From Watersipora subatra (taxonomy: Eukaryota > Bryozoa > Gymnolaemata > Cheilostomatida > Watersiporidae), in NCBI RefSeq assembly GCF_963576615.1, contig NC_088711.1:4712001-4776000 (forward strand): a DNA stretch of 64,000 nucleotides, read 5' to 3'. The translations under genes were made by a program, and so were the position numbers. The first letter of the stretch is position 1. Every line of letters begins with the position of its first letter. The notes below the pieces were generated by a model that saw only the letters and a list, made by a program, of their open reading frames with translations, did not search any database and was not told where the DNA came from. Shown here piece by piece: positions 1-64,000 of this stretch.

Positions 1-139
1 GGAAAGTATTTGGAACTAGCTGCATGCAGTTTTTAAATACCTTGCATTATATATTTTTGAATGACAAATGTATTGTTTATTTAAATGTCATAGCTAGGTT
101 GCTCTAATAGCATTCAATTAAAATTAATTAAAAATACTT

Positions 140-316
140 AATGGCTGGTATAAGATATCCTGATAATAATGGCTGGTATAAGATATCCTGATAATAATGG
201 CTGGTATAAGATATCCTGATAATAATGGCTGGTATAAGATATCCTGATAATAAGGGCTGGTATAAGATATCCTGATAATAATGGCTGGTATAAGATATCC
301 TGATAATAATGCTAGA
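140..316. repeat. 28-bp minisatellite, about 6 copies
   Basis: Six nearly identical head-to-tail copies of a 28-bp unit containing GGCTGGTATAAGATATCC; one copy has a single change (AAGGGCTGG). Short ORFs that read through it on the minus strand are products of the periodicity, not genes. Confidence 0.95.
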
Positions 317-1228
317 GTCAGCCATTTTAAATGTGCATCACTGCACAATTACGACTAATCGACCGACACTGATATTGACAGGGTTTTTGATAATGTCTTT
401 ATTACGTCTATAGTGTTATGTCAAATTATTAATAACAAGTGATTTTGACGATTTTGACAATGTTCTTTCTATCTGTAGTAAATTTAAAGAATAAGTTGCA
501 ATGACCTCCCTTGTTGAATTAAAAAAATATGTACATTTATTTGGTTTATGGAAAAACATTTAAAGACTTATAATTACATTTTTCAAAGAAGCCAGCAGCA
601 TTTAAAATAGACTAACATTTTTTTACAGTTTGCTAAGCAAATGTGTAGGTGGAAATTCATATCGTCATTTGTTACTTTAACCAAACTATTACAAGTAAAT
701 CTTTACTTGCTGTTTACGTTTGTATTTTCTCAATTGATAAGTTGTTTAATTCTCATCTGAAAAATTTATTCAGCTAATTTGGTTAACAATTTATATTAAT
801 CTTACATTAATTGTGCTAAACATATTTATGTTAATGTATAGAGTTGGGCAGCCAACATCAACGTATCTACAAAGTAAATTGCTTGCTTTTTATATAAAGA
901 TGAATATAGTTGGGATCTAAGCTTTGTGGTGACGCAAAAATGAGACAATTGATATACTAGTATACATGAAGTTATGACAGTTTAGTATTGGGCTGGTACT
1001 ATGGCTGCAGGAAATGAGTTCTCAGATAGTTAGAAAACGGAGGTAAGACAGTCATTTTAGTGAATACAGACATTTCAGATGACCGAGCCTTGATGTCTTG
1101 GGTAACAGCAACCGACTTTGAATGCTCTAGGCATAGATGCACCAGATGTGTAAGCATCATGTGTAAGCACCCTACACCAGATGTGTAAGCATGTCTTCAT
1201 TTATGATAATATTTTACTCTATTTGAGT
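317..1228. other. AT-rich stretch with nothing recognised
   Basis: No coding exon, transposon end or RNA gene could be supported here. A motif of about 12 bases (CACCAGATGTGTAAGC) recurs two or three times around 1140-1190, just before the 24-bp minisatellite. Confidence 0.6.
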
Positions 1229-1699
1229 CATGTCAGTGTTCATACTAGATGTGATGTCAGTGTTCATACTAGATGTGATGTCAGTGTTCATACTAGATGT
1301 GATGTTAGTGTTCATACAAGATGTGATGTTAGTGTTCATACTAGATGTGATGTTAGTGTTCATACTAGATGTGATGTTAGTGTTCATACTAGATGTGATG
1401 TTAGTGTTCATACTAGATGTGATTTTAGTGTTCATACTAGATGTGATTTTAGTGTTCATACTAGATGTGATATTAGTGTTCATACTACATGTAGATGTGA
1501 TGTTGGTGTTCATACTAGATGTGATGTTAGTGTTCATACTAGATGTGATGTTAGTGTTCATACTAGATGTGATGTTAGTGTTCATACTAGATGTGATGTT
1601 AGTGTTCATACTAGATGTGATGTTAGTGTTCATACTAGATGTGATGTCAGTGTTCATACTAGATGTGATGTAAGTGTTCATACTAGATGTGATGTTAGT
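1229..1699. repeat. 24-bp minisatellite, about 19-20 copies
   Basis: Tandem copies of a 24-bp unit around GTGTTCATACTAGATGTGAT. Variants (GATGTC, GATGTT, GATTTT, GATATT) are clustered, and one copy near 1488-1500 carries a 6-base insertion. The period is a multiple of three, so several frames stay open and give long repetitive ORFs; I do not regard these as genes. Confidence 0.95.
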
Positions 1700-4600
1700 G
1701 TGCTTTGTTACAGCAGTCTTGTTAGCGTAGGTCTGAAGATGAGACAGTGGACTATATTGGTTATGTTCAAGCTTTGGATAGGCACACACTTTTAAGAACC
1801 TAATTAAAAGATATGTTGGATGTACTAGAAAATTCTTTTCATTGCCTGTTATGCAAATTTTCATATAAATAACATTTTTGAAGGTTACCAGTTGCTTTAG
1901 TTAGCAGCTAATCAACTTCTGATTTTACTGAATCTGTTTTTTTTCTGGTGTGCATTTGAAGAGCTGCAGATGAGAGAGTTCTCATCAAATTACCATAATA
2001 TAATGAAACTGTGCGAGGCAGGGCATAACAGTGTTGCGGCTAACACCTCCCACTCCAACTCAGCCTATCAAATGACCACAACGTGACCGGTGAACAAGGT
2101 TGCAAACTCACATCGTCCATTTAGCACAAAAATACCAAGAGATTAAGGGCTAGCTATTTAGAGGTCAGCGCTGCCTCTTAGATCCCCTTTTAACTGCTAA
2201 ACTCAGCGGGTTGCATGCTTACTCAGACAATATAGCGTGCTATGCCAATGTCGACATAGTACTTCCCCTCTTTCTCTCACAGCCTTCCTTGTCTTCATCA
2301 ACATAACAATGGCCCTTCACACAATGGGGCCAAACATAAAAGAAGATGAACAACTAGGAGCAAACATTCCTTCATCCATTCTTTTCACCACAACTTCTGC
2401 AACTCTTGTTAAAAACCAAAGTGGTCTCATCAGCCATCTGTGGTTCTGCGCTTAAAATACAACCGCATTGTTCTGTTTCAAACCAGAATAATCGCGGAAG
2501 GAATCTATTTAGCACCGAAAACTGACAGCTGCACTAATTTTGCTAGAAAATAAGCTTTTTTAGTTCAAACAAGGGAAGTGTTTTCCATATATAAATAACA
2601 TGTGTTTAGGCATTGATGGACAAACTAGATGGTCATACTAGGAAGGTCTAATGCGGAGAGTCACTAGTGGAGTGGAACCTGGTCTATTTGCAGTCCGTCC
2701 GGTTTACATACATAACTTTTCTAGAAATGTAAACGTTAGTGTCTGCATGATATCTGTATAGGAAGTTGTCTCTATAATTGGAACAATGTAATCAGAGAAT
2801 CAATAAAAAATGCGTTTAGCCCTACATTTGCAGGTTTGAACTGTTTTCAAGGCCGATGCTTTGGATATGGTTATAAGTGTTTGTGTACTTCTAAGGCTCT
2901 ATTGTTCTGTGCTATTATAAACATATAACAATTCTCTGTTCAGCCAAATTATGGAGCTGTTGGCCGCATGCCATGTTTGTTTCTGTCATTTTTGAGCTTG
3001 TCATATAGAAGACCTTCCCAAGTTAAGGTCTAGTATATACATGTATATAGAATTACGCATACTTCAGGCAACTTTTTGTGCTGTGTTACCGTACATGATG
3101 AAACTTTGTGCTGGCTTCAACTGGACTTTATCTGCAAACATTTAATATTTATAAAACAATTCAACATCAATGAAGTTTCAAAGTCCAAACCATGCAATGT
3201 CTTGGTGGGTGCTAATGTACCAGTATTTCATGACTATGTGGGCCTGTAAGATGATAACTTGATTACAACTTACGTAAACACGTGATGGGCCAATTAATTA
3301 CCAGAGTTCATGCCATTGCTTTGAGTGCGTAGAGGAAGACTTCCTTTGCCTAGACGTGATGACCGGTAAGCAAAATGATATGATCCGAGATGAATATACT
3401 GGTAATACTTAGAAATACTATCAGGCTTCTTTGTTGGTATGCCAGAGTGTCACAAAGGAAGTGATGACTTGCGGTAAACATGAAAAAATGTGACTATACG
3501 GTAATAAATAGATTGCAAAGTAACATACGCGAGTTACCAAATAGATAACAGAATGCTTGTTGCTAATATGAGGAGGTGACACCTAGAGACCCGCTTCGGT
3601 TGATCTCTAAACAATATATTCGCATGCAGTATTTTGCGTAACAAGATCAATTGTGCCACAAATTTATGAGGAACAAAATAATTATCTTAAAACCTGCAAC
3701 AAGCAAATGCTAAGCGGCTATAATTTTATGATATCTCTCGGTGTGAGAGGTGTGAGTTGAGCGTTCATAACATTGTTGACAAGGTAGCTGTGGCTAGAGC
3801 ACTGAAATTAATGGTTAATACTATCATATCGTATTCAAATAGTTAGTTAGGTCAGCCAGAGCAGATGACATGCAGCCTTGCAATGTCCTTGAACCATTGC
3901 CTCAAAACCAATTTCGACCAACACCCTGTCCTTTTCCCAATTGAGTAACAATACTGGGGGCAAGCGCTGTCCCGAGTCAACATGAATAGATTCTTTCAAT
4001 GGATGATAGGGACTAGCTGGTGCTACGACATGCGGTCTTCTCCTAATCTGACATCACAGATGATATGTCAGATTAAGAGAAGACATCTCATTTGTGATAG
4101 TTGATGGGAAGGAATATAAAAACGGTTTAGTCATTGCTGTCATTGGCAGCATGTTCGTAATATGTTAAATATAACAGTTTCTCTCATGTCAGACTGCAGA
4201 TTTAGAAAATGCTACTAATCCATTGTAATTGATAATTACATTCCCAAATATGAACAGGCTTCTTATACGAACAACAATAGTGCAACACGCAGCAATGATG
4301 TTAATGTTGATGTTAACACTGCATTTAATATGACATTTTATAAAACATTATTTATTTCATAAAAAAAACTGTTTTGGTAAAAAAGACTGATGACCGATTA
4401 TGTGAAACATTTTTGCTGCCACAAGTAACTTATCTAATAAAGAACATGCTGTCCTAACAAACCTTTATGTAGCAATTGCCAAATAGACATAGGTAATCAA
4501 TTCACAGGTCAAGGTAAATGCATGCTTGAAACCCATACCAGATATAGAACAACAGTTGGTGATAAGTTTGGAGTTGTATTAACAGTTTTCTTAATGTAAA

Positions 4601-7438
4601 AGAATACCTATAAATTTATTTCTATAGCATGAAAAACATTATATTTTATTTTTATGCTTTATTTTAAATTTTTTATTTATCTGTGCAGATCACATAAATA
4701 AAATAACTACCATATTGATAAATATGTTTTTAGCATTGTAACGCAACTATAATTTGGAAGATAATTTTACGGCGCATCTGCTGCCACTAACTGCAACACG
4801 TTATGATGACCTGATTATCTAGCGTCAGCAGGTTTAATTCTCAACTAAGTATAGGCATGATCTCATAGTCTGGTTTATGTCCGCCCGCTATAAACGTGTC
4901 CGCCCGATTGAGCTTATCTTTCATTTACATAAATACTCATCATGAGAAAATTGTTTTGTCAAATTGTACTTCATCATTTATATTAGTAATTAGGTGAATT
5001 TTCGATATTTTTATATTTTTTAGGCTTGACTCTTACTAAAAGAACATACTATGTCTAATATTTCTTGAATCTGATAAAAGTAGTGCATCTTTTTCATAAT
5101 GGGGAGAGCAGAACAGGATATATAGATTGCAATAGTAAACTTCTGCTTGCCTCAAGCTCTCTCTATCCAGCATTACCTTGTAGCTTTTTAACTTTATATA
5201 CCTACAAAGGTCGTGTGCGGGTCAACTCTCTATTCTTTCTCTAGTCTAATAGTCTATAAAATTAATTAAATGTTTCTAAAGCAACTTTAAAGGGAAGCAA
5301 AACACAAATCTACTAAATAATTTATTTTCTAAGAGATTTAATTTTAATTTCTAATATTTATTGTATCTGTGACATTTTTTGTGCTCACGCAATCTGTGTG
5401 GATGACGTCTGCATTCCAGAAGTTGGCCCCATAGCACAAGATATGAGCTAATAGTTTATTGCCTATCTTCTAATTGCAACAAAAATTAAAAACTCAAGAG
5501 CACCACGGCTCCAAAAGAGCAAACAACGAGATGCTTTAACAACGTTATTAAAACATTATCAGTTTGCACGCACCTGGAGTTGCTATGTGTGGGTGTGCCT
5601 TTTAAATTGCCGCTTTATCGTACCTCCTCTGAATACCTTCAAACCACCTTGAAGAATGTAAATGGCAGCTCGCCAAAACTCTTATAAATTATTGACAGTT
5701 CCTCATGCAATATAGAGCTTGGAGCACCTGCCGTGAGTTATCATATAGCGTCAAAAATGGAATTGTGCGATTCTAAATTGATCTATGTAGAAGAGACACT
5801 GCGGGGATGCACTATCATAACCCAAGTTTTCACCATTGACTTATAGCCTCTCTGGTTTGCAAGAAGTACCCATAGTAACCTGAAATACTTCTATGAGCAA
5901 GAACTGAACAACTGGCTAAAACCATGGGTATTTTGGCAGATACGTTTGGCGATATTTTTTGCAGAGCTGCTCAAAGACTATCAAAAATGTAAACTTCCAT
6001 TGAAAAATATGTTTGGTCTACAGTTCTTCGCTCCGAGTGCTGGTTGCTGGTTGGTTGATACTCAACTATTGATATAATTGGGCATTTCTATAATGCTGCT
6101 GGACTTATTACATTGTAAATGATAAAATAATAGAGTTTAATGGTTTGTTATATTTAAGTCATATATATGTATAAAATAGTAATTATAATAGCGTGATACA
6201 TTATGCATATAATACGCGGAGTAGCAACTGCGCTATGTTAATACTCCCAGGCTATGCCTAATTTATACCAAGGCTGAGTGACTTTTGATAAATAATATTA
6301 ATAATAACTTGCTTAGCTAAGGAAAATTATGCTGAGGTTATGAGAGGCGAGTAATGTTCAAAAGGGAAATTCAGAAAGATAGGAACATATAAACTATGAG
6401 GTATCTCTATGGCTACCATGTATCCAGTAGGCATTTTCTGTGTCCAGTAGTGAGTGGATAACATTTTAAAAGAGGTCAGACTGACATGCTAGAGTAGACA
6501 CAGTTCAACTAATCAAATAGTACTCTAGCTTATAACATTAAAATATACTCTAATAATACAGTATAGATGGTTTGAGAGGCCGCAGCCACAACCCTACCAT
6601 AGCTGATGAATTTAAGGTTACGTAAAAAATTCTCCTAAGCCTAGACCACCAACCCTATGATCATTAGCGATGGCTACAAATTATTCCTAACTGATTTGAC
6701 TCGGCGAGGTTGCTAGGAGGATTAGTGTAGATGAACAAATATAAACAGGAATGGGCGGTGATGGGATATTGTCTCTTTATGACAACTAAAGGCATGAGCA
6801 CCTGATACGAAAATGTCAAGTAATTGCTGTAAGTGCAGGCTGATGCTAGTGAAAGGGCTTGAATCTAACCGCAAACAATGGGCGTGTTGGCATCATCTAT
6901 TGTCTTCATTCCATTTCAAACGTTGCGGTTGCTGACTATTGCTTTAACCTTTCGCTCTCAGGGTACACGTAGATTTGTATAATAGAATATTTTTGTGGTC
7001 ATGATGATAACGTTCTACCTGGATAAAAATGGAACTGCCTCTTCCTGTCCTTAGCCAAAACCACTTATTTTCTCTATAATCGTGCAATGAAACTGTCATC
7101 TTTCACTGTTGAGGCGTCTTGTCTCCGTTTAGGCTCCGTAAATGCTGTCTGATTCCAAGATCTTTAGAATATTTGTCTGGGTGGCAAAGTATTTTATTAT
7201 ATGTAAACATAGCTAACCTGAATTACTCAAATATATATGTTTTTACATCGTTTACACATAAAAAATGAGCAAAAAACACCCCATATAAATTTGTAGTCTG
7301 AAGTATTAATTTAACCCAATTGTAAAATTTGAACGTAAATCAAACCTCACGACTCACTTTATTAAAAGCACATCTTTTTGTCACTATTGAAAGAGTTGGA
7401 GCCCTTACGGTGTGTATAGCAACAGTAATTGTTTATAT
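1700..7438. other. 5.7 kb with no supported gene
   Basis: I found no exon with homology that I recognise, no transposon with both ends, and no RNA gene. The only structured item is a short hairpin at 4035-4084, listed separately. The 72-codon ORF at 2237-2455 has no recognisable domain. Confidence 0.5.
4035..4084. other. Near-perfect 20-bp hairpin
   Basis: Arms at 4035-4054 and 4065-4084 are complementary at 19 of 20 positions, with a 10-base spacer (CACAGATGAT). At 50 nt it is shorter than a usual animal pre-miRNA, so its nature is open. Confidence 0.7.
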
Positions 7439-7737
7439 TTAATGTTGACTTGCAACAAAATTCACATTACAGTTTTTTGGTATCAAAAGATTTACCATGT
7501 CTTACTCTGCTGTGTTGTAGGTGCAAAATATGTGGAAATGTGATTACAAGCTCTTAAAAGGACAAAAACAACAGCTAATTGCCGCCATCACCAAACTGCA
7601 GTAGATCAGAATCTCTTTTCAAAACGGCGCATATGGGACGTAATTGAACAAGAAGGCTTCTGTTTACACTTTCATTCAACCTCATTTGTCGAAATATTTT
7701 CACAAATATACTTCACGCATTCAATAAAACCATGTCT

Positions 7738-9109
7738 GGGGGTCCTCCCATGTTTTGTGACGATTCTGACGACCCGACGACAAGGATATTTGAAAAGTGA
7801 CGGACGAGACGACCATTTATCAATGTAGGTGACGATGATTGTGTAAGTAAGATTACTAAAGGTATGGCTTCACGTAAAGAAATTTTCGTTAGTTCCGAGT
7901 TCTGGCCGAAATCACGAAAAACACAGCATTATTCGGTGGAAATTCACAGAATTACTTGAGCTGTGCAAGCCCACCGAATTCGTCGACGAAACGCTTTTAA
8001 CAGACTAAGCAAATTATTAGCGAGCACGATTCTAGCGGCCTTAGCAATTAGTATAGTCCAAGACACGTATTGGGACACACAATAAAAGTATGAAGGCAAT
8101 TCAACATAGTACACACGATGTAACTGTTTAAGTTGCGCTATTGTTGGTTAGCGAGCACGATTCTAGCAAATTGTAAAACTTATGTAGTCCGAGAACATTA
8201 TGCGACACGCAAGGAAAATATTACGGCAATTTACCATAGTAAATACGATGCAACCGACTTGATTGCGCTAAAGATGGCAACATTTTATACCACAAAACTT
8301 TTCCTGCTAAAAAAACTTTTTATTATTAAAAAATAAATGATTTGTAGCCACAGTGTCCAAACGATAAATACACACAATAGCACAATCTAAGCAGTTGCAT
8401 CGTGTGTATTATGTTGAATTGCACTTATACTTTTATTGTGTGTCATTATACGTCTCTTGGACTATACTAATTGCAAAAGCTGCTGGAATCGTGCTCGCTA
8501 GCACGATTCTAGCAGCACACAATAATTCTGTGTTTTGTTCATTTCGTGATTTCGGTCAGAACCAACGAAAAATTTGCTACGTGTGGCCGTACCTTTACTA
8601 ACTTATCATTTGTTCATAAATAATCACGATCAAACGAAACTTCACTAGTTTTGGTTTGAAGCATCTGGCCCAGCATTTATAGACTGCAAGGTAATTAAGA
8701 TAAACAGCAAATGCCGCGACATTGACAGCATTTCCAAGTCTGTGACTGATAGTGATTATTAAAGAAAATCTCGGTCTATTTTCAGTACGAGAAATGTAGC
8801 CCTAAAAACCTAAGATGGCTGTCACTCTTCGCGGACTAATCAGCAATGCTCCCAAGCATCACTAATAAGTTTGTGAAGGTCGCTGTGGTTGAGCCATGCT
8901 TTGGGTTAGCAGAAGTGCAAGCTGAGCAAGTTTCAGGCTTTTTACGCAACCCAGTGCCACCAGAATGGATATTTGTATTAAAATAACGAATGTCAAGAAA
9001 GAGGTTGTTTTGGTTACCTACTTGAAAAAGGTGACGACGGTGACTTTAAAAGTGACGACAGTGATTTTAAAAGTGACTATTCTGACGACAACTTTGTGTG
9101 GTAGGACCC
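7738..9109. mobile_element. DNA element nested in Kolobok copy 1 (8-bp target duplication)
   Basis: The sequence CCATGTCT occurs at 7730-7737 and again at 9110-9117. In Kolobok copy 2 at 51 kb the matching place has it once and is uninterrupted. The insert begins GGGGGTCCTCCCA and ends GTGGTAGGACCC, giving short inverted termini. Near the right end a frame rich in Asp and Ser (about 9015-9106, ending in Trp and a stop) could be remnant coding sequence. The superfamily is uncertain; an 8-bp duplication fits hAT, P or Merlin. Confidence 0.7.
7857..8597. mobile_element. MITE nested inside the nested insertion
   Basis: Inverted termini of about 55 bp: TAAAGGTATGGCTTCACGTA on the left, and the complement of GTGTGGCCGTACCTTTA on the right. 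The interior has a direct duplication of about 125 bp that starts at each TAGCGAGCACGATTCTAGC (about 8017 and 8151), and a third, inverted copy at about 8350-8512. No coding capacity is seen. With 7443-9733 and 7738-9109 this makes three insertion layers. Confidence 0.8.
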
Positions 9110-9737
9110 CCATGTCTATTGTCATTATGCGTCTATTTCATCATCATTGTAATGCTGCCACTTTGAGCACTGATATCTCAAAACCTACCGTAAAAATTCG
9201 TTTAATCTTTTAGCCTTAGCTTGAAGGAGTGCATATCATCCTCTGATAAACATGACAAGTTTGTTGGTCACCTTTAATAATCAAAAAATGCTGCAGAACG
9301 TATTCGAGCTGTTTGGCAGGAAGTATGGGTCACATGATCAGACTACGAATAGACGATTAGACCAAGCCGAAACGAAACTGTAAACTAGCGAGCATCTATA
9401 TTTGATACGGGCTCTTCGGTAAAACCCGAAGTGTGTGTCATAAACTTGTGCTACAAGAAGTTTTATATTGAGCCTTTTATTGGCCTTTCAATTCACGTGA
9501 GAACATCACGTGTCAAAACAATAACCAAATCGTTTGAGTATGTCAGAGAAATAAATTGATTCCAATCAACGGCGGTTTCGTGATGGCGTGGCAATTAACT
9601 GTTCGTTTTTGAGCTTTTAAGAGCTTGTAATCACATTTCCCCATATTTTGCGCCTACAGCACAAGCAGAGTAAGACATGGTGAACCTTTTGATACCAAAT
9701 AACTGTAATGTGAATTTTGTTGCAAGTCAACCTTTAA

Positions 9738-11610
9738 GGTAACAAAACATAAAACCAGTCAATGTTAAACATTTAGTGTTTTTATTCTTTTGGAGTCTAT
9801 AAATAAAAGAAACTGTATATATAATGCTTATTTACATAATGCTGGCATAACATAGACATTATGTAAACATTATAATCTGAATCATCTGAAGACAAGCCTT
9901 AGTACCACGAAGTAGCTATAGTTGTCACACTAAATCCATTAACAATGTATGGAATATGAACATGAATCTTATGTTTTTTCTAATATTAAGTATAATATCA
10001 ATATTTAATTTTTTATTGATAAAACTTAAAATTTTAGTTTTAATATAGAACAGAATAAAAATGTTTAAGTTTGCATATTAGTTTGTATCTGTTTGGTATG
10101 TTAGTTGGGATTTTAATATTCTGAAATTATTGCTGTAAGCTAAAAATATCCCATTTACTGATTTACATTTATAATAAGGAATGAATTGCTGTTAGTCTCT
10201 GAGTGACTTTGGAATAGACAAGTTAACTCGACTTGAGTTGATAAACTTATGATACTTCTAAAACTGGTTGAGTCTAGTTGAGTCTAATACGCTCTTTAAA
10301 CTCGAACTCGAAGACAATCTAAATTTAATTTCATTTTCAATAGCCAAATAATCTTTGGATTTGTTAGTGTTTATAAAATAGCTTTGACCAAATACAGTTC
10401 TTCCATCTTTTGTAAATACAACGCAGTAATCCTATACTACATATAGAGCAATCATATACTACATATAGAGCAATCATATACTACATACGTATAGAACAAT
10501 CGCATGACACGATTAAGGAGTCAAGGGAGACCAGGCGAAGCTAAGAGCCATAGAGTATAATCAGAGAGATAAGAGTCAAGTGCCGGATGGATGCCACACA
10601 GTTTGTGTACTTAAACTCTATATTGAAGTAATAATGTTGGGCGGATGTCGCCTTGCAATAGTGTTCAAATCTATAAACAAGCTCTTCAGCTAACATTCAT
10701 GGGCACTTCTGTATGATCTTCATTTTAGAGTTGAGTTTCGTTTAGTCATCAGAGTTAAATATGAATATTAATGTCTGTTCTTGCAAAAGACAAACACCCA
10801 GCTTCCGAGAATAAGGTGGGTGGAGATAGAAAATGTCTGACCATTCATATCTTTACATTTACTGTATGCTGGAGGTAGGGGACAACGCCCACCAGAGTCG
10901 TCTTCTTCTCTCCCGTTTATTTTGGCAAACAAAAGCATTATTTGTAAACTTACTCTAAAATCTAGAGAGTTGAAATAAGCTCAGAGTTACCAGTTATAGT
11001 TATTCCACTCTTCCATGCCAGCTGAATGATATTATTTAATTATTCTTCAGAATACCTACCAGATAGTGGTGAGAAAGAATAAGAAACACAGAGAATGATT
11101 CAATTAAAAAGACTGACTACCATCTTACCATCATACCAAATTGAAAAATTAGGAAAATTAGAAACTTTAAAAACAAGTCTTTCAATAACTAAGTTAAGGC
11201 TGCAACTTAATCAGAATGGAACACAAATAATTATCAGTTATGCAAGAGTCTATTAGTATGTTTACAAGAGTTTACAACAATTTTAAATTTTGTTTTCAGG
11301 CTAAAAATCTGATATCCATTCTCAACAACTAAATCGATGACAAATTCAGCCGCTATTTATATACGCATAAACAAGAATATAAGTACTTAGGGAAATGACA
11401 AGTTGCATTTTTAATGTTCTGTAGAAGAGGAGATAGGACACCTTACTTCCATTATAATCTAGTGTCTGGAATCTCATGAGTTCTCAGAGAGTGATAGATA
11501 ACACATAGCCTCAGGAACTAAATGTTTACATAAAACATAATTAAGGGTGTTGAACGATTAACCCCTAACTTGTATGACAGTGACTGTTTAAAGTGTTTAC
11601 TCGCAATGCT
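9738..11610. other. Intergenic, no gene seen
   Basis: Nothing coding is supported. Three imperfect copies of a 25-bp unit (ATACTACATATAGAGCAATC) lie at about 10431-10503. The segment ends just upstream of the prepropeptide gene. Confidence 0.5.
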
Positions 11611-11618
11611 TATAAATA
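11611..11618 (+). promoter_or_regulatory. Candidate TATA box of the prepropeptide gene
   Basis: TATAAATA lies 181 bp upstream of the proposed start codon at 11800, which would leave a 5' UTR of roughly 150-160 nt. A second TATA-like string (TTTATAAAAAG, about 11785) is too close to the ATG to serve it. Confidence 0.35.
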
Positions 11619-11799
11619 CGAGTAGCTAGGAAGGCTCTAACCACATATCAACTTTTCACGCACAGGTGTAAGGACAAGCATCACGTGATTCATTTAGAGA
11701 AAAATTGTTATTGTCGCTTTGAGGTCAGCCAACTGAGTATCAAGAGCATAGAAAAACGTCAGTAAACTACTACAAGTGGAATTGTTTATAAAAAGCAAC

Positions 11800-12583
11800 A
11801 TGAGGAGCCAAGCCTATACTTCAAAGGTGAGTAGAAAGTGTTTTGTTAGCCGGATACATACTGTATGGGACTCACCCGAGCTCTTCTTTCTCAATTTCAT
11901 ATTGGGAAACCGACTCTCGAAGGGCAAAATATTCAATAAAGACAGATCTTACCAGGAGCTTTGCCATTCAGTCTTTTTAAATTAGTACAAAGAAAGCTGA
12001 GATAATAAAAATTGCTGTATAAACTGAAACCACATAATTGAGCAACAATTTAAATATCTAATATAAATATAAAAAACTTTTACAGAAAAAAATCAGTAAT
12101 ACAATTTTTTTTACAAATTTTTATCACAAAGCCAACCACAAGCTTTTAGTCAAAAAATAGTTTTGTTCAAACTTAATGCTTTTATATTTCTATGTAAATA
12201 CATACTTATTAAATCTTGTCAACTTCCATGTAAACCTACATACTTACATATGACTGGCTGTCACTTTTGACCTGTTATATAGTCAACTGACCTGTTGACT
12301 ATAAACTGTAATTACACACATGTATATACGAATGTAACTTTATAAACCGTACATACACGGAAACATAACTGTAGTAATAGAAATTTGGTATGTAAATGCA
12401 CATATAGTATTATAAATATCAGTAAAGAAATTTATTAAATGTTCATAAATATGTATTAAAAATATTTTTATAGTTTATTTATGCACATTATTGCTGGGAA
12501 TATTGTAGCACAGTACATATACACATAGGCTACTAGATTAATGCCCGGCATTGCATATATATACATATGTATTATATGTATAT

Positions 12584-12645
<62 letters not shown>

Positions 12646-14494
12646 ATATACATATAATACATATGTATATATATATATATAATATACACAAGAATGAAAC
12701 TGTATGAATGTGTAGGTATAGAGAACCTAACATAATAAGACTTATTCCAGATACTGGCAGTCATGCTCTTAGTTCAAATCTGCTTATGCACTGGAAGGAG
12801 TCTCATCTCATCTAATATACATCTAGCAGCAGACAGCACTCAACCTAAGATCTCTTCACAGACAGCAGACTGCATCGGTGAACTTTGCAAGGAAACAGAA
12901 CAGTAAGTATAACATCGTGCTAGAAAGTGATGCAGTGACATTGATAACCATAACTAGGATGATAAAATCTACTGTATTTAGACCTATGCATTCAGATGGT
13001 ATATTCTATGCATTCAGATGGTATATTCTATGCATTCAGATGGTATATTCTATGCATTCAGATGGTATATTCTATGCATTCAGATGGTATATTCTATGCA
13101 TTCAGATGGTATATTCTATGCATTCAGATGGTATATTCTATGCATTCAGATGGTATATTCTATGCATTCAGATGGTATATTCTATGCATTCAGATGGTAT
13201 ATTCTATGCATTCAGATGATATATTCTATGCATTCAGATGGTATATTCTATGCATTCAGATGGTATATTCTGAACTTGCATTAATTAATAATATTTCAGC
13301 TACTAAAATGGCTGTTTATTTCTGCAAGGCATTAATTGTATCCATAGTAACCGAATCAAGGCTGATCACTAGAGTTGTTTACAATAAATCAGTCTCATCA
13401 GGTTTGTGGAAGAAGTCAATTGTTATTACAAATAGGCCAGAAGGAAACAAGTGTAAATGCTGCATAATTCTGTGTGTTTTAAACCATGCCATCTCGATAT
13501 GTGAGAACCTTTTCAGATGATCATGTCAGATTCACCTATTGCTGCCTTCCTATAAATTACCCGTTTTATAATTTATTAGAAGTATGTTTAAGAACTCATC
13601 AGCGTGATATTAAATAATACTGGCACGAAGCTATAATTATGCCCTTATCTAATTGATGTTGAGTGGTCGTGACACTCCCACCATCCCGCACTCATTACAT
13701 GCAGGGCGTCTATATCGCTCTCTTATCTCTTCTCTAGGATGGTTTGACATTTAATTCAACGCCGTGACGTCAGATTGTCTGGTTACACAGCTATGTAACG
13801 AGGTTACGGGTGCCAAGTAGCAACATCGGCTACGATTTTTAATTAAAGATAAATACTATTTTGTAAAAGGTGTCATGATAATTGTGTTTTGTTTACAGGC
13901 CAACCATAAGAACAGTTCGTCATGGAACACCCACAAAAAATCGTAAAATTGTTCTTAATCGACAGAAGCGAGGGGATGTTGATGTGAAAATAGCGGAATA
14001 CATGGCTATGCTGCGTCTACGCAATCCCAACTGTCAAGATGTAGCTTGTGGACTAATACAAATCATCAATTCAGGAAGGTAGGCTCCATCGCCGACCACA
14101 TTCATAGGAGTCTGCATAAGACCTCACCCTAATAACAGAACCTCGACAACATTGCATAATTATAGAAAAGTGATTGCACACTGAATATGGAAAATTAAAC
14201 CACTGGTTTGGCAATTTTACATCGATGATCCCTTCATGAATAACTGCATCCTCTGTTCATGCTAACTGTAGAAGCTCTTGCTGAGCATTTCATGCAGAAT
14301 CTTACATGATAGCACTGCATGCTAAAGCATGGAGTTGAAATAGATACATAGATGGTTTGTTCTGTGGTCAAACCTGAGGATCACAACTTCCTGTGTATTA
14401 CTAACTGCAAGTCTTGAACTATTTGTCTAACAATCTGCCATCTCCTACTTACAGAGAGAAGAGATCAGCGCATAGACAAGCAACAGCAGAGTGA
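11800..14494 (+). CDS. Secreted prepropeptide (neuropeptide or hormone-like), family unknown
   Basis: Four exons: 11800-11826, 12751-12902, 13899-14078 and 14455-14494. All junctions are GT-AG and their phases (0, 2, 2) match exactly, giving 132 residues. Residues 1-9 (MRSQAYTSK) plus a hydrophobic run (ILAVMLLVQICLC, residues 10-22) form a textbook signal peptide. Two furin-type sites follow, RQKR ending at residue 84 and REKR at 120-123. They would release a peptide of about 36-39 residues starting GDVDVKIAEY and containing a C-x4-C pair (C105, C110). A second C-x4-C pair is C50/C55 in the spacer. No family is recognised: the two Cys argue against PDF, NPY or CRF types, although the segment before C105 looks helical. 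AATAAA occurs at 14553 and 15134, and a 3' UTR intron (14538-14815) is possible. The signal peptide straddling an intron and the cleavage sites argue against chance. Expression is untested. Confidence 0.72.
12541..12695. repeat. TA/TG microsatellite forming a large palindrome
   Basis: A core of about 36 bases of (TA)n is flanked symmetrically by TATACACACACA-type and TGTGTGTGTATA-type arms and then by ACATATGTATTATATGTATA-type arms, so the whole block can fold on itself. It lies in intron 1 of the prepropeptide gene, just before exon 2. Confidence 0.85.
12988..13272. repeat. 22-bp minisatellite, about 13 copies, in an intron
   Basis: Nearly perfect copies of a 22-bp unit (GGTATATTCTATGCATTCAGAT), with one change near 13218 (GATGATAT). 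It lies in intron 2 of the prepropeptide gene, between exons ending at 12902 and starting at 13899. The period is not a multiple of three but is stop-free in every frame on the plus strand, which explains the long ORFs seen there. Confidence 0.95.
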
Positions 14495-14552
14495 GCCCCA
14501 GATTCATGCCAACTGGCACTCTAAAACCTCATGCTAAGTAAGTGAGCCAATT

Positions 14553-15139
14553 AATAAAATTGCTTTGGTTACAAGTTTGGCAACAAAAAACATTGAATGG
14601 GTAAAAATGCTACGTTTTATATGAGCTTATCAGCGTGTTCATGGCATTTCTCAACTTTTGCATGCAAATGACAGAATTTAGGAGGGATAACAACAAAGCT
14701 CTCTTTTTAAAAGGACAAGTATGATTAGTGAACTTTTTGTTCGTGTAGGTTATTTGTGATCAGATGTGGCTGGCATTAGCTAACCATGAATAACACTTAC
14801 CTCCTGTTTTCGTAGGTCATTCCAATGAATCTCTTGCCATTTTGCATTTGCACCGGAATCTACTCCTGCGAACTGAGAGAACTATACAGAACAAGAGGAC
14901 TGTTGTGACTTGAATAGACATCTCGGAAATAATTATTACATCGCACACCTTGTGATATTGACCTATGTACTGTTTTAAAACAATATTATATCTTAATTTG
15001 TCTTCTGCTATACTGTATTTTTCTATTGATAGATATAATCTCAGGTTGTTATTCGATCATCTTGTCTATAATTCTATAATCTGTAAGCATTTATGCTTTG
15101 ACTTATCTCACAACTATTTATTTTGATTGTTGCAATAAA
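14553..15139 (+). terminator. Candidate 3' UTR and poly(A) signals
   Basis: AATAAA at 14553-14558 and again at 15134-15139 lie downstream of the prepropeptide stop codon (14492-14494). If the putative 3' UTR intron (donor at 14538, exon resuming at 14816) is used, the second signal would serve. Confidence 0.45.
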
Positions 15140-15576
15140 GACTTTAGTACCAGTTACTCACTACAGATTCTTGCAAATGCTGTAAAACTGTATTCCTGGG
15201 CAACGCTTAAGAGTTTTGTGACTGAAAAATTCCTGCCGCATTGCATAAGCATATAACTCAATATTTAACAAGTCATGTCCAAAAGATCTATAAGCATAGC
15301 AAAACGGTAAATGCAGATATTCAGGCATAAAACATCCGAATATGTGGCTCTCATTGGTTCAACAGTTGGCTTAGCTGCATGTCTGCTCATGGGGTTGGCA
15401 TTATTCATCCTCGAGTGCAACACCTCTCTCACCAAATCCATGTTAGAAATGAGTTAGTTTAATTGTAATCCATGTCACTTATTCCTATACATTATCAATC
15501 AAATCTATCAAGGTAAGGTGGTTGTATTAAGGGTATAACTGATGATATTTATGATAAATATATTTATATTAACCGC

Positions 15577-16128
15577 TTAAGGGTAAAAAGGTGGTCTGTT
15601 AGGTTTATAAACAATGTCATTATTGAAACCATTTCTAACGTGGTAAGGGGCATACGGATCATTTGGATAGTGATGGTCTCTCTTCCAATATTTTCCCACC
15701 ATGCGCTCAAGCATCCAGCATTGTCGTTTTGAGCATATGACATGCTGCTTCAAATCTTCAAGTGTCTCTGGCTTTCGTTTCCATAAGCCTTTACGTCGCC
15801 CGGCACGGGGCCTGATCCAGAGTCCATTGCCTAGCCTCATAAATCTGCTTGGAACCTCGCGGACTGTCTCAGGTTTTCCTTTTTTCCATGACTGGTAGAC
15901 TCTAGTCCTGGACTGTTGCATAACAATGCCACTGTTGCCCAGTAACCTGTGAGAGACAATAGATGAGGTCACATGATAGGAATGCGCAGAATCAACGCAC
16001 CTCACGTCAAACTGGGTTGATGGAGGATGAAATGGCTGATAAGAGAGGCTACGTGACTTGTACACTTGAATGTTAGAGAAGCTGCAGAAAGAGATCAGTC
16101 CTTGCCAAATATTCTTAACTGAGTCCAT
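15577..16128 (-). CDS. MRPL35: Mitochondrial ribosomal protein bL35m
   Basis: A single 183-codon frame. The mitochondrial protein bL35 is a component of the large subunit of the mitoribosome, made in the cytosol and imported. Residues 1-80 are a poorly conserved, basic and Ser-rich leader, consistent with a transit peptide. Residues 81-169 carry the bL35 core: KKGKPETVREV, then SRFMRLGNGLWIRPRAG, the basic stretch RRKGLWKRKP, and the metazoan C-terminal pattern ending KYWKRDHHYPNDPYAPYH. Length is close to that of human MRPL35. The start at 16128 is the first Met of the frame; an upstream non-coding exon or a small intron in the leader cannot be excluded. It is convergent with the prepropeptide gene, about 1.1 kb between stop codons. 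AT-rich DNA from 14.6 to 15.5 kb holds only the two 3' UTRs. Confidence 0.9.
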   Translation of the reverse strand: MDSVKNIWQGLISFCSFSNIQVYKSRSLSYQPFHPPSTQFDVRCVDSAHSYHVTSSIVSHRLLGNSGIVMQQSRTRVYQSWKKGKPETVREVPSRFMRLGNGLWIRPRAGRRKGLWKRKPETLEDLKQHVICSKRQCWMLERMVGKYWKRDHHYPNDPYAPYHVRNGFNNDIVYKPNRPPFYP

Positions 16129-16765
16129 TGCTCAACACACTCACAATGACTATCAAAGAACAACTGAGAGAGATGGGCAGCAGATCAAAAGCCTGACACG
16201 ATTTAGATTTTGTCACTCTTGCAACAGACTGCATGCTTCACACTTTGGAGTGAAACAAGACATGACTTATATCAGCTCCTCCTCTGAACATGATAAAATA
16301 AAAAAGAAAACCCTGCTCTATGTTTGATATAGTTGCTAAATCTATGAATACTACCATCATTGTCGACTAAAGACGTGAATTTCAAAAAAATTTAAATATT
16401 AACTTTACAAAAAGAAGTTTAACAAACTTTATATATTACGACTTTTGTCTACCTTTTACAGACATTCTTAAAAGTTACATACATATACTTGTATTCTTCT
16501 ATATCCTGACCCCGAGGGACATCATCACTCATACGCTTATCTAAGCTTATCTCAGAGTTATAGTCTGAGAATGAGCGAATAGACAGACAAAAAAAGGGAC
16601 TTGAGAAAAAGATAATCTATTCCTCTGAATGCAACTGAATGAATATATACTTGGTCTGATTATCGCTACTCGCAGTTAGTGTATCGTGCGTGTCATTCTC
16701 TGATGCAACTTGGATGTAAGAAAGTAATAAAATCGCTTTTGCATTGGTGTTCCTACTCAGTACTA
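16129..16765. other. MRPL35 upstream region
   Basis: Presumed promoter and upstream region of MRPL35. No TATA box at a convincing position and no other gene was recognised. A hAT element begins at 16774. Confidence 0.5.
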
Positions 16766-16773
16766 GGTTGTAG

Positions 16774-17553
16774 CAGTGTCGTATAGTTTCACAGAGTCCC
16801 GTGACCAAAAGCCGGAAACAAAAACGTCCGATTCCAAACAAACCCGATCGACATACTGATCTCTAATGGAATATTCTTACCTCGCTCTCAACATCTCACT
16901 CTTTTGCATTTACTTTACTTTATTACAAAAAATCATTAGTCGTTTCTTGTAGAGAATTTTGTCCTTTTTCAAATGGTGTATAATACAATAATCAATTTCA
17001 AAGGGACTGCCAATGGTAGTAATTTTTGTTGGTTAGTGTTGCGGCATCTCCATTATAACTTATATAAAACAATAGTGGGCGCGGCTTGTTTGCTTGGAAC
17101 CGTGCGAGCTTCGATATGCGCAGCCGTTAGCAGCAAAACTCTGTGAAGTTATACAGCTCTGTTCTGTCAGAGTCATATAGCTTTAAAAAGTCTCGCGACC
17201 AAAACCGGAAACAAAAACGTCCGATTCCAAACAAACTCGATCGACATACTGATCTATAATGGAATATTCATACCTCGCTCTCAATACCGCTCTTTTTTGC
17301 ATTTACTTTACGTTTTTACAAAAACGTTGTTAGCACCTTTTTGTAGGAAATTTTGTTTTCTTTCAAATGGTTCATGATACAACAATCAATTTCAAAATGA
17401 CTGCTAATGGGAGTAGTTTTTGTTGATTGATGTTGCGACCTCTCCATTATAACTTATATAAAAATAGTAGGCGTGGCCTGTTTGTTTGGAATCGAGCGAG
17501 ATCCCGTATACGCTTCTGTTAATCGCGGGACTCTGTGAAACTATACGGCTCTG
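16774..17553. mobile_element. hAT-type MITE, tandem dimer
   Basis: Termini CAGTGTCGTATAGTTTCACA (left) and the complement of a right end reading CTGTGAAACTATACGGCTCTG are inverted. GGTTGTAG flanks both sides (16766-16773 and 17554-17561), a perfect 8-bp target duplication as made by hAT transposases. The CAGTG/CAGAG ends fit the hAT CAGNG rule. Inside, a right-end sequence (about 17144-17166) is followed after a few bases by a second left end (about 17173), and the two halves share long similar segments. This is therefore two copies head-to-tail. No coding capacity. Confidence 0.85.
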
Positions 17554-17561
17554 GGTTGTAG

Positions 17562-18604
17562 TAGCCAGGCAACAACTATCATAATATCAACTTGCATGCA
17601 CCACTATTAATGTATATTTATATGTTAACTAGTGCTGCATTCCCATTACACTTCTGTACTATCATATAAGCCATTTTATACGAGTACCAACTGTAAAGGA
17701 GAGAAAGATGAAGCATGACTATGTACATGATTATAAGCTGGACAAATCACAGTTATCTAAAACAATTCACTGCAAGTTGTTTGTAATGATACATACAAAC
17801 ATAGTGACCACTATAGAGATGCCGTGGGGTGTATGAGTGAGTGAGTGTAAATGACTGAGTGCGTGAAGCAACCAGCTAATAGCAGATGGTTAGAGGCATC
17901 TTTTGCCTACAAGTCAAGTAAACATGATTAACATGACCTAAGCAATGAAGGACAACTCCATAATGGGAAGACAGCTCTTATGATGTAACTATTGGCAGTT
18001 AATCATTGCTAACCAAGGGTGTATATCTTATGAGAGAGGACAATTCCACACCGGTGTTCACAACTTTTTAAAATTGAGAACAAAATGGAGGTATAATACC
18101 AGCTTTACGATTAAGATGTAGCGTGTGAATAAAATCGACTATATCTAAAGCACGCACTTAATATGACTAGATGCGCAAAAGCAAAATGCTGACCTGGATA
18201 TGAGCCCTGATGAATGAGGCAGAGCTCCATTGTCCTTCCTAATAGACAAGTCTAGGCTAGTTTTAGGTGCAGCTACACTAGATAGAGCTCGCACATGTTC
18301 CTTGCTGATAAAGCAGCTAGGGGCTTGCAGCAACTTGCAAGCAGCTAAAATACATACCAACATCTAATTTTAGTCAGTGCTTTGATGCCTGTAATAGGTA
18401 TGCAGGAATGAATAACTTAATTTTGAAACAAAACTAAGTGGTAAGTGCGATAAATATAGCGTGTAAGAAATTAGTCTAGGAGCAGACGCTTGTCAGATAG
18501 TAATATAGTCGAGGAACCGACAGCAATGACACGGATTTCATGTATGACCAAAGTGGCTTTATGAACAGCTTGGTGAAAATGAAGGAATAAAAGAATTTGT
18601 GTTA
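17562..18604. other. Intergenic, no gene seen
   Basis: No exon, transposon end or RNA gene was recognised here. Confidence 0.45.
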
Positions 18605-18869
18605 TACAGTCATGTGCAAAAGTATGGAGCCGCCCCTTAAGTACTTACAATATCAAACTTCAAGCTGTTGTTACTCAGCTTAGAATAAAGCTACAGCAAA
18701 TATATTAGTATCATTTTAATGCTGAGGGTGTCCTCTATTTGATTATTTTAATTATTAACTTGCTCAATTAATAATTACAACAACAGGCTGCCCTCTAAAG
18801 TTTAATGTATGGATTTATGCAATCTACTAGATAATTTTCAAATGTGAACAACTTTTTGAACAAGTTGGT

Positions 18870-18885
18870 GGCCTTGAAAAAGGCC
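18870..18885 (-). promoter_or_regulatory. Histone-mRNA-type 3' stem-loop in a Tc1 element
   Basis: On the minus (transposase sense) strand the sequence is GGCCTT-TTTC-AAGGCC, a perfect 6-bp stem with a TTTC tetraloop. It is preceded by CCAAC and followed by ACCAAC. This matches the metazoan replication-dependent histone 3' processing stem-loop: 6-bp GGC-rich stem, UUUC loop, ACC-type flank. It lies about 90 nt past the remnant transposase C-terminus. Confidence 0.7.
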
Positions 18886-18989
18886 GTTGGTTATATAAAT
18901 ATTCTCTATAAGAGTGTGGAGGTGATTTGTGAAGTCTGGTAGTATCAGTACTTGATTGGTCAGCCTTTGTTCTCTGTGACAAGACCACA

Positions 18990-19960
18990 GCGGTTGGGTT
19001 TTGATGTAACCAACTTTTCAGGTTCTGATTGGCTCAATTACGCTGTGCCAAGCTCTCACAAGGCCTTCCATCAGCTCTTCATTAGTCTTGGGCTAAGTCT
19101 TGTTTAGTATAGCTGTTATATGCTACAACACAGTTTCCAAGGGATTCAGATCTGGGCTCTGAGCTGGCTATGGCACTGTGCACTCTCTCTTGTTGCATTC
19201 ATTTTTTGACTTTTTTGACACAGTGGCAGAGAGCACTGTCATCTAGGAACCACCAGTCAGTAGAACCTTTACCAAACAACGCCGTAGAACTTGGTAACAC
19301 CTCACTTTACATGGTTTTGATATATTTTTCTCTGTTCATCATGCCAAGTACAAAGTCAACCCGTCCAACTCCTAATGCCGCCATACAGCCCCAAACCATC
19401 ACTGATGCCGCGTGCTTTACCGTGGGAGTACTACACCACGACTTGAAAGCTTCTCTTGGTTTTTTTCTAACATACTGCAAATCAGAGCGGTTAGTAACAG
19501 AAAACGTAGATTCATCAGAGAAAATCGCTCTTTTCCACTGGTCCACACTCCATGTCTTGTGCTGGTATGCCCACTTTAATCGATTGTGCCGTTGTTTCTC
19601 TGTCACCATTGGCTTCTTTCTTGCTTTACAGCCTTTCAACCTGGCAGCAATTAGTAATATTACTAATTAATATTACTTGTGTCCTGCCAGTCTCTGATTA
19701 GTTCACTGCTAGACTTTTTATGGTCTGTCAAGGAAATCCGCATCGGAGTTCTGTCTTCTCTGCAAGTCCTCATTTTTGGGCGACCAGAACGTAGTTTTTC
19801 TGTAGTACTGCCAGTCTCGTAGAATCTTTAAATGACACCAGACACTTTTTTTTGAACAACAAACTTTTTTGGAAATTTCTCACATAGACAATCCTTCTTT
19901 ATGAAGGCAAATAATGGTTGCTCGCTGTTCTGCGGTAGTTTTCATAGTGAGGATGTTACT
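18990..19960 (-). pseudogene. Tc1 transposase, broken
   Basis: The best-preserved part is 19307-19639 (110 codons). It has the Tc1 pattern with the first catalytic Asp in IFSDEST, then YVRKKP, the GGG-like turn, SVMVWGCM and NREKYI. Just downstream the second catalytic region (a DDSALCHC remnant of the usual QQDNAPCH motif) is out of frame, and the C-terminal EELMEGLVRAWHSVI-type helix follows near 19050. Upstream, 19700-19950 gives a degraded helix-turn-helix N-terminus with a stop and frameshifts. Several independent lesions make this copy inactive. It would have cut and inserted the surrounding element at TA sites. Confidence 0.9.
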
Positions 19961-20345
19961 AATGAAAATATATTACAACAAATGCACAGAATGGTAAAAT
20001 TGTTTACTTTTCTATCCTTAGTTACACAAAAATTGCAAAACTTCAAAGGTTTTGAAACAATGGCTTCAAGAGATTGAATTATAATAATTACTTGTACTCG
20101 CTTCCTATTATTATTAAATAGTAAACTTATTTGAGTGAGAGTGTCATGTCTTTTAGGAGATTACACAAGCGAAGTAAATTGTTTAATTATGTTTTAAATA
20201 GCACCATCATGTAGAGGAGATTGTGAGAATTAAAATGATATTTTGTTTTGTTATATTTGAAATTGCCCACTTTATTCTATTTGAAATTGAACTTTGAGTT
20301 TACGCAAATTCACAGGGTGGCTCCATACTTTTGCACATGACTGTA

Positions 20346-21269
20346 AATCAAATGTCCTTGAAATGTGATTATATTCTTACCAGAACTGACTACAACCAGA
20401 AAGATTACAACCGAGATCCATCATGAACTATTTGGTAATGATCAATGATTCTTCCAATAAAACGAGTGTGGCGATTGAGAGAAGGACATTGCGCGCAAAA
20501 GAATAAAATGCTGTTTTCATCTTTGTGCATTGATTTTTATACCCAGAAAATGCAAAACAAACATCAGCAGCTGCCAACGAGCAAACCCTATTAGCAGAAC
20601 TCTTGAGGAACATATTTAGTAAATTTAAGAACGACAATTTAAGTAGCAGCTTAGCGGACAGCTCTCTAGTATATGACGAGAAAACTGCGTTCACGAGTTT
20701 TAAATCAAAAATTGTCTTCTCTTTTACTGTTACAACTATTAGAAGAAAGCAGACAACTCGCTATATTGTGTATTACTGCGGTTTTCCAAATTTACATAAC
20801 AGTTGACCCAAATCAATACTCTTAACAACTGCTTTGTTCCAGGATTGGATGATCACACCCTAAATTTCTCTATTGTTAGCCGCATACCAAAACAATGCTG
20901 ACGATATTTCTTGGTTTTTAAGAGGTTGGATCATGACTTATTAATTAAAGGTTCAAAGGTCAATTGGAAATATATAAATACAGATTCTAAGATGGACACG
21001 ATAACAAAAAAGTATCTAAAGTAAATTTCAGGAAAGATAAAGAACAGATGTTTACTTTATTATAATAACTCACCTCCTCATAGTGTGTGTTATTTAGTGG
21101 GAAACTTAAAAAATTTGGGTACGGTAGTTGTTTTATACCTATCTTATTTACCTGGTTTCGCCGTAAATGGCACTTTCATATTTATTATATATACATGTAT
21201 TTAAATAAACACCAGAGCACCAAAGTTGACAACAGTGAGGCTATTGCTCTAAAGCTGAAAGCTACAAGC
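20346..21269. other. Intergenic, no gene seen
   Basis: The overlapping short ORFs near 20430-20800 have no recognisable domain and look like chance. Confidence 0.4.
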
Positions 21270-21275
21270 CATCCT

Positions 21276-22489
21276 TATGGCGTCTTACAGTGCCTCGCCT
21301 TGCGCGTTCACAACTCGAGTTGCCGTGTTGTACAACTCGGCCTGGGTTTTTTATGAACTCGAGTTGTGTTACGCAAAACTAACACGGGTTCGTAAAGAAA
21401 GCAAAGTGAGTTACTGGGGTGTCTCATTTACAGAAATTTAATAATAATTTAAATATGTATACATATTTAAATTATATATATTGGCGAGATTTGCACATAT
21501 TCATTTCTATAAATATAAAGAGACAAAAACAATTGTAGAATGTAAAAAGCAAACTAAGAAACAATCTATATGAGAACCAAGCAGCGAAATTTTTTTTCCC
21601 AAACAGGTTTACATACGGCGGTAAAATTTTGGCTCATGATTGGCTTTAGTAATTGAGTTTTAGTAATCAAAACCTACATCGTTACATTGAAAGTCAATAG
21701 TTATAATTAGAGAGGAACACAAAATTCCAAAATTTTATTCAAAATGGCTTAAATTAATGAGTTTTAAGTGAGCGCCTCTTACGTTTAAACAGCACTTTTT
21801 GAATGATAACATCAGTTTTGCTACGTTATTTAGAATTTTGTGTTCCTTTCTAATTATAACTATTGATTTCTATTGTAATGATGTGAGTTTTGGTTACTAA
21901 AACTCAATTACTAAAGCCAATCATGAGCCAGAATTTTACTGCCGTATGTAAACCTGTTTGGGAAAAAGAAATTCGCAGCCAGCCGGGCAACTTCTTTTGC
22001 AAATAACAAAAGAGTCATCTCTCTATAATCTGACCAGAAACTGAATGAACACCGAAAATGAACATAGAAATTATTTCAACGGCGTTTAATGATGCACAAA
22101 AAAATTCCATATAGCTAGAGAAAATGAAACGATGAGATGTTCTCAAGCCGAGTTGTTGAACTTGAGTTGCTGTTGAAAGAACTCGGCTTGGGTTTTGATG
22201 AACTCGAGTTGTGCAACTCGAGTTGTACAACTCGAGTTGCAAACTCGGCACAGTATAATTTTAATAATTCGCTATTAGTTCTAGTTTTACAGTACATACA
22301 TAGTTTAATTTCTATTAGCTAGCGGGTGCCTATTGATGTACCATTGTTAATATAACCAGATCTACGGTTATGCTACTGTAATACCAATATATTGCACCTT
22401 ACTTTTGAAAAGTCGCGTTGCGCGTTCACAACTCGAGTTGTGCCACTCGAGTTGTGAACGCGCAACGCGAGGCACTGTAAGGCGCCATA
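21276..22489. mobile_element. Non-autonomous element with terminal inverted repeats and CTCGAG palindromes
   Basis: The ends TATGGCGTCTTACAGTGCCT and GGCACTGTAAGGCGCCATA are inverted over about 55 bp (three or four mismatches). The hexamer CATCCT flanks both sides (21270-21275 and 22490-22495). The palindrome CAACTCGAGTTG or close variants recurs near both ends: about 21309 and 21357 on the left, 22200-22245 in triplicate, 22430 and 22447 on the right. No coding sequence. A fold-back MITE at 21590-21966 is inserted inside. Confidence 0.8.
21590..21966. mobile_element. Fold-back MITE nested in the CTCGAG element
   Basis: Arms of about 130 bp (21597-21725 and 21838-21965) are inverted copies; one starts CCCAAACAGGTTTACATACG and the other ends CGTATGTAAACCTGTTTGGG. 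The spacer is about 110 bp. The arms share tracts such as CTCATGATTGGCTTTAGTAA. No ORF. Confidence 0.85.
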
Positions 22490-22495
22490 CATCCT

Positions 22496-23233
22496 AGTCT
22501 GTGTTCTGGCAATGTATGCGCATACAGTAAAACACCAGAGTGATTGCTGACAAATCTAAAAGGAATTATTTTGAAGGCTAAAATGCAATTAAGCAAGTTA
22601 AACCACAACCATGAACAACACAATTATAATTTACTGCAGCAATTCAATTATGTTCCATTATTCAGTTTAACATTTGTGAAACAGATTACTAACCTAAAAA
22701 GAAATAATACATTGACCTATAAAAATCGTAGTAACTATTAGCATAAAAGTTTGACAAATGAAACTTTGATGTTGAAGCTAGCAGCCAATGCTCAGGAGTG
22801 GCACATGAACAAATCGATAATCATTAGTACTTTTATGACATTTTCAAAGCTTGCGCATTTCACTCACAGCATTGAAAAGTACCATATTCTTATGTAAAAA
22901 GCAAAAAAACTACATCAAATTCGCAAATGCAGTTTTTACTTTTCATTTTTAGCGCTTGTTGCCATAACATTCAGTAGAATCTTTACTTAAAAACGTTAAA
23001 CTTGAAAAGGTTGAAAATTTAGCTTAAACAACAATGTTGAGCCATCTTTAAAACTCGTCAACGCACTGTCAGTGCGTAATAATTGAATTCACATGCATAG
23101 CAGCACAAAAACAAGATGACTTTATTACATGTAATTACATAGAAAAGAACCTGTAAAAACCTGTTTTCAGTTGAAAAATTCTAAAAGCTACTCAATTTTT
23201 TAGTCAGTTTGAGCTTCTACATCTACAAGGCCA
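22496..23233. other. Intergenic, no gene seen
   Basis: AT-rich DNA with no supported feature between two transposons. Confidence 0.45.
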
Positions 23234-23241
23234 GCTCCAAC

Positions 23242-24180
23242 CAGGGTTGGCATAGTATTTCCCATGGCGGTTATTACTGCCGGTTTATACCAGTTTTTAC
23301 CGCCCCGGGAAAAGCTCATTTTTGTCCAAAAGTGGGAAAAAGCGGGAAAAACCAAAAAACCTCTTTTTTAACAAGTTGACTAATGCTTAAGCAAAAAATA
23401 ACAATACACTTATACCATTAGCTGTCATAGAGCTTCTTTATGACTCTTTAACGGTACACAGGCTAAAAAAGCGCATAACCTTTATAATTGGTTTATTTAC
23501 TAAATATTGAATGAAAAGACCAGATCACAAGATAATATCAGCTTATTTACATATATTAAATATATTAAGTAATATTGAATGAAAAGCAAAATTGATATGT
23601 GTGAAACATGACAGTAAGCATAATACAACAATTAGAAAATAATTGAAAAATGAAAACACATGAAGATAATGCCAAGTAGTCGAGACCGGTGAACTGAACA
23701 AACAGATTAGAGTATTGAGAATTGATTCTCTAAGAAAGGTTAAATCCTCGTATTTGACTGAATTGTATCCTAAAGAAATTGTTTTTAGGTTTTGGTATCA
23801 AGCTACCAGTTTGGATGCTTTCTCCACTCCAAGCTTGTTGCGTAGCTAAGGAAGCCTGTCTGCACTAAGGAAAAAGTGCTAAACAATACACGTCAAAACA
23901 GTTCTATTATTGGATTGTAAAAGGCTCATCGTTATTTAACGTTGGCCCATATCTTGGGTGTTGATTTTTTCCCACTCTTAAACACTATTTTATTTCCATT
24001 GCTATTGATTGATATAAATATGGAGTCACACAACTAATTGTTTAGTCCAATTTTCCATTTTTATCAAATTTCATTTTTTAGCAAAAATTTGAATAAAAGG
24101 TTCTGGCGTTATAATATTTCCCAGTTGTTCCCCGTTTTTACCAGTTTTTTTCTACTGCCCTGGGAAAAATGCCAACCATG
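23242..24180. mobile_element. hAT-type non-autonomous element
   Basis: The left end CAGGGTTGGCATA and right end ATGCCAACCATG are inverted. GCTCCAAC is duplicated perfectly at 23234-23241 and 24181-24188, an 8-bp target duplication. Sub-terminal tracts rich in TTTCCC, CCGGTTT and TTTTTACC recur at both ends (CGGGAAAAAC on the left, CCCCGTTTTTACCAG on the right). No transposase remnant was recognised in the 0.9-kb interior. Confidence 0.9.
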
Positions 24181-24188
24181 GCTCCAAC

Positions 24189-27100
24189 AAGGCGGGTAAT
24201 ATTTATCTCCATGAACTTATTAAAACATATTATTGGAAGAAGACGAAAGCGCTTTAAAAAGTGCTTGACATTCTGTCTGATAGAAAGCCTACCAACATTT
24301 GGCTAAACAAATTTGCTCAACAAAAAACAGTTCAAACTACTACAGCTTCCTAGGTAAACCGCTGTGATGCCCAATCTGAAGAATTTTACACTTGAATAGA
24401 TAAAGTTTTAATTAAACAAAAATATTGATACAATTTCAAAAATGACGCACATTAAAAATACGTCAAGTTTAAATATAAAAAACTCGCACCAGGGTATATC
24501 AACCATAGATATGTTTGAATGAAAGAGAATTTCCTTAAAATGAATTCCGACATATGTGTTATTAGCATGTTCTAACAATTTCATTGCTATTATAGGAAGG
24601 AATAAATTAATTCTAATTAAAACAAACATTCACAGTCATAACTCTCTGTTTTTTGGTCAACCAAATCAGATTTTAACAAGACAATTTGAGATTTTTACAT
24701 CTTTGACTACAGCGAAAAAGAAGCTTCGGTTTTCAACCAAACCGAAGCATTCACGTTTTTGTAACGTTGGTAAAAATATAGAACAAATGTTTTTGCGGTG
24801 CGTGTTTTGACTTAGGTCAAAAACTCTAGAATACTAGAAACTAGAATACGCTACTCTACCTTTTTATTATAAGTAAACTTAGTTGGGTTGTCTCGTGCAA
24901 GATGTCCTAATGAAGCGAGTCAACTTGTAGATAACAGGGCAGTATTCCAAAATAACCAGCACCTGTTTAAAATGTTACTGTCTTAAGTTGTCGAGCATGT
25001 AAACATAAATGAGTGTACACATAGTCTGAGTCTTTCACTTCAGTATTCTCTACATTACTGTTTGAGTTAACGATTTAAAATGCTGACATCATTGATTTGT
25101 TCGATTTTCTTGGGAGATGTAGAATCTTATTATTGTCATATGAAACAAATATAATTAAAAATATATTTACCAAACGCAATGCGAGAAATACAACTCATTG
25201 AACTTCAACCAATGCAGAAGCTTAAAGCAAACAAATGAAATATCTACGGTTAAGCAAACGGCCGCATCCACTCCAGCGCCAGACGTGCGTAGTTGAATTG
25301 AAACATTGACATAGTTACCTTTAATAAGCATTTGAATCGCCGCGTGCTAAAGCTCGTTTTGCACCTTAAAACCAAAGCTATAGCCGGGTCATAGAAGTAG
25401 CTTATTATGTTGCGCCCTGACATCAAAACGTTAATGCAAATATTAGAAAGCTCAAAAGATACGCCAAACAATTGACGCGCGCATCAGCTCTATTTAGCTT
25501 TTATTACTCGTATGTCTATTAGTCGCGCAATGTCTCACGAAAATTGAGAATTTTGACGATATATGCTAGGAGGAAAAACCACTGTGTCTATTTCCTATCC
25601 CTGTTTCTTTCAGTGATTGACCTATTGAAGGTTTCAACTTTACGAACTCAGCCATACACAATCACTCTTCATTCCTAGGATTATGGTAATGCGCAAGGAA
25701 TGTCTAGTCACGAAAGTATGTATAACACCCAACACTTAACATAGGCCTACTTCGTCGGTTTTCAATGGTCGTACTAATATGGCTCCATACAATATATTAA
25801 ACCGGTTCTATTGTGACATGAGGAGGCTGTTCGAATACATTTTGTATAACTCAATTTTAGAATTCAGCCATTATACATATTCGAAATTATAAACTTTTAG
25901 TGTGAAGACGTCAATATAAATATACCCCTTAGACCACCCACGAGGATTAATCACTCAAGCCATCATATCACATCAACTGCAACATTGAGGGACCAACATG
26001 TTATCATTGATTAACCAAAACGACATTACGTTACCGTTAAGGTTGTCGGCATGGAAGTCAATACCATGTATACTTCAATGCTATTTTGTTTTTAGAGCTA
26101 CCTCATCCATTAATAACCCTTCAATTGAGATATGGCTACTTATTTTAAAAGTCCAAGTTTTCATTATGATGGCTTAGTAAGCATTTACTCAAAACCATGA
26201 CGTGCCGAATGGAACATGTATTTTAGACAGTGTTGTAGGTAGGGATCTGTTCACAGCTGCCAGTGTAACATCACCAAACTAGTTTTGTAGGAATAGATAA
26301 CACTACTGGCAACTAATTTCGCCAAAAATCTTTATAATCTTTATTAAACATTCTTTGCAATTTGCTTGCGTCCATAAGTGCACCACAGCCACTGCTTTTA
26401 TGTGCTTTTTATTTGCATGCCAAGAAACACAGAAAATGTGCTATTATTACATCAAAAACCTTTTAGCTAGATAAGCTGACAGAATAAAATCAAACTTTAC
26501 AGAACTAGCTTTGGTTTCATTATTAAAGATTTAAATATTAGTTTTGTGCTATCTCTTGCAGAACCAAGGGTACAGTGACATAGCTGTATCCAATTGCATA
26601 ACAAATGTCACAGCTTCCATCTAGTAGACTACTATTAGTAAATTGTTCAAGAAAATGGCGGGTGTTTTTGGCATTTAGTAGAGAGTAATGCAAATATAAA
26701 CCACTGCACAGCAGGTGTTATTTGTAGACTTGTAGTCAAATGGTAAATTCCTCCATGCTACAGCTCATTGTGGCAGATTTTCACACTCAAGTCACTGTAG
26801 CCTAATCATTATTTTATAAGCCTGGTACCACTTTAGAATCACATAGGCATATCCCTTTAGCCATTCTCTACTCATTGGTTAAACAGTTGCCGTAATTAAA
26901 GTACTCAGCTTGCAATAGTGGTAAGAGATAAATATGTAGGATATTTTGTTCATATAGAAGGTATGAAGACATGAGAATTACTGATGTTAGGAAATTTATG
27001 TTTGTATCTTCAGGTCAAGTATTTAGATTATGATACTGTATTTTTTACTTTTTTTTAAAGTATTGCTTAGAAAAGGATTTCATTATGATTGTTTGCTATT

Positions 27101-27201
27101 AGTTTTTCAATCATGTGACACTGCGCATGCCATGTTGTGTAGGAGATAATTTATAGCATTTAATTCTGATGAAAATCAGTTATTAAAAGCAAACAAAACT
27201 A
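24189..27201. other. 3 kb intergenic, no gene seen
   Basis: No domain, exon or transposon with both ends was recognised. The region 25250-25520 is less AT-rich than its surroundings and contains several CpG-bearing strings (CGCGCG, TCGCGC). It could be a promoter-like island, but no transcript is evident. Confidence 0.4.
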
Positions 27202-28993
27202 CCGTAAAACCTCTAATTGACCGCCTCCTCTATTTGAACGCCATCTCTATTTGAACGCCACTTCTATTTGAACGCCACCTCTATTTGAACGCCACCTCTA
27301 TTTAAACGCCACTGCGAGAGCAGGGTTTAAAAATAGAGCGCCACCCTCTATTTTCACGTCACTTTCATTTTACCGCCACTTTGACTACCTATGATCTTTA
27401 TGAACCCATAATATCAAATGATCAGTAAAAAAGTGTCCACAAAATCATATTAATAAGGAATTGTTTACATTACAATCAATTTTCTTGTCCAACTTCAACG
27501 CTTTTCGCTTTTTACTGTTAGATCTCTGAAAGCAACATCATAGAAATAATTAATATCTGTCTCAGGCTATTAGTACTTTCTTGCAGGCCCGCATTGGCCA
27601 AGTACTAAGAATTGCAGTCTAAGCTCATTCACTTGGAATTTCCAACAACTAATTTACTAGCAACTAGTGTTCTCTATGGTGATCTCGCCAAATGAGTGAT
27701 CTTGTGAGACTTTGTGTCATGAGTTTTATATTGTTCGTTGAATAAAGCAAAGGTTTTTGCCTACCATTAACCATAAACGATATATTTATGTAGATTTTGA
27801 TGCTTGCAATTGATTGCATCTATGCATGCTTTGAGGGTTGTTGATGCTTAAAAGCTCCACAGCTTCGGGGCGCTGCCCCTCACCCCGAAGGGGGCTTACA
27901 CCGCCCTTAAACCCCCAGGTGTTCATAACTAGTCGCCAAACATTTGAAGCTCCAACTTGCATCCATGGAATACAGAGGCCTGCTTTCTTGTTTAACACGG
28001 TCTTAATACTTCGAAGCACATGCATATAAAAACGGTTTGCAAGTTTTGGGCCAAAGGTTACGTTTAGCGAGCAAACTTTTACGCATTGCATTTGGGCTAA
28101 ATGCAGCGCGTAAAAGTTTTGCTCTGCCAAAAATTGTTTGGACGCTAATATCGACTAGTTCAGCAGTGCAGAAGAAGAGTTAAGGCCAGAAGGTATTGGA
28201 CAACTAGAAGATGTTCGTTCCATCGAAAGCAACAATCGCAACACAGCTATCCGAGCAAACGATGGAAATATTTTTGTTTTAATAATGTTTATTTTTGTTT
28301 CTGCATGTAATATAAGTATGGATCGTTTATGTCATTTGTTCATGAATATATATTTGTATCATTTAATAGATTATCATTTAGGGTCTAACTTATAAATATG
28401 CAGATTTATAGCATGTTATTTAATAGCATCCTTGTGGCTATCTTGACACGGCTTACGATGGATCGATGCTCATAACTCCATTTCTATTGCACATAAAAAG
28501 CTAGTTTTTGCTGCAAACTGTAGCAAACATATCAATGAGTGCATCAAGCCTTTACTCAACATTATTAAATATAGAAATAAAATGAAAATATGTCTTCAAA
28601 TTTAGAATGAAACAAAAATTGAAAATGCAAACAATTTGCAAAGAAGGACACAGGCTATAATATCATCGCAGGTCAATTGCAAGCAATAGATATCAACTAG
28701 TAGAAATATTTCTCGACACATATTTATCAAGAGATCTCTTGACAAGTTAGAGGTAAGTGAGCAGATTTATTGCATCCAAAAGGTTTAATATCGCTCCTCC
28801 GGAGAAAGAGAGCAAACTATAGGCGACATTTGCGGCATCCGTAATAGTTCTAAATATATCGTCCCAAATTTCTGACGAGTCATTTGAAAAATATACCGCC
28901 AACTTCTATTGGAACACCGCTTTCAATGAACCGCCACTATAGAGGAAGGGTTGGAAAGTAGAGCGCCATGGCGTTCAATTAGAGGTTTTACAG
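27202..28993. mobile_element. Family A inverted-repeat element, copy 1 (carries the empty site)
   Basis: The ends CCGTAAAACCTCTAATTGA and TTCAATTAGAGGTTTTACAG are inverted, with TA on both sides. Sub-terminal repeats of CTCTATTTGAACGCCAC occur on the left (27230-27310). The interior has no recognised ORF but is similar along its length to the flanks of the Kolobok copy at 57.9-62.0 kb. A GC-rich tract at 27864-27938 recurs inverted at 49312-49366. Confidence 0.85.
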
Positions 28994-30580
28994 TATATTT
29001 GTTCATATAAGTTAACATGGTTACTCTTAAACTAATGCTGGTTGAAGCATTTTGCGGTGTATTACACACATGTAGGCCTAAATTTAGATACAGAGTTGTG
29101 TTATCTGTGCGTTTAAACTGCTGGCATAGATTGTCTACTGTGCTTTGAAATTTCACAAATGTACGTTTTCTTCTGCAGACCCTTAAGTTTATGGTAACCT
29201 ACTTCTTGGTTGTAATGGTATGGCACCGAAGTCTTGTATACTTACTTACTCACATACCGTATGTTGAAAGGTATGCGTTTACAAATATACATAAAAATAT
29301 TTGATGTAGTGAAACTCACCGTGATATATTATGTCAGACAAAACATCTTGAAAACAAAATTATTGCCAACCAAACAAATTAAACAAAAGTTTTGTGTTGA
29401 TTACTGAAGTTGAAAATCATAATAATGAAAAATTTGCCCAGCATTTAAAATGGAGACAAAATGAATGCTATAGCCTTAACAACTATATGATGCAACAGTG
29501 GCTGTACTTACAACTACTCCGTCAAACTGGCTAAGCATAAACATTTCTTTATTTGAGCGAATAACTGGCATATAATATGTCCTCAAACTAAGAATCTTGT
29601 TACAGCCTCGTAACATATTTATCTTCATGAATTAACGGGTATATTTCATAAAAAGCAGTATAACACTATAGTCGATCTAGTTGAAAATAGATTTGGTTTT
29701 CACCGCAATCTTAATTTTGCTGTCACATATAAATATTTGTTACTTCGATTAACCTCAACAAAATTATTGAAAACATTCTAGATGCTATCATTTAGCAGTT
29801 CTGACACACTTGCATGGTCCTTTGAGGCACTTTGACCTAGTCGAAAGTCCTTGAAAAGGGGTGATATATGTAATTTAAAGAAGTTGGTTACGATTGGAGT
29901 GCTCATTACTAAAGGATTATTGTTGTGATTTGCTCTATGCAAAAGTATAAAATTCCATACCTTTTTGATTCTACAAAATAAATATTGCGGAAAACTACTG
30001 AAGAGTTTTTGCAAAGTATCTGTGTTTTTCTTTTAAAAGGTTGATGATGTTGTGTGGGGCAATCCTTCAAGGATTGGGTGTGATTTCTGCTTTATTGTTG
30101 CAAGCGGGGCTGTTCACGTTAAGAGCATTGTTGGACAAACCTAGTGGCAAGAAAAGCTGTTGCAACCCTAAATTTGACATTCAATAAAATGTGAAAAACA
30201 TTCACATTTAAAATAATTATCTGAGCTAAGTTTATGTGATATTGTAAATATAGTATTAGTATTCTATATAGATATATGTTTACACTAGTTGAATGCCCGG
30301 CATTGCATGGGTAATGAAAAACAGCATATAAACATAGGCAAGTAATGTAGGTGTCATTGGCTAAGTTTTTTTACTTAATGATTTTGAGTAACTTAAGCTA
30401 GTAACACAAGCTAGTAATTAAGCTTATAATTGGGCTTATAATCGTTACGTTACACATCATGATCTCTCAAGCAATCATGATCTTCAATCATGCTAGTAGT
30501 AGCCAATAGTATTTTTGCAAGCGCTGTGTATATTAACCAGTGTAATACAAGTATTTGCACAATTATTTTATAGTATGGCA
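28994..30580. other. Intergenic, no gene seen
   Basis: No supported gene. A copy of the CTAG...GCCCGGC module ends near 30318 (see findings). Confidence 0.4.
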
Positions 30581-30582
30581 AG

Positions 30583-30670
30583 TAGGCCGTATGGTGTATT
30601 GGATAGCACGCCTGTTTGCAGAATTGGGGTCGGAGTTCCATTCCAAGATAAAGTGGGTTTCGTCCCTAAA
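30583..30670 (+). repeat. tRNA-derived SINE head (candidate)
   Basis: A tRNA-like block: A-box-like TGGTGTATTGGATAGCACG, then B-box-like GAGTTCCATTCC about 35 bp later, at the spacing of a type 2 Pol III promoter. The acceptor stem does not pair well, so it is not a functional tRNA. Confidence 0.55.
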
Positions 30671-30721
30671 ACTTATTACTATAACTTGACATCTGAACGA
30701 CACACTCAGATTTATAATATA

Positions 30722-31813
30722 CAGTGAAACTCGGATAACTCAAACTTCAAGGGACCGAGCAAAAGTGTTCGAATTATCAGAGCGTTCAAGTTATCAGAGC
30801 ACTGTCACAAGTCCATGTATTTACTTATTTATTAGTAGATACATGTACATATACAAACTATAATATAAATCAAAAGCACAAATGGCTTGTTTCAAATTAA
30901 ATGCTTCTAATGTAAAGTTTAAAACGTTTTTATCAAAAAGTATAGATTTTTCTATCACTTGAGATTGGTTTGTTGTTTGAGGTGATGTTATTGCCAGGAC
31001 GTTTTTAGATTGACATTGGCAAAACTTGATCGTTACTGAAATGCTCAAAAGAAAAGACATCTTTTTCTTTTGAGCGTTTTACCCACGATCAATTTTGCCG
31101 ATTTTTCTTGAAGTTTATGCAAAGATTAGCTTACTTTACCTGGGATTCGTTAAGAGCAACACTCCGAGGCAGTTCAATTAAAAGTTTTACGAGTTTTTAC
31201 GGTACATTGTATATCACTCAGGCTTTTTGAATGGATACTTATTGAATGTACACACGTATTCTGTGTTTAGGTCAAACGATGAATAGTTTTTTTTAGCTAA
31301 GACAACGTATACGTTTAATTACCACAATTTTTAAGATGTTTTAAACATTCAACATTCCGACGTTGATTCAACACGGAATCAACGTCGGAAGGATTTTCGC
31401 CACGCAATTACAAAACAAAAACGACATGCTGTTTTTGTTATGTGCGTGGCGAAAATCCTTGCGCGCGTGACCCGGCTAGCCCGTGCTATTCATCGTATAC
31501 ACTGTAGCAGTATAAATCAAATTTCACCAAACCTTTAGAAAAGTCGTTGACAAAAATATTTTGTCGATGGAGGTAGTAACGACGCTTATGAATTACGAAA
31601 ATTTGAGGTTTTGGCTATGGCTTGGAATAAAGTGATTTTATAAAGCGATATCAACCGTTTCGGTAGCCGTTGGGCAAAAAACAGTTCGAATTAACAGTGT
31701 TGAGTTCGAGTTATATAGAGCCATTTATCATTGCGTGGGAACGGACCAAGCAAATCCAGTCGAGTTAACCATGTGTTCGCTATATCCGAGGGCGAGTTAT
31801 CCATGTTTCACTG
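30722..31813. mobile_element. pogo-like MITE, copy 1
   Basis: The left end CAGTGAAACTCGGATAACTC and right end GAGTTATCCATGTTTCACTG are inverted, with TA on both sides. Sub-terminal GTTCGAATTATCAGAGCG-type and TTCGAGTTA-type tracts repeat at both ends. TA target and CAGT(G/C)AAAC-type termini match the Tc1/mariner-pogo group. No transposase. A further palindrome (AACGTCGGAA/TTCCGACGTT with CGCCACGCA arms) lies at about 31355-31460. Confidence 0.8.
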
Positions 31814-32207
31814 TACATGTAGACTACTGAATGCCCGGCGTTGTCCGCGTAATAAAAGAGCCTTTGGACAAAAAATTTATTTTTATTCAACATATGCAAC
31901 ATTTACCATTTTAACTTTTAAACTTCATATCATGAGAAAAAGTGAATTGTGCAGTTTAAATAGATTAAGAGAAAAATAAGACAACTGTAAGGTGCTTAAA
32001 TGTGAAATAATTAGCAAGTAATGGCTAGATATTCTGTTTTGCTACAATTATTACAATGAAAGATGGCTTGACACTGATATAATTATTACGACCTGAGAGA
32101 ACAAAATAAAAATCATATGTCGATTTAATAATAACAATGATTACATAGAAGTGTGTGTATAAAAGGGTTACTGTTGTCACCAAAGCTATCCATCTAACCT
32201 TTGAATA
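31814..32207. other. Gap between two MITEs
   Basis: Contains one copy of the ATGCCCGGCGTTG module at 31826-31856; otherwise nothing recognised. Confidence 0.4.
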
Positions 32208-33218
32208 CAGCCACACCTCGACATACAAGCATAATGCGTTCAGAGACTGAACTCGTATGTTTATTAATTCGCATCTCAAAGCACTATTTCTTATGTAAAA
32301 TACTTAGTAAAAATTAATCTGTTACCATACATGTATTATGAAAAAACAACCTAAGAGGATATTACGGTGGAAAAAGTGTTTTTATTATTAAAAACAAATT
32401 CAGTACCTACACTAACAATTTTTCAAATACTTATTTAGTTGTTATGATCTGCAATAAAATGTAACATCACTATGTACTCTATTGTCTGGTGGTTTTACCT
32501 TCAAGGCAAATGTTGTTGATAACGGCAGCCTGAGAGAGACTTGGGAGCAACGCGTTCAGCACACTAAACTTTTGTTACCCTGCGTAGAAACTTTGAATTT
32601 AACTTCAATGAATTTAGCTTGCTAAACGCACACTCGCAGCTAAATTTTAATCTTTTTCTAAACTTTAATTTTGTCGTCATATTTTTTAGTATCTGTTTAT
32701 GGTTATGCGCTTTTGCCTTACGTTCGCTATAACTGCTAGCCAACCTGCTGAAAACTTTATTTCAAAGTGATTCGAGGAGAGACCGAGCGATGCTGTTCTC
32801 GAGAGGGGCCTGTCGCATGTTTGACCATATAGTGTAGTGGCCATTGGGAACCGGCTCGTATCTCAAATATAACTCATACCTGAAATGTAACTCGTACCTC
32901 AAATATAACTCGTATCTCAAATATAACTCGCACCTCAATTATAACTCGTACCTCAAATATAACTCGTACCTCAAATATAACTTGTACCTCAACTATAACT
33001 CGTACCTCAAATATAACTCGTACCTCAAATATAACTCGTACCTCAAATATAACTCGTACCTCAAATATAACTCGTATCTCAAATATAACTCGTATCTCAA
33101 ATATAACGCGTACCTCAAATATAACTCGTACCTCAAAGAAAAAACTTGCTAGAAACTCAGCACCTCCTATCTCGAGTTTTTTCATATGCTGGTGCACTCG
33201 TATATAGAGATATGACTG
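32208..33218. mobile_element. MITE with TA ends that contains an 18-bp satellite
   Basis: The left end CAGCCACACCTCGACATAC and right end GTATATAGAGATATGACTG are inverted with mismatches, with TA on both sides. The right third is an 18-bp tandem array (32859-33150). Motifs CGTATGTTT and CGCATCTCAAA inside the left end resemble the satellite unit. Confidence 0.6.
32859..33150. repeat. 18-bp minisatellite, about 16 copies
   Basis: Unit AACTCGTACCTCAAATAT with a few variants (CGTATCTC, CGCACCTC, CTTGTACC). The period is a multiple of three, so long repetitive ORFs exist on both strands; they are artefacts. Confidence 0.95.
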
Positions 33219-34998
33219 TACAACAATACTGGTACCTCTTGATAGGCTACTGGTACGAATGTAAAAATGAGATATCGGACTGTCTTTGTCAGAGGCTTTG
33301 ACTGACCGAACGGAAAAAGAATGTAGGCGCAATTCCTACTCAAAATAATACAACAGTCCAGGTGTAAAAGTTATAAATTTAATAGTTCTTTGCAATTGCC
33401 ATGAAGAACTGGAACTTGGAGCTGGTAATAGAACATTTGAAATTGAAACATCACATTTGAAAATTACTTATTAAAAAAATAGGTAATCAGTTTTGAAAAA
33501 TATTTACAAAGCAAACCATACGCAGATGGTAATATTAATTAATAATACAATGCGCATCCTCATTTATCGATAAAGACACCATAGATAAAATAGCTAAGAA
33601 TGATAGGAACTGCTTAGACTTGTGGATAGGTGCTCGTGTGTGCAATCTTCATGAGTTTAAAGTGCATTTTTCCTTCCTAAAACTTTATCGGTAAAACTGG
33701 ACAGATGACAAACTTTGAGATTTATATGTGTAGATTATGATTATTATGCAATTATTATATCCAAGTTTGTGAGGGTTCGGAATAGAATAGGGCATTTATA
33801 CGGTACAACGCGGAGTAAAAAAGTTTCTACTTGTGAAATAACTTCTCGAACGAATTACTTTCGTAAGTAGAGGCTCCACTGTATGTAGTTTATAAAACAT
33901 ATTGGAGAAAGTAGAAGCTTCTCACTTAGTGGTTAATGACATAGCTGAGCTATAAGTACCAGCTATGGATGAAGAGTTTTATTACCTCTCTTGCGCTCGT
34001 TAAACTGAGATGCATCTGTTGAGCTTAAGGAGTGCTGGACTTGAGGGTAGGTGTCACTGCAAACATTTTGTCATAGAACTCCTACACCGATACACAGGGT
34101 ATGTGACGTCAAGCGAGTCTCCACTTACGTTCATCTCGATATATGAGCACGTATTTGACTCTACAGCTGACAATTGTCAGCATACAACATTGGAAGGCTT
34201 TACTTACATTCTAGTTTCTTGAGTGAAGATTAAGATTCTGGTGAAAATTAATAACTGTAGAAATATAAAATAATATGAAATATATAATCTAAGTTAAACT
34301 TTTTTTAGTGTTAATTAGAGTAAGTAATGCCATGTCTCTCTGTCACCATAAGATTCCTCTCAATCTGCACCCTGCTGAGTCTACACTACTGTTTCTAAGT
34401 CTTCGATGAAAAAACATTTCCAAACTCTTTATTATTGAACATATGTATTGTTTGTGAGTTCTTTAGGCCAAGGCTACAGGTTGGATTTATTGGAATACAG
34501 TGCTATTTGCATAAAAAAATTTTGCTTCGACGAAACACAGTTTTGACATAGGAAGCAAATCTCAGAATGAATTGACTTTTCAAGTTAATGTTTTATGCGT
34601 TTATTGTAGTGGAATTTTTGAAAATCTCTACAATCATAAATACAGTTTCTTGAGCAATTTTAACAGGCTCATCCTTTTATGTGATGCTTATGCATTGTTC
34701 AACTATTAGATTTCAGAAAAATGATATGAAAACCTGTGCATGATAATTTTACCTGCACACAAAGTGTCACTTAGCGCATTCGATTCAGGTTTTTGTTGAT
34801 AATGTCGGCCAATTATCAATGGCAATGCGAGGATGTGCAAAATAGCCCACAAAAATGGAAATAATAAAATAATTAATTTTATTGCTTATGGAGAGCTTAT
34901 GAACAGGAATCAATGTTATCTTTTCAACCAATTTACGCATGATCTATATTATGATGGAGCTTTTCGTTATAAATCAAGAGTTGCTCGTTTGTTTGTAG
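33219..34998. other. Intergenic or KCMF1 intron 1, no exon recognised
   Basis: The first coding exon of KCMF1 should lie upstream of 34999 but was not found. A likely transposon end lies at about 33851-33884 (complement of CAGTGGAGCCTCTACTTACG), with no partner end seen. Confidence 0.4.
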
Positions 34999-37900
34999 GC
35001 GTAAGTTGTGATTCGTGCATGAAGGCTAACTTCAAAGGCAGGAGATACAAATGCTTAATATGCTATGACTATGACTTGTGCGCAGTGTGCTATGAGGTGG
35101 GAGTGACAACAGGGAGGCATTCTACAGACCATGCAATGCAGTGCATTCTCACTAGAGCTGACTTTGGTACATTTCTTTCCATACTATTTTTCCTTCTCTT
35201 CAATTTAGATTGCATCTTCGTAAGATCAATATCATTGTCTATGTATAGCGCAGAACTTAACAACGAGGTTGAGTCTGCATTTGCGACAAAGTACGCAGTT
35301 TCTTGTTTGTCTGAGACATTTTTCTCTAATCTCCCATATGAGTTATTTATTATCCAAAATAGCATCCATGAAAAATAACGTAATCCTGGATAGGTTTCCG
35401 CAAATTTTAAAAGGTGACCAGGCAGTTACTGTAGAGCTGATACTTATCGAGTATGCTTTAGCTCGTTTCACACATTTGGTTCATGTATCATTTATAGACC
35501 ATTCTTGTTTTCCTTTATAATTTTTTCGTTAAAAATTGTACAAGTTTTCTTTTAAAATCAGGGTTGTTCTACGGAGGTGATGCCGCACCCACAGATCATC
35601 CACAGTCATTCACATGTCCTTACTGTGGCACTATGGGTTTCTCAGAGAGTACCTTATCTGAACACGTGACTGGACAACACAGCGACTCCGCCACTGAAGT
35701 AGTGAGTGTTGCAATTCGCGTCATCGAACTTGTCATAGATGACATTGATTGTGAATTCAGGTGTTTGATTCTTCGTTTATCTTAGCGCAAGATTTAGCAC
35801 AGGAACTTCTAAGCTAGTATTATGATAGATAATACTCATTACTATAATATTTATTATTATTTTTGCCAATAATAAAATTATTGACAAAAATACTACTAAA
35901 AAGTTAATCACTAGCAACAATTTGTGATCAGCTAGATTAAGATGCGCTTGCTATGTGGAGTTGCGCTCTCTTTAAACCTGTCTTCTCAACATAAAGATGA
36001 CAACTCCCACCATAAACTTTTCCAGTTGATTCATTGCAATATTTAATATAATTACCAGCAGGCTCCTCGGTGTTAAATTCACTAAATTTATAATAACAGC
36101 TTTACATTTGCTTATGTTTCCATCACATACTTGTGTGGTTGCTGGTTAATTTTTAACTGTGAGGTAGAGGTAGCAGTAGATAAGTTGATTTGTGAAAGGC
36201 CTGTGTTGTCTACTATCATACTATGTCTATGTAAAGTGTGTTTAAATGCTTATGTGTATATGTTTGTAAATTTATGTGTGTATAGATGTATATGCATGCA
36301 AATGTGTGTATACATGTATATGCATGCAAATGTGTGTATACATGTATATGTATGTAAACAAAGGATGCATGTAAATATAAGCATGTATGCGTGTAAAAAG
36401 ATATATGCATGTATACAATTATAGATATGTAAATGTATACTTGTAAATATGTTTATACGTAAATATATTTATACATAGTATATATACTAAAATATACAGA
36501 GTAGTTGGCTGATAGTCAATCATTACAAATTTGTTTCAAGCAGATATAGATCCGCTCTCATCAGGCGATGTACATGTACATATATACGTTTAATATATAT
36601 GTATAATTTTCTACTTGAAACATATGGCTGCTCAATAAAATAATACAATATGAAATTAAATTATTAGTGATACAATACAATATCCATTACTAAAACTTGA
36701 GACTAAAATCGCTTTGTTACTGTTAGTTTCATTCATGTGAAAAGACGGATGCTCATCAGATAAAGTTATGCAGAATCTACTGCATCGCTTACAAGTTGAA
36801 TGATAAAAGTATACAGAAAATATGATTGCCTAAATAATTGTCGATTTTAACTTATATTTTCTATTGTCTGCCGGTATTACTGAGCTCATTTTGACCATCA
36901 AGGCTGACCATTTCTGCCTGACATATAATGTTCAACTTTTCCCAAAAACAGAGGGTGCATTGGAATATGTACTGGCTACAGACTCTTGCTTTTTGGACTA
37001 TTCAGTGTATAATATGTTCAATTAGCTGGTCTTCTAGCTGACACGGATAATTGCTAAACTCAGTAGTTCTTTTCTTTCCATGCCTAAATGAGTGTATGTG
37101 ATACTTGAATCTGGTCTCGCTAGTGTTGTGGGTTTAGTGTTGGCAGTTAGTCCTATATATGTTTTGCATGTTCCGTTGTCACAGTTATAGTACCTCTTTG
37201 GTGAGACAACTTCCAACCGGTGTAAAGTTGCATCTTCTCTTTCTGGTGTTTTTCTGTGTTTTGGATAATATTGTTTTATTAATATTTCCACTTTCTAGAC
37301 TATCTCAAACATTGGTATATTGCTGTTAGGATGATAACCGTAATGTTCGGTTTTACAGATTTGTCCAATATGTGCAGCTCTCCCCGGTGGTGACCCTAAC
37401 ATGGTTTCTGATGACTTCCAAGACCATCTCGCTATGGAACATCGCGGCAGAGAAGGTAGTGGTGTATTGTTCGAGTCTGAATTGCCAGGAATGCACCGGG
37501 CGCAACGAAGGTCGGGCGCATCTGTCAGGAGAGGCGGAAGGAGTCGACATTTGACACAGTCTGTTCCGACAACCACTGCATCGAGTACTCCTTCAGCAGC
37601 TATGCTGAGGGAGCCAATGGATCCCATAGCCGGTCAGAGCTAGTTTAGTTATAGCTTTACTCATTGTCCTCCAGATTTTAATGGTGGTCAAAGATTCAGA
37701 CTTGCATTTTCATACCTGCAGGCCATGCAGATTGTCTGTTTGGTCTACCTATTTATCTACATTTTAAAGAAGAGAAGGACTAATAAGATGGCTATTGTAT
37801 TCTCTTCTTATGACTATAGTACATAAATATGATTATTTTCTTTTTCTTTTAGAATTACTTTCACATCTTTCTGGAGTGCACAATCGAATGAGAGGCACAC

Positions 37901-40900
37901 CGCAACAACTTAGGGAAATACAGATGCAGTTGGAGGCTGAGCGCCGCGCAATCAGGTACAGTATTAGGCATATATTATGGGTTTGACCATGGTAGCTCTG
38001 CGCACGAGAGTATCCCAGATTTTGTTATTTTACTACTAGATGCTATACAAGCTATTAGAGATGTATACGTGTCAGCAGCTCTTGCAATGAACTTTTTAGT
38101 GCATAATCGCTGTCTTGAATGGATAGTCAGCAACTCTGGTCATGGACATTTGCGTGTAATAACAGCGAGAGCAGTACCAAACCACTGGTGATTTTAATAT
38201 TCAATTACTCTGATATTTAAAAGAAATCTCCTTTGTAAGGCTTCGAATTAATCCTTTTTTTGTTAGTTCAACTAAATACTAAAGTGATTAATATTGGATA
38301 ATCTTATAGCCTGCGTTGCAAATTGTTAGAGCTTCAAAGTTTTTATTTCATTTTAAATTTAAAAGCGTATTTTCATTTTATAACTATATTTAACAAGATT
38401 GCATAAAAGCTCATTGCACTCATCGACATGTTTGCTACAGTTTGTAGCCAAAGCCGGCTTTTTACGTGCAATAGAACAGGAGTTACGAGTGTAGATCCAA
38501 TGTAAGCTGAGTCCAGATTACCGCAATCATGCTATCAAATAATATGCTATAATTCTGAAAATTTATAAGTTATGAAAATAATAATCTTTCAAATTCTAAA
38601 AATATAGATATTTGTAAGTAATGAGGTCACACAAACTAATCATAGTTATAATACATGCAACAACCAAAAACTAACATTTTTAAAACAAAAATATTAGTAT
38701 CGTTTGTTCAGCCAGTTGCGTTTTGATTTTTGTCTCTGTTTGGAACCATTTCATATTCTTCTGGCTGTTCAATACCTTCCACAATGTCTTCTGACCTTAA
38801 CCCGTCTTCTGCAAAGCTAAGCTAGTTGATATTAGCGTCCAAACAATCATTAGCAGAGAAAAACTTTCACGTTATGTCATTTTGAATAGAAACTTCAAGC
38901 ACAAATAAAGAGAAACCGCGTGTAATCAAAATAGCATAAAATTGAGAGCCTCGAAATATGCAGTAGCACATTTTCCATCATAAATGCGAAAACCTTTTCC
39001 CATATACATTGAAGTATCAAGACCGCGTAAAAAAGACTACTATTAGCCTGATAGTTACTAATTATTTCTATGGTGTTGCGACTGAAATTGTTAACAAAAG
39101 ATCTAAAGACTTGGAGTTCGAAAACGGACTTTGTTACGAACAGAAACAATGAACAGAATTAATTGTTATTGATGTAATCGAGTCATTATTGGTACGATTT
39201 TGTGGACACTTTTCTGCTGCTTTCTCTATGGGTTCGTAAAGATTACGAGTGTCAAATGGTGGCGGCCAAATAAAGGTGGCATTCAAATACAGGTTTTATG
39301 GTAGCTGTTGTAAAATGATTAATGGCTAAATGTTAAATACTGGGCTGTGTCAAAGATATTTTTTGGCAGCAGATAGCTGAGAAAATTCAGTTGTAAAATG
39401 GCAGACAGTAAAAGTGGGGAAGTTGGGTCTTTCAATTTAATTCTTTCCCATCTTTATCTTTTGATAATTATGAAAGTATTGTTTTTGTATGATGATGGCC
39501 TTTGTTGATTTGTTCCGGTATTTGCTTCATTCGCTTCAACTGTCATATGCAAACGCTTACAACAAATAAATATAGAATTCCCTTTTATTTGCTTTAGCAC
39601 CTAGAAAACAGCAAAGAATACTTTAAACAACTATCCACAACATGGTAATAAATTTGTTACAAAAAAACGGCAAATTAACTAAAGGCAAAACTTAATTTAT
39701 ATGCAATTATTAATATCAATATTAATTTAGCAATAATTCGTAAAAATATGTTTTGTTGTTCTGTGATAAATACCCAAATAAAATGAGTAGGTTTAATTAG
39801 AAAAATTAGAAACTAGAAAATTTTTTATACTTGGAATAAATTAGCGCAAGTTATCTTAGTTTGTAAATATTGCTTATTTATTTTGTTGTTTCAATTTTTT
39901 ACTAGTCTTTTCATTCTCTGTAGTGTTTCAATTAGTTGAAGCTGTTGTATATTGTATAACTGGCTGTTGTATATTGTATAACTAGCTGTTGTATATTGTA
40001 TAACTAGCTGTTGTATATTGTATAACTAGCTGTTGTATATTGTATAACTAGCTGTTGTATATTGTATAACTAGCTGTTGTATATTGTATAACTAGCTGTT
40101 GTATATTGTATAACTAGCTGTTGTATATTGTATAACTAGCTGTTGTATATTGTATAACTAGCTGTTGTATATTGTATAACTAGCTGTTGTATATTGTATA
40201 ACTAGCTGTTGTATATTGTATAACTAGCTGTTGTATATTGTATAACTAGCTGTTGTATATTGTATAACTAGCTGTTGTATATTGTATAACTAGCTGTTGT
40301 ATAGTGTATAACTAGCTGTTGTATATTGTATAACTAGCTGTTGTATATTGTATAACTAGCTGTTGTATATTGTATAACTAGCTGTTGTATATTGTATAAC
40401 TAGCTGTTGTATATTGTATAACTAGCTGTTGTATATTGTATAACTAGCTGTTGTATATTGTATAACTAGCTGTTGTATATTGTATAACTAGCTGTTGTAT
40501 ATTGTATAACTAGCTGTTGTATATTGTATAACTAGCTGTTGTATATTGTATAACTAGCTGTTGTATATTGTATAACTAGCTGTTGTATATTGTATAACTA
40601 GCTGTTGTATATTGTATAACTAGCTGTTGTATATTGTATAACTAGCTGTTGTATATTGTATAACTAGCTGTTGTATATTGTATAACTAGCTGTTGTATAT
40701 TGTATAACTAGCTGTTGTATATTGTATAACTAGCTGTTGTATATTGTATAACTAGCTGTTGTATATTGTATAACTAGCTGTTGTATATTGTATAACTAGC
40801 TGTTGTATATTGTATAACTAGCTGTTGTATATTGTATAACTAGCTGTTGTATATTGTATAACTAGCTGTTGTATATTGTATAACTAGCTGTTGTATATTG

Positions 40901-43900
40901 TATAACTAGCTGTTGTATATTGTATAACTAGCTGTTGTATATTGTATAACTAGCTGTTGTATATTGAAAATTACTTCATATGCCGAGACAAATATTTTCC
41001 GCATATAAGCTGGTTTTAGAACTCAAAATCTTTTTTCTAAAATAATGGTGTTCGGCTTATATGCGCGTAACTCTGATTGAAAGCAAACGAGATGGCATCA
41101 TGCTAACATACTTTTGACAACAATTTGAACCTTTGTTAACTCAACTTTATTAATAAAAGTAAAACAGCAATAATGGTTACCACTGCCATTAATTCTTTCG
41201 CTACCAAATAAAGTTTTATGGAAACATTTAAATATTTGATAAAACCAAATACAGTCAAACATGGATAACTCGAACTTCACGGGACCGAGCGAAAGTGTTC
41301 GAATTATCAGAGCGTTCAAGTTATCAGAGCACTGTCACAAGTCCATGTATTTACTTATTTATTAGTAGATACATGTACATATACAAACTATAATATAAAT
41401 CAAAAGCACAAATGGCTTGTTTCAAATTAAATGCTTCTAATGTAAAGTTTAAAACGTTTTTATCAAAAAGTATAGAGATTTTTTTATCACTTGAGATTGG
41501 TTTGTTGTTTGAGGTGATGTTATTGCCAGGACGTTTTTTAGATTGACATTGGCAAAACTTGATCGTTGTTGAAATGCTCAAAAGAAAAGACATCTTTTTC
41601 TATTGAGTGTTTTACCTATGATCAATTTTGCCAATTTCTTTTGAAGTTTATGCAAAGATTACCTCACTTTACCTTGCTTCCGAAGGGCGATCGCTAAGCG
41701 GATGTTTGGTATAAATCAAATTGCACCAAACCTTTAGAAAAGTCGTTGACAAAAATATTTTGCCGATGGAGGTAATAACGACGCTTATGAATTCCGAAAA
41801 GTTGAGGTTTACCTCTATGGCTTGGAATAAAGTGATTTTCTAAAGCGATAACAACCGTTTCGGTAGCCGTTGGGCAAAAAACAGTTCGAGTTAACAGTGT
41901 TAAGTTCGAGTTATCTATAGCAATTTATCATTACGTGGGAACGGACCAAAGAAACCGTTCGAATTAACCATGTGTTCGAGCTATCCGTGGGCGAGTTATC
42001 CATGTTTGACTGTATTTGACATTAGCGCATATAAGTAGTCATAACATTTGCCCAAATTAATTAGCATAAAATTGTACACCTTCTGATGACATAAACAGGC
42101 CACACAAATGCGCTGCAGAATGAGATCAGACACTTTTTTGTCCTCTTCATACTATCGTGGTGGACATGTTCCAAGTGGGATGAGTTACCACTATTACTAT
42201 AACTTACAGCGTTATTATTACTGTTACACATAAATACTGTCACTACTATTATTGCTCAATAGATAATCATCAGAAGTCCATTGATCTACACTTTGTGAAA
42301 CTTACATAGCTGTATTGTGTCTTATCACCGGGAAGAAGACGTCTTCACCATAATAAGAGCCGTGTCTGGCCATGGCCACGCTAAGAGTTAAAAATATTGC
42401 CTCGCACAGGAATTGAACTTGTGTACTCCGAGTTACAGACCAGCTCTTTAACCGCTACACAACTTGGCCAATGATGCCTCAACTGATTACTCATTATGGT
42501 CTCACACGGTGCACAGGCCTGCCAAGTCAGGCATACTAGTAGCTATAAAATGTGTTTTTGCAAAGTGAGACTAAGGTCAGTGTGAAGTGCGAACATGTTT
42601 TCCATTGGCTCGACGCAAACAGATGATTGTTTCCTTTCAAATAAGCGGATATGCAATATGCTAATTATATATTTACTCGCCAATCAGAAACATTTTGTAC
42701 TTGGCCTGCAACAGCCGCTCTTTTTGAATAATATTTTGCTTTGATAGGTATGTGCGGCGTCTTATGGTTTATATGGTTGGCTTATCTGCGAACTCTTATA
42801 AAATCCTTGATTTCAGGGCCATTTTTCTAGGGTCGGTGATATGCGGGGACATACATAAATGCCTCATCAATCTCAAATTTCTCAAAGATTTCAAATTTTA
42901 CGTCATATGTCAAACTTATGATCAAAAGTTGAGGTTGACTACTCATAATAATGACTCTATTGTATTATAACATCATTGTTCAATGGATTAGTTAAAAGAG
43001 GACACCGATGACTATCTTATTGAACATTTGTTCAGTACTTGGAGTTGTTTTTCATGTAGTTCTGACTAATTTTTAAATGATTTAGAATTTGAATTGTACA
43101 CACCATACAAGCGATTGAATTTATTATATATTTTTTGATACGCACAGTTGATTGATTATATTTTAGTCGTGTCAGGTTGCTACTTTTACTTCAAATAAAA
43201 AAGTGATCTGGGCCCAGCTTTGATAACATCTACATGTATATGTTGTCGACTTGGTGATTTCATATTGTCCGATATCTGACATTTGTTGTTCATTTAAAAT
43301 GTGCAGTCCTTCACAAACCATTTATTTAGTTTGAGCCCAAGTTCAACTGTGTGAGCTTTGCACATTTTGTTGCAAGTTGCTGGGCATAGGTATCACAGCG
43401 GAATAAAAACTTTGTCTTGTAGAATTCCAACAGAGAGTCTTGCATCTTATAGGGATCATCTCCAGCGCCTTCCACGAAGGGCTGGAATGATGTATGAACC
43501 TGGGTTACACCCCAATTCTTCTAATGCCGAAACTCCACGCAGTTCAGCCAGTGCTCAGGCATCAACATCCTCTACTTCCAGTCGAACTGAGACAAAACTG
43601 TTAAGCAAGTGAGTGATAGTTGGGTTATTAAACATTTTAGTGCTTGTTGTGCGATCGCCGTACGAATATCACATGACATTCCTTTCAATGACATACCGAT
43701 CGTTTTTGATACATAATTTTTTCATTACATAATCAGCTCAAATCGCCAGTATGCAATTGTCACAAACAAATGTTTTTTCTACATTACTAGCTGCTGCCAT
43801 GAAATGACCGCAAATAGCTAGATAAATACCATAGATAGTTTTACTATTACACTGCCCAGGATATAAACTAAGAAATTATAAATATTTAGGATATGACTTG

Positions 43901-46900
43901 CAGGCTAATGATGTTTGACAATTTGGTTTGGTGAATGTATCTAATATTGAGTGCCGCTAGCTATCAAATGAAATGAGAATATTTTTGTACATATTGTCAA
44001 ATAATAATTATGGTGAATAAGCAAGCCCAAATTCAAGCTGCTGTTACTGTGTGTGTTTGATTATTATAATTTTCAGACTAACAGAAGTATAGCTGTTTAA
44101 AATAGTCTAAAGCAAGGTTTCGAGTGTTTCAAAGTTGCAGAAATGTAGATTTGTACAGTATATGACACGCTTGCTAATAAAATTAGTGGTGTAAAGTTGC
44201 ACAAAATCGCAACAGGATGGGTTTTACCGTACTTTTCAGACTATAAACCACACCCTTATATAAGCTGCATCTGCTTTATTTTCCAAAAAACGACAATAAA
44301 ACTAGAAATTCCATTGTCATACAGCCCACGACCAAAGTGATATTGGAAAAAAGAAAGGGCACTGATGGTTGAGAAATGCAATATTAGCAGTCAAATGGCA
44401 CTGCTGTGCAATAGGATGACTGCAATGGTAGCTGTAATGTACTGGGTGTGGGTGTTATTATATACAACAAACAGCAATAATGAAAGGAAAAGATTGTATG
44501 TTTATATCTCTCCCCCTGCAATAGGAGAAATGCAATATTGGCCAATATTAGAAGTAAAATGCACTGATATTATTAGAATAATCAATATTATTAATATAGT
44601 AATAATATAAAACCAATGCACAATTTTGTTTACATTTAAAAACGTCATAGCGATATCAAGAAGTTGTGATATTTATATAGATTTTTAGAAAATCTGTACT
44701 ACGTAGTCATTGTTCTGTAGTCATCCAAATTTATAATTAAATATCGTAATAATCCCATGAGAATCGTTAGAAAAAATATCGTCATTTCCTTTACTTACAC
44801 TGCATTGGACATCAGTTAGAATACCAAAGTACTCAAGTGTCTAAAATGTCAATTTGAAATCGGCAAAAATGAAACGATTTCGGTACTCCTACATTAATTA
44901 CAGAAACCGTCGACAATGCCATAGACTGGTGAAATGTGCACGTTAATTTTTCGTGAAATGCACACGATTTAATCGTTATATTCTCTGTCGCCCGGCGTTT
45001 CAATTTCCGGTCTTAACTTTTATTAAACCAAGCTTTTCAAGCGTTTTGTGACGATTTTCGTCCAAATAAATCTGTCTATTTGTGTATAATCCGATCAGAT
45101 GGGCAAGTTTTTAGAGAATTTCGATAATTTACAAAGACTTGGTAACATATTTAAATAGGCCTATATGTGTTTTGTATCGTTATTATACTTCAACTAATCT
45201 ACAAAACGATGGTTAAATTTGTTGATGAAATTTTGTTACAAGGGTTCGTCTCATTGTTGATGAATAATTTTCGTAAGTTGTGTGCACATGCATTTATCAT
45301 AACAACTCCCAAACTTCGCATCCGCCCGTTTGGTCGTGGGGCAATACATAGGCCGCACCTTTGTATAGGCCGCAGAACTCAGGACGATGCTTTTCAACAC
45401 GGCAGCAACTTTCCTGTTTAAAATGGAACAGTGCCTAACGGCACAGTTTCGTATTAATCGATGCTTTTTAACCTAGTGCCTAACAGAATAGTACCGTTAG
45501 GCATTGTTTTGTATTTTCTTTCACCGCTAGAGACACACTAACCGGAGATTCTGGTTAATGCGCCCTAGCGATGGAAGAAAAAGCCACAGAATAGCCGCAC
45601 CCTTATATAGCCGCATGGCTCAAACCATCAGAAAAAAGTAGCGGCTAATAGTCCGAAAAGTACGGTAACTCTTTCACTACCACATTGAATTCTGACCTTC
45701 GAATTAATTCGATTCGAAGGTCTTATCTGCATTCGAATTAATTCAAACAGATTATTTGAAAACTCGATATACCATTAGTATTTATGCAGATATCGTTTTG
45801 GTGTAAAATGCATCTTGTTCAGAACAGAATTCTCTACAAGATGAGTATAAAATTGTTCAGTGAATCCCACTTTTGCAAATTTCCTTACGCTTCCTTTGCA
45901 TTGAAAGAACGCAGTAACTTTATCATGGCGATTTGGTTTTCCCTGTTTTGAAAAATGATTAGAAATGGAATTGCTTAGCAAAAATATATTTGATTGGTTG
46001 CACATGATTAGCAACAAGATTGTTTCGTTGGAGACAAAATTGGTCTAGCTTATGTGTAGGCTTCGTAATGAAAAGAAAAGTGAAACCCTGTTGATAAGCC
46101 GATACATCGGCTTACGATCTGTACTTCTATTACAGTAGCGAAATAGTTATAAGACTTGTTTAACCATTAAACTGACAGCATTTTACAATTACATCTATTT
46201 ATAGCAATATAATCATAATTCATTTTTAGCAATTATTTTCATGTTAGAAGAACAAGAAACTAGCTTTGGAGGTGAAAAAATTTGCAATGTAAGCTCCAAA
46301 CGGTGACATAAGGTAATCAATTTTTCGACAAAACATAAACTTATGAATTACTCTATGTCAAAGCTGACTATTAGGCAATGCAAGAATGCGAGACGAGCGC
46401 TTGGCCAGCCACAATTTGTATACCTTTTTGCCATGTAGTTGCCATGATTATCAAACATACCAGATTCCACAAATACGCTCCACATTAACTCTCGAGGGGT
46501 GATTATAGAATTACAATAAGCGGCTTGTGCCTACATCTTGTGGAGTGCTTTAGCAAGAAATTCTTCCGTCACACATACAGGAAAATAAATAAAAAACCCA
46601 TAACCATTAGCATTTCGCAGAAGCCATGTTTAAAACCTATCAACGCCTGATCAGCTTTTATGAATAAGAGTTTTAAATGGTCAGCTTTTAGATAATCTAG
46701 TTTAAGAAAAGAGCAATTCAAATAATAATTACTTAGCATCGGTTTCCAGTCAATATTTTGCAAAGATGGTGAATCTTTTTACGTCCTAGAAATGTTGATA
46801 AAGCCTGATACTGTATTCGGTCGAAATTACACAAAACCATTATTAAAACCTTGATATGTAATGATTTTATCTGCTGTTGTTGTAACCTTTAGTGTTAACC

Positions 46901-47206
46901 ATTTCAGTGCACCTTTAAAGTAATGCTTAAAACATCATCATTATTCTTTACAGATACTTGAGTGAAAGTAAACCTGTAGGGCGCGATCTGGAAGAGAAGG
47001 AGAAAACGAAGGCCGAACAAAGCTTGTTTATACAGGAAGTGTTATTGGCTACTCTCACTAACACAAGTCTATCAAGTAAAGAGTCGAAAGAATGTGTGTC
47101 ATCGGACATTGTGTCAGCTGGTGGTGAAGCCACAGCTTTAGTTAGCTCAATCACTAATCTATCAGATGCTTCTGAGACGCACAAAGTTGATAAAAGCCAT
47201 CAATAG
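34999..47206 (+). CDS. KCMF1: KCMF1, ZZ and C2H2 zinc-finger E3 ubiquitin ligase (5' exon missing)
   Basis: Six exons: 34999-35166, 35562-35701, 37359-37632, 37853-37955, 43423-43608 and 46954-47206 (TAG). All junctions are GT-AG and their phases agree, giving about 374 codons; human KCMF1 has 381. Exon 1 (the few residues before GVSCDSC) was not found. Exon one of this list carries the ZZ finger: SCDSCMKANFKGRRYKC, then ICYDYDLCAVCYE and the Cys/His ligands to HAMQCILTR. The next has the C2H2 finger (CPYCGTMGFSESTLSEH...H). The third starts ICPICAALPGGDPN and holds DDFQDHLAMEHR, then ends REPMDPIA. The fourth has ELLSHLSGV and QMQLEAERR. The last has AEQSLFIQEVLLATL, matching the conserved C-terminal helix. 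KCMF1 is a RING-less ligase that works with UBR4 on degradation of damaged proteins. The 5.5-kb intron holds a satellite and two transposons. Confidence 0.93.
36240..36480. repeat. TATG-rich simple repeat in a KCMF1 intron
   Basis: Imperfect tandem units of about 26-27 bp (GTGTGTATACATGTATATGC) followed by degenerate ATGTAAA/TATACGTAAAT tracts. ORFs here on both strands are low-complexity artefacts. Confidence 0.8.
38393..39301. mobile_element. Family A element, partial copy, inverted
   Basis: It lies in the large KCMF1 intron. The right end AAATACAGGTTTTATGG, with TA following, matches the family A terminus. 39195-39260 matches the sub-terminal part of copy 1 (27380-27450) in reverse, and 38410-38500 matches 28450-28550 in reverse. 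The other terminus is not visible, so the copy is truncated. Confidence 0.65.
39935..40966. repeat. 22-bp satellite, about 47 copies, nearly perfect
   Basis: Head-to-tail copies of a 22-bp unit (TAGCTGTTGTATATTGTATA plus AC). Over about 1 kb I saw only two deviations: CTGG in the first unit and ATAGTG for ATATTG near 40304. It lies in the KCMF1 intron between 37955 and 43423. Confidence 0.97.
41252..42012. mobile_element. pogo-like MITE, copy 2
   Basis: The ends CAGTCAAACATGGATAACTC and GAGTTATCCATGTTTGACTG are perfect inverted repeats with TA on both sides. It is colinear with 30722-31813 but lacks that copy's internal segment at about 31140-31500. It lies in the KCMF1 intron. Confidence 0.9.
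42310..42476 (-). repeat. tRNA-derived SINE (candidate)
   Basis: On the minus strand a tRNA-like head begins GGCCAAGTTGTGTAGCGGTT (A box) and carries a B-box-like AGTTCAATTCC, ending CTGTGCGAGGC. An unrelated tail of about 90 bp follows toward 42310. The tRNA fold is partly retained (the TTGGCC-type end does not pair), so I call it a SINE rather than a tRNA gene. Confidence 0.6.
44227..45665. mobile_element. Inverted-repeat element with CCGTACTTTTC ends
   Basis: The left end CCGTACTTTTCAGACTATAA and the complement of the right end (CCGTACTTTTCGGACTATTA) match, with TA on both sides. Sub-terminal CACCCTTATATA-GC tracts occur on both sides, and internally at about 45335-45375 (CATAGGCCGCACC). 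A small internal hairpin around GTGCCTAACGG / CCGTTAGGCA lies at 45431-45504. No coding sequence recognised. It lies in the last KCMF1 intron. Confidence 0.8.
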
Positions 47207-47527
47207 CGTAGGATTTAGTGGATAACTTCTGTTAGGATGTTCCAAGTACTGTGTTATTTTTCAATGTTAATCTGCTGAAGCAAAATTACTAATTAAATAA
47301 CAGCTGGGCTAGCTTATTGTATCAAGTGAAGTGGAAGATTTCACTGCAATATGGTGTTTGATTTGGTTTAACGTCAGCATTGCACTGCTCTTAATTATCC
47401 TATTTTATTTATATAAAGAATGTCTTAATGCCAGATTTTTTCCAGCTGATTAAATGAAACAAGGTGTTGATGTAAGCGCATCATAAATGTGAACTAGTTG
47501 TACATTTTTATTTCAAGACATGAATCC
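47207..47527. terminator. Shared 3' region of KCMF1 and ALG6
   Basis: Only 321 bp separate the two convergent stop codons. TTTATT at about 47403-47411 is a minus-strand AATAAA for ALG6. For KCMF1, an ATTAAA-type signal lies at 47292, and AATAAA strings occur only further on (about 47588), inside the ALG6 coding exon. The two 3' UTRs probably overlap. Confidence 0.5.
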
Positions 47528-50500
47528 TCAAGTAGATTTCTTGTTGGTAAGCTTGAATTTTGCAGTCATGAGATGATAGTTTAGATAAAAATAAAACAAA
47601 ACAAAGTGCGCACATGAATAAAGTGAGATAAGTACAGGCCACAGATCTGGAAGTCTCGATGGCGGTGTTACAAACATCCCACAAATCGCCAACACTGCCA
47701 TGCCGACTCCAGAAAGGGATAGCTGCAACAAACAAAGTAGCAGCTACACAGCCATATTGTAAAGACCATAACAAAATACAATATATTGTACAAGTCTCAG
47801 AATGGAAATTCAGCACATGACTTCCCTCCAACGAGGGAATTAGCACTGTATTACTCTTCAGATGCTAAATAAAGCTAATAAATGTTCCCATATCGTAAGG
47901 CCTGCAAGTGCATACCTGCATAGTGCTAGTGAGTGAGTAGGCTTCCCTGTCCAACCAGATCATCACCGAGAGAAAAGAGCCTGTTGTGCCCAAAGTTGCA
48001 AGAGACAATCCATCTTTCAACAGCAGGGGCAGCATGCTGAAACCAGTGAAGAGAAGTTGTTACATTGTTAAAAAACAGGACTTGTCGCAATGCAGTTATG
48101 AGTCTATCAGAACCTGCTTTCAAAGCTCTACAGGCCTGATGGGAGCTTTCCAGCAAATGAGTGTAATCACAGCTGGAGTAAAACATCACACCGAGTCGGG
48201 AAGCAAGCATAGTGATACACACCGAGTCGAGAAGCAAGCATGGTTATACATACAAGTACAAAAACTTGCTGTATAGAAAACTGATCAATGTACCACTCTA
48301 ACACATAGTAAGCCTTCTAATACAAGTCATACATTGCCTATAACAGCGTGTACACTGTACTCTAGTCATCTATGTAGCAAACTTGGACAAGTTTGTGGAA
48401 TACTTTTGATTGCTCATTGACACTATTTCTACTAAAATGTGTATAATAGAACTACTGCACATAAGTAACGGTACACTAATGTGTAGAATGGAACTACTGC
48501 ACATAAGTAATGGTACACTAATGTGTAGAATAGAACTACTGCACATAAGTAATGGTACACTAATGTGTAGAATGGAACTACTGCACATAAGTAATGGTAC
48601 ACTAATGAGTAGAATGGAACTACTGCACATAAGTAATGGTACACTAATGTGTAGAATGGAACTACTGCACATAAATTGTTCAGTACACTAGCAGTAGTTG
48701 TACTGATGAAACTAGCAGCAACATTTCTTACCATAATGCTAGCCGATAATACCTGAAGTGACATAAACAAAAATAGCAAGAAAAGTAGAAGGGGATGCCG
48801 TACCTAAAGATCGACACGATGGCGAACCAGCTGGTGAAAACCGGCATCTCATCAATGAGAAGTAGACAAGATCTGCAACAACACATCTTTATCAACAATC
48901 TCACAATCTTGTTACAATGGGAGCTGACTAGAGGCTAGTGCTGCTGCGCACGATATCATTGTTGTGACGATATATTTCAGTGGATGATTTCATATTTGGT
49001 CAGTTTTCAAATCGATATGAATATCGAAGCCGATATTTTATCGTTATATCATTCATTTATTACTGGAACTGTCCACTATCCTTATTGCAAAGAGGGGACA
49101 ACTCCTGCTTTTCAACTTATAATTATTTTTTTATATTGCTTAACACTATATATCGGCAGAAGACAACTCCGATGTTCGATATTTTTCGATATTCGATATA
49201 TTTAGAGACCAAATAATCAAATGGTCATGCAAAGATATTGTGCAGCACTACTAGAGGCCTATCCTAAATGACTCAAGCCTGTATTCACTAGTTGCAAGTT
49301 GGGGCGGCTAATGTTAGGCGACTAGTTATGAACACTTGGGGGTGTGGAAGGGGGCGGTGTAAGCCCCAAACAGGTTTCTCTCATGTAGGGCCTCAGCCGG
49401 GCCTCTCATGTGAAGTTTTTAAAATTTTTATCAGAAAGTACATGTATCAACATTTTTCTATTTTTTGAGATTTGTTTTGTTTTAGGTGATGTGACTGCCT
49501 GGACGTTTTTAGATTAAAATTGGCAAAACTTGACCGCAGTTAAAACGCTCAGAAAAAAGACTTCTTTTTTAGATCAGTTTTGCCAATTTTATTTTAAGTT
49601 CATCCGGAGGATTCCACGCTTTTTTATGGGACATGGCCAAGCGGATGTAAAACTTGAACTTTTGCAAACCTTTATAAAAGTCGTTAACAAGAATGTTTTG
49701 CCGCTGATGATAATAATGACGCCTAAGAACTACTAAAAGTTGATGTTTGTCTCTATGGCTTGGAATAAAGTGATATTCTACAGCGATAAAAACCGTCTCC
49801 ATAGCCGTTGGGCAAATAACTGTTCTAGTAAATGATGTTGAGGTCGAGTTATCTGAATCAATTTATCATTGCGTGGGAACGAACCAAACAAATCCGTTCG
49901 AGTTAACCTCGTGTTCGAGATGAAATGTTACATTTTATCCGAGGGCGAGTTATCCGAGTTTGACTGTACTTAGCCGCAGAAATTTCCTAAAAAGTTGGGG
50001 CGGCTCAGCCGGTCAGCCGCCCCAGGGAATACGGGCCTGAAACGACTGCTGACAAGCACTGATTGACCGTGTCATGGTTACTGTGTCAATTTGTTACCAA
50101 AGCATCTATCTCAGTAACTGTTAATTTATCCCCCACCATGAACAAGAATCCTGCAAGTCAATTAATGAGCAGTCTGGTAACCCATCTCTTTAGAGAACAA
50201 ACTACTTCTAAAAAGCAATGCAAAAGGATTGTGTGCTGAACATTCTTGTTCAAATCATGCATTCACTCTTATTACATACAAAAATTCAACTGCAAGTAAT
50301 TACTACAAATGCTTCTGTACAACTCACTTAGTTTAAATATGTAATATCTGAGTGATGAAAAAACATTTGTAATACCTAATAGGTGCTTTCTGTTAGACAG
50401 AGCTACTCTTGGTACGTGGGAGTATTCGGTGATACTTACATAGCTGCTATCAGGATTGACTTCTCATGAACTTGATAGGAGAAAAGAAAGAAAGCCAGGG

Positions 50501-53500
50501 AAGATATAACCTATAAAAAAGTGCAACGCGACTGAGTTCCTAGCCTATTTAATAGCATAACCAAATGGATGGTGACTTTACTTATTCAACAGAAATGGCT
50601 TTAGCAATATAGAATAGGAGTGCAGGCTAACTGCCAAGTCACAAACAGCAATGACGACATGAAGCAAGAGAGATGAGTTGATAAGCTAGATACTGTATCC
50701 TTAAAGGTTGACTTGCAACAAAATTCACATTACAGTTATTTGATATGAAAAGACTCACCATGTCTTACTCTGTTGTGTTGTAGGTGCAAAATATGTGGAA
50801 ACGTGATTACAAGCTCTTAAAAGCTCAAAAACGAACAGAAAATCGCAGCCACACGAGACCGCCGTAGTTTGGATTCTCTTTCCAAAATGGCTCAAATGTG
50901 ACGCAGTTGTGGGAGATGGTTTCTGTTTACACTTTCATGCAGCCTTATTCGTCGAAATATTTTCACAAATATACTTCACGCATTCAATAAAACCATGTCT
51001 ATTGTTCTTACGCGTCTGTTTTATCATCATCGTAATGCTGTCACTTTTAGCAGTGATATCCTATAACTTACCGTAAAAATTTGTTTAATTTTTTAGCCTT
51101 AGCTTAAAGGAGTACATATCATTGTCTGATAATCATGACGAGCCTGTTGGTCACTTGTGATAATCGAAAAGTGCTGCAGAAATTATTTGCAAAGTATTGG
51201 GTCACATGATCAGATTACGACTTGCCGATTAGACCAAACCGAAACAAAACTGTAAAGTAGCGAGCATCTATATTTGATACGGGGTCTTCGGTAAAACCCG
51301 AAGTGTTTGTCATAAACTAGTGCTACGATAAGTTTTATGTTGAGCTTTCTATTGGCCTTTCAATTCGCGTGAGAACATCACGTGACAAGACAATAACCAA
51401 ATTTCATGGCTACGTCATCAAAATAAAGAGATTCCAATCTACGGCGGCTTTTCGTTTTTGAGCTTTTAAGAGCTTGTAATCACATTTCCACATATTTGGC
51501 ACCTACAACACAACAGAGTGAGACATGGTGAATCTTTTGATACCAAATAACTGTAATGTGAATTTTATTGCAAGTCAACCTTTAAAGCTCTACAACAACT
51601 TTACATGACACCAAATAGCTGTACAGTGAAGAGCCATTCAGAACTCCCCTAATTTACTAATAAACGCTGCAAGGCGTTATCAAGTTTTGAAAAACAATAA
51701 AAATTTGAAGCCATCTTACCAGTGTATATTTAAAATTCCTTGCTGTTGGCTGCATAAATAACTTGACAGACGCAGGTGTTATAGATAGGAGTGTTGTCAT
51801 CGCACTGCAAGATGAAAATAAATATTGGCCAACAAAATTGCTGTTTGTAATAAAATTGGCCAATAACAGGCCAATTCCTCTGATCAAAGCATCTGTACTC
51901 TTATAAACAGAACAAGTCTCTTATCTGTTCATATACTGAGATAAATGCTTAGGCTAGGCGCTAACTTTAACACTAGGACTTGTGAAATAGAAGTTACAAC
52001 ATCAGTCTGAATGTAAATGGTGATTTTGCACATCTCAGCGCTGAGAAAGATTCAGTATATTCAGGCCTAGTTGAAAGAACTTAAAATTCTTGTTAATCCA
52101 GCCAAGGCCCTGCTAAGCATATTCTATGGTTTACGTATATGGAGAGATACCATAAAACCTCTATTTGAACGCAATGGGGCCCTCTTTTCTACATTGGCGG
52201 TAAAATAAAGGTGGCATTCAAATAAAGGCGGCGTTCAAATAAAGTCGGGGCTCATGTAGAGGTTTTACGGTATGTAGTATAAGTTACCTATTGTATTACA
52301 ATGACCGACTGCCAGACGGGCACTGCGAGGATGAATCATGATGCACTTGATGGGTTGTTGCACTTACAAATGAAATAAGGAAAACGCGCTCAGGGGAAGC
52401 CTAGATTGAGATTTACAGACAATGTCTAGACTCTAGAGGAAAATGGAGAAAGTGAGTATGGACTGTAACAGGTGACCAAAGACTGGTATGCGCTGTATCA
52501 TAGTGGCATAGTATCGTAGTATCATACTATACTGTATCATAGTATAGTGGCAATAATTCCACACTATATCAGTGATCGTCAATAATAACCTTGTTCACAC
52601 TATCACAAACCCATTTGCATTTACACGAGCGAATAGTCTGCAACATATTGCTCTCATTATAGAATCCAATCACTGAAAAACTAGTCCTAGTGACAAACTT
52701 CATGAAGAGAACTATAGGTTCTGTAACAACCAATCACCGTCTCTGAAGTGGTGCGCAGCCTGCTGTGGATGCACTATAAAATATCGAGAAAGTTTACCAA
52801 CTGCCAAGTTTACCGACATATCTGCGTTGCCTTTATGATGGCAATGTTCATATGGTCTATGAATAATCGGGGAGCGGACAATCCCGACATACTGCGATAC
52901 AGTGCGTATGACGCTTAAGGATGGTAAGAAGTAGAGTGGGTCAGAGATGATGAATTAGAGGTAAAATGACAGCGGTCATTATCACACTGACAGACATTAC
53001 CACTAGTATGTACACTATATGATAATGATAAATATATCTTAAATAAAACCCCGAAAAGCAATAAAAAAGGTACTTCAAACTTATGAACACAGAAACAAAG
53101 AGTATAAGAGAGATATTAGCTAGCTGAGGCTCACCACAATGAAACGATCTGAGGCTGCGCGATGTACTTCCTGATTTTGTAGACAACATTCAGAGCACAC
53201 CAGAAATTGGAGACTTTATCCTGCAACAAAAGGATATGCACTCATTCGACTAGTTTTACAGTGAGTAGTATATACCGATCATAATGGTATAGACTTTGCT
53301 GGAGTAAAAAACAATTATTTCAAATGAAGTATGCTGTATCACGGCTAATAAAAAAGGAGTTGCTTTCTTTTATGTTGAAAGATTTGTCACAATAGTATCT
53401 GACACAAATACTAGGTATTCATGGGAGGATCGGACAGCAGACATTGCAGTGAGTGAAGCAGATCTTTTCCTCATGTATGTTACTCAAAAGACTAACGAGC

Positions 53501-56500
53501 ATCTCAAAATGTACTTGGTAAAACAATATTGTAGAGTTGTGCTTTCATGAACGGATACACTTCTACCCCAATTTTTCACTCTTACAACGTGTGCCTGAAA
53601 TCGTTGGTAATCTGTGATTAACACATGAGCTGTTCGATCGCTTTGTGTGTAACCTGCGTAATACTAACTGTCGGAGAAAACCTTTCTTGAGAGGTTAGTT
53701 ATCCAGCAATCTTTTAATTTAATGCTAAGTGAGGGTATATATGTATATCAAATGAGAAAGAAAGTCTTTATTAGAATAAAGCCAAACTCTCCTGGAAATA
53801 CCTCAAAGAGGCCTCTAGAAAATGGAAACAGCCGAAGCAATACTGATTTGATGGTATCTTGACTGTTCAAGAATGGTGCCCAGCAGGCTGCAAATGTCGC
53901 CAACACCACCACAGCAACTTTAGCTATTTTCCCGACTCTAAAACAAAATGACAGAAACTGAAAGTTGTAGGCATAAGTTAAGTTTAAACTATAAGCTCGA
54001 TGGGTGAACTTCTAATAACTTGAAACAAAAAAGGCATGAGTTGTTTCTATATATTATCTTTGTACGGAAAGCTATTACGACACCTCGGTTACCATCTACT
54101 TCTGTGGTTTGCTTGTTTACAAAAACCGATGAATTGAGAGCCTCTCACTTCCTCAAAGTTTTATTTGAAAAGTCAGACAATGAAAGCTCATACCTGTCAA
54201 TGTAAGAGCTCTCACTCCCTCAATGTTTGATTTGAAAAGTCAGACAATGAAAGCTTATACCTGTCAATGTAAGAGCTCTCACTTCCTCAAAGTTTGATTT
54301 GAAAAGTCAGACAATAAAAGCTCCTACCTGTCAATGTAAGAGCTCTCACTTCCTCAAAGTTTGATTTAAAAAGTCAGACAATGAAAGCTCATACCTGTCA
54401 ATGTAAGAGCCACCTGATGACAAACAAGAAGCGAGAATGTAGACGAAAAATGGCATGGCATGGTACAGCTCCATCTGCTTATAGTTTAGCGCCAAACTGA
54501 AGGCGACAGCCCCCTGTAGCACCGCCCGTTTTTCTAGCCAAGCCACGGCTAATATGAAGAAGCCTAGACTCACACAATTGTATCTAGAGGCTGAGTTAAT
54601 TCAATAAGACTTCAGTGAAAGCACAACGATATGTCTTAGTAAATATTTCTAAGACTTGACTGCTATATCGGGCCTTACGCATAGTTTCTGATTAGATGGA
54701 AGGTTTCCATGGCACCTGCAGCTGAGTGTTTCTAAAAGGATACTGGAAGTGGCCATAGTCAATAAGGATTAGCCCTGGATAGGCGAACAGCCCTGTTAGT
54801 ATCTTCCAGTAAGTCTGCAAACAGATTAATATCATAGTAAGTCGAGTAGAACACAATCGGCAATGCCCTTTACAAACTGCGTATTAGTGAGCCTCATTTT
54901 ATCTACGCATGCGTAGCTGAGCAAGAGTCTTTCTATTCAAGGTAATAAAATCAAAAACAATAGTCACATCACAGTTGTTAAAACACTATATAAAAATAAA
55001 ATTTTGCAAGTTTATCTCAAATGATCGACTACTTACTTTGTCTGGGTATGAAGAGGCGTAAAATATAACACTCGGAATATATACCAACAGGTCACTGCAT
55101 AAGACTGCAATAGAATACATTCTGATACAAAGTAGTCAATACAAGCAGGCAATGAGTTGTGTATGAAAATATGTGATAAGAGGCCATGATGAAGTGTTCA
55201 GTCAGTTTGGGAAATCAAGCTAGTGAGAACACAGGCTAGTTTTCACTACCTCTTGACAGGCTAGTGAAATGAGGCGATGTTGTAACAGTTTAACTTTGCC
55301 GCTTCTTTTTTCTGATTGTGTTGTAAAGCCAAGACGGTGACATCCTTTATCATTATCTATATGTATAAACCTCAAAGCTTGTGTGTGTGATTCGGTTTGT
55401 CCAGCTATAGATGTTAAAATCTTGGAATGAAGAATTCATATCGCAGAAGATTTGATTTCGGAAACACCCCATTCCCAGATGACATGCTAAACCACTGAGC
55501 TACGCGAGATTAATGCATTCATTGGGCGTTATATCTATATATTTCTCAAAGTATGTCCGTATGTGCATTCTAGGTTTGATTGTCCGGCTATAGCAATTAT
55601 TAGAATAGTTGTAGCTGGACAACAATGCAGACGCAAAGTCATGGCTTACTGCCATTAGAAGCCTATCTTATTAAGCAGCTTACTACAATTTTCCATTGGC
55701 AATGTACCTGGCTAACAGCTTGAAAGTTACAGTTGTTTGACAAAGTTTTAAAACTTTTACAGTTGTTTTTATTTTTCTCTTAATTTATTTCAACTGCACA
55801 AAACACTTCTCTCATGATATGTAATTTGAAAGTTAGAATGGGAAATGTTGTTATATGTTAAATGCAAATCAATTTGCTGTCCAAAGACTTTTTTTATTAC
55901 CCGGGCAACGCCGGGTAGCACAGCTAGTGTCACTATATGAGTGAAAATACGCATACCGCTTTGCATTACAGTGCAACGTAATTTTCTGTTTGCTCTCACG
56001 GCTCTTATTAGTGTGTTTAGCAATACTAGCTTACTCAAACTAGCTATTGACAATGTGACAGGCAACTACATGTACATTACCTGTCACTGTTTATAACTGG
56101 ATTTTTAATACCCGTGCAATGCCTGGCATCTCGCTAGTTCAAAATAGTCATAACTCCACTCTGGAAAGAGATATTTGTAATCATTATCTTGTATTATGTT
56201 CGGTACACAAATGTAAAAAATGTCAAAACTTGGGATGTGTCAAATTAGCCTGATCCCCAAAATGGCAGAGCACTACAAAAATGCTAGAAACCAGAAAGAA
56301 AGAACCAAGAGGAGCATGTGCTACTTCTAGGTACCTGAGTAGCGCATGAACAGCTTGTGTTGCATACTCTCCGTTCCTCTAGATGAGTGCAGCTCTACCC
56401 ATGAGCTATTCAGCTTCTCTCCACTGCAACATATTCTCATATCTTAGGAATTATTCAGAAAGCTGCCCTTCACTAACTCATGACAATATTTCAGGTTGTA

Positions 56501-56826
56501 ATATATGAACAATGTAAATAAAGAATTTGTATTGCGAAAATTTAGGTAAAAAAACTTACATTTTGCCAATGATCCAGCTATGGTAAGCAGTAAGAGGCGG
56601 GTAGTCAAGCCCCCAATATAGCAAGTCATTATCCGTAGTGTTTTTATACCTAGTGATGAGAATCATCATTTCGAAGTTAAAACAATAACAAAGGCACAGA
56701 CACCACCACAGCACAGACAAACCAACAACATAGGCATGATACAGCATGAAAAAGCAACAGAATAGACACCATAACAGCTCTCTAATGTATTTTACTCACC
56801 AGTTGCGCTGGAGCTCAACAGGTGAA
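47528..56826 (-). CDS. ALG6: ALG6, dolichyl-P-glucose:Man9GlcNAc2-PP-dolichol glucosyltransferase (5' end missing)
   Basis: ALG6 adds the first glucose to the lipid-linked N-glycan precursor in the ER membrane (family GT57). Exons in transcript order: tentative 56826-56800, then 56649-56560, 56423-56335, 55104-55037, 54814-54744, 54583-54395, 53937-53802, 53220-53135, 51804-51720, 50510-50440, 48872-48804, 48036-47916 and 47722-47528 (TGA). From the second exon on, all phases agree. Landmarks: [113 protein letters not shown]; several hydrophobic membrane segments are visible. The tentative first piece (SPVELQRNW) has a good donor but no visible acceptor. The luminal loop with the catalytic Asp (GDYEAQRHW-type) is absent and should lie beyond a 5.5-kb transposon nest. 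The last hydrophilic loop is shorter than in human. Confidence 0.92.
48450..48675. repeat. 42-bp minisatellite, about 5-6 copies
   Basis: Unit around GAACTACTGCACATAAGTAA, period 42. It lies in an ALG6 intron between exons 48872-48804 and 48036-47916. The multiple-of-three period gives open frames on both strands that are not genes. Confidence 0.92.
49312..49366. repeat. GC-rich tract shared with 27864-27938
   Basis: GGCGACTAGTTATGAACAC, then a GGGGG-rich tract ending GGCGGTGTAAGCCCC, is an inverted copy of the tract in family A element 1. Both are far more GC-rich than their surroundings. Its parent element is not identified. Confidence 0.7.
49408..49966. mobile_element. pogo-like MITE, copy 3, left-truncated
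   Basis: The right end GAGTTATCCGAGTTTGACTG plus TA matches copies 1 and 2, and the interior is colinear with 41445-42012 at lower identity. The left terminus is missing. It lies in an ALG6 intron. Confidence 0.8.
50705..51581 (+). mobile_element. Kolobok-type transposon copy 2, short non-autonomous
   Basis: 877 bp flanked by TTAA on both sides (50701-50704 and 51582-51585). The ends AGGTTGACTTGCAACAAAAT and GCAAGTCAACCT are inverted over about 130 bp. It corresponds to the two ends of the 57927-62000 element with the coding middle deleted. It lies in an ALG6 intron. Confidence 0.92.
52150..52270. mobile_element. Family A MITE, 121 bp
   Basis: CCATAAAACCTCTATTTGAA on the left and TAGAGGTTTTACGG on the right are inverted, with TA on both sides. 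Between them are three copies of an ATTCAAATAAAGG-type motif. It is the minimal form of the family at 27202 and 57051. Confidence 0.9.
54135..54412. repeat. 67-bp minisatellite spanning an ALG6 5' splice site, 4 copies
   Basis: Four copies with exactly 67-bp spacing. Each contains, on the minus strand, the last 16 nt of the ALG6 exon 54583-54395 and its donor (TACATTGACAG|GTATGAGC). The exon-intron boundary is at 54395/54394. The three extra donors lie downstream in the intron, at 54328/54327, 54261/54260 and 54194/54193. Confidence 0.93.
55447..55512 (-). repeat. tRNA-derived SINE head, degenerate (candidate)
   Basis: The minus strand reads CGCGTAGCTCAGTGGTTTAG (clear A box) followed after about 35 bp by a B-box-like GGAAATCAAATC. 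The tRNA fold is not retained. It lies in an ALG6 intron. Confidence 0.5.
55890..56140. repeat. Two copies of the CCCGG(C/G)...GCCGGG module
   Basis: TTACCCGGGCAACGCCGGGTA near 55899 and ATACCCGTGCAATGCCTGGC near 56109, each followed by a CTAG-containing string. The same module occurs at about 12537, 30285, 31826 and 63951, mostly in the opposite orientation. Its parent element is not identified. Confidence 0.7.
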
Positions 56827-56935
56827 GTATAAATAAAACAAAGACAAGGAAAGAGTATATGTATATGATGGACCATGAAGCTAGCAGGTAATATAAATAC
56901 ACACACGCCACACCGCAAAGACCCCTCATATATAT

Positions 56936-57048
56936 ATATATATGCATATTATACACACATATATATATATAGATTATACATATATATTATACATATATAA
57001 CATATATATATACATGTATGTATATATAAATATTATACACATATAACA
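56936..57048. repeat. TA-rich simple repeat
   Basis: (TA)n interspersed with TATACATATA and ATTATACAC. It abuts the left end of the family A element at 57051. Confidence 0.85.
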
Positions 57049-58343
57049 TATACCATAAAACCTCTAATTGAACGCCACCTCTATTTGAACGCCACCTCTA
57101 TTTGACCACCACCGTAAAAGAAGGGTTGAATAGTAGAGCGCCACTCTCCAATTAAACGCCACTTCCATTTGACCGCCACTGACATTCTTTGATCCTTATG
57201 AGCCCATAATATCAATTGATCAGTAGAAAAAATCCACAAATGTGCACAAAATCCATCAGTGTCCACAAAATCGTATTAATAATGTATCGTTTACATCAAT
57301 AACAGTTAATTCTCTCGTTGTCAAACTCTAGGGCTTTTCGTTTTGCTTTCTCGTTAAAACTTTGAAAGCAACACCATAGAAATAATTAATAACTGTATCA
57401 GGCTAATAGTAGTTCCTTGTTTAACGCAGTCTTGATACTTCGAAATACATTGTACATGTATATAAAACGGTTTACATTTACAACAGATGATGGTAGATGA
57501 ACGACTAGTTTTTGGCCAAAAGGCTACGTTTAGCGAGCAAAACCTTTACGCGCTACGTTTGTGGTAAGTGCAACGTGTAAAGGTTTTGCTCCGCCAAAAA
57601 AATGTTTGAACGCCAATATCGACTAGTTCAGCGGTGCAAAAGAGGTCAGAAGACATTGCGGAAGGTATTGGACCACCAGAATAAGTGTGTTCCAAAGGAA
57701 GCAACAATCAGAACACAGCTATCCGAGCAAACAACGCAAACATTCATGTCTTAAAAACGTTAATTTTTGTTTCTGCATGTAATATAAGTATGGTTAGTTT
57801 ATGTCAACTGCTCATAATAATATATATATATATATATTTGTAGCATTTGACCGATTATCATGGTATAACTTATAAATTTGCAAATTTATGGCATATCATT
57901 TAATAGCATCCTTGCGGCTATCTTAAAGGTTGACTTGCAACAAAATTTACATTACAGTTATTTGGTATCAAAAGATTCGCCATGTCTCACTCTGCTGTGT
58001 GGTAGGTGCCAAATATGTGGAAATGTGATTAAAAGCTCTTAAAAGCTCAAAAACAAAAAGCCGCCGTAGATTGGAATCTCTTGATTTCGATGATGTATCC
58101 GCGGATTTTGGTTATTGTCTTGTCACGTGATGTTCTCGCGTGAATTGAAAGGCCAATACAAAGCTCAATATCAAACTTATCGTAGCAATAGTTTATGACA
58201 AACACTTCGGGTTTTACCTAAGACCCCGTATCAAATATAGATGCTCGCTACTTTACAGTTTCAGCTTGGCCATTTCGTCCGATTATTCAACATACGTGTA
58301 CATGTCCGAGTTGCGATCATAAAAACTGTCAAATTCTGAATAG

Positions 58344-59261
58344 TTAAGACCCTGGCATTTCGAGCCTGACGCTCTATCTGAAGAAGATCCTCAACAAAAT
58401 CAAACCTCCCAGCAAGTAAGCACCGCCACTAGCCAGCTCTTATGTGCCAAGCTAGCTAGTAGTAATAGTTTTAGCTTGAGAGTGATAGAACGAATATTAT
58501 TATTATATACATGTATATGATTTTAATGATAATTATCGCTTCATATTGCGAAAAAATAATTACAGATTTTTCTCGAATGATAACATTAACAATTTTAATA
58601 TTTAAATCTAGTGCTGCACTGATATACTGTTGGATAACATCGACCTGATGTATTAGCTATGGTTGCATAGACATATCTGTTCATTTCTTTAGGAGCTAAT
58701 ACCACCGGCTACAGAGTGGTGTGTCTGCAAGCGCTGTCAAGACATGCCATCTCTTCCTGAATGTTTGTGCTGCCATGATGCTGATTTTGCGCATCGTCTC
58801 CATGACCGCTGGGAGCATGAATGCCTGTGTATGCATCCTGGTGTGGACAAACTTGTGGCGCCTGCACCCCTTGAGTTGGGGTGGAATAATTACCTGCGAT
58901 ATCATAGTGAGTTGGATTTTCATTTAATGCCAATAACACCGAAGCTATGCTAATGTGTCATGCATTATCTACAATTCTTGTATTACACATTTAATGCATC
59001 GGTTGAACACACATATTCTGAACTCGTGGAACACAAGGAGAATTGTTATATTTGTCTTGTACACTTACTACAGTAGAGAGTGTATTAGTTTTATGATTTT
59101 ATTATATAAAGATCGAGATTATTTTGATGATCAGCAATTATTGTTTTTCAATAATTATTTTGGTAGATAATCTATTCCCATTTGGAGAGCCATCGCCAAA
59201 TGCTCGGAAAAGGTTGTGTGCATACCGCAATTTTGTGTTTTGGTTTATGCCGCAAATCTTG
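58344..59261 (+). pseudogene. P2X7 C-terminal-domain-like protein gene, truncated, inside a Kolobok element
   Basis: Three exons with compatible phases: about 58344-58415 (no Met seen; RPWHFEPDALSEEDP then donor GTAAGC), 58693-58906 and 59167-about 59261. The middle exon encodes EWCVCKRCQDMPSLPECLCC and then ECLCMHPGVDKLV, with LELGWNNYLRYH at its end. The last encodes PNARKRLCAYRNFVFWF. The R-P-x-x-F-E-P start, the WCxCxxC...CLCC Cys pattern and the R-x4-AYR-x-F-x2-W motif match the C-terminal intracellular (ballast) domain of the P2X7 receptor, which in many invertebrates occurs as free-standing proteins without the channel. No transmembrane segment is seen here. The rest of the domain is missing on this strand at 59262 and is found inverted at 59262-59411. 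The function of such proteins in transposons is not known. Confidence 0.75.
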
Positions 59262-59411
59262 TTTGCAAGTCTGCAAACTCTTCTTCATCATCCGTTGGTG
59301 AGAAAAGAGCCCGAATCTTAGACACCAAGCAGGCAGGTAAAGGCCGTCGCTCACCGCGACGAATTTGCGACATAAGCTAAAACACAAGCTTGCGGTATGC
59401 ACACAACCTTT
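59209..59411. repeat. Inverted duplication within the P2X7-like coding sequence
   Basis: Arms 59209-59261 and 59360-59411 are inverted copies (AAAGGTTGTGTGCATACCGC and its complement). On the minus strand, arm 2 and the spacer read the next part of the same domain: RLCAYRKLVF, a stop, LMSQI, then RRGERRPLPACLVSKIRALF followed by an acidic tail. The plus-strand copy of the arm ends at FMPQI. The segment therefore looks like an inversion with partial duplication of one gene, joined at 59411 to the truncated transposase. Confidence 0.75.
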
Positions 59412-61331
59412 GTAACAACATCCGTTGTAATGAACTTCACTCTCAGGCCGTGGGAAATTAGATCGGACTGGCATCGCTTGAAGCCTTCCAGCTCCATGGC
59501 GTTAGAGCTGGTGGTCTCCATTGACTGCAAAGTAAAGAAAGTTACGACCAACAATCACTTTCACATTATTTGAATGAATTATTTAGCTAGATCAGCAACT
59601 TCATTTTTAAGTATTGATAACTACTAAACTACTAAAAAAATTGGGTTTTTGTCAGGCTGTGAAGTAAAAACTGTCAAAGTTTTACCTTGACAAGATGGCT
59701 GCTGACTATTAAACCGCAGCTCTGATCCATCATAGTGTAGGCCCGGTATAGTGCGCAATGCCCCGGACATCGCATCTACCATCACCTGCCAAATCAAGCT
59801 CCCAATCGATTGCTGCCATCAATCCCTCGTTATGCAGGGTGAACTGCTCAGCAGTACACTGTAAAATATTGTAAAACTTCATTATACAAGATTAATTTGT
59901 ATCATTATCATTAGTCTAAGAATGTAGAATCCTCTTCCCTTTTTTCTGCTATATTATGATGAAGAATCAGAATTTTAAATTATAATATATTTCGCTTGAA
60001 GGATGACATATTTTCATTTCAATAAAAAAATTGTTTCTAAATGTCGTTATTCAATTAGTGTGCCAAGCTTTTACTCACATTTTCCAAGTTTATGGGTAAA
60101 TATTAACACTCACACTATGTAAGTATTCTCTTTCTTGGTAGAGGCAAACGCTGTGGCTTGGTATCGCGATGTTCAGGAGCGACAGAAAACGGAGGTTCTG
60201 CGTAAGGCATCCGCCAGAAAAGAGTGATGCAGCTGCCAGCAGGGGGTTGATGACATGAGCTCTGTCACCCTGGCAGCTGTTTCCCAAGTGTACGATTGGT
60301 GACAGGAGGCATATGTAACCTTGAACTCTACCCATCCGCCTTCTCGCACCATCGTGAATGAGCAGGGGAGGGCGCAGGCGTGACAGTGAAATAGTCGCTG
60401 GAGTGCTGTCACACTTACTATTATTTTCTCCTCTTTGAAGGAGGATTCGGGTCTGAAATCACAAGACAATAGTTGACTTGCAATAAGATTTGTACAACAT
60501 CATTTCCTGTTATTATATCATATTTGCTTGATCAGAAAAATGATAAATATATAGCCATGCAATCATGACACGGATTTTACAAAACCTTATCAGAATCCAT
60601 GATATTGTAAACATAAAAATGTGAGTAATAACTCTATGGATATTCTTTATATTTTGTCAAGTTTGGTTAAGTTCAGCTCTATCTTACATGTAATTGGAGA
60701 GTGTTTGACGCTGGCCAACATAGCGCTCAAACTCTTCCCAGTCTTCAGTGGTTGGCACAAACTCTTCATCATCTAATACTAATAATAATCATCTAACAAT
60801 ACTAATATGCTATTAACGATGATACCAGAAAATGACAATAACTATTTTATATAACATATCTATAAGTGAGTGGGGTTAAAAAATTTGGTGAAATTAATCG
60901 TGAAACTTATAACATTATTTTATCAATTATAGATTAATATATTATGTTTTGCAGATAGATATGCAGTATGAATTAGTTTTGTTATTATAATAAGAATAAT
61001 ACACGTAATTAAAAAGATAAAATACTAATAATATCATATTACAATTAAATGACATTAATATTGTAATCTTAAATATAGATTAATACAGTAGTATTAGGAG
61101 AATACTAGAGAATAACCCGAGTTACTACTACTAATACAAGTGGTTCATAAAATAAATTACTCACGTGCTTTGGTGGCATGTGGAGTATGCAAACAGGTTA
61201 GAAAACATGTCGTCTTTGAAATGGCGAAAACAAAGGTAAGAGTAAGCAGGCGAATAAATAAAGTTTGTCACATCCAGCTTCACCCAGTTGCTCCACCCCC
61301 GGTAAAGGTCTGGTCTTTTCTCTGCTCTTGG
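59412..61331 (-). pseudogene. Kolobok THAP-type transposase, broken
   Basis: Exons in transcript order: 61331-61165 (end of a THAP zinc finger: GWSNWVKLDVTNFIY, then YLCFRHFKDDMF, with the Trp and the C-x2-H pair); 60772-60688 (acidic, DDEEFVPTTEDWEEFE); 60452-60114 (FKEEKIIVSVTALQRLFHC, C-x2-C, then a conserved LLAAASLFSG block); 59858-59686 (LDLAGDGRCD, the DDE-type GDGRxD motif, then YTMMD); and 59524-about 59412 (SNAMELEGFKRC, VKFITTDVV). All visible borders are AG/GT. Lesions: a frame shift between about 60240 and 60285, a one-base loss just after the GDGRCD codons, and truncation after ITTDVV where the inverted P2X7-like segment is joined. The first THAP exon was not found. Transposases of this family cut and insert at TTAA. 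Confidence 0.82.
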
Positions 61332-62924
61332 CTAAGAAAAAAGGTGCTTCTCAGCTTGCCAGCTGCACAAATACGATGTGGTGCGTTAGAGATTATGACG
61401 AATTGAAATTAACAAGTTTAATATGAGAAAGCGTATCTGTTATTTGCGATAGATCAAACTTGAACTGAAACTAACATTATTTGATCATGTGACTTACAAT
61501 TCCCGCCATATGGCGCGAACAGCTTCTACAGCATTTTACGACCATCATAGCGGACCAAAAGGCTCATCATTTTTATCAGAGGATGATATGCAATCGTTCA
61601 AGCTAAGTTAAAAAATTAAACATATTTTTATGCTATGTTTTGAGATATCAGTGCTCAAAGTTGCAGCATTGCGATGCCGATAAAATAGACGCGTAAGAAC
61701 AATAGACATGGTTTTTATCGCAAGCGTGAAGTATATTTGTGAAAATAGTTCGACGAATAAGGATGCATGAAAGTGTAAACATAAACCATCTCCCACATAT
61801 ACGTCACATTTTAGCCGTTTTGGAAAACGAATCCAAACTAGGGCGGTCTCGTGTCGCTGCGATTTTCTGTTCGTTTTTGAGCTTTTAAGAGCTTTTAATC
61901 ACATTCCCACATATTTGGCACCTACAACACAACAGAGTAAGACATGGCGAATCTTTTGATACCAAATAACTGTAATGTGAATTTTGTTGCAAGTCAACCT
62001 TTAACACGGCTAACAATGGATCGATGCTCACAACTCCTCTTCTATTGCACATAAAAAGCTAGTTTTGGCTGCAAACTGTAGCAAACATATCAATGAGTGC
62101 AGCGAGTTTTTATTCAATATTTTTAAATATGGATATACATGTATAATAAAAAAACGTGTTTTCAAATTTAGAAAATAAAAAAATTGAAAGCTCTAACAAA
62201 TTGCAAAGGAAGGCACAGGCAATAATATCATCGCAGATTAATTGCAAGCAATAGATAACTAGTAGATATATTTCTAGGATTCCCAATGCATAATTTATTT
62301 AACAATCTTTGACAAATTAGAGGTACCTGTAAGTTAGCAAATCTATTGCATACAAAAGGTTTAATATCGGTACACTGGAAAAAGAGGGCAAAATATGAGC
62401 GACACTCGCTTCGCCCGTAAAAGGCTAAAATTATCTTCCCAAAGTTCTAAGGAGCCATTTGAAAAATAAAACGCCAGCCTCTATTTGAGCCCCATCTCCA
62501 ATTGACCGCCACAAAAGAGGGAGAGTTGAAAAACATACCGTCATGGCATTCAATTAAGAGGTTTTACGGTATATACATATGTATACATATATATTATACA
62601 TACAGTGCTGAACAAAAGCTTGGACTCACCATGCATCATTGATTATTTTGTAAATGTATTGGAGATTATTGGCTTTAATTTTCTTCAAACCACGGCAAAT
62701 TATATATCAAACTGTTCAGAAACATGCTGGCTACACAATATATGGCTACACAAGTTTCAATTCCATTTTAAACATATCAAAGGTGATCAGGAGGGATTTC
62801 CGCAATCATATATGTTATCAATGAAAAGCGTCTATTCTGACTTAAGTTTTGCAACACTAATTTTGATCAAAAACTTTGTATGTGACAAGGATAAAATTGA
62901 ACATTAACTCTTGTATAGGTTGGT

Positions 62925-62940
62925 GGCCCTGAAAAGGGCT
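62925..62940 (-). promoter_or_regulatory. Histone-mRNA-type 3' stem-loop in the second Tc1 element
   Basis: On the minus (transposase sense) strand: AGCCCT-TTTC-AGGGCC, followed by ACCAACC and preceded by CCAAC. It has a TTTC loop and a 5-bp stem, plus an A/C mismatch at the base where the consensus has G-C. It begins about 20 nt after the transposase stop. Confidence 0.65.
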
Positions 62941-62954
62941 GTTGGGGTTGTTTT

Positions 62955-63385
62955 GAAGGAGTTTAGTAGTTAGTAGTACCGCCCTTGGCTTTGACAGCCA
63001 TTTAATATTCTTTTTTCTTTTTTTTTGGTTTTCTCTTTGCTTTGCATCCCCTAAGACCACTGGCCAAAAGTCTCCTTCTGACGGTTCTAGGGTCAACATT
63101 AACCCCTGTACTCTCCTTCCCGTCCTTAGCCAATTCATGGCTGGATTTATGACGATCAACAAGAGACAGTCTGACAAGTGTCCTGTCATAGCGCTCAGAT
63201 GATTTTCAAGGTCTTCCGAATCTGGAACGCGCTTTAAGGCTTTTGGTCTCATTCCAGCGTTTCATGGTTGATCTTACACCTTTCTCACTGCATCCAACTT
63301 CTTGGGCTTTCTTTCTGGCGGACATCTTTTTCTTGTGCAAGTGCATAATAACTCCTTGCTTATCTTCAGAAAGTGTGGCGGGCAT
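62955..63385 (-). pseudogene. Tc1 transposase, catalytic core deleted
   Basis: Starts MPATLSEDKQGVIMHLH, with two helix-turn-helix units (KKMSARKKAQEVGCSEK and, after a stop and frame change near 63205, VDPRTVRRRLLASGL). It goes almost at once to the C-terminal signature (KAKGGTT, N, Y, stop) at about 62960. The whole DDE domain between them is missing, and a run of eight or more A bases on this strand (about 63015-63030) marks the junction. It cannot encode an active enzyme. Confidence 0.85.
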
Positions 63386-63457
63386 GTGTACATGTAGTGT
63401 ATAAAGTAATGGAAAGTCTTTATATGAGAAGTCTACTGTTTGATGCAACCATAGATA

Positions 63458-63527
63458 TATATACCTATGTATATATATACATATATATAGATATATATAC
63501 ATAGGTATATACAGTATATCTATGGAT
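63458..63527. repeat. Palindromic TATA-rich repeat
   Basis: CCATAGATATATATACCTAT at one end and TATATCTATGG at the other are inverted around TATATACATATATA. It lies inside the second Tc1 element near its left (5' sense) end. Confidence 0.75.
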
Positions 63528-63878
63528 GCAACTTTTATATTCTATGGAAGGCTTTGTCTGTTGCACATTCTTCGTTAAAATGCCAGACATTCCTTAAATC
63601 CAATATACAGTAGAAAGAAAAATCTCATCATGATTGGATTTAGGTGTCATGGTGTGTTTAATACAGCCAATTATTGCTACAAATTGGATAAATTAGTCCT
63701 TTAATCCTCTTATGTAATATGTGTAAAATTATGTAATACATATTATGTAATCAATTAGAGTTGAGCATCATTAATAGCCTTGATAGGACTGAAACTGATC
63801 TGTATATGACGATTTGAACTAATGCATGTAAGGCCCTTGAGAAATGTAAGGACGAGTTTAAACTTATGTTCAGCACTG

Positions 63879-64000
63879 TATATAATATAATATATAGGCC
63901 TATGTATGTATATATACACACATACATACGTATATGTATATATGCATATACTAGATGAATGTCTAACGCTACCCGGGTAATAAAAAAATCTTTGCTCGGA
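63879..64000. other. Window end, repeat fragments only
   Basis: TATA-rich tracts, then one copy of the CTAG...GCTACCCGGGTAATAAAA module at about 63951-63987. No exon of ALG6 was found here. Confidence 0.6.

What the first reader, a model, noticed from the sequence alone, without database searches (positions are those of the whole stretch)
18870..18885. Tc1 transposon 1 carries a histone-mRNA-type 3' stem-loop after its transposase
On the transposase sense strand the sequence is GGCCTT-TTTC-AAGGCC, flanked by CCAAC and ACCAAC. This is the form recognised by SLBP at the 3' end of replication-dependent histone mRNAs (6-bp stem, UUUC loop, ACC flank). It sits about 90 nt past the transposase remnant. 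If used, the transposase mRNA would end without poly(A) and be limited to S phase, which would tie transposition to DNA replication. Seen: stem, loop, flanks, strand and position. Known: the histone consensus. Inferred: function.
Basis: partly seen in the sequence, partly recalled or inferred. Interest (0 to 1): 0.8.

Follow-up and report, generated by a model that had tools for sequence, protein, structure and literature searches.

The report
Tc1 transposons with histone-type mRNA ends
In this animal genome most sampled Tc1 jumping genes end their transposase gene with the 3'-end signal of the animal's own histone genes, suggesting that the transposase message is made like a histone message, without a poly(A) tail and tied to DNA replication.

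Summary
The hairpin at 18870-18885 (-) is an above-threshold Rfam Histone3 match (40.4 bits, E 1.9e-8). A second Tc1 copy of another family (62603-63878) has a decayed version. In the 784-Mb host genome, a Tc1 sample picked by transposase domain, blind to the hairpin, carries it on the sense strand in 116 of 147 copies read and on the antisense strand in 0 of 147, 19-53 nt after the first in-frame stop in 92 of the 116. Across 14 families whose 3' UTRs are otherwise at chance identity (0.18-0.43), the hairpin with its CCAAC/ACCA flanks stands out. A downstream element matching that of 16 host histone 3' ends (consensus AAGAGTTGTTC, similar spacing) follows in 11 of 14 families. The host has histone clusters and two SLBP-like loci. 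Best reading: this Tc1 clade uses the complete histone pre-mRNA 3'-end signal for its transposase mRNA. S-phase coupling follows from known histone biology and is untested. The window copies are dead fossils. The nearest precedent seen is a non-coding Mutator element in root-knot nematodes (PMC3169594). No transcript data were available; U7 was not found.

The parts
18607..20343 (-). Tc1 element 1 (family F), 1737 bp, terminal inverted repeats, TA on both sides (18605-18606, 20344-20345)
   Evidence: inverted repeat pair I1, ends printed; 40 matches scored of 83 candidates, 81-100% identical over the 3' part
18945..19945 (-). transposase remnant of element 1 (stops and frameshifts), C-terminus ...PIKY* in another frame, stop 18945-18947
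   Evidence: three-frame translation; Pfam HTH_Tnp_Tc3_2 6.2e-7, 30 bits, just below its cut-off of 31.5; coordinates
18870..18885 (-). histone-type 3' stem-loop, 59 nt after the transposase stop
   Evidence: RF00032 40.4 bits
18864..18869 (-). ACCAAC, expected cleavage region 4-5 nt past the stem-loop
   Evidence: sequence; cleavage distance from a passage of PMC7026596
18846..18856 (-). histone downstream element-like AAAAGTTGTTC (host histones: AAGAGTTGTTC)
62603..63878 (-). Tc1 element 2 (family G), internally deleted, 1276 bp, TA on both sides
62963..63385 (-). transposase remnant of element 2, C-terminus AKGGTTNY*, stop 62963-62965
   Evidence: Pfam HTH_Tnp_Tc3_2 6.9e-12
62925..62940 (-). 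decayed histone-type stem-loop AGCCCTTTTCAGGGCC, 22 nt after the stop
   Evidence: RF00032 26.6 bits, E 0.0027, below gathering
62899..62912 (-). histone downstream element-like AAGAGTTAATGTTC
   Evidence: sequence; family G segment tested

Best explanation
A clade of Tc1 (DD34E) transposons in this genome uses the complete 3'-end signal of replication-dependent histone genes for its transposase mRNA: stem-loop with CCAAC/ACCA flanks a few tens of bases after the stop codon, then a U7-type downstream element 11-14 nt later. Expected working, by analogy with histone pre-mRNA: host SLBP binds the hairpin, U7 snRNP pairs with the downstream element, the pre-mRNA is cut after ACCA, and the mRNA ends in the hairpin without poly(A); its abundance and translation would then follow S phase. 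Shown here: presence, strand, position, likeness to the host's histone 3' ends, conservation between families, host SLBP-like loci. Inferred: processing, lack of poly(A), S-phase timing, and that the carriers form one clade. The two copies in the window are dead remnants.
For: Rfam match above cut-off in the window. Host genome: 75 RF00032 matches were scored of 137,633 candidates, 74 above cut-off; 70 of the 75 were fetched, 70 of 70 have the core within 2 mismatches, and 53 of 70 show a Tc1 C-terminal motif (in one of three frames) ending 21-53 nt upstream. Hairpin-blind sample: 150 DDE_3 places scored of 488 candidates, 147 read; scored with a matrix made only from host histone genes, 116 of 147 exceed the 99.9% shuffle level on the sense strand, 0 of 147 on the other strand. 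Between 14 families the UTRs are at 0.18-0.43 identity but columns -10 to +19 average 0.70-0.92. Downstream element: 11 of 14 families p<0.01 against shuffles, ten of these at spacing 11-14; histones 10-13. Host: 16 of 16 H3, H2B and H2A genes examined carry the stem-loop, ACCA (15) or ATCA (1), and a downstream element with 8-11 of 11 consensus letters. The best Tc1 copies score higher in Rfam (42.9) than these histone genes (27.6-36.7). Four SLBP domain exon hits at two loci. Open 341-aa transposase frames with both domains precede the signal in L046 and L007; these proteins are 63% identical while their families' UTRs are 0.21 identical. Changes on both sides of a pair at 3 of 6 pairs.
Against: No transcript, poly(A) or binding data. 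Within families the hairpin drifts much like its surroundings (family F 0.081 against 0.075/0.081; family B 0.021 against 0.030), so no selection is seen on inserted copies. Family H (28 copies in H/H2) has a defective stem (pair 5 C-A); the H segment has no detectable downstream element (p 0.46; H2 and H3 not tested) and an AATAAA 44 nt after the hairpin's first base, as have H2 and H3 at 44-45. Families I (p 0.21) and O (p 0.06) are not significant for the downstream element. Four other Tc1 families put beside the histones in Rfam score about as the histones do (28.7-37.9). U7: two weak Rfam hits whose 5' end does not fit, and 0 matches to a designed pattern. 7 of 14 family segments hold an AATAAA/ATTAAA near the hairpin, so absence of poly(A) signals cannot be claimed. 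31 of 147 sampled copies fall below the threshold. The pair-change control is only modestly exceeded (32 of 500 shuffles reach the number of pairs, 7 of 500 the number of cells).
Confidence: 0.8

Rival explanations
1. The hairpin and downstream element act, but mainly for export, storage or translation through SLBP (for example maternal storage in oocytes), while many transcripts are still polyadenylated downstream; timing to S phase is weak or absent.
For: 7 of 14 family segments hold poly(A)-like hexamers near the hairpin; the host has two SLBP-like loci, and a specialised second SLBP is known in frogs (recalled). Family H keeps a hairpin-like sequence with AATAAA shortly after it.
Against: A U7-type element at near-constant spacing; as far as I recall it has no known role outside cleavage.
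Confidence: 0.12
2. Passenger: an ancestral Tc1 captured a histone 3' end once and descendants inherited it without use.
For: Hairpin drifts freely among copies of a family; some families have decayed forms.
Against: UTR flanks between families are at chance identity while hairpin, flanks and, in 11 of 14, the downstream element are kept.
Confidence: 0.04
3. DNA-level element: the palindrome serves transposase binding or strand transfer, and resembles a histone signal by convergence.
For: It is a perfect inverted repeat inside the element, about 316 nt from the 3' end in two family A copies.
Against: Loop, unpaired flanks and downstream element match the host's histone genes, sense strand only above threshold and after the stop; a repeat search at 12 bases or more listed no matching site elsewhere in element 1.
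Confidence: 0.03
4. Chance hairpin in one dead copy.
For: Of the other three exact genome matches to the 16-mer, one (L001) passes the Rfam cut-off, one scores below it and one does not match; the backwards control has one match.
Against: Rfam E 1.9e-8, and the family and other Tc1 families have it.
Confidence: 0.01

Closest known systems
Replication-dependent histone pre-mRNA 3' end (stem-loop, ACCA, HDE; SLBP and U7 snRNP)
   Same: Stem, loop, flanks, downstream element and spacing like those of 16 host histone 3' ends; transposase ORF without intron just upstream in L046 and L007
   Different: The gene is a transposase; some families' hairpins are degenerate; processing untested. [quoted passage not shown]
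Tm1-HH elements of root-knot nematodes (Mutator/Foldback), PMC3169594
   Same: A DNA transposon family carrying a histone hairpin (passages seen)
   Different: Eight copies in M. incognita without coding potential for a transposase; the transposase-encoding element is a separate class. Here the hairpin follows Tc1 transposase genes, some with open frames, in many families, with an HDE
Tc1/mariner transposons, DD34E Tc1 clade
   Same: HTH_Tnp_Tc3_2 and DDE_3 domains, DDNAPCH and DLNPIENLW motifs (motif names recalled), inverted ends, TA flanks
   Different: Histone-type 3' end after the stop. A second Tc1 lineage in the same genome (C-terminus HTKY, HTNY or HTEC; L146, L183, L198, L204, L206) shows none in the 500 bases read

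Membership tests
Histone 3' stem-loop (RF00032) | Covariance-model score at or above the gathering score | tested here: met
   40.4 against 34 bits; the second window copy 26.6, not met; 8 of 16 host histone genes met it
Histone 3' stem-loop (RF00032) | Short distance after an ORF stop, sense strand | tested here: met
   59 nt in element 1; 19-53 nt in 92 of 116 copies; sense 116 of 147, antisense 0 of 147
Histone-type pre-mRNA | Downstream element matching that of host histone genes | tested here: met
   11 of 14 families p<0.01, including F and G of the window; not H, I, O
Histone-type pre-mRNA | Pairing of the downstream element with host U7 snRNA | tested here: inconclusive
   No convincing U7 found
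Histone-type pre-mRNA | Host has SLBP | tested here: met
   PF15247 four exon hits, two loci
Histone-type pre-mRNA | Cleavage after ACCA, no poly(A), S-phase restricted | not testable with these tools
   no RNA data
Replication-dependent histone gene | Encodes a histone | tested here: not met
   encodes a Tc1 transposase
Tc1 (DD34E) transposon | DDE_3 and Tc1 HTH domains, inverted ends, TA target site | tested here: met
   (window copies are remnants with HTH matches only; both domains in relatives L046, L007)
Tm1-HH (Mutator/Foldback) | 9-bp target duplication, Foldback-type ends | tested here: not met
   TA flanks and Tc1-type ends

The most novel reading that the evidence does not exclude
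A whole Tc1 clade has turned its transposase mRNA into a replication-dependent, non-polyadenylated histone-type mRNA, so that transposition is confined to S phase (including the rapid early embryonic S phases), when a sister copy can refill the excision gap; this would be a second class of metazoan protein-coding mRNAs ending in a histone stem-loop, kept for a long time by selection on active copies.
Probability: 0.6. Interest if true: 0.92.

Novelty: new variant of a known kind. Interest (0 to 1): 0.86.

Why it matters
Cell-cycle timing of cut-and-paste transposons is an old question: moving a copy during replication can raise copy number, but I know of no eukaryotic cis-signal that sets the timing (recalled). 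If these elements end their mRNA as histone mRNAs do, timing is written in about 45 bases of the 3' UTR and can be tested directly. It would also break the rule, as stated in PMC6303110, that only histone mRNAs among metazoan protein-coding messages end in this stem-loop, warn that oligo-dT libraries miss such transposase transcripts, and show a parasite competing with histone genes for SLBP and U7.

Tried and rejected
Chance: rejected. Recent capture of a histone gene fragment at this one locus: rejected, since the family and other families share it and the translated element shows no histone. Hairpin as coding sequence: rejected, it lies after the C-terminal stop. Compensatory change as main proof: only modest; the conservation profile carries the weight. 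Poly(A)-signal depletion as proof: not usable. U7: Rfam hits judged spurious by their 5' ends, a pattern with 19 fixed bases gave 0, a looser one did not complete. A genome count of the 20-base motif GGCCCTTTTCAGGGCCACCA did not complete. A DNA search for copies of element 2 did not complete. Other exact 16-mer matches: L001 is an Rfam match after an unknown open frame, L002 weak, L004 none. No tree of the transposases was made, so a single origin of the signal is not tested. The host species was not identified; H4 and H1 genes were not examined.

Rows dropped: 5 of 75 RF00032 places were not fetched (class of 40.3-bit matches); 3 of 150 DDE_3 places were not read (each has an RF00032 match). 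Families C, D and E enter the 14-family comparison only through hairpin-based searches; the other 11 have members in the hairpin-blind sample. Families C, D, E and N rest on one copy each; four sequences were left unassigned and those scoring under 5 were skipped. Of the 14 compared families, J, K and M were left out of the pair count because their 29 bases equal those of A or C; C2, H2 and H3 were added there. For family F, 20 further copies were chosen by hand over the identity range, of 40 listed. The shuffles keep base composition only.

Full report
The thing itself. On the minus strand the window reads ...TATAACCAAC GGCCTT-TTTC-AAGGCC ACCAAC TTGTTC AAAAAGTTGTTC.... The 16-mer is at 18870-18885 exactly. 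Rfam scores the stretch 18846-18890 as Histone3 (RF00032), 40.4 bits, above the gathering score of 34, E 1.9e-8. The element is a 1737-bp Tc1 copy (18607-20343) with inverted ends and TA on each side; its transposase is broken by stops and frameshifts, and the C-terminus PIKY* stops 59 nt before the hairpin. A second, internally deleted Tc1 (62603-63878) with different ends has AGCCCTTTTCAGGGCC with the same CCAAC and ACCAAC flanks 22 nt after its stop (26.6 bits, below cut-off).

Genome survey by the hairpin. The window belongs to an unnamed 784-Mb genome. A search with RF00032 scored only 75 of 137,633 candidates; 74 are above the cut-off, spread over ten of the large contigs. I fetched 70 of the 75. 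All 70 have the hairpin core within 2 mismatches, 65 of 70 exactly GGCCCTTTTCAGGGCC, and 53 of 70 have a Tc1 C-terminal motif of the form G.P..Y* (third letter P, T or S) ending 21-53 nt upstream, 45 of them at 53 nt; the other 17 show no such motif (L007, for example, ends KS).

Genome survey blind to the hairpin. A search with the DDE_3 transposase domain scored 150 of 488 candidates. 33 of the 150 have an RF00032-listed hairpin 146-184 nt past the domain on the same strand, none on the opposite strand within 2 kb. I read the 500 bases past the domain for 147 of the 150. With a 25-position matrix built only from host histone genes, 116 of 147 exceed the 99.9% level of 1,470 dinucleotide shuffles on the sense strand; 0 of 147 do so on the other strand. 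Distance from the first in-frame stop: 53 nt (53 copies), 19 (9), 22 (7), 30 (6), 24 (5), 20 (4); 92 of 116 lie at 19-53 nt. The rest are mostly longer (to 217 nt), as a premature stop would give, and two are negative. Of the 31 below threshold, 21 have a positive score, 18 of these in the family H cluster with a degenerate hairpin, and 10 have none. Read by eye, those 10 are truncated or deleted copies, one other gene, and five copies of a second Tc1 lineage ending HTKY, HTNY or HTEC without the signal.

Host histone genes. PF00125 finds 25 places, most of them in five clusters. I read the 3' ends of 16 genes (H3, H2B, H2A): 16 of 16 have a stem-loop (GGCCCTTTTCAGGGCC in 9, GGTCC...GGACC in 4, other variants in 3), then ACCA (15) or ATCA (1), and 10-13 nt after the stem a downstream element sharing 8-11 of 11 letters with AAGAGTTGTTC. 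Their Rfam scores are 27.6 to 36.7 bits, 8 of 16 at or above 34.4 and the others below the cut-off of 34 except none between; the best Tc1 copies reach 42.9, while four other Tc1 families score 28.7 to 37.9. SLBP's RNA-binding domain is found as four exon hits at two loci. U7 was not found convincingly.

Conservation between families. I grouped the Tc1 copies by UTR similarity and compared majority segments from -40 to +100 around the hairpin. Fourteen families have pairwise identity 0.18-0.43 outside the hairpin and downstream element, about chance. Mean column identity is 0.31-0.32 upstream, 0.70 in -10..-1, 0.89 in 0..9, 0.92 in 10..19, 0.47 and 0.39 over the downstream element with its variable spacing, and 0.26-0.31 after it. 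Eleven of the 14 families have members in the hairpin-blind sample; C, D and E do not. The transposases of L046 (family B) and L007 (family A) are 63% identical and the family UTRs 0.21.

Downstream element. A matrix from the 16 histone elements, applied to the 42 nt after each family's hairpin, gives p<0.01 against 1,000 composition-preserving shuffles in 11 of 14 families (F, G, A, B, C, D, E, J, K, M, N), with O at 0.06, I at 0.21, H at 0.46. J, K and N hold AAGAGTTGTTC exactly. Spacing from the hairpin is 11-14 nt in ten of the eleven (A: 18). The score exceeds that of the next 42 nt (Wilcoxon p 0.002) and of the reverse complement (p 0.0001).

The family of the window copy. A DNA search scored 40 of 83 candidates of the 3' part, 81-100% identical. 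I aligned the window copy, two already held and 20 more chosen by hand (23 in all): the consensus is CCAAC GGCCTTTTTCAGGGCC ACCAACTTGTTCAAAAAGTTGTTCAC. The window's T-A at pair 5 is T-G in the consensus; only one of the other 22 copies (L223) also has T-A. 13 of 23 keep all six pairs, 6 keep five, 4 keep four. Divergence is 0.081 in the hairpin region, 0.060 in the downstream element, 0.075 and 0.081 beside them, as expected of neutral drift. Among the seven more distant copies L225 and L228 read AAAGAGTTGTTC at the downstream element, as the histones do, and L227 and L229 AAAGAGTGTTTC. Selection is therefore seen between families, where only active copies leave descendants, and not within them.

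Pair changes. On 15 distinct rows (14 family segments and the window copy) 92.2% of cells pair; pairs 1, 4 and 5 have changes on both sides (G-C to A-U in H and H2, C-G to U-A at pair 4 in H and at pair 5 in the window copy), pair 5 is broken in four rows and pairs 1 and 2 in one and two. Against shuffles this is modest: 32 of 500 reach the number of pairs, 7 of 500 the number of cells, 4 of 500 the covariation score.

How it most likely works. By established histone biology (PMC7026596, passages: U7's 5' end pairs with the downstream element and the cut falls 4-5 nt past the stem-loop; PMC5636114 and PMC2781718, starts of abstracts in a search listing: SLBP and U7 recognise these signals, and the stem-loop is needed for replication coupling), the transposase pre-mRNA should be bound by SLBP, cut after ACCA and left without poly(A), with S-phase dependent level and translation. 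Open 341-aa transposase frames precede the signal in L046 and L007, so it is present in copies that may be active. Why it would pay: transposition during replication allows repair from, or movement away from, a sister copy; this step is inference.

What is known. Ten searches of the paper library listed no report of histone stem-loops in Tc1/mariner elements. Listings were complete for (0 papers; 0; 12; 11; 6; 2), and partial for (25 of 12,719; 15 of 12,631; 15 of 1,050; 20 of 25); titles and starts of abstracts only were seen, and the library holds only open-licence PMC papers. The nearest precedent is Tm1-HH (PMC3169594, passages): eight Mutator/Foldback copies in M. incognita with a histone hairpin and no transposase. 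[quoted passage not shown] I therefore rate this a new variant of a known kind: known signal, known transposons, new pairing on a large scale.

Limits. No RNA data; U7 not found; host unnamed and no other eukaryote genome searchable; counts are lower bounds because the searches score only part of their candidates; the transposase tree was not built.

Noticed in passing
L001:1476-1521 (-), G000:C1:16458367: A histone-type stem-loop (34.3 bits) 25 nt after the stop of an unknown basic open frame of 109 codons (no Pfam match over cut-off, no PDB match below E 0.38): possibly another non-histone gene with this 3' end.
   Followed up: partly
L002:1475-1521 (-) and L116: A repeat without a minus-strand ORF of 60 aa upstream in L002 carries a stem-loop (25.6 bits, below cut-off) followed by a TAGAGTTT-like stretch; a similar one lies 139 nt past a family B stop in L116, without an Rfam match there.
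   Followed up: partly
G000:C4:7381366-7383869 and C1:5038680-5043683: Two separate SLBP-like loci; a second SLBP could be a germline or oocyte form.
   Followed up: no
L119, L120, L131, L136 and other family H copies: Family H has a defective stem, no detectable downstream element and AATAAA 44 nt after the hairpin's first base, as if it had returned to polyadenylation.
   Followed up: partly
L146, L183, L198, L204, L206: A second Tc1 lineage (C-terminus HTKY/HTNY/HTEC) shows no stem-loop; AATAAA/ATTAAA lies about 80-105 nt past the stop in L146, L183 and L198, farther in L204, none in L206.
   Followed up: partly
window 16774-17553: Two direct copies about 393 bp apart (75-91% identical pieces) enclosed by 38-nt inverted ends, 84% complementary: probably another mobile element.
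   Followed up: partly
window 63443-63530: A long AT-rich hairpin of simple repeats inside Tc1 element 2; it gives many below-threshold miRNA matches in Rfam, likely spurious.
   Followed up: no
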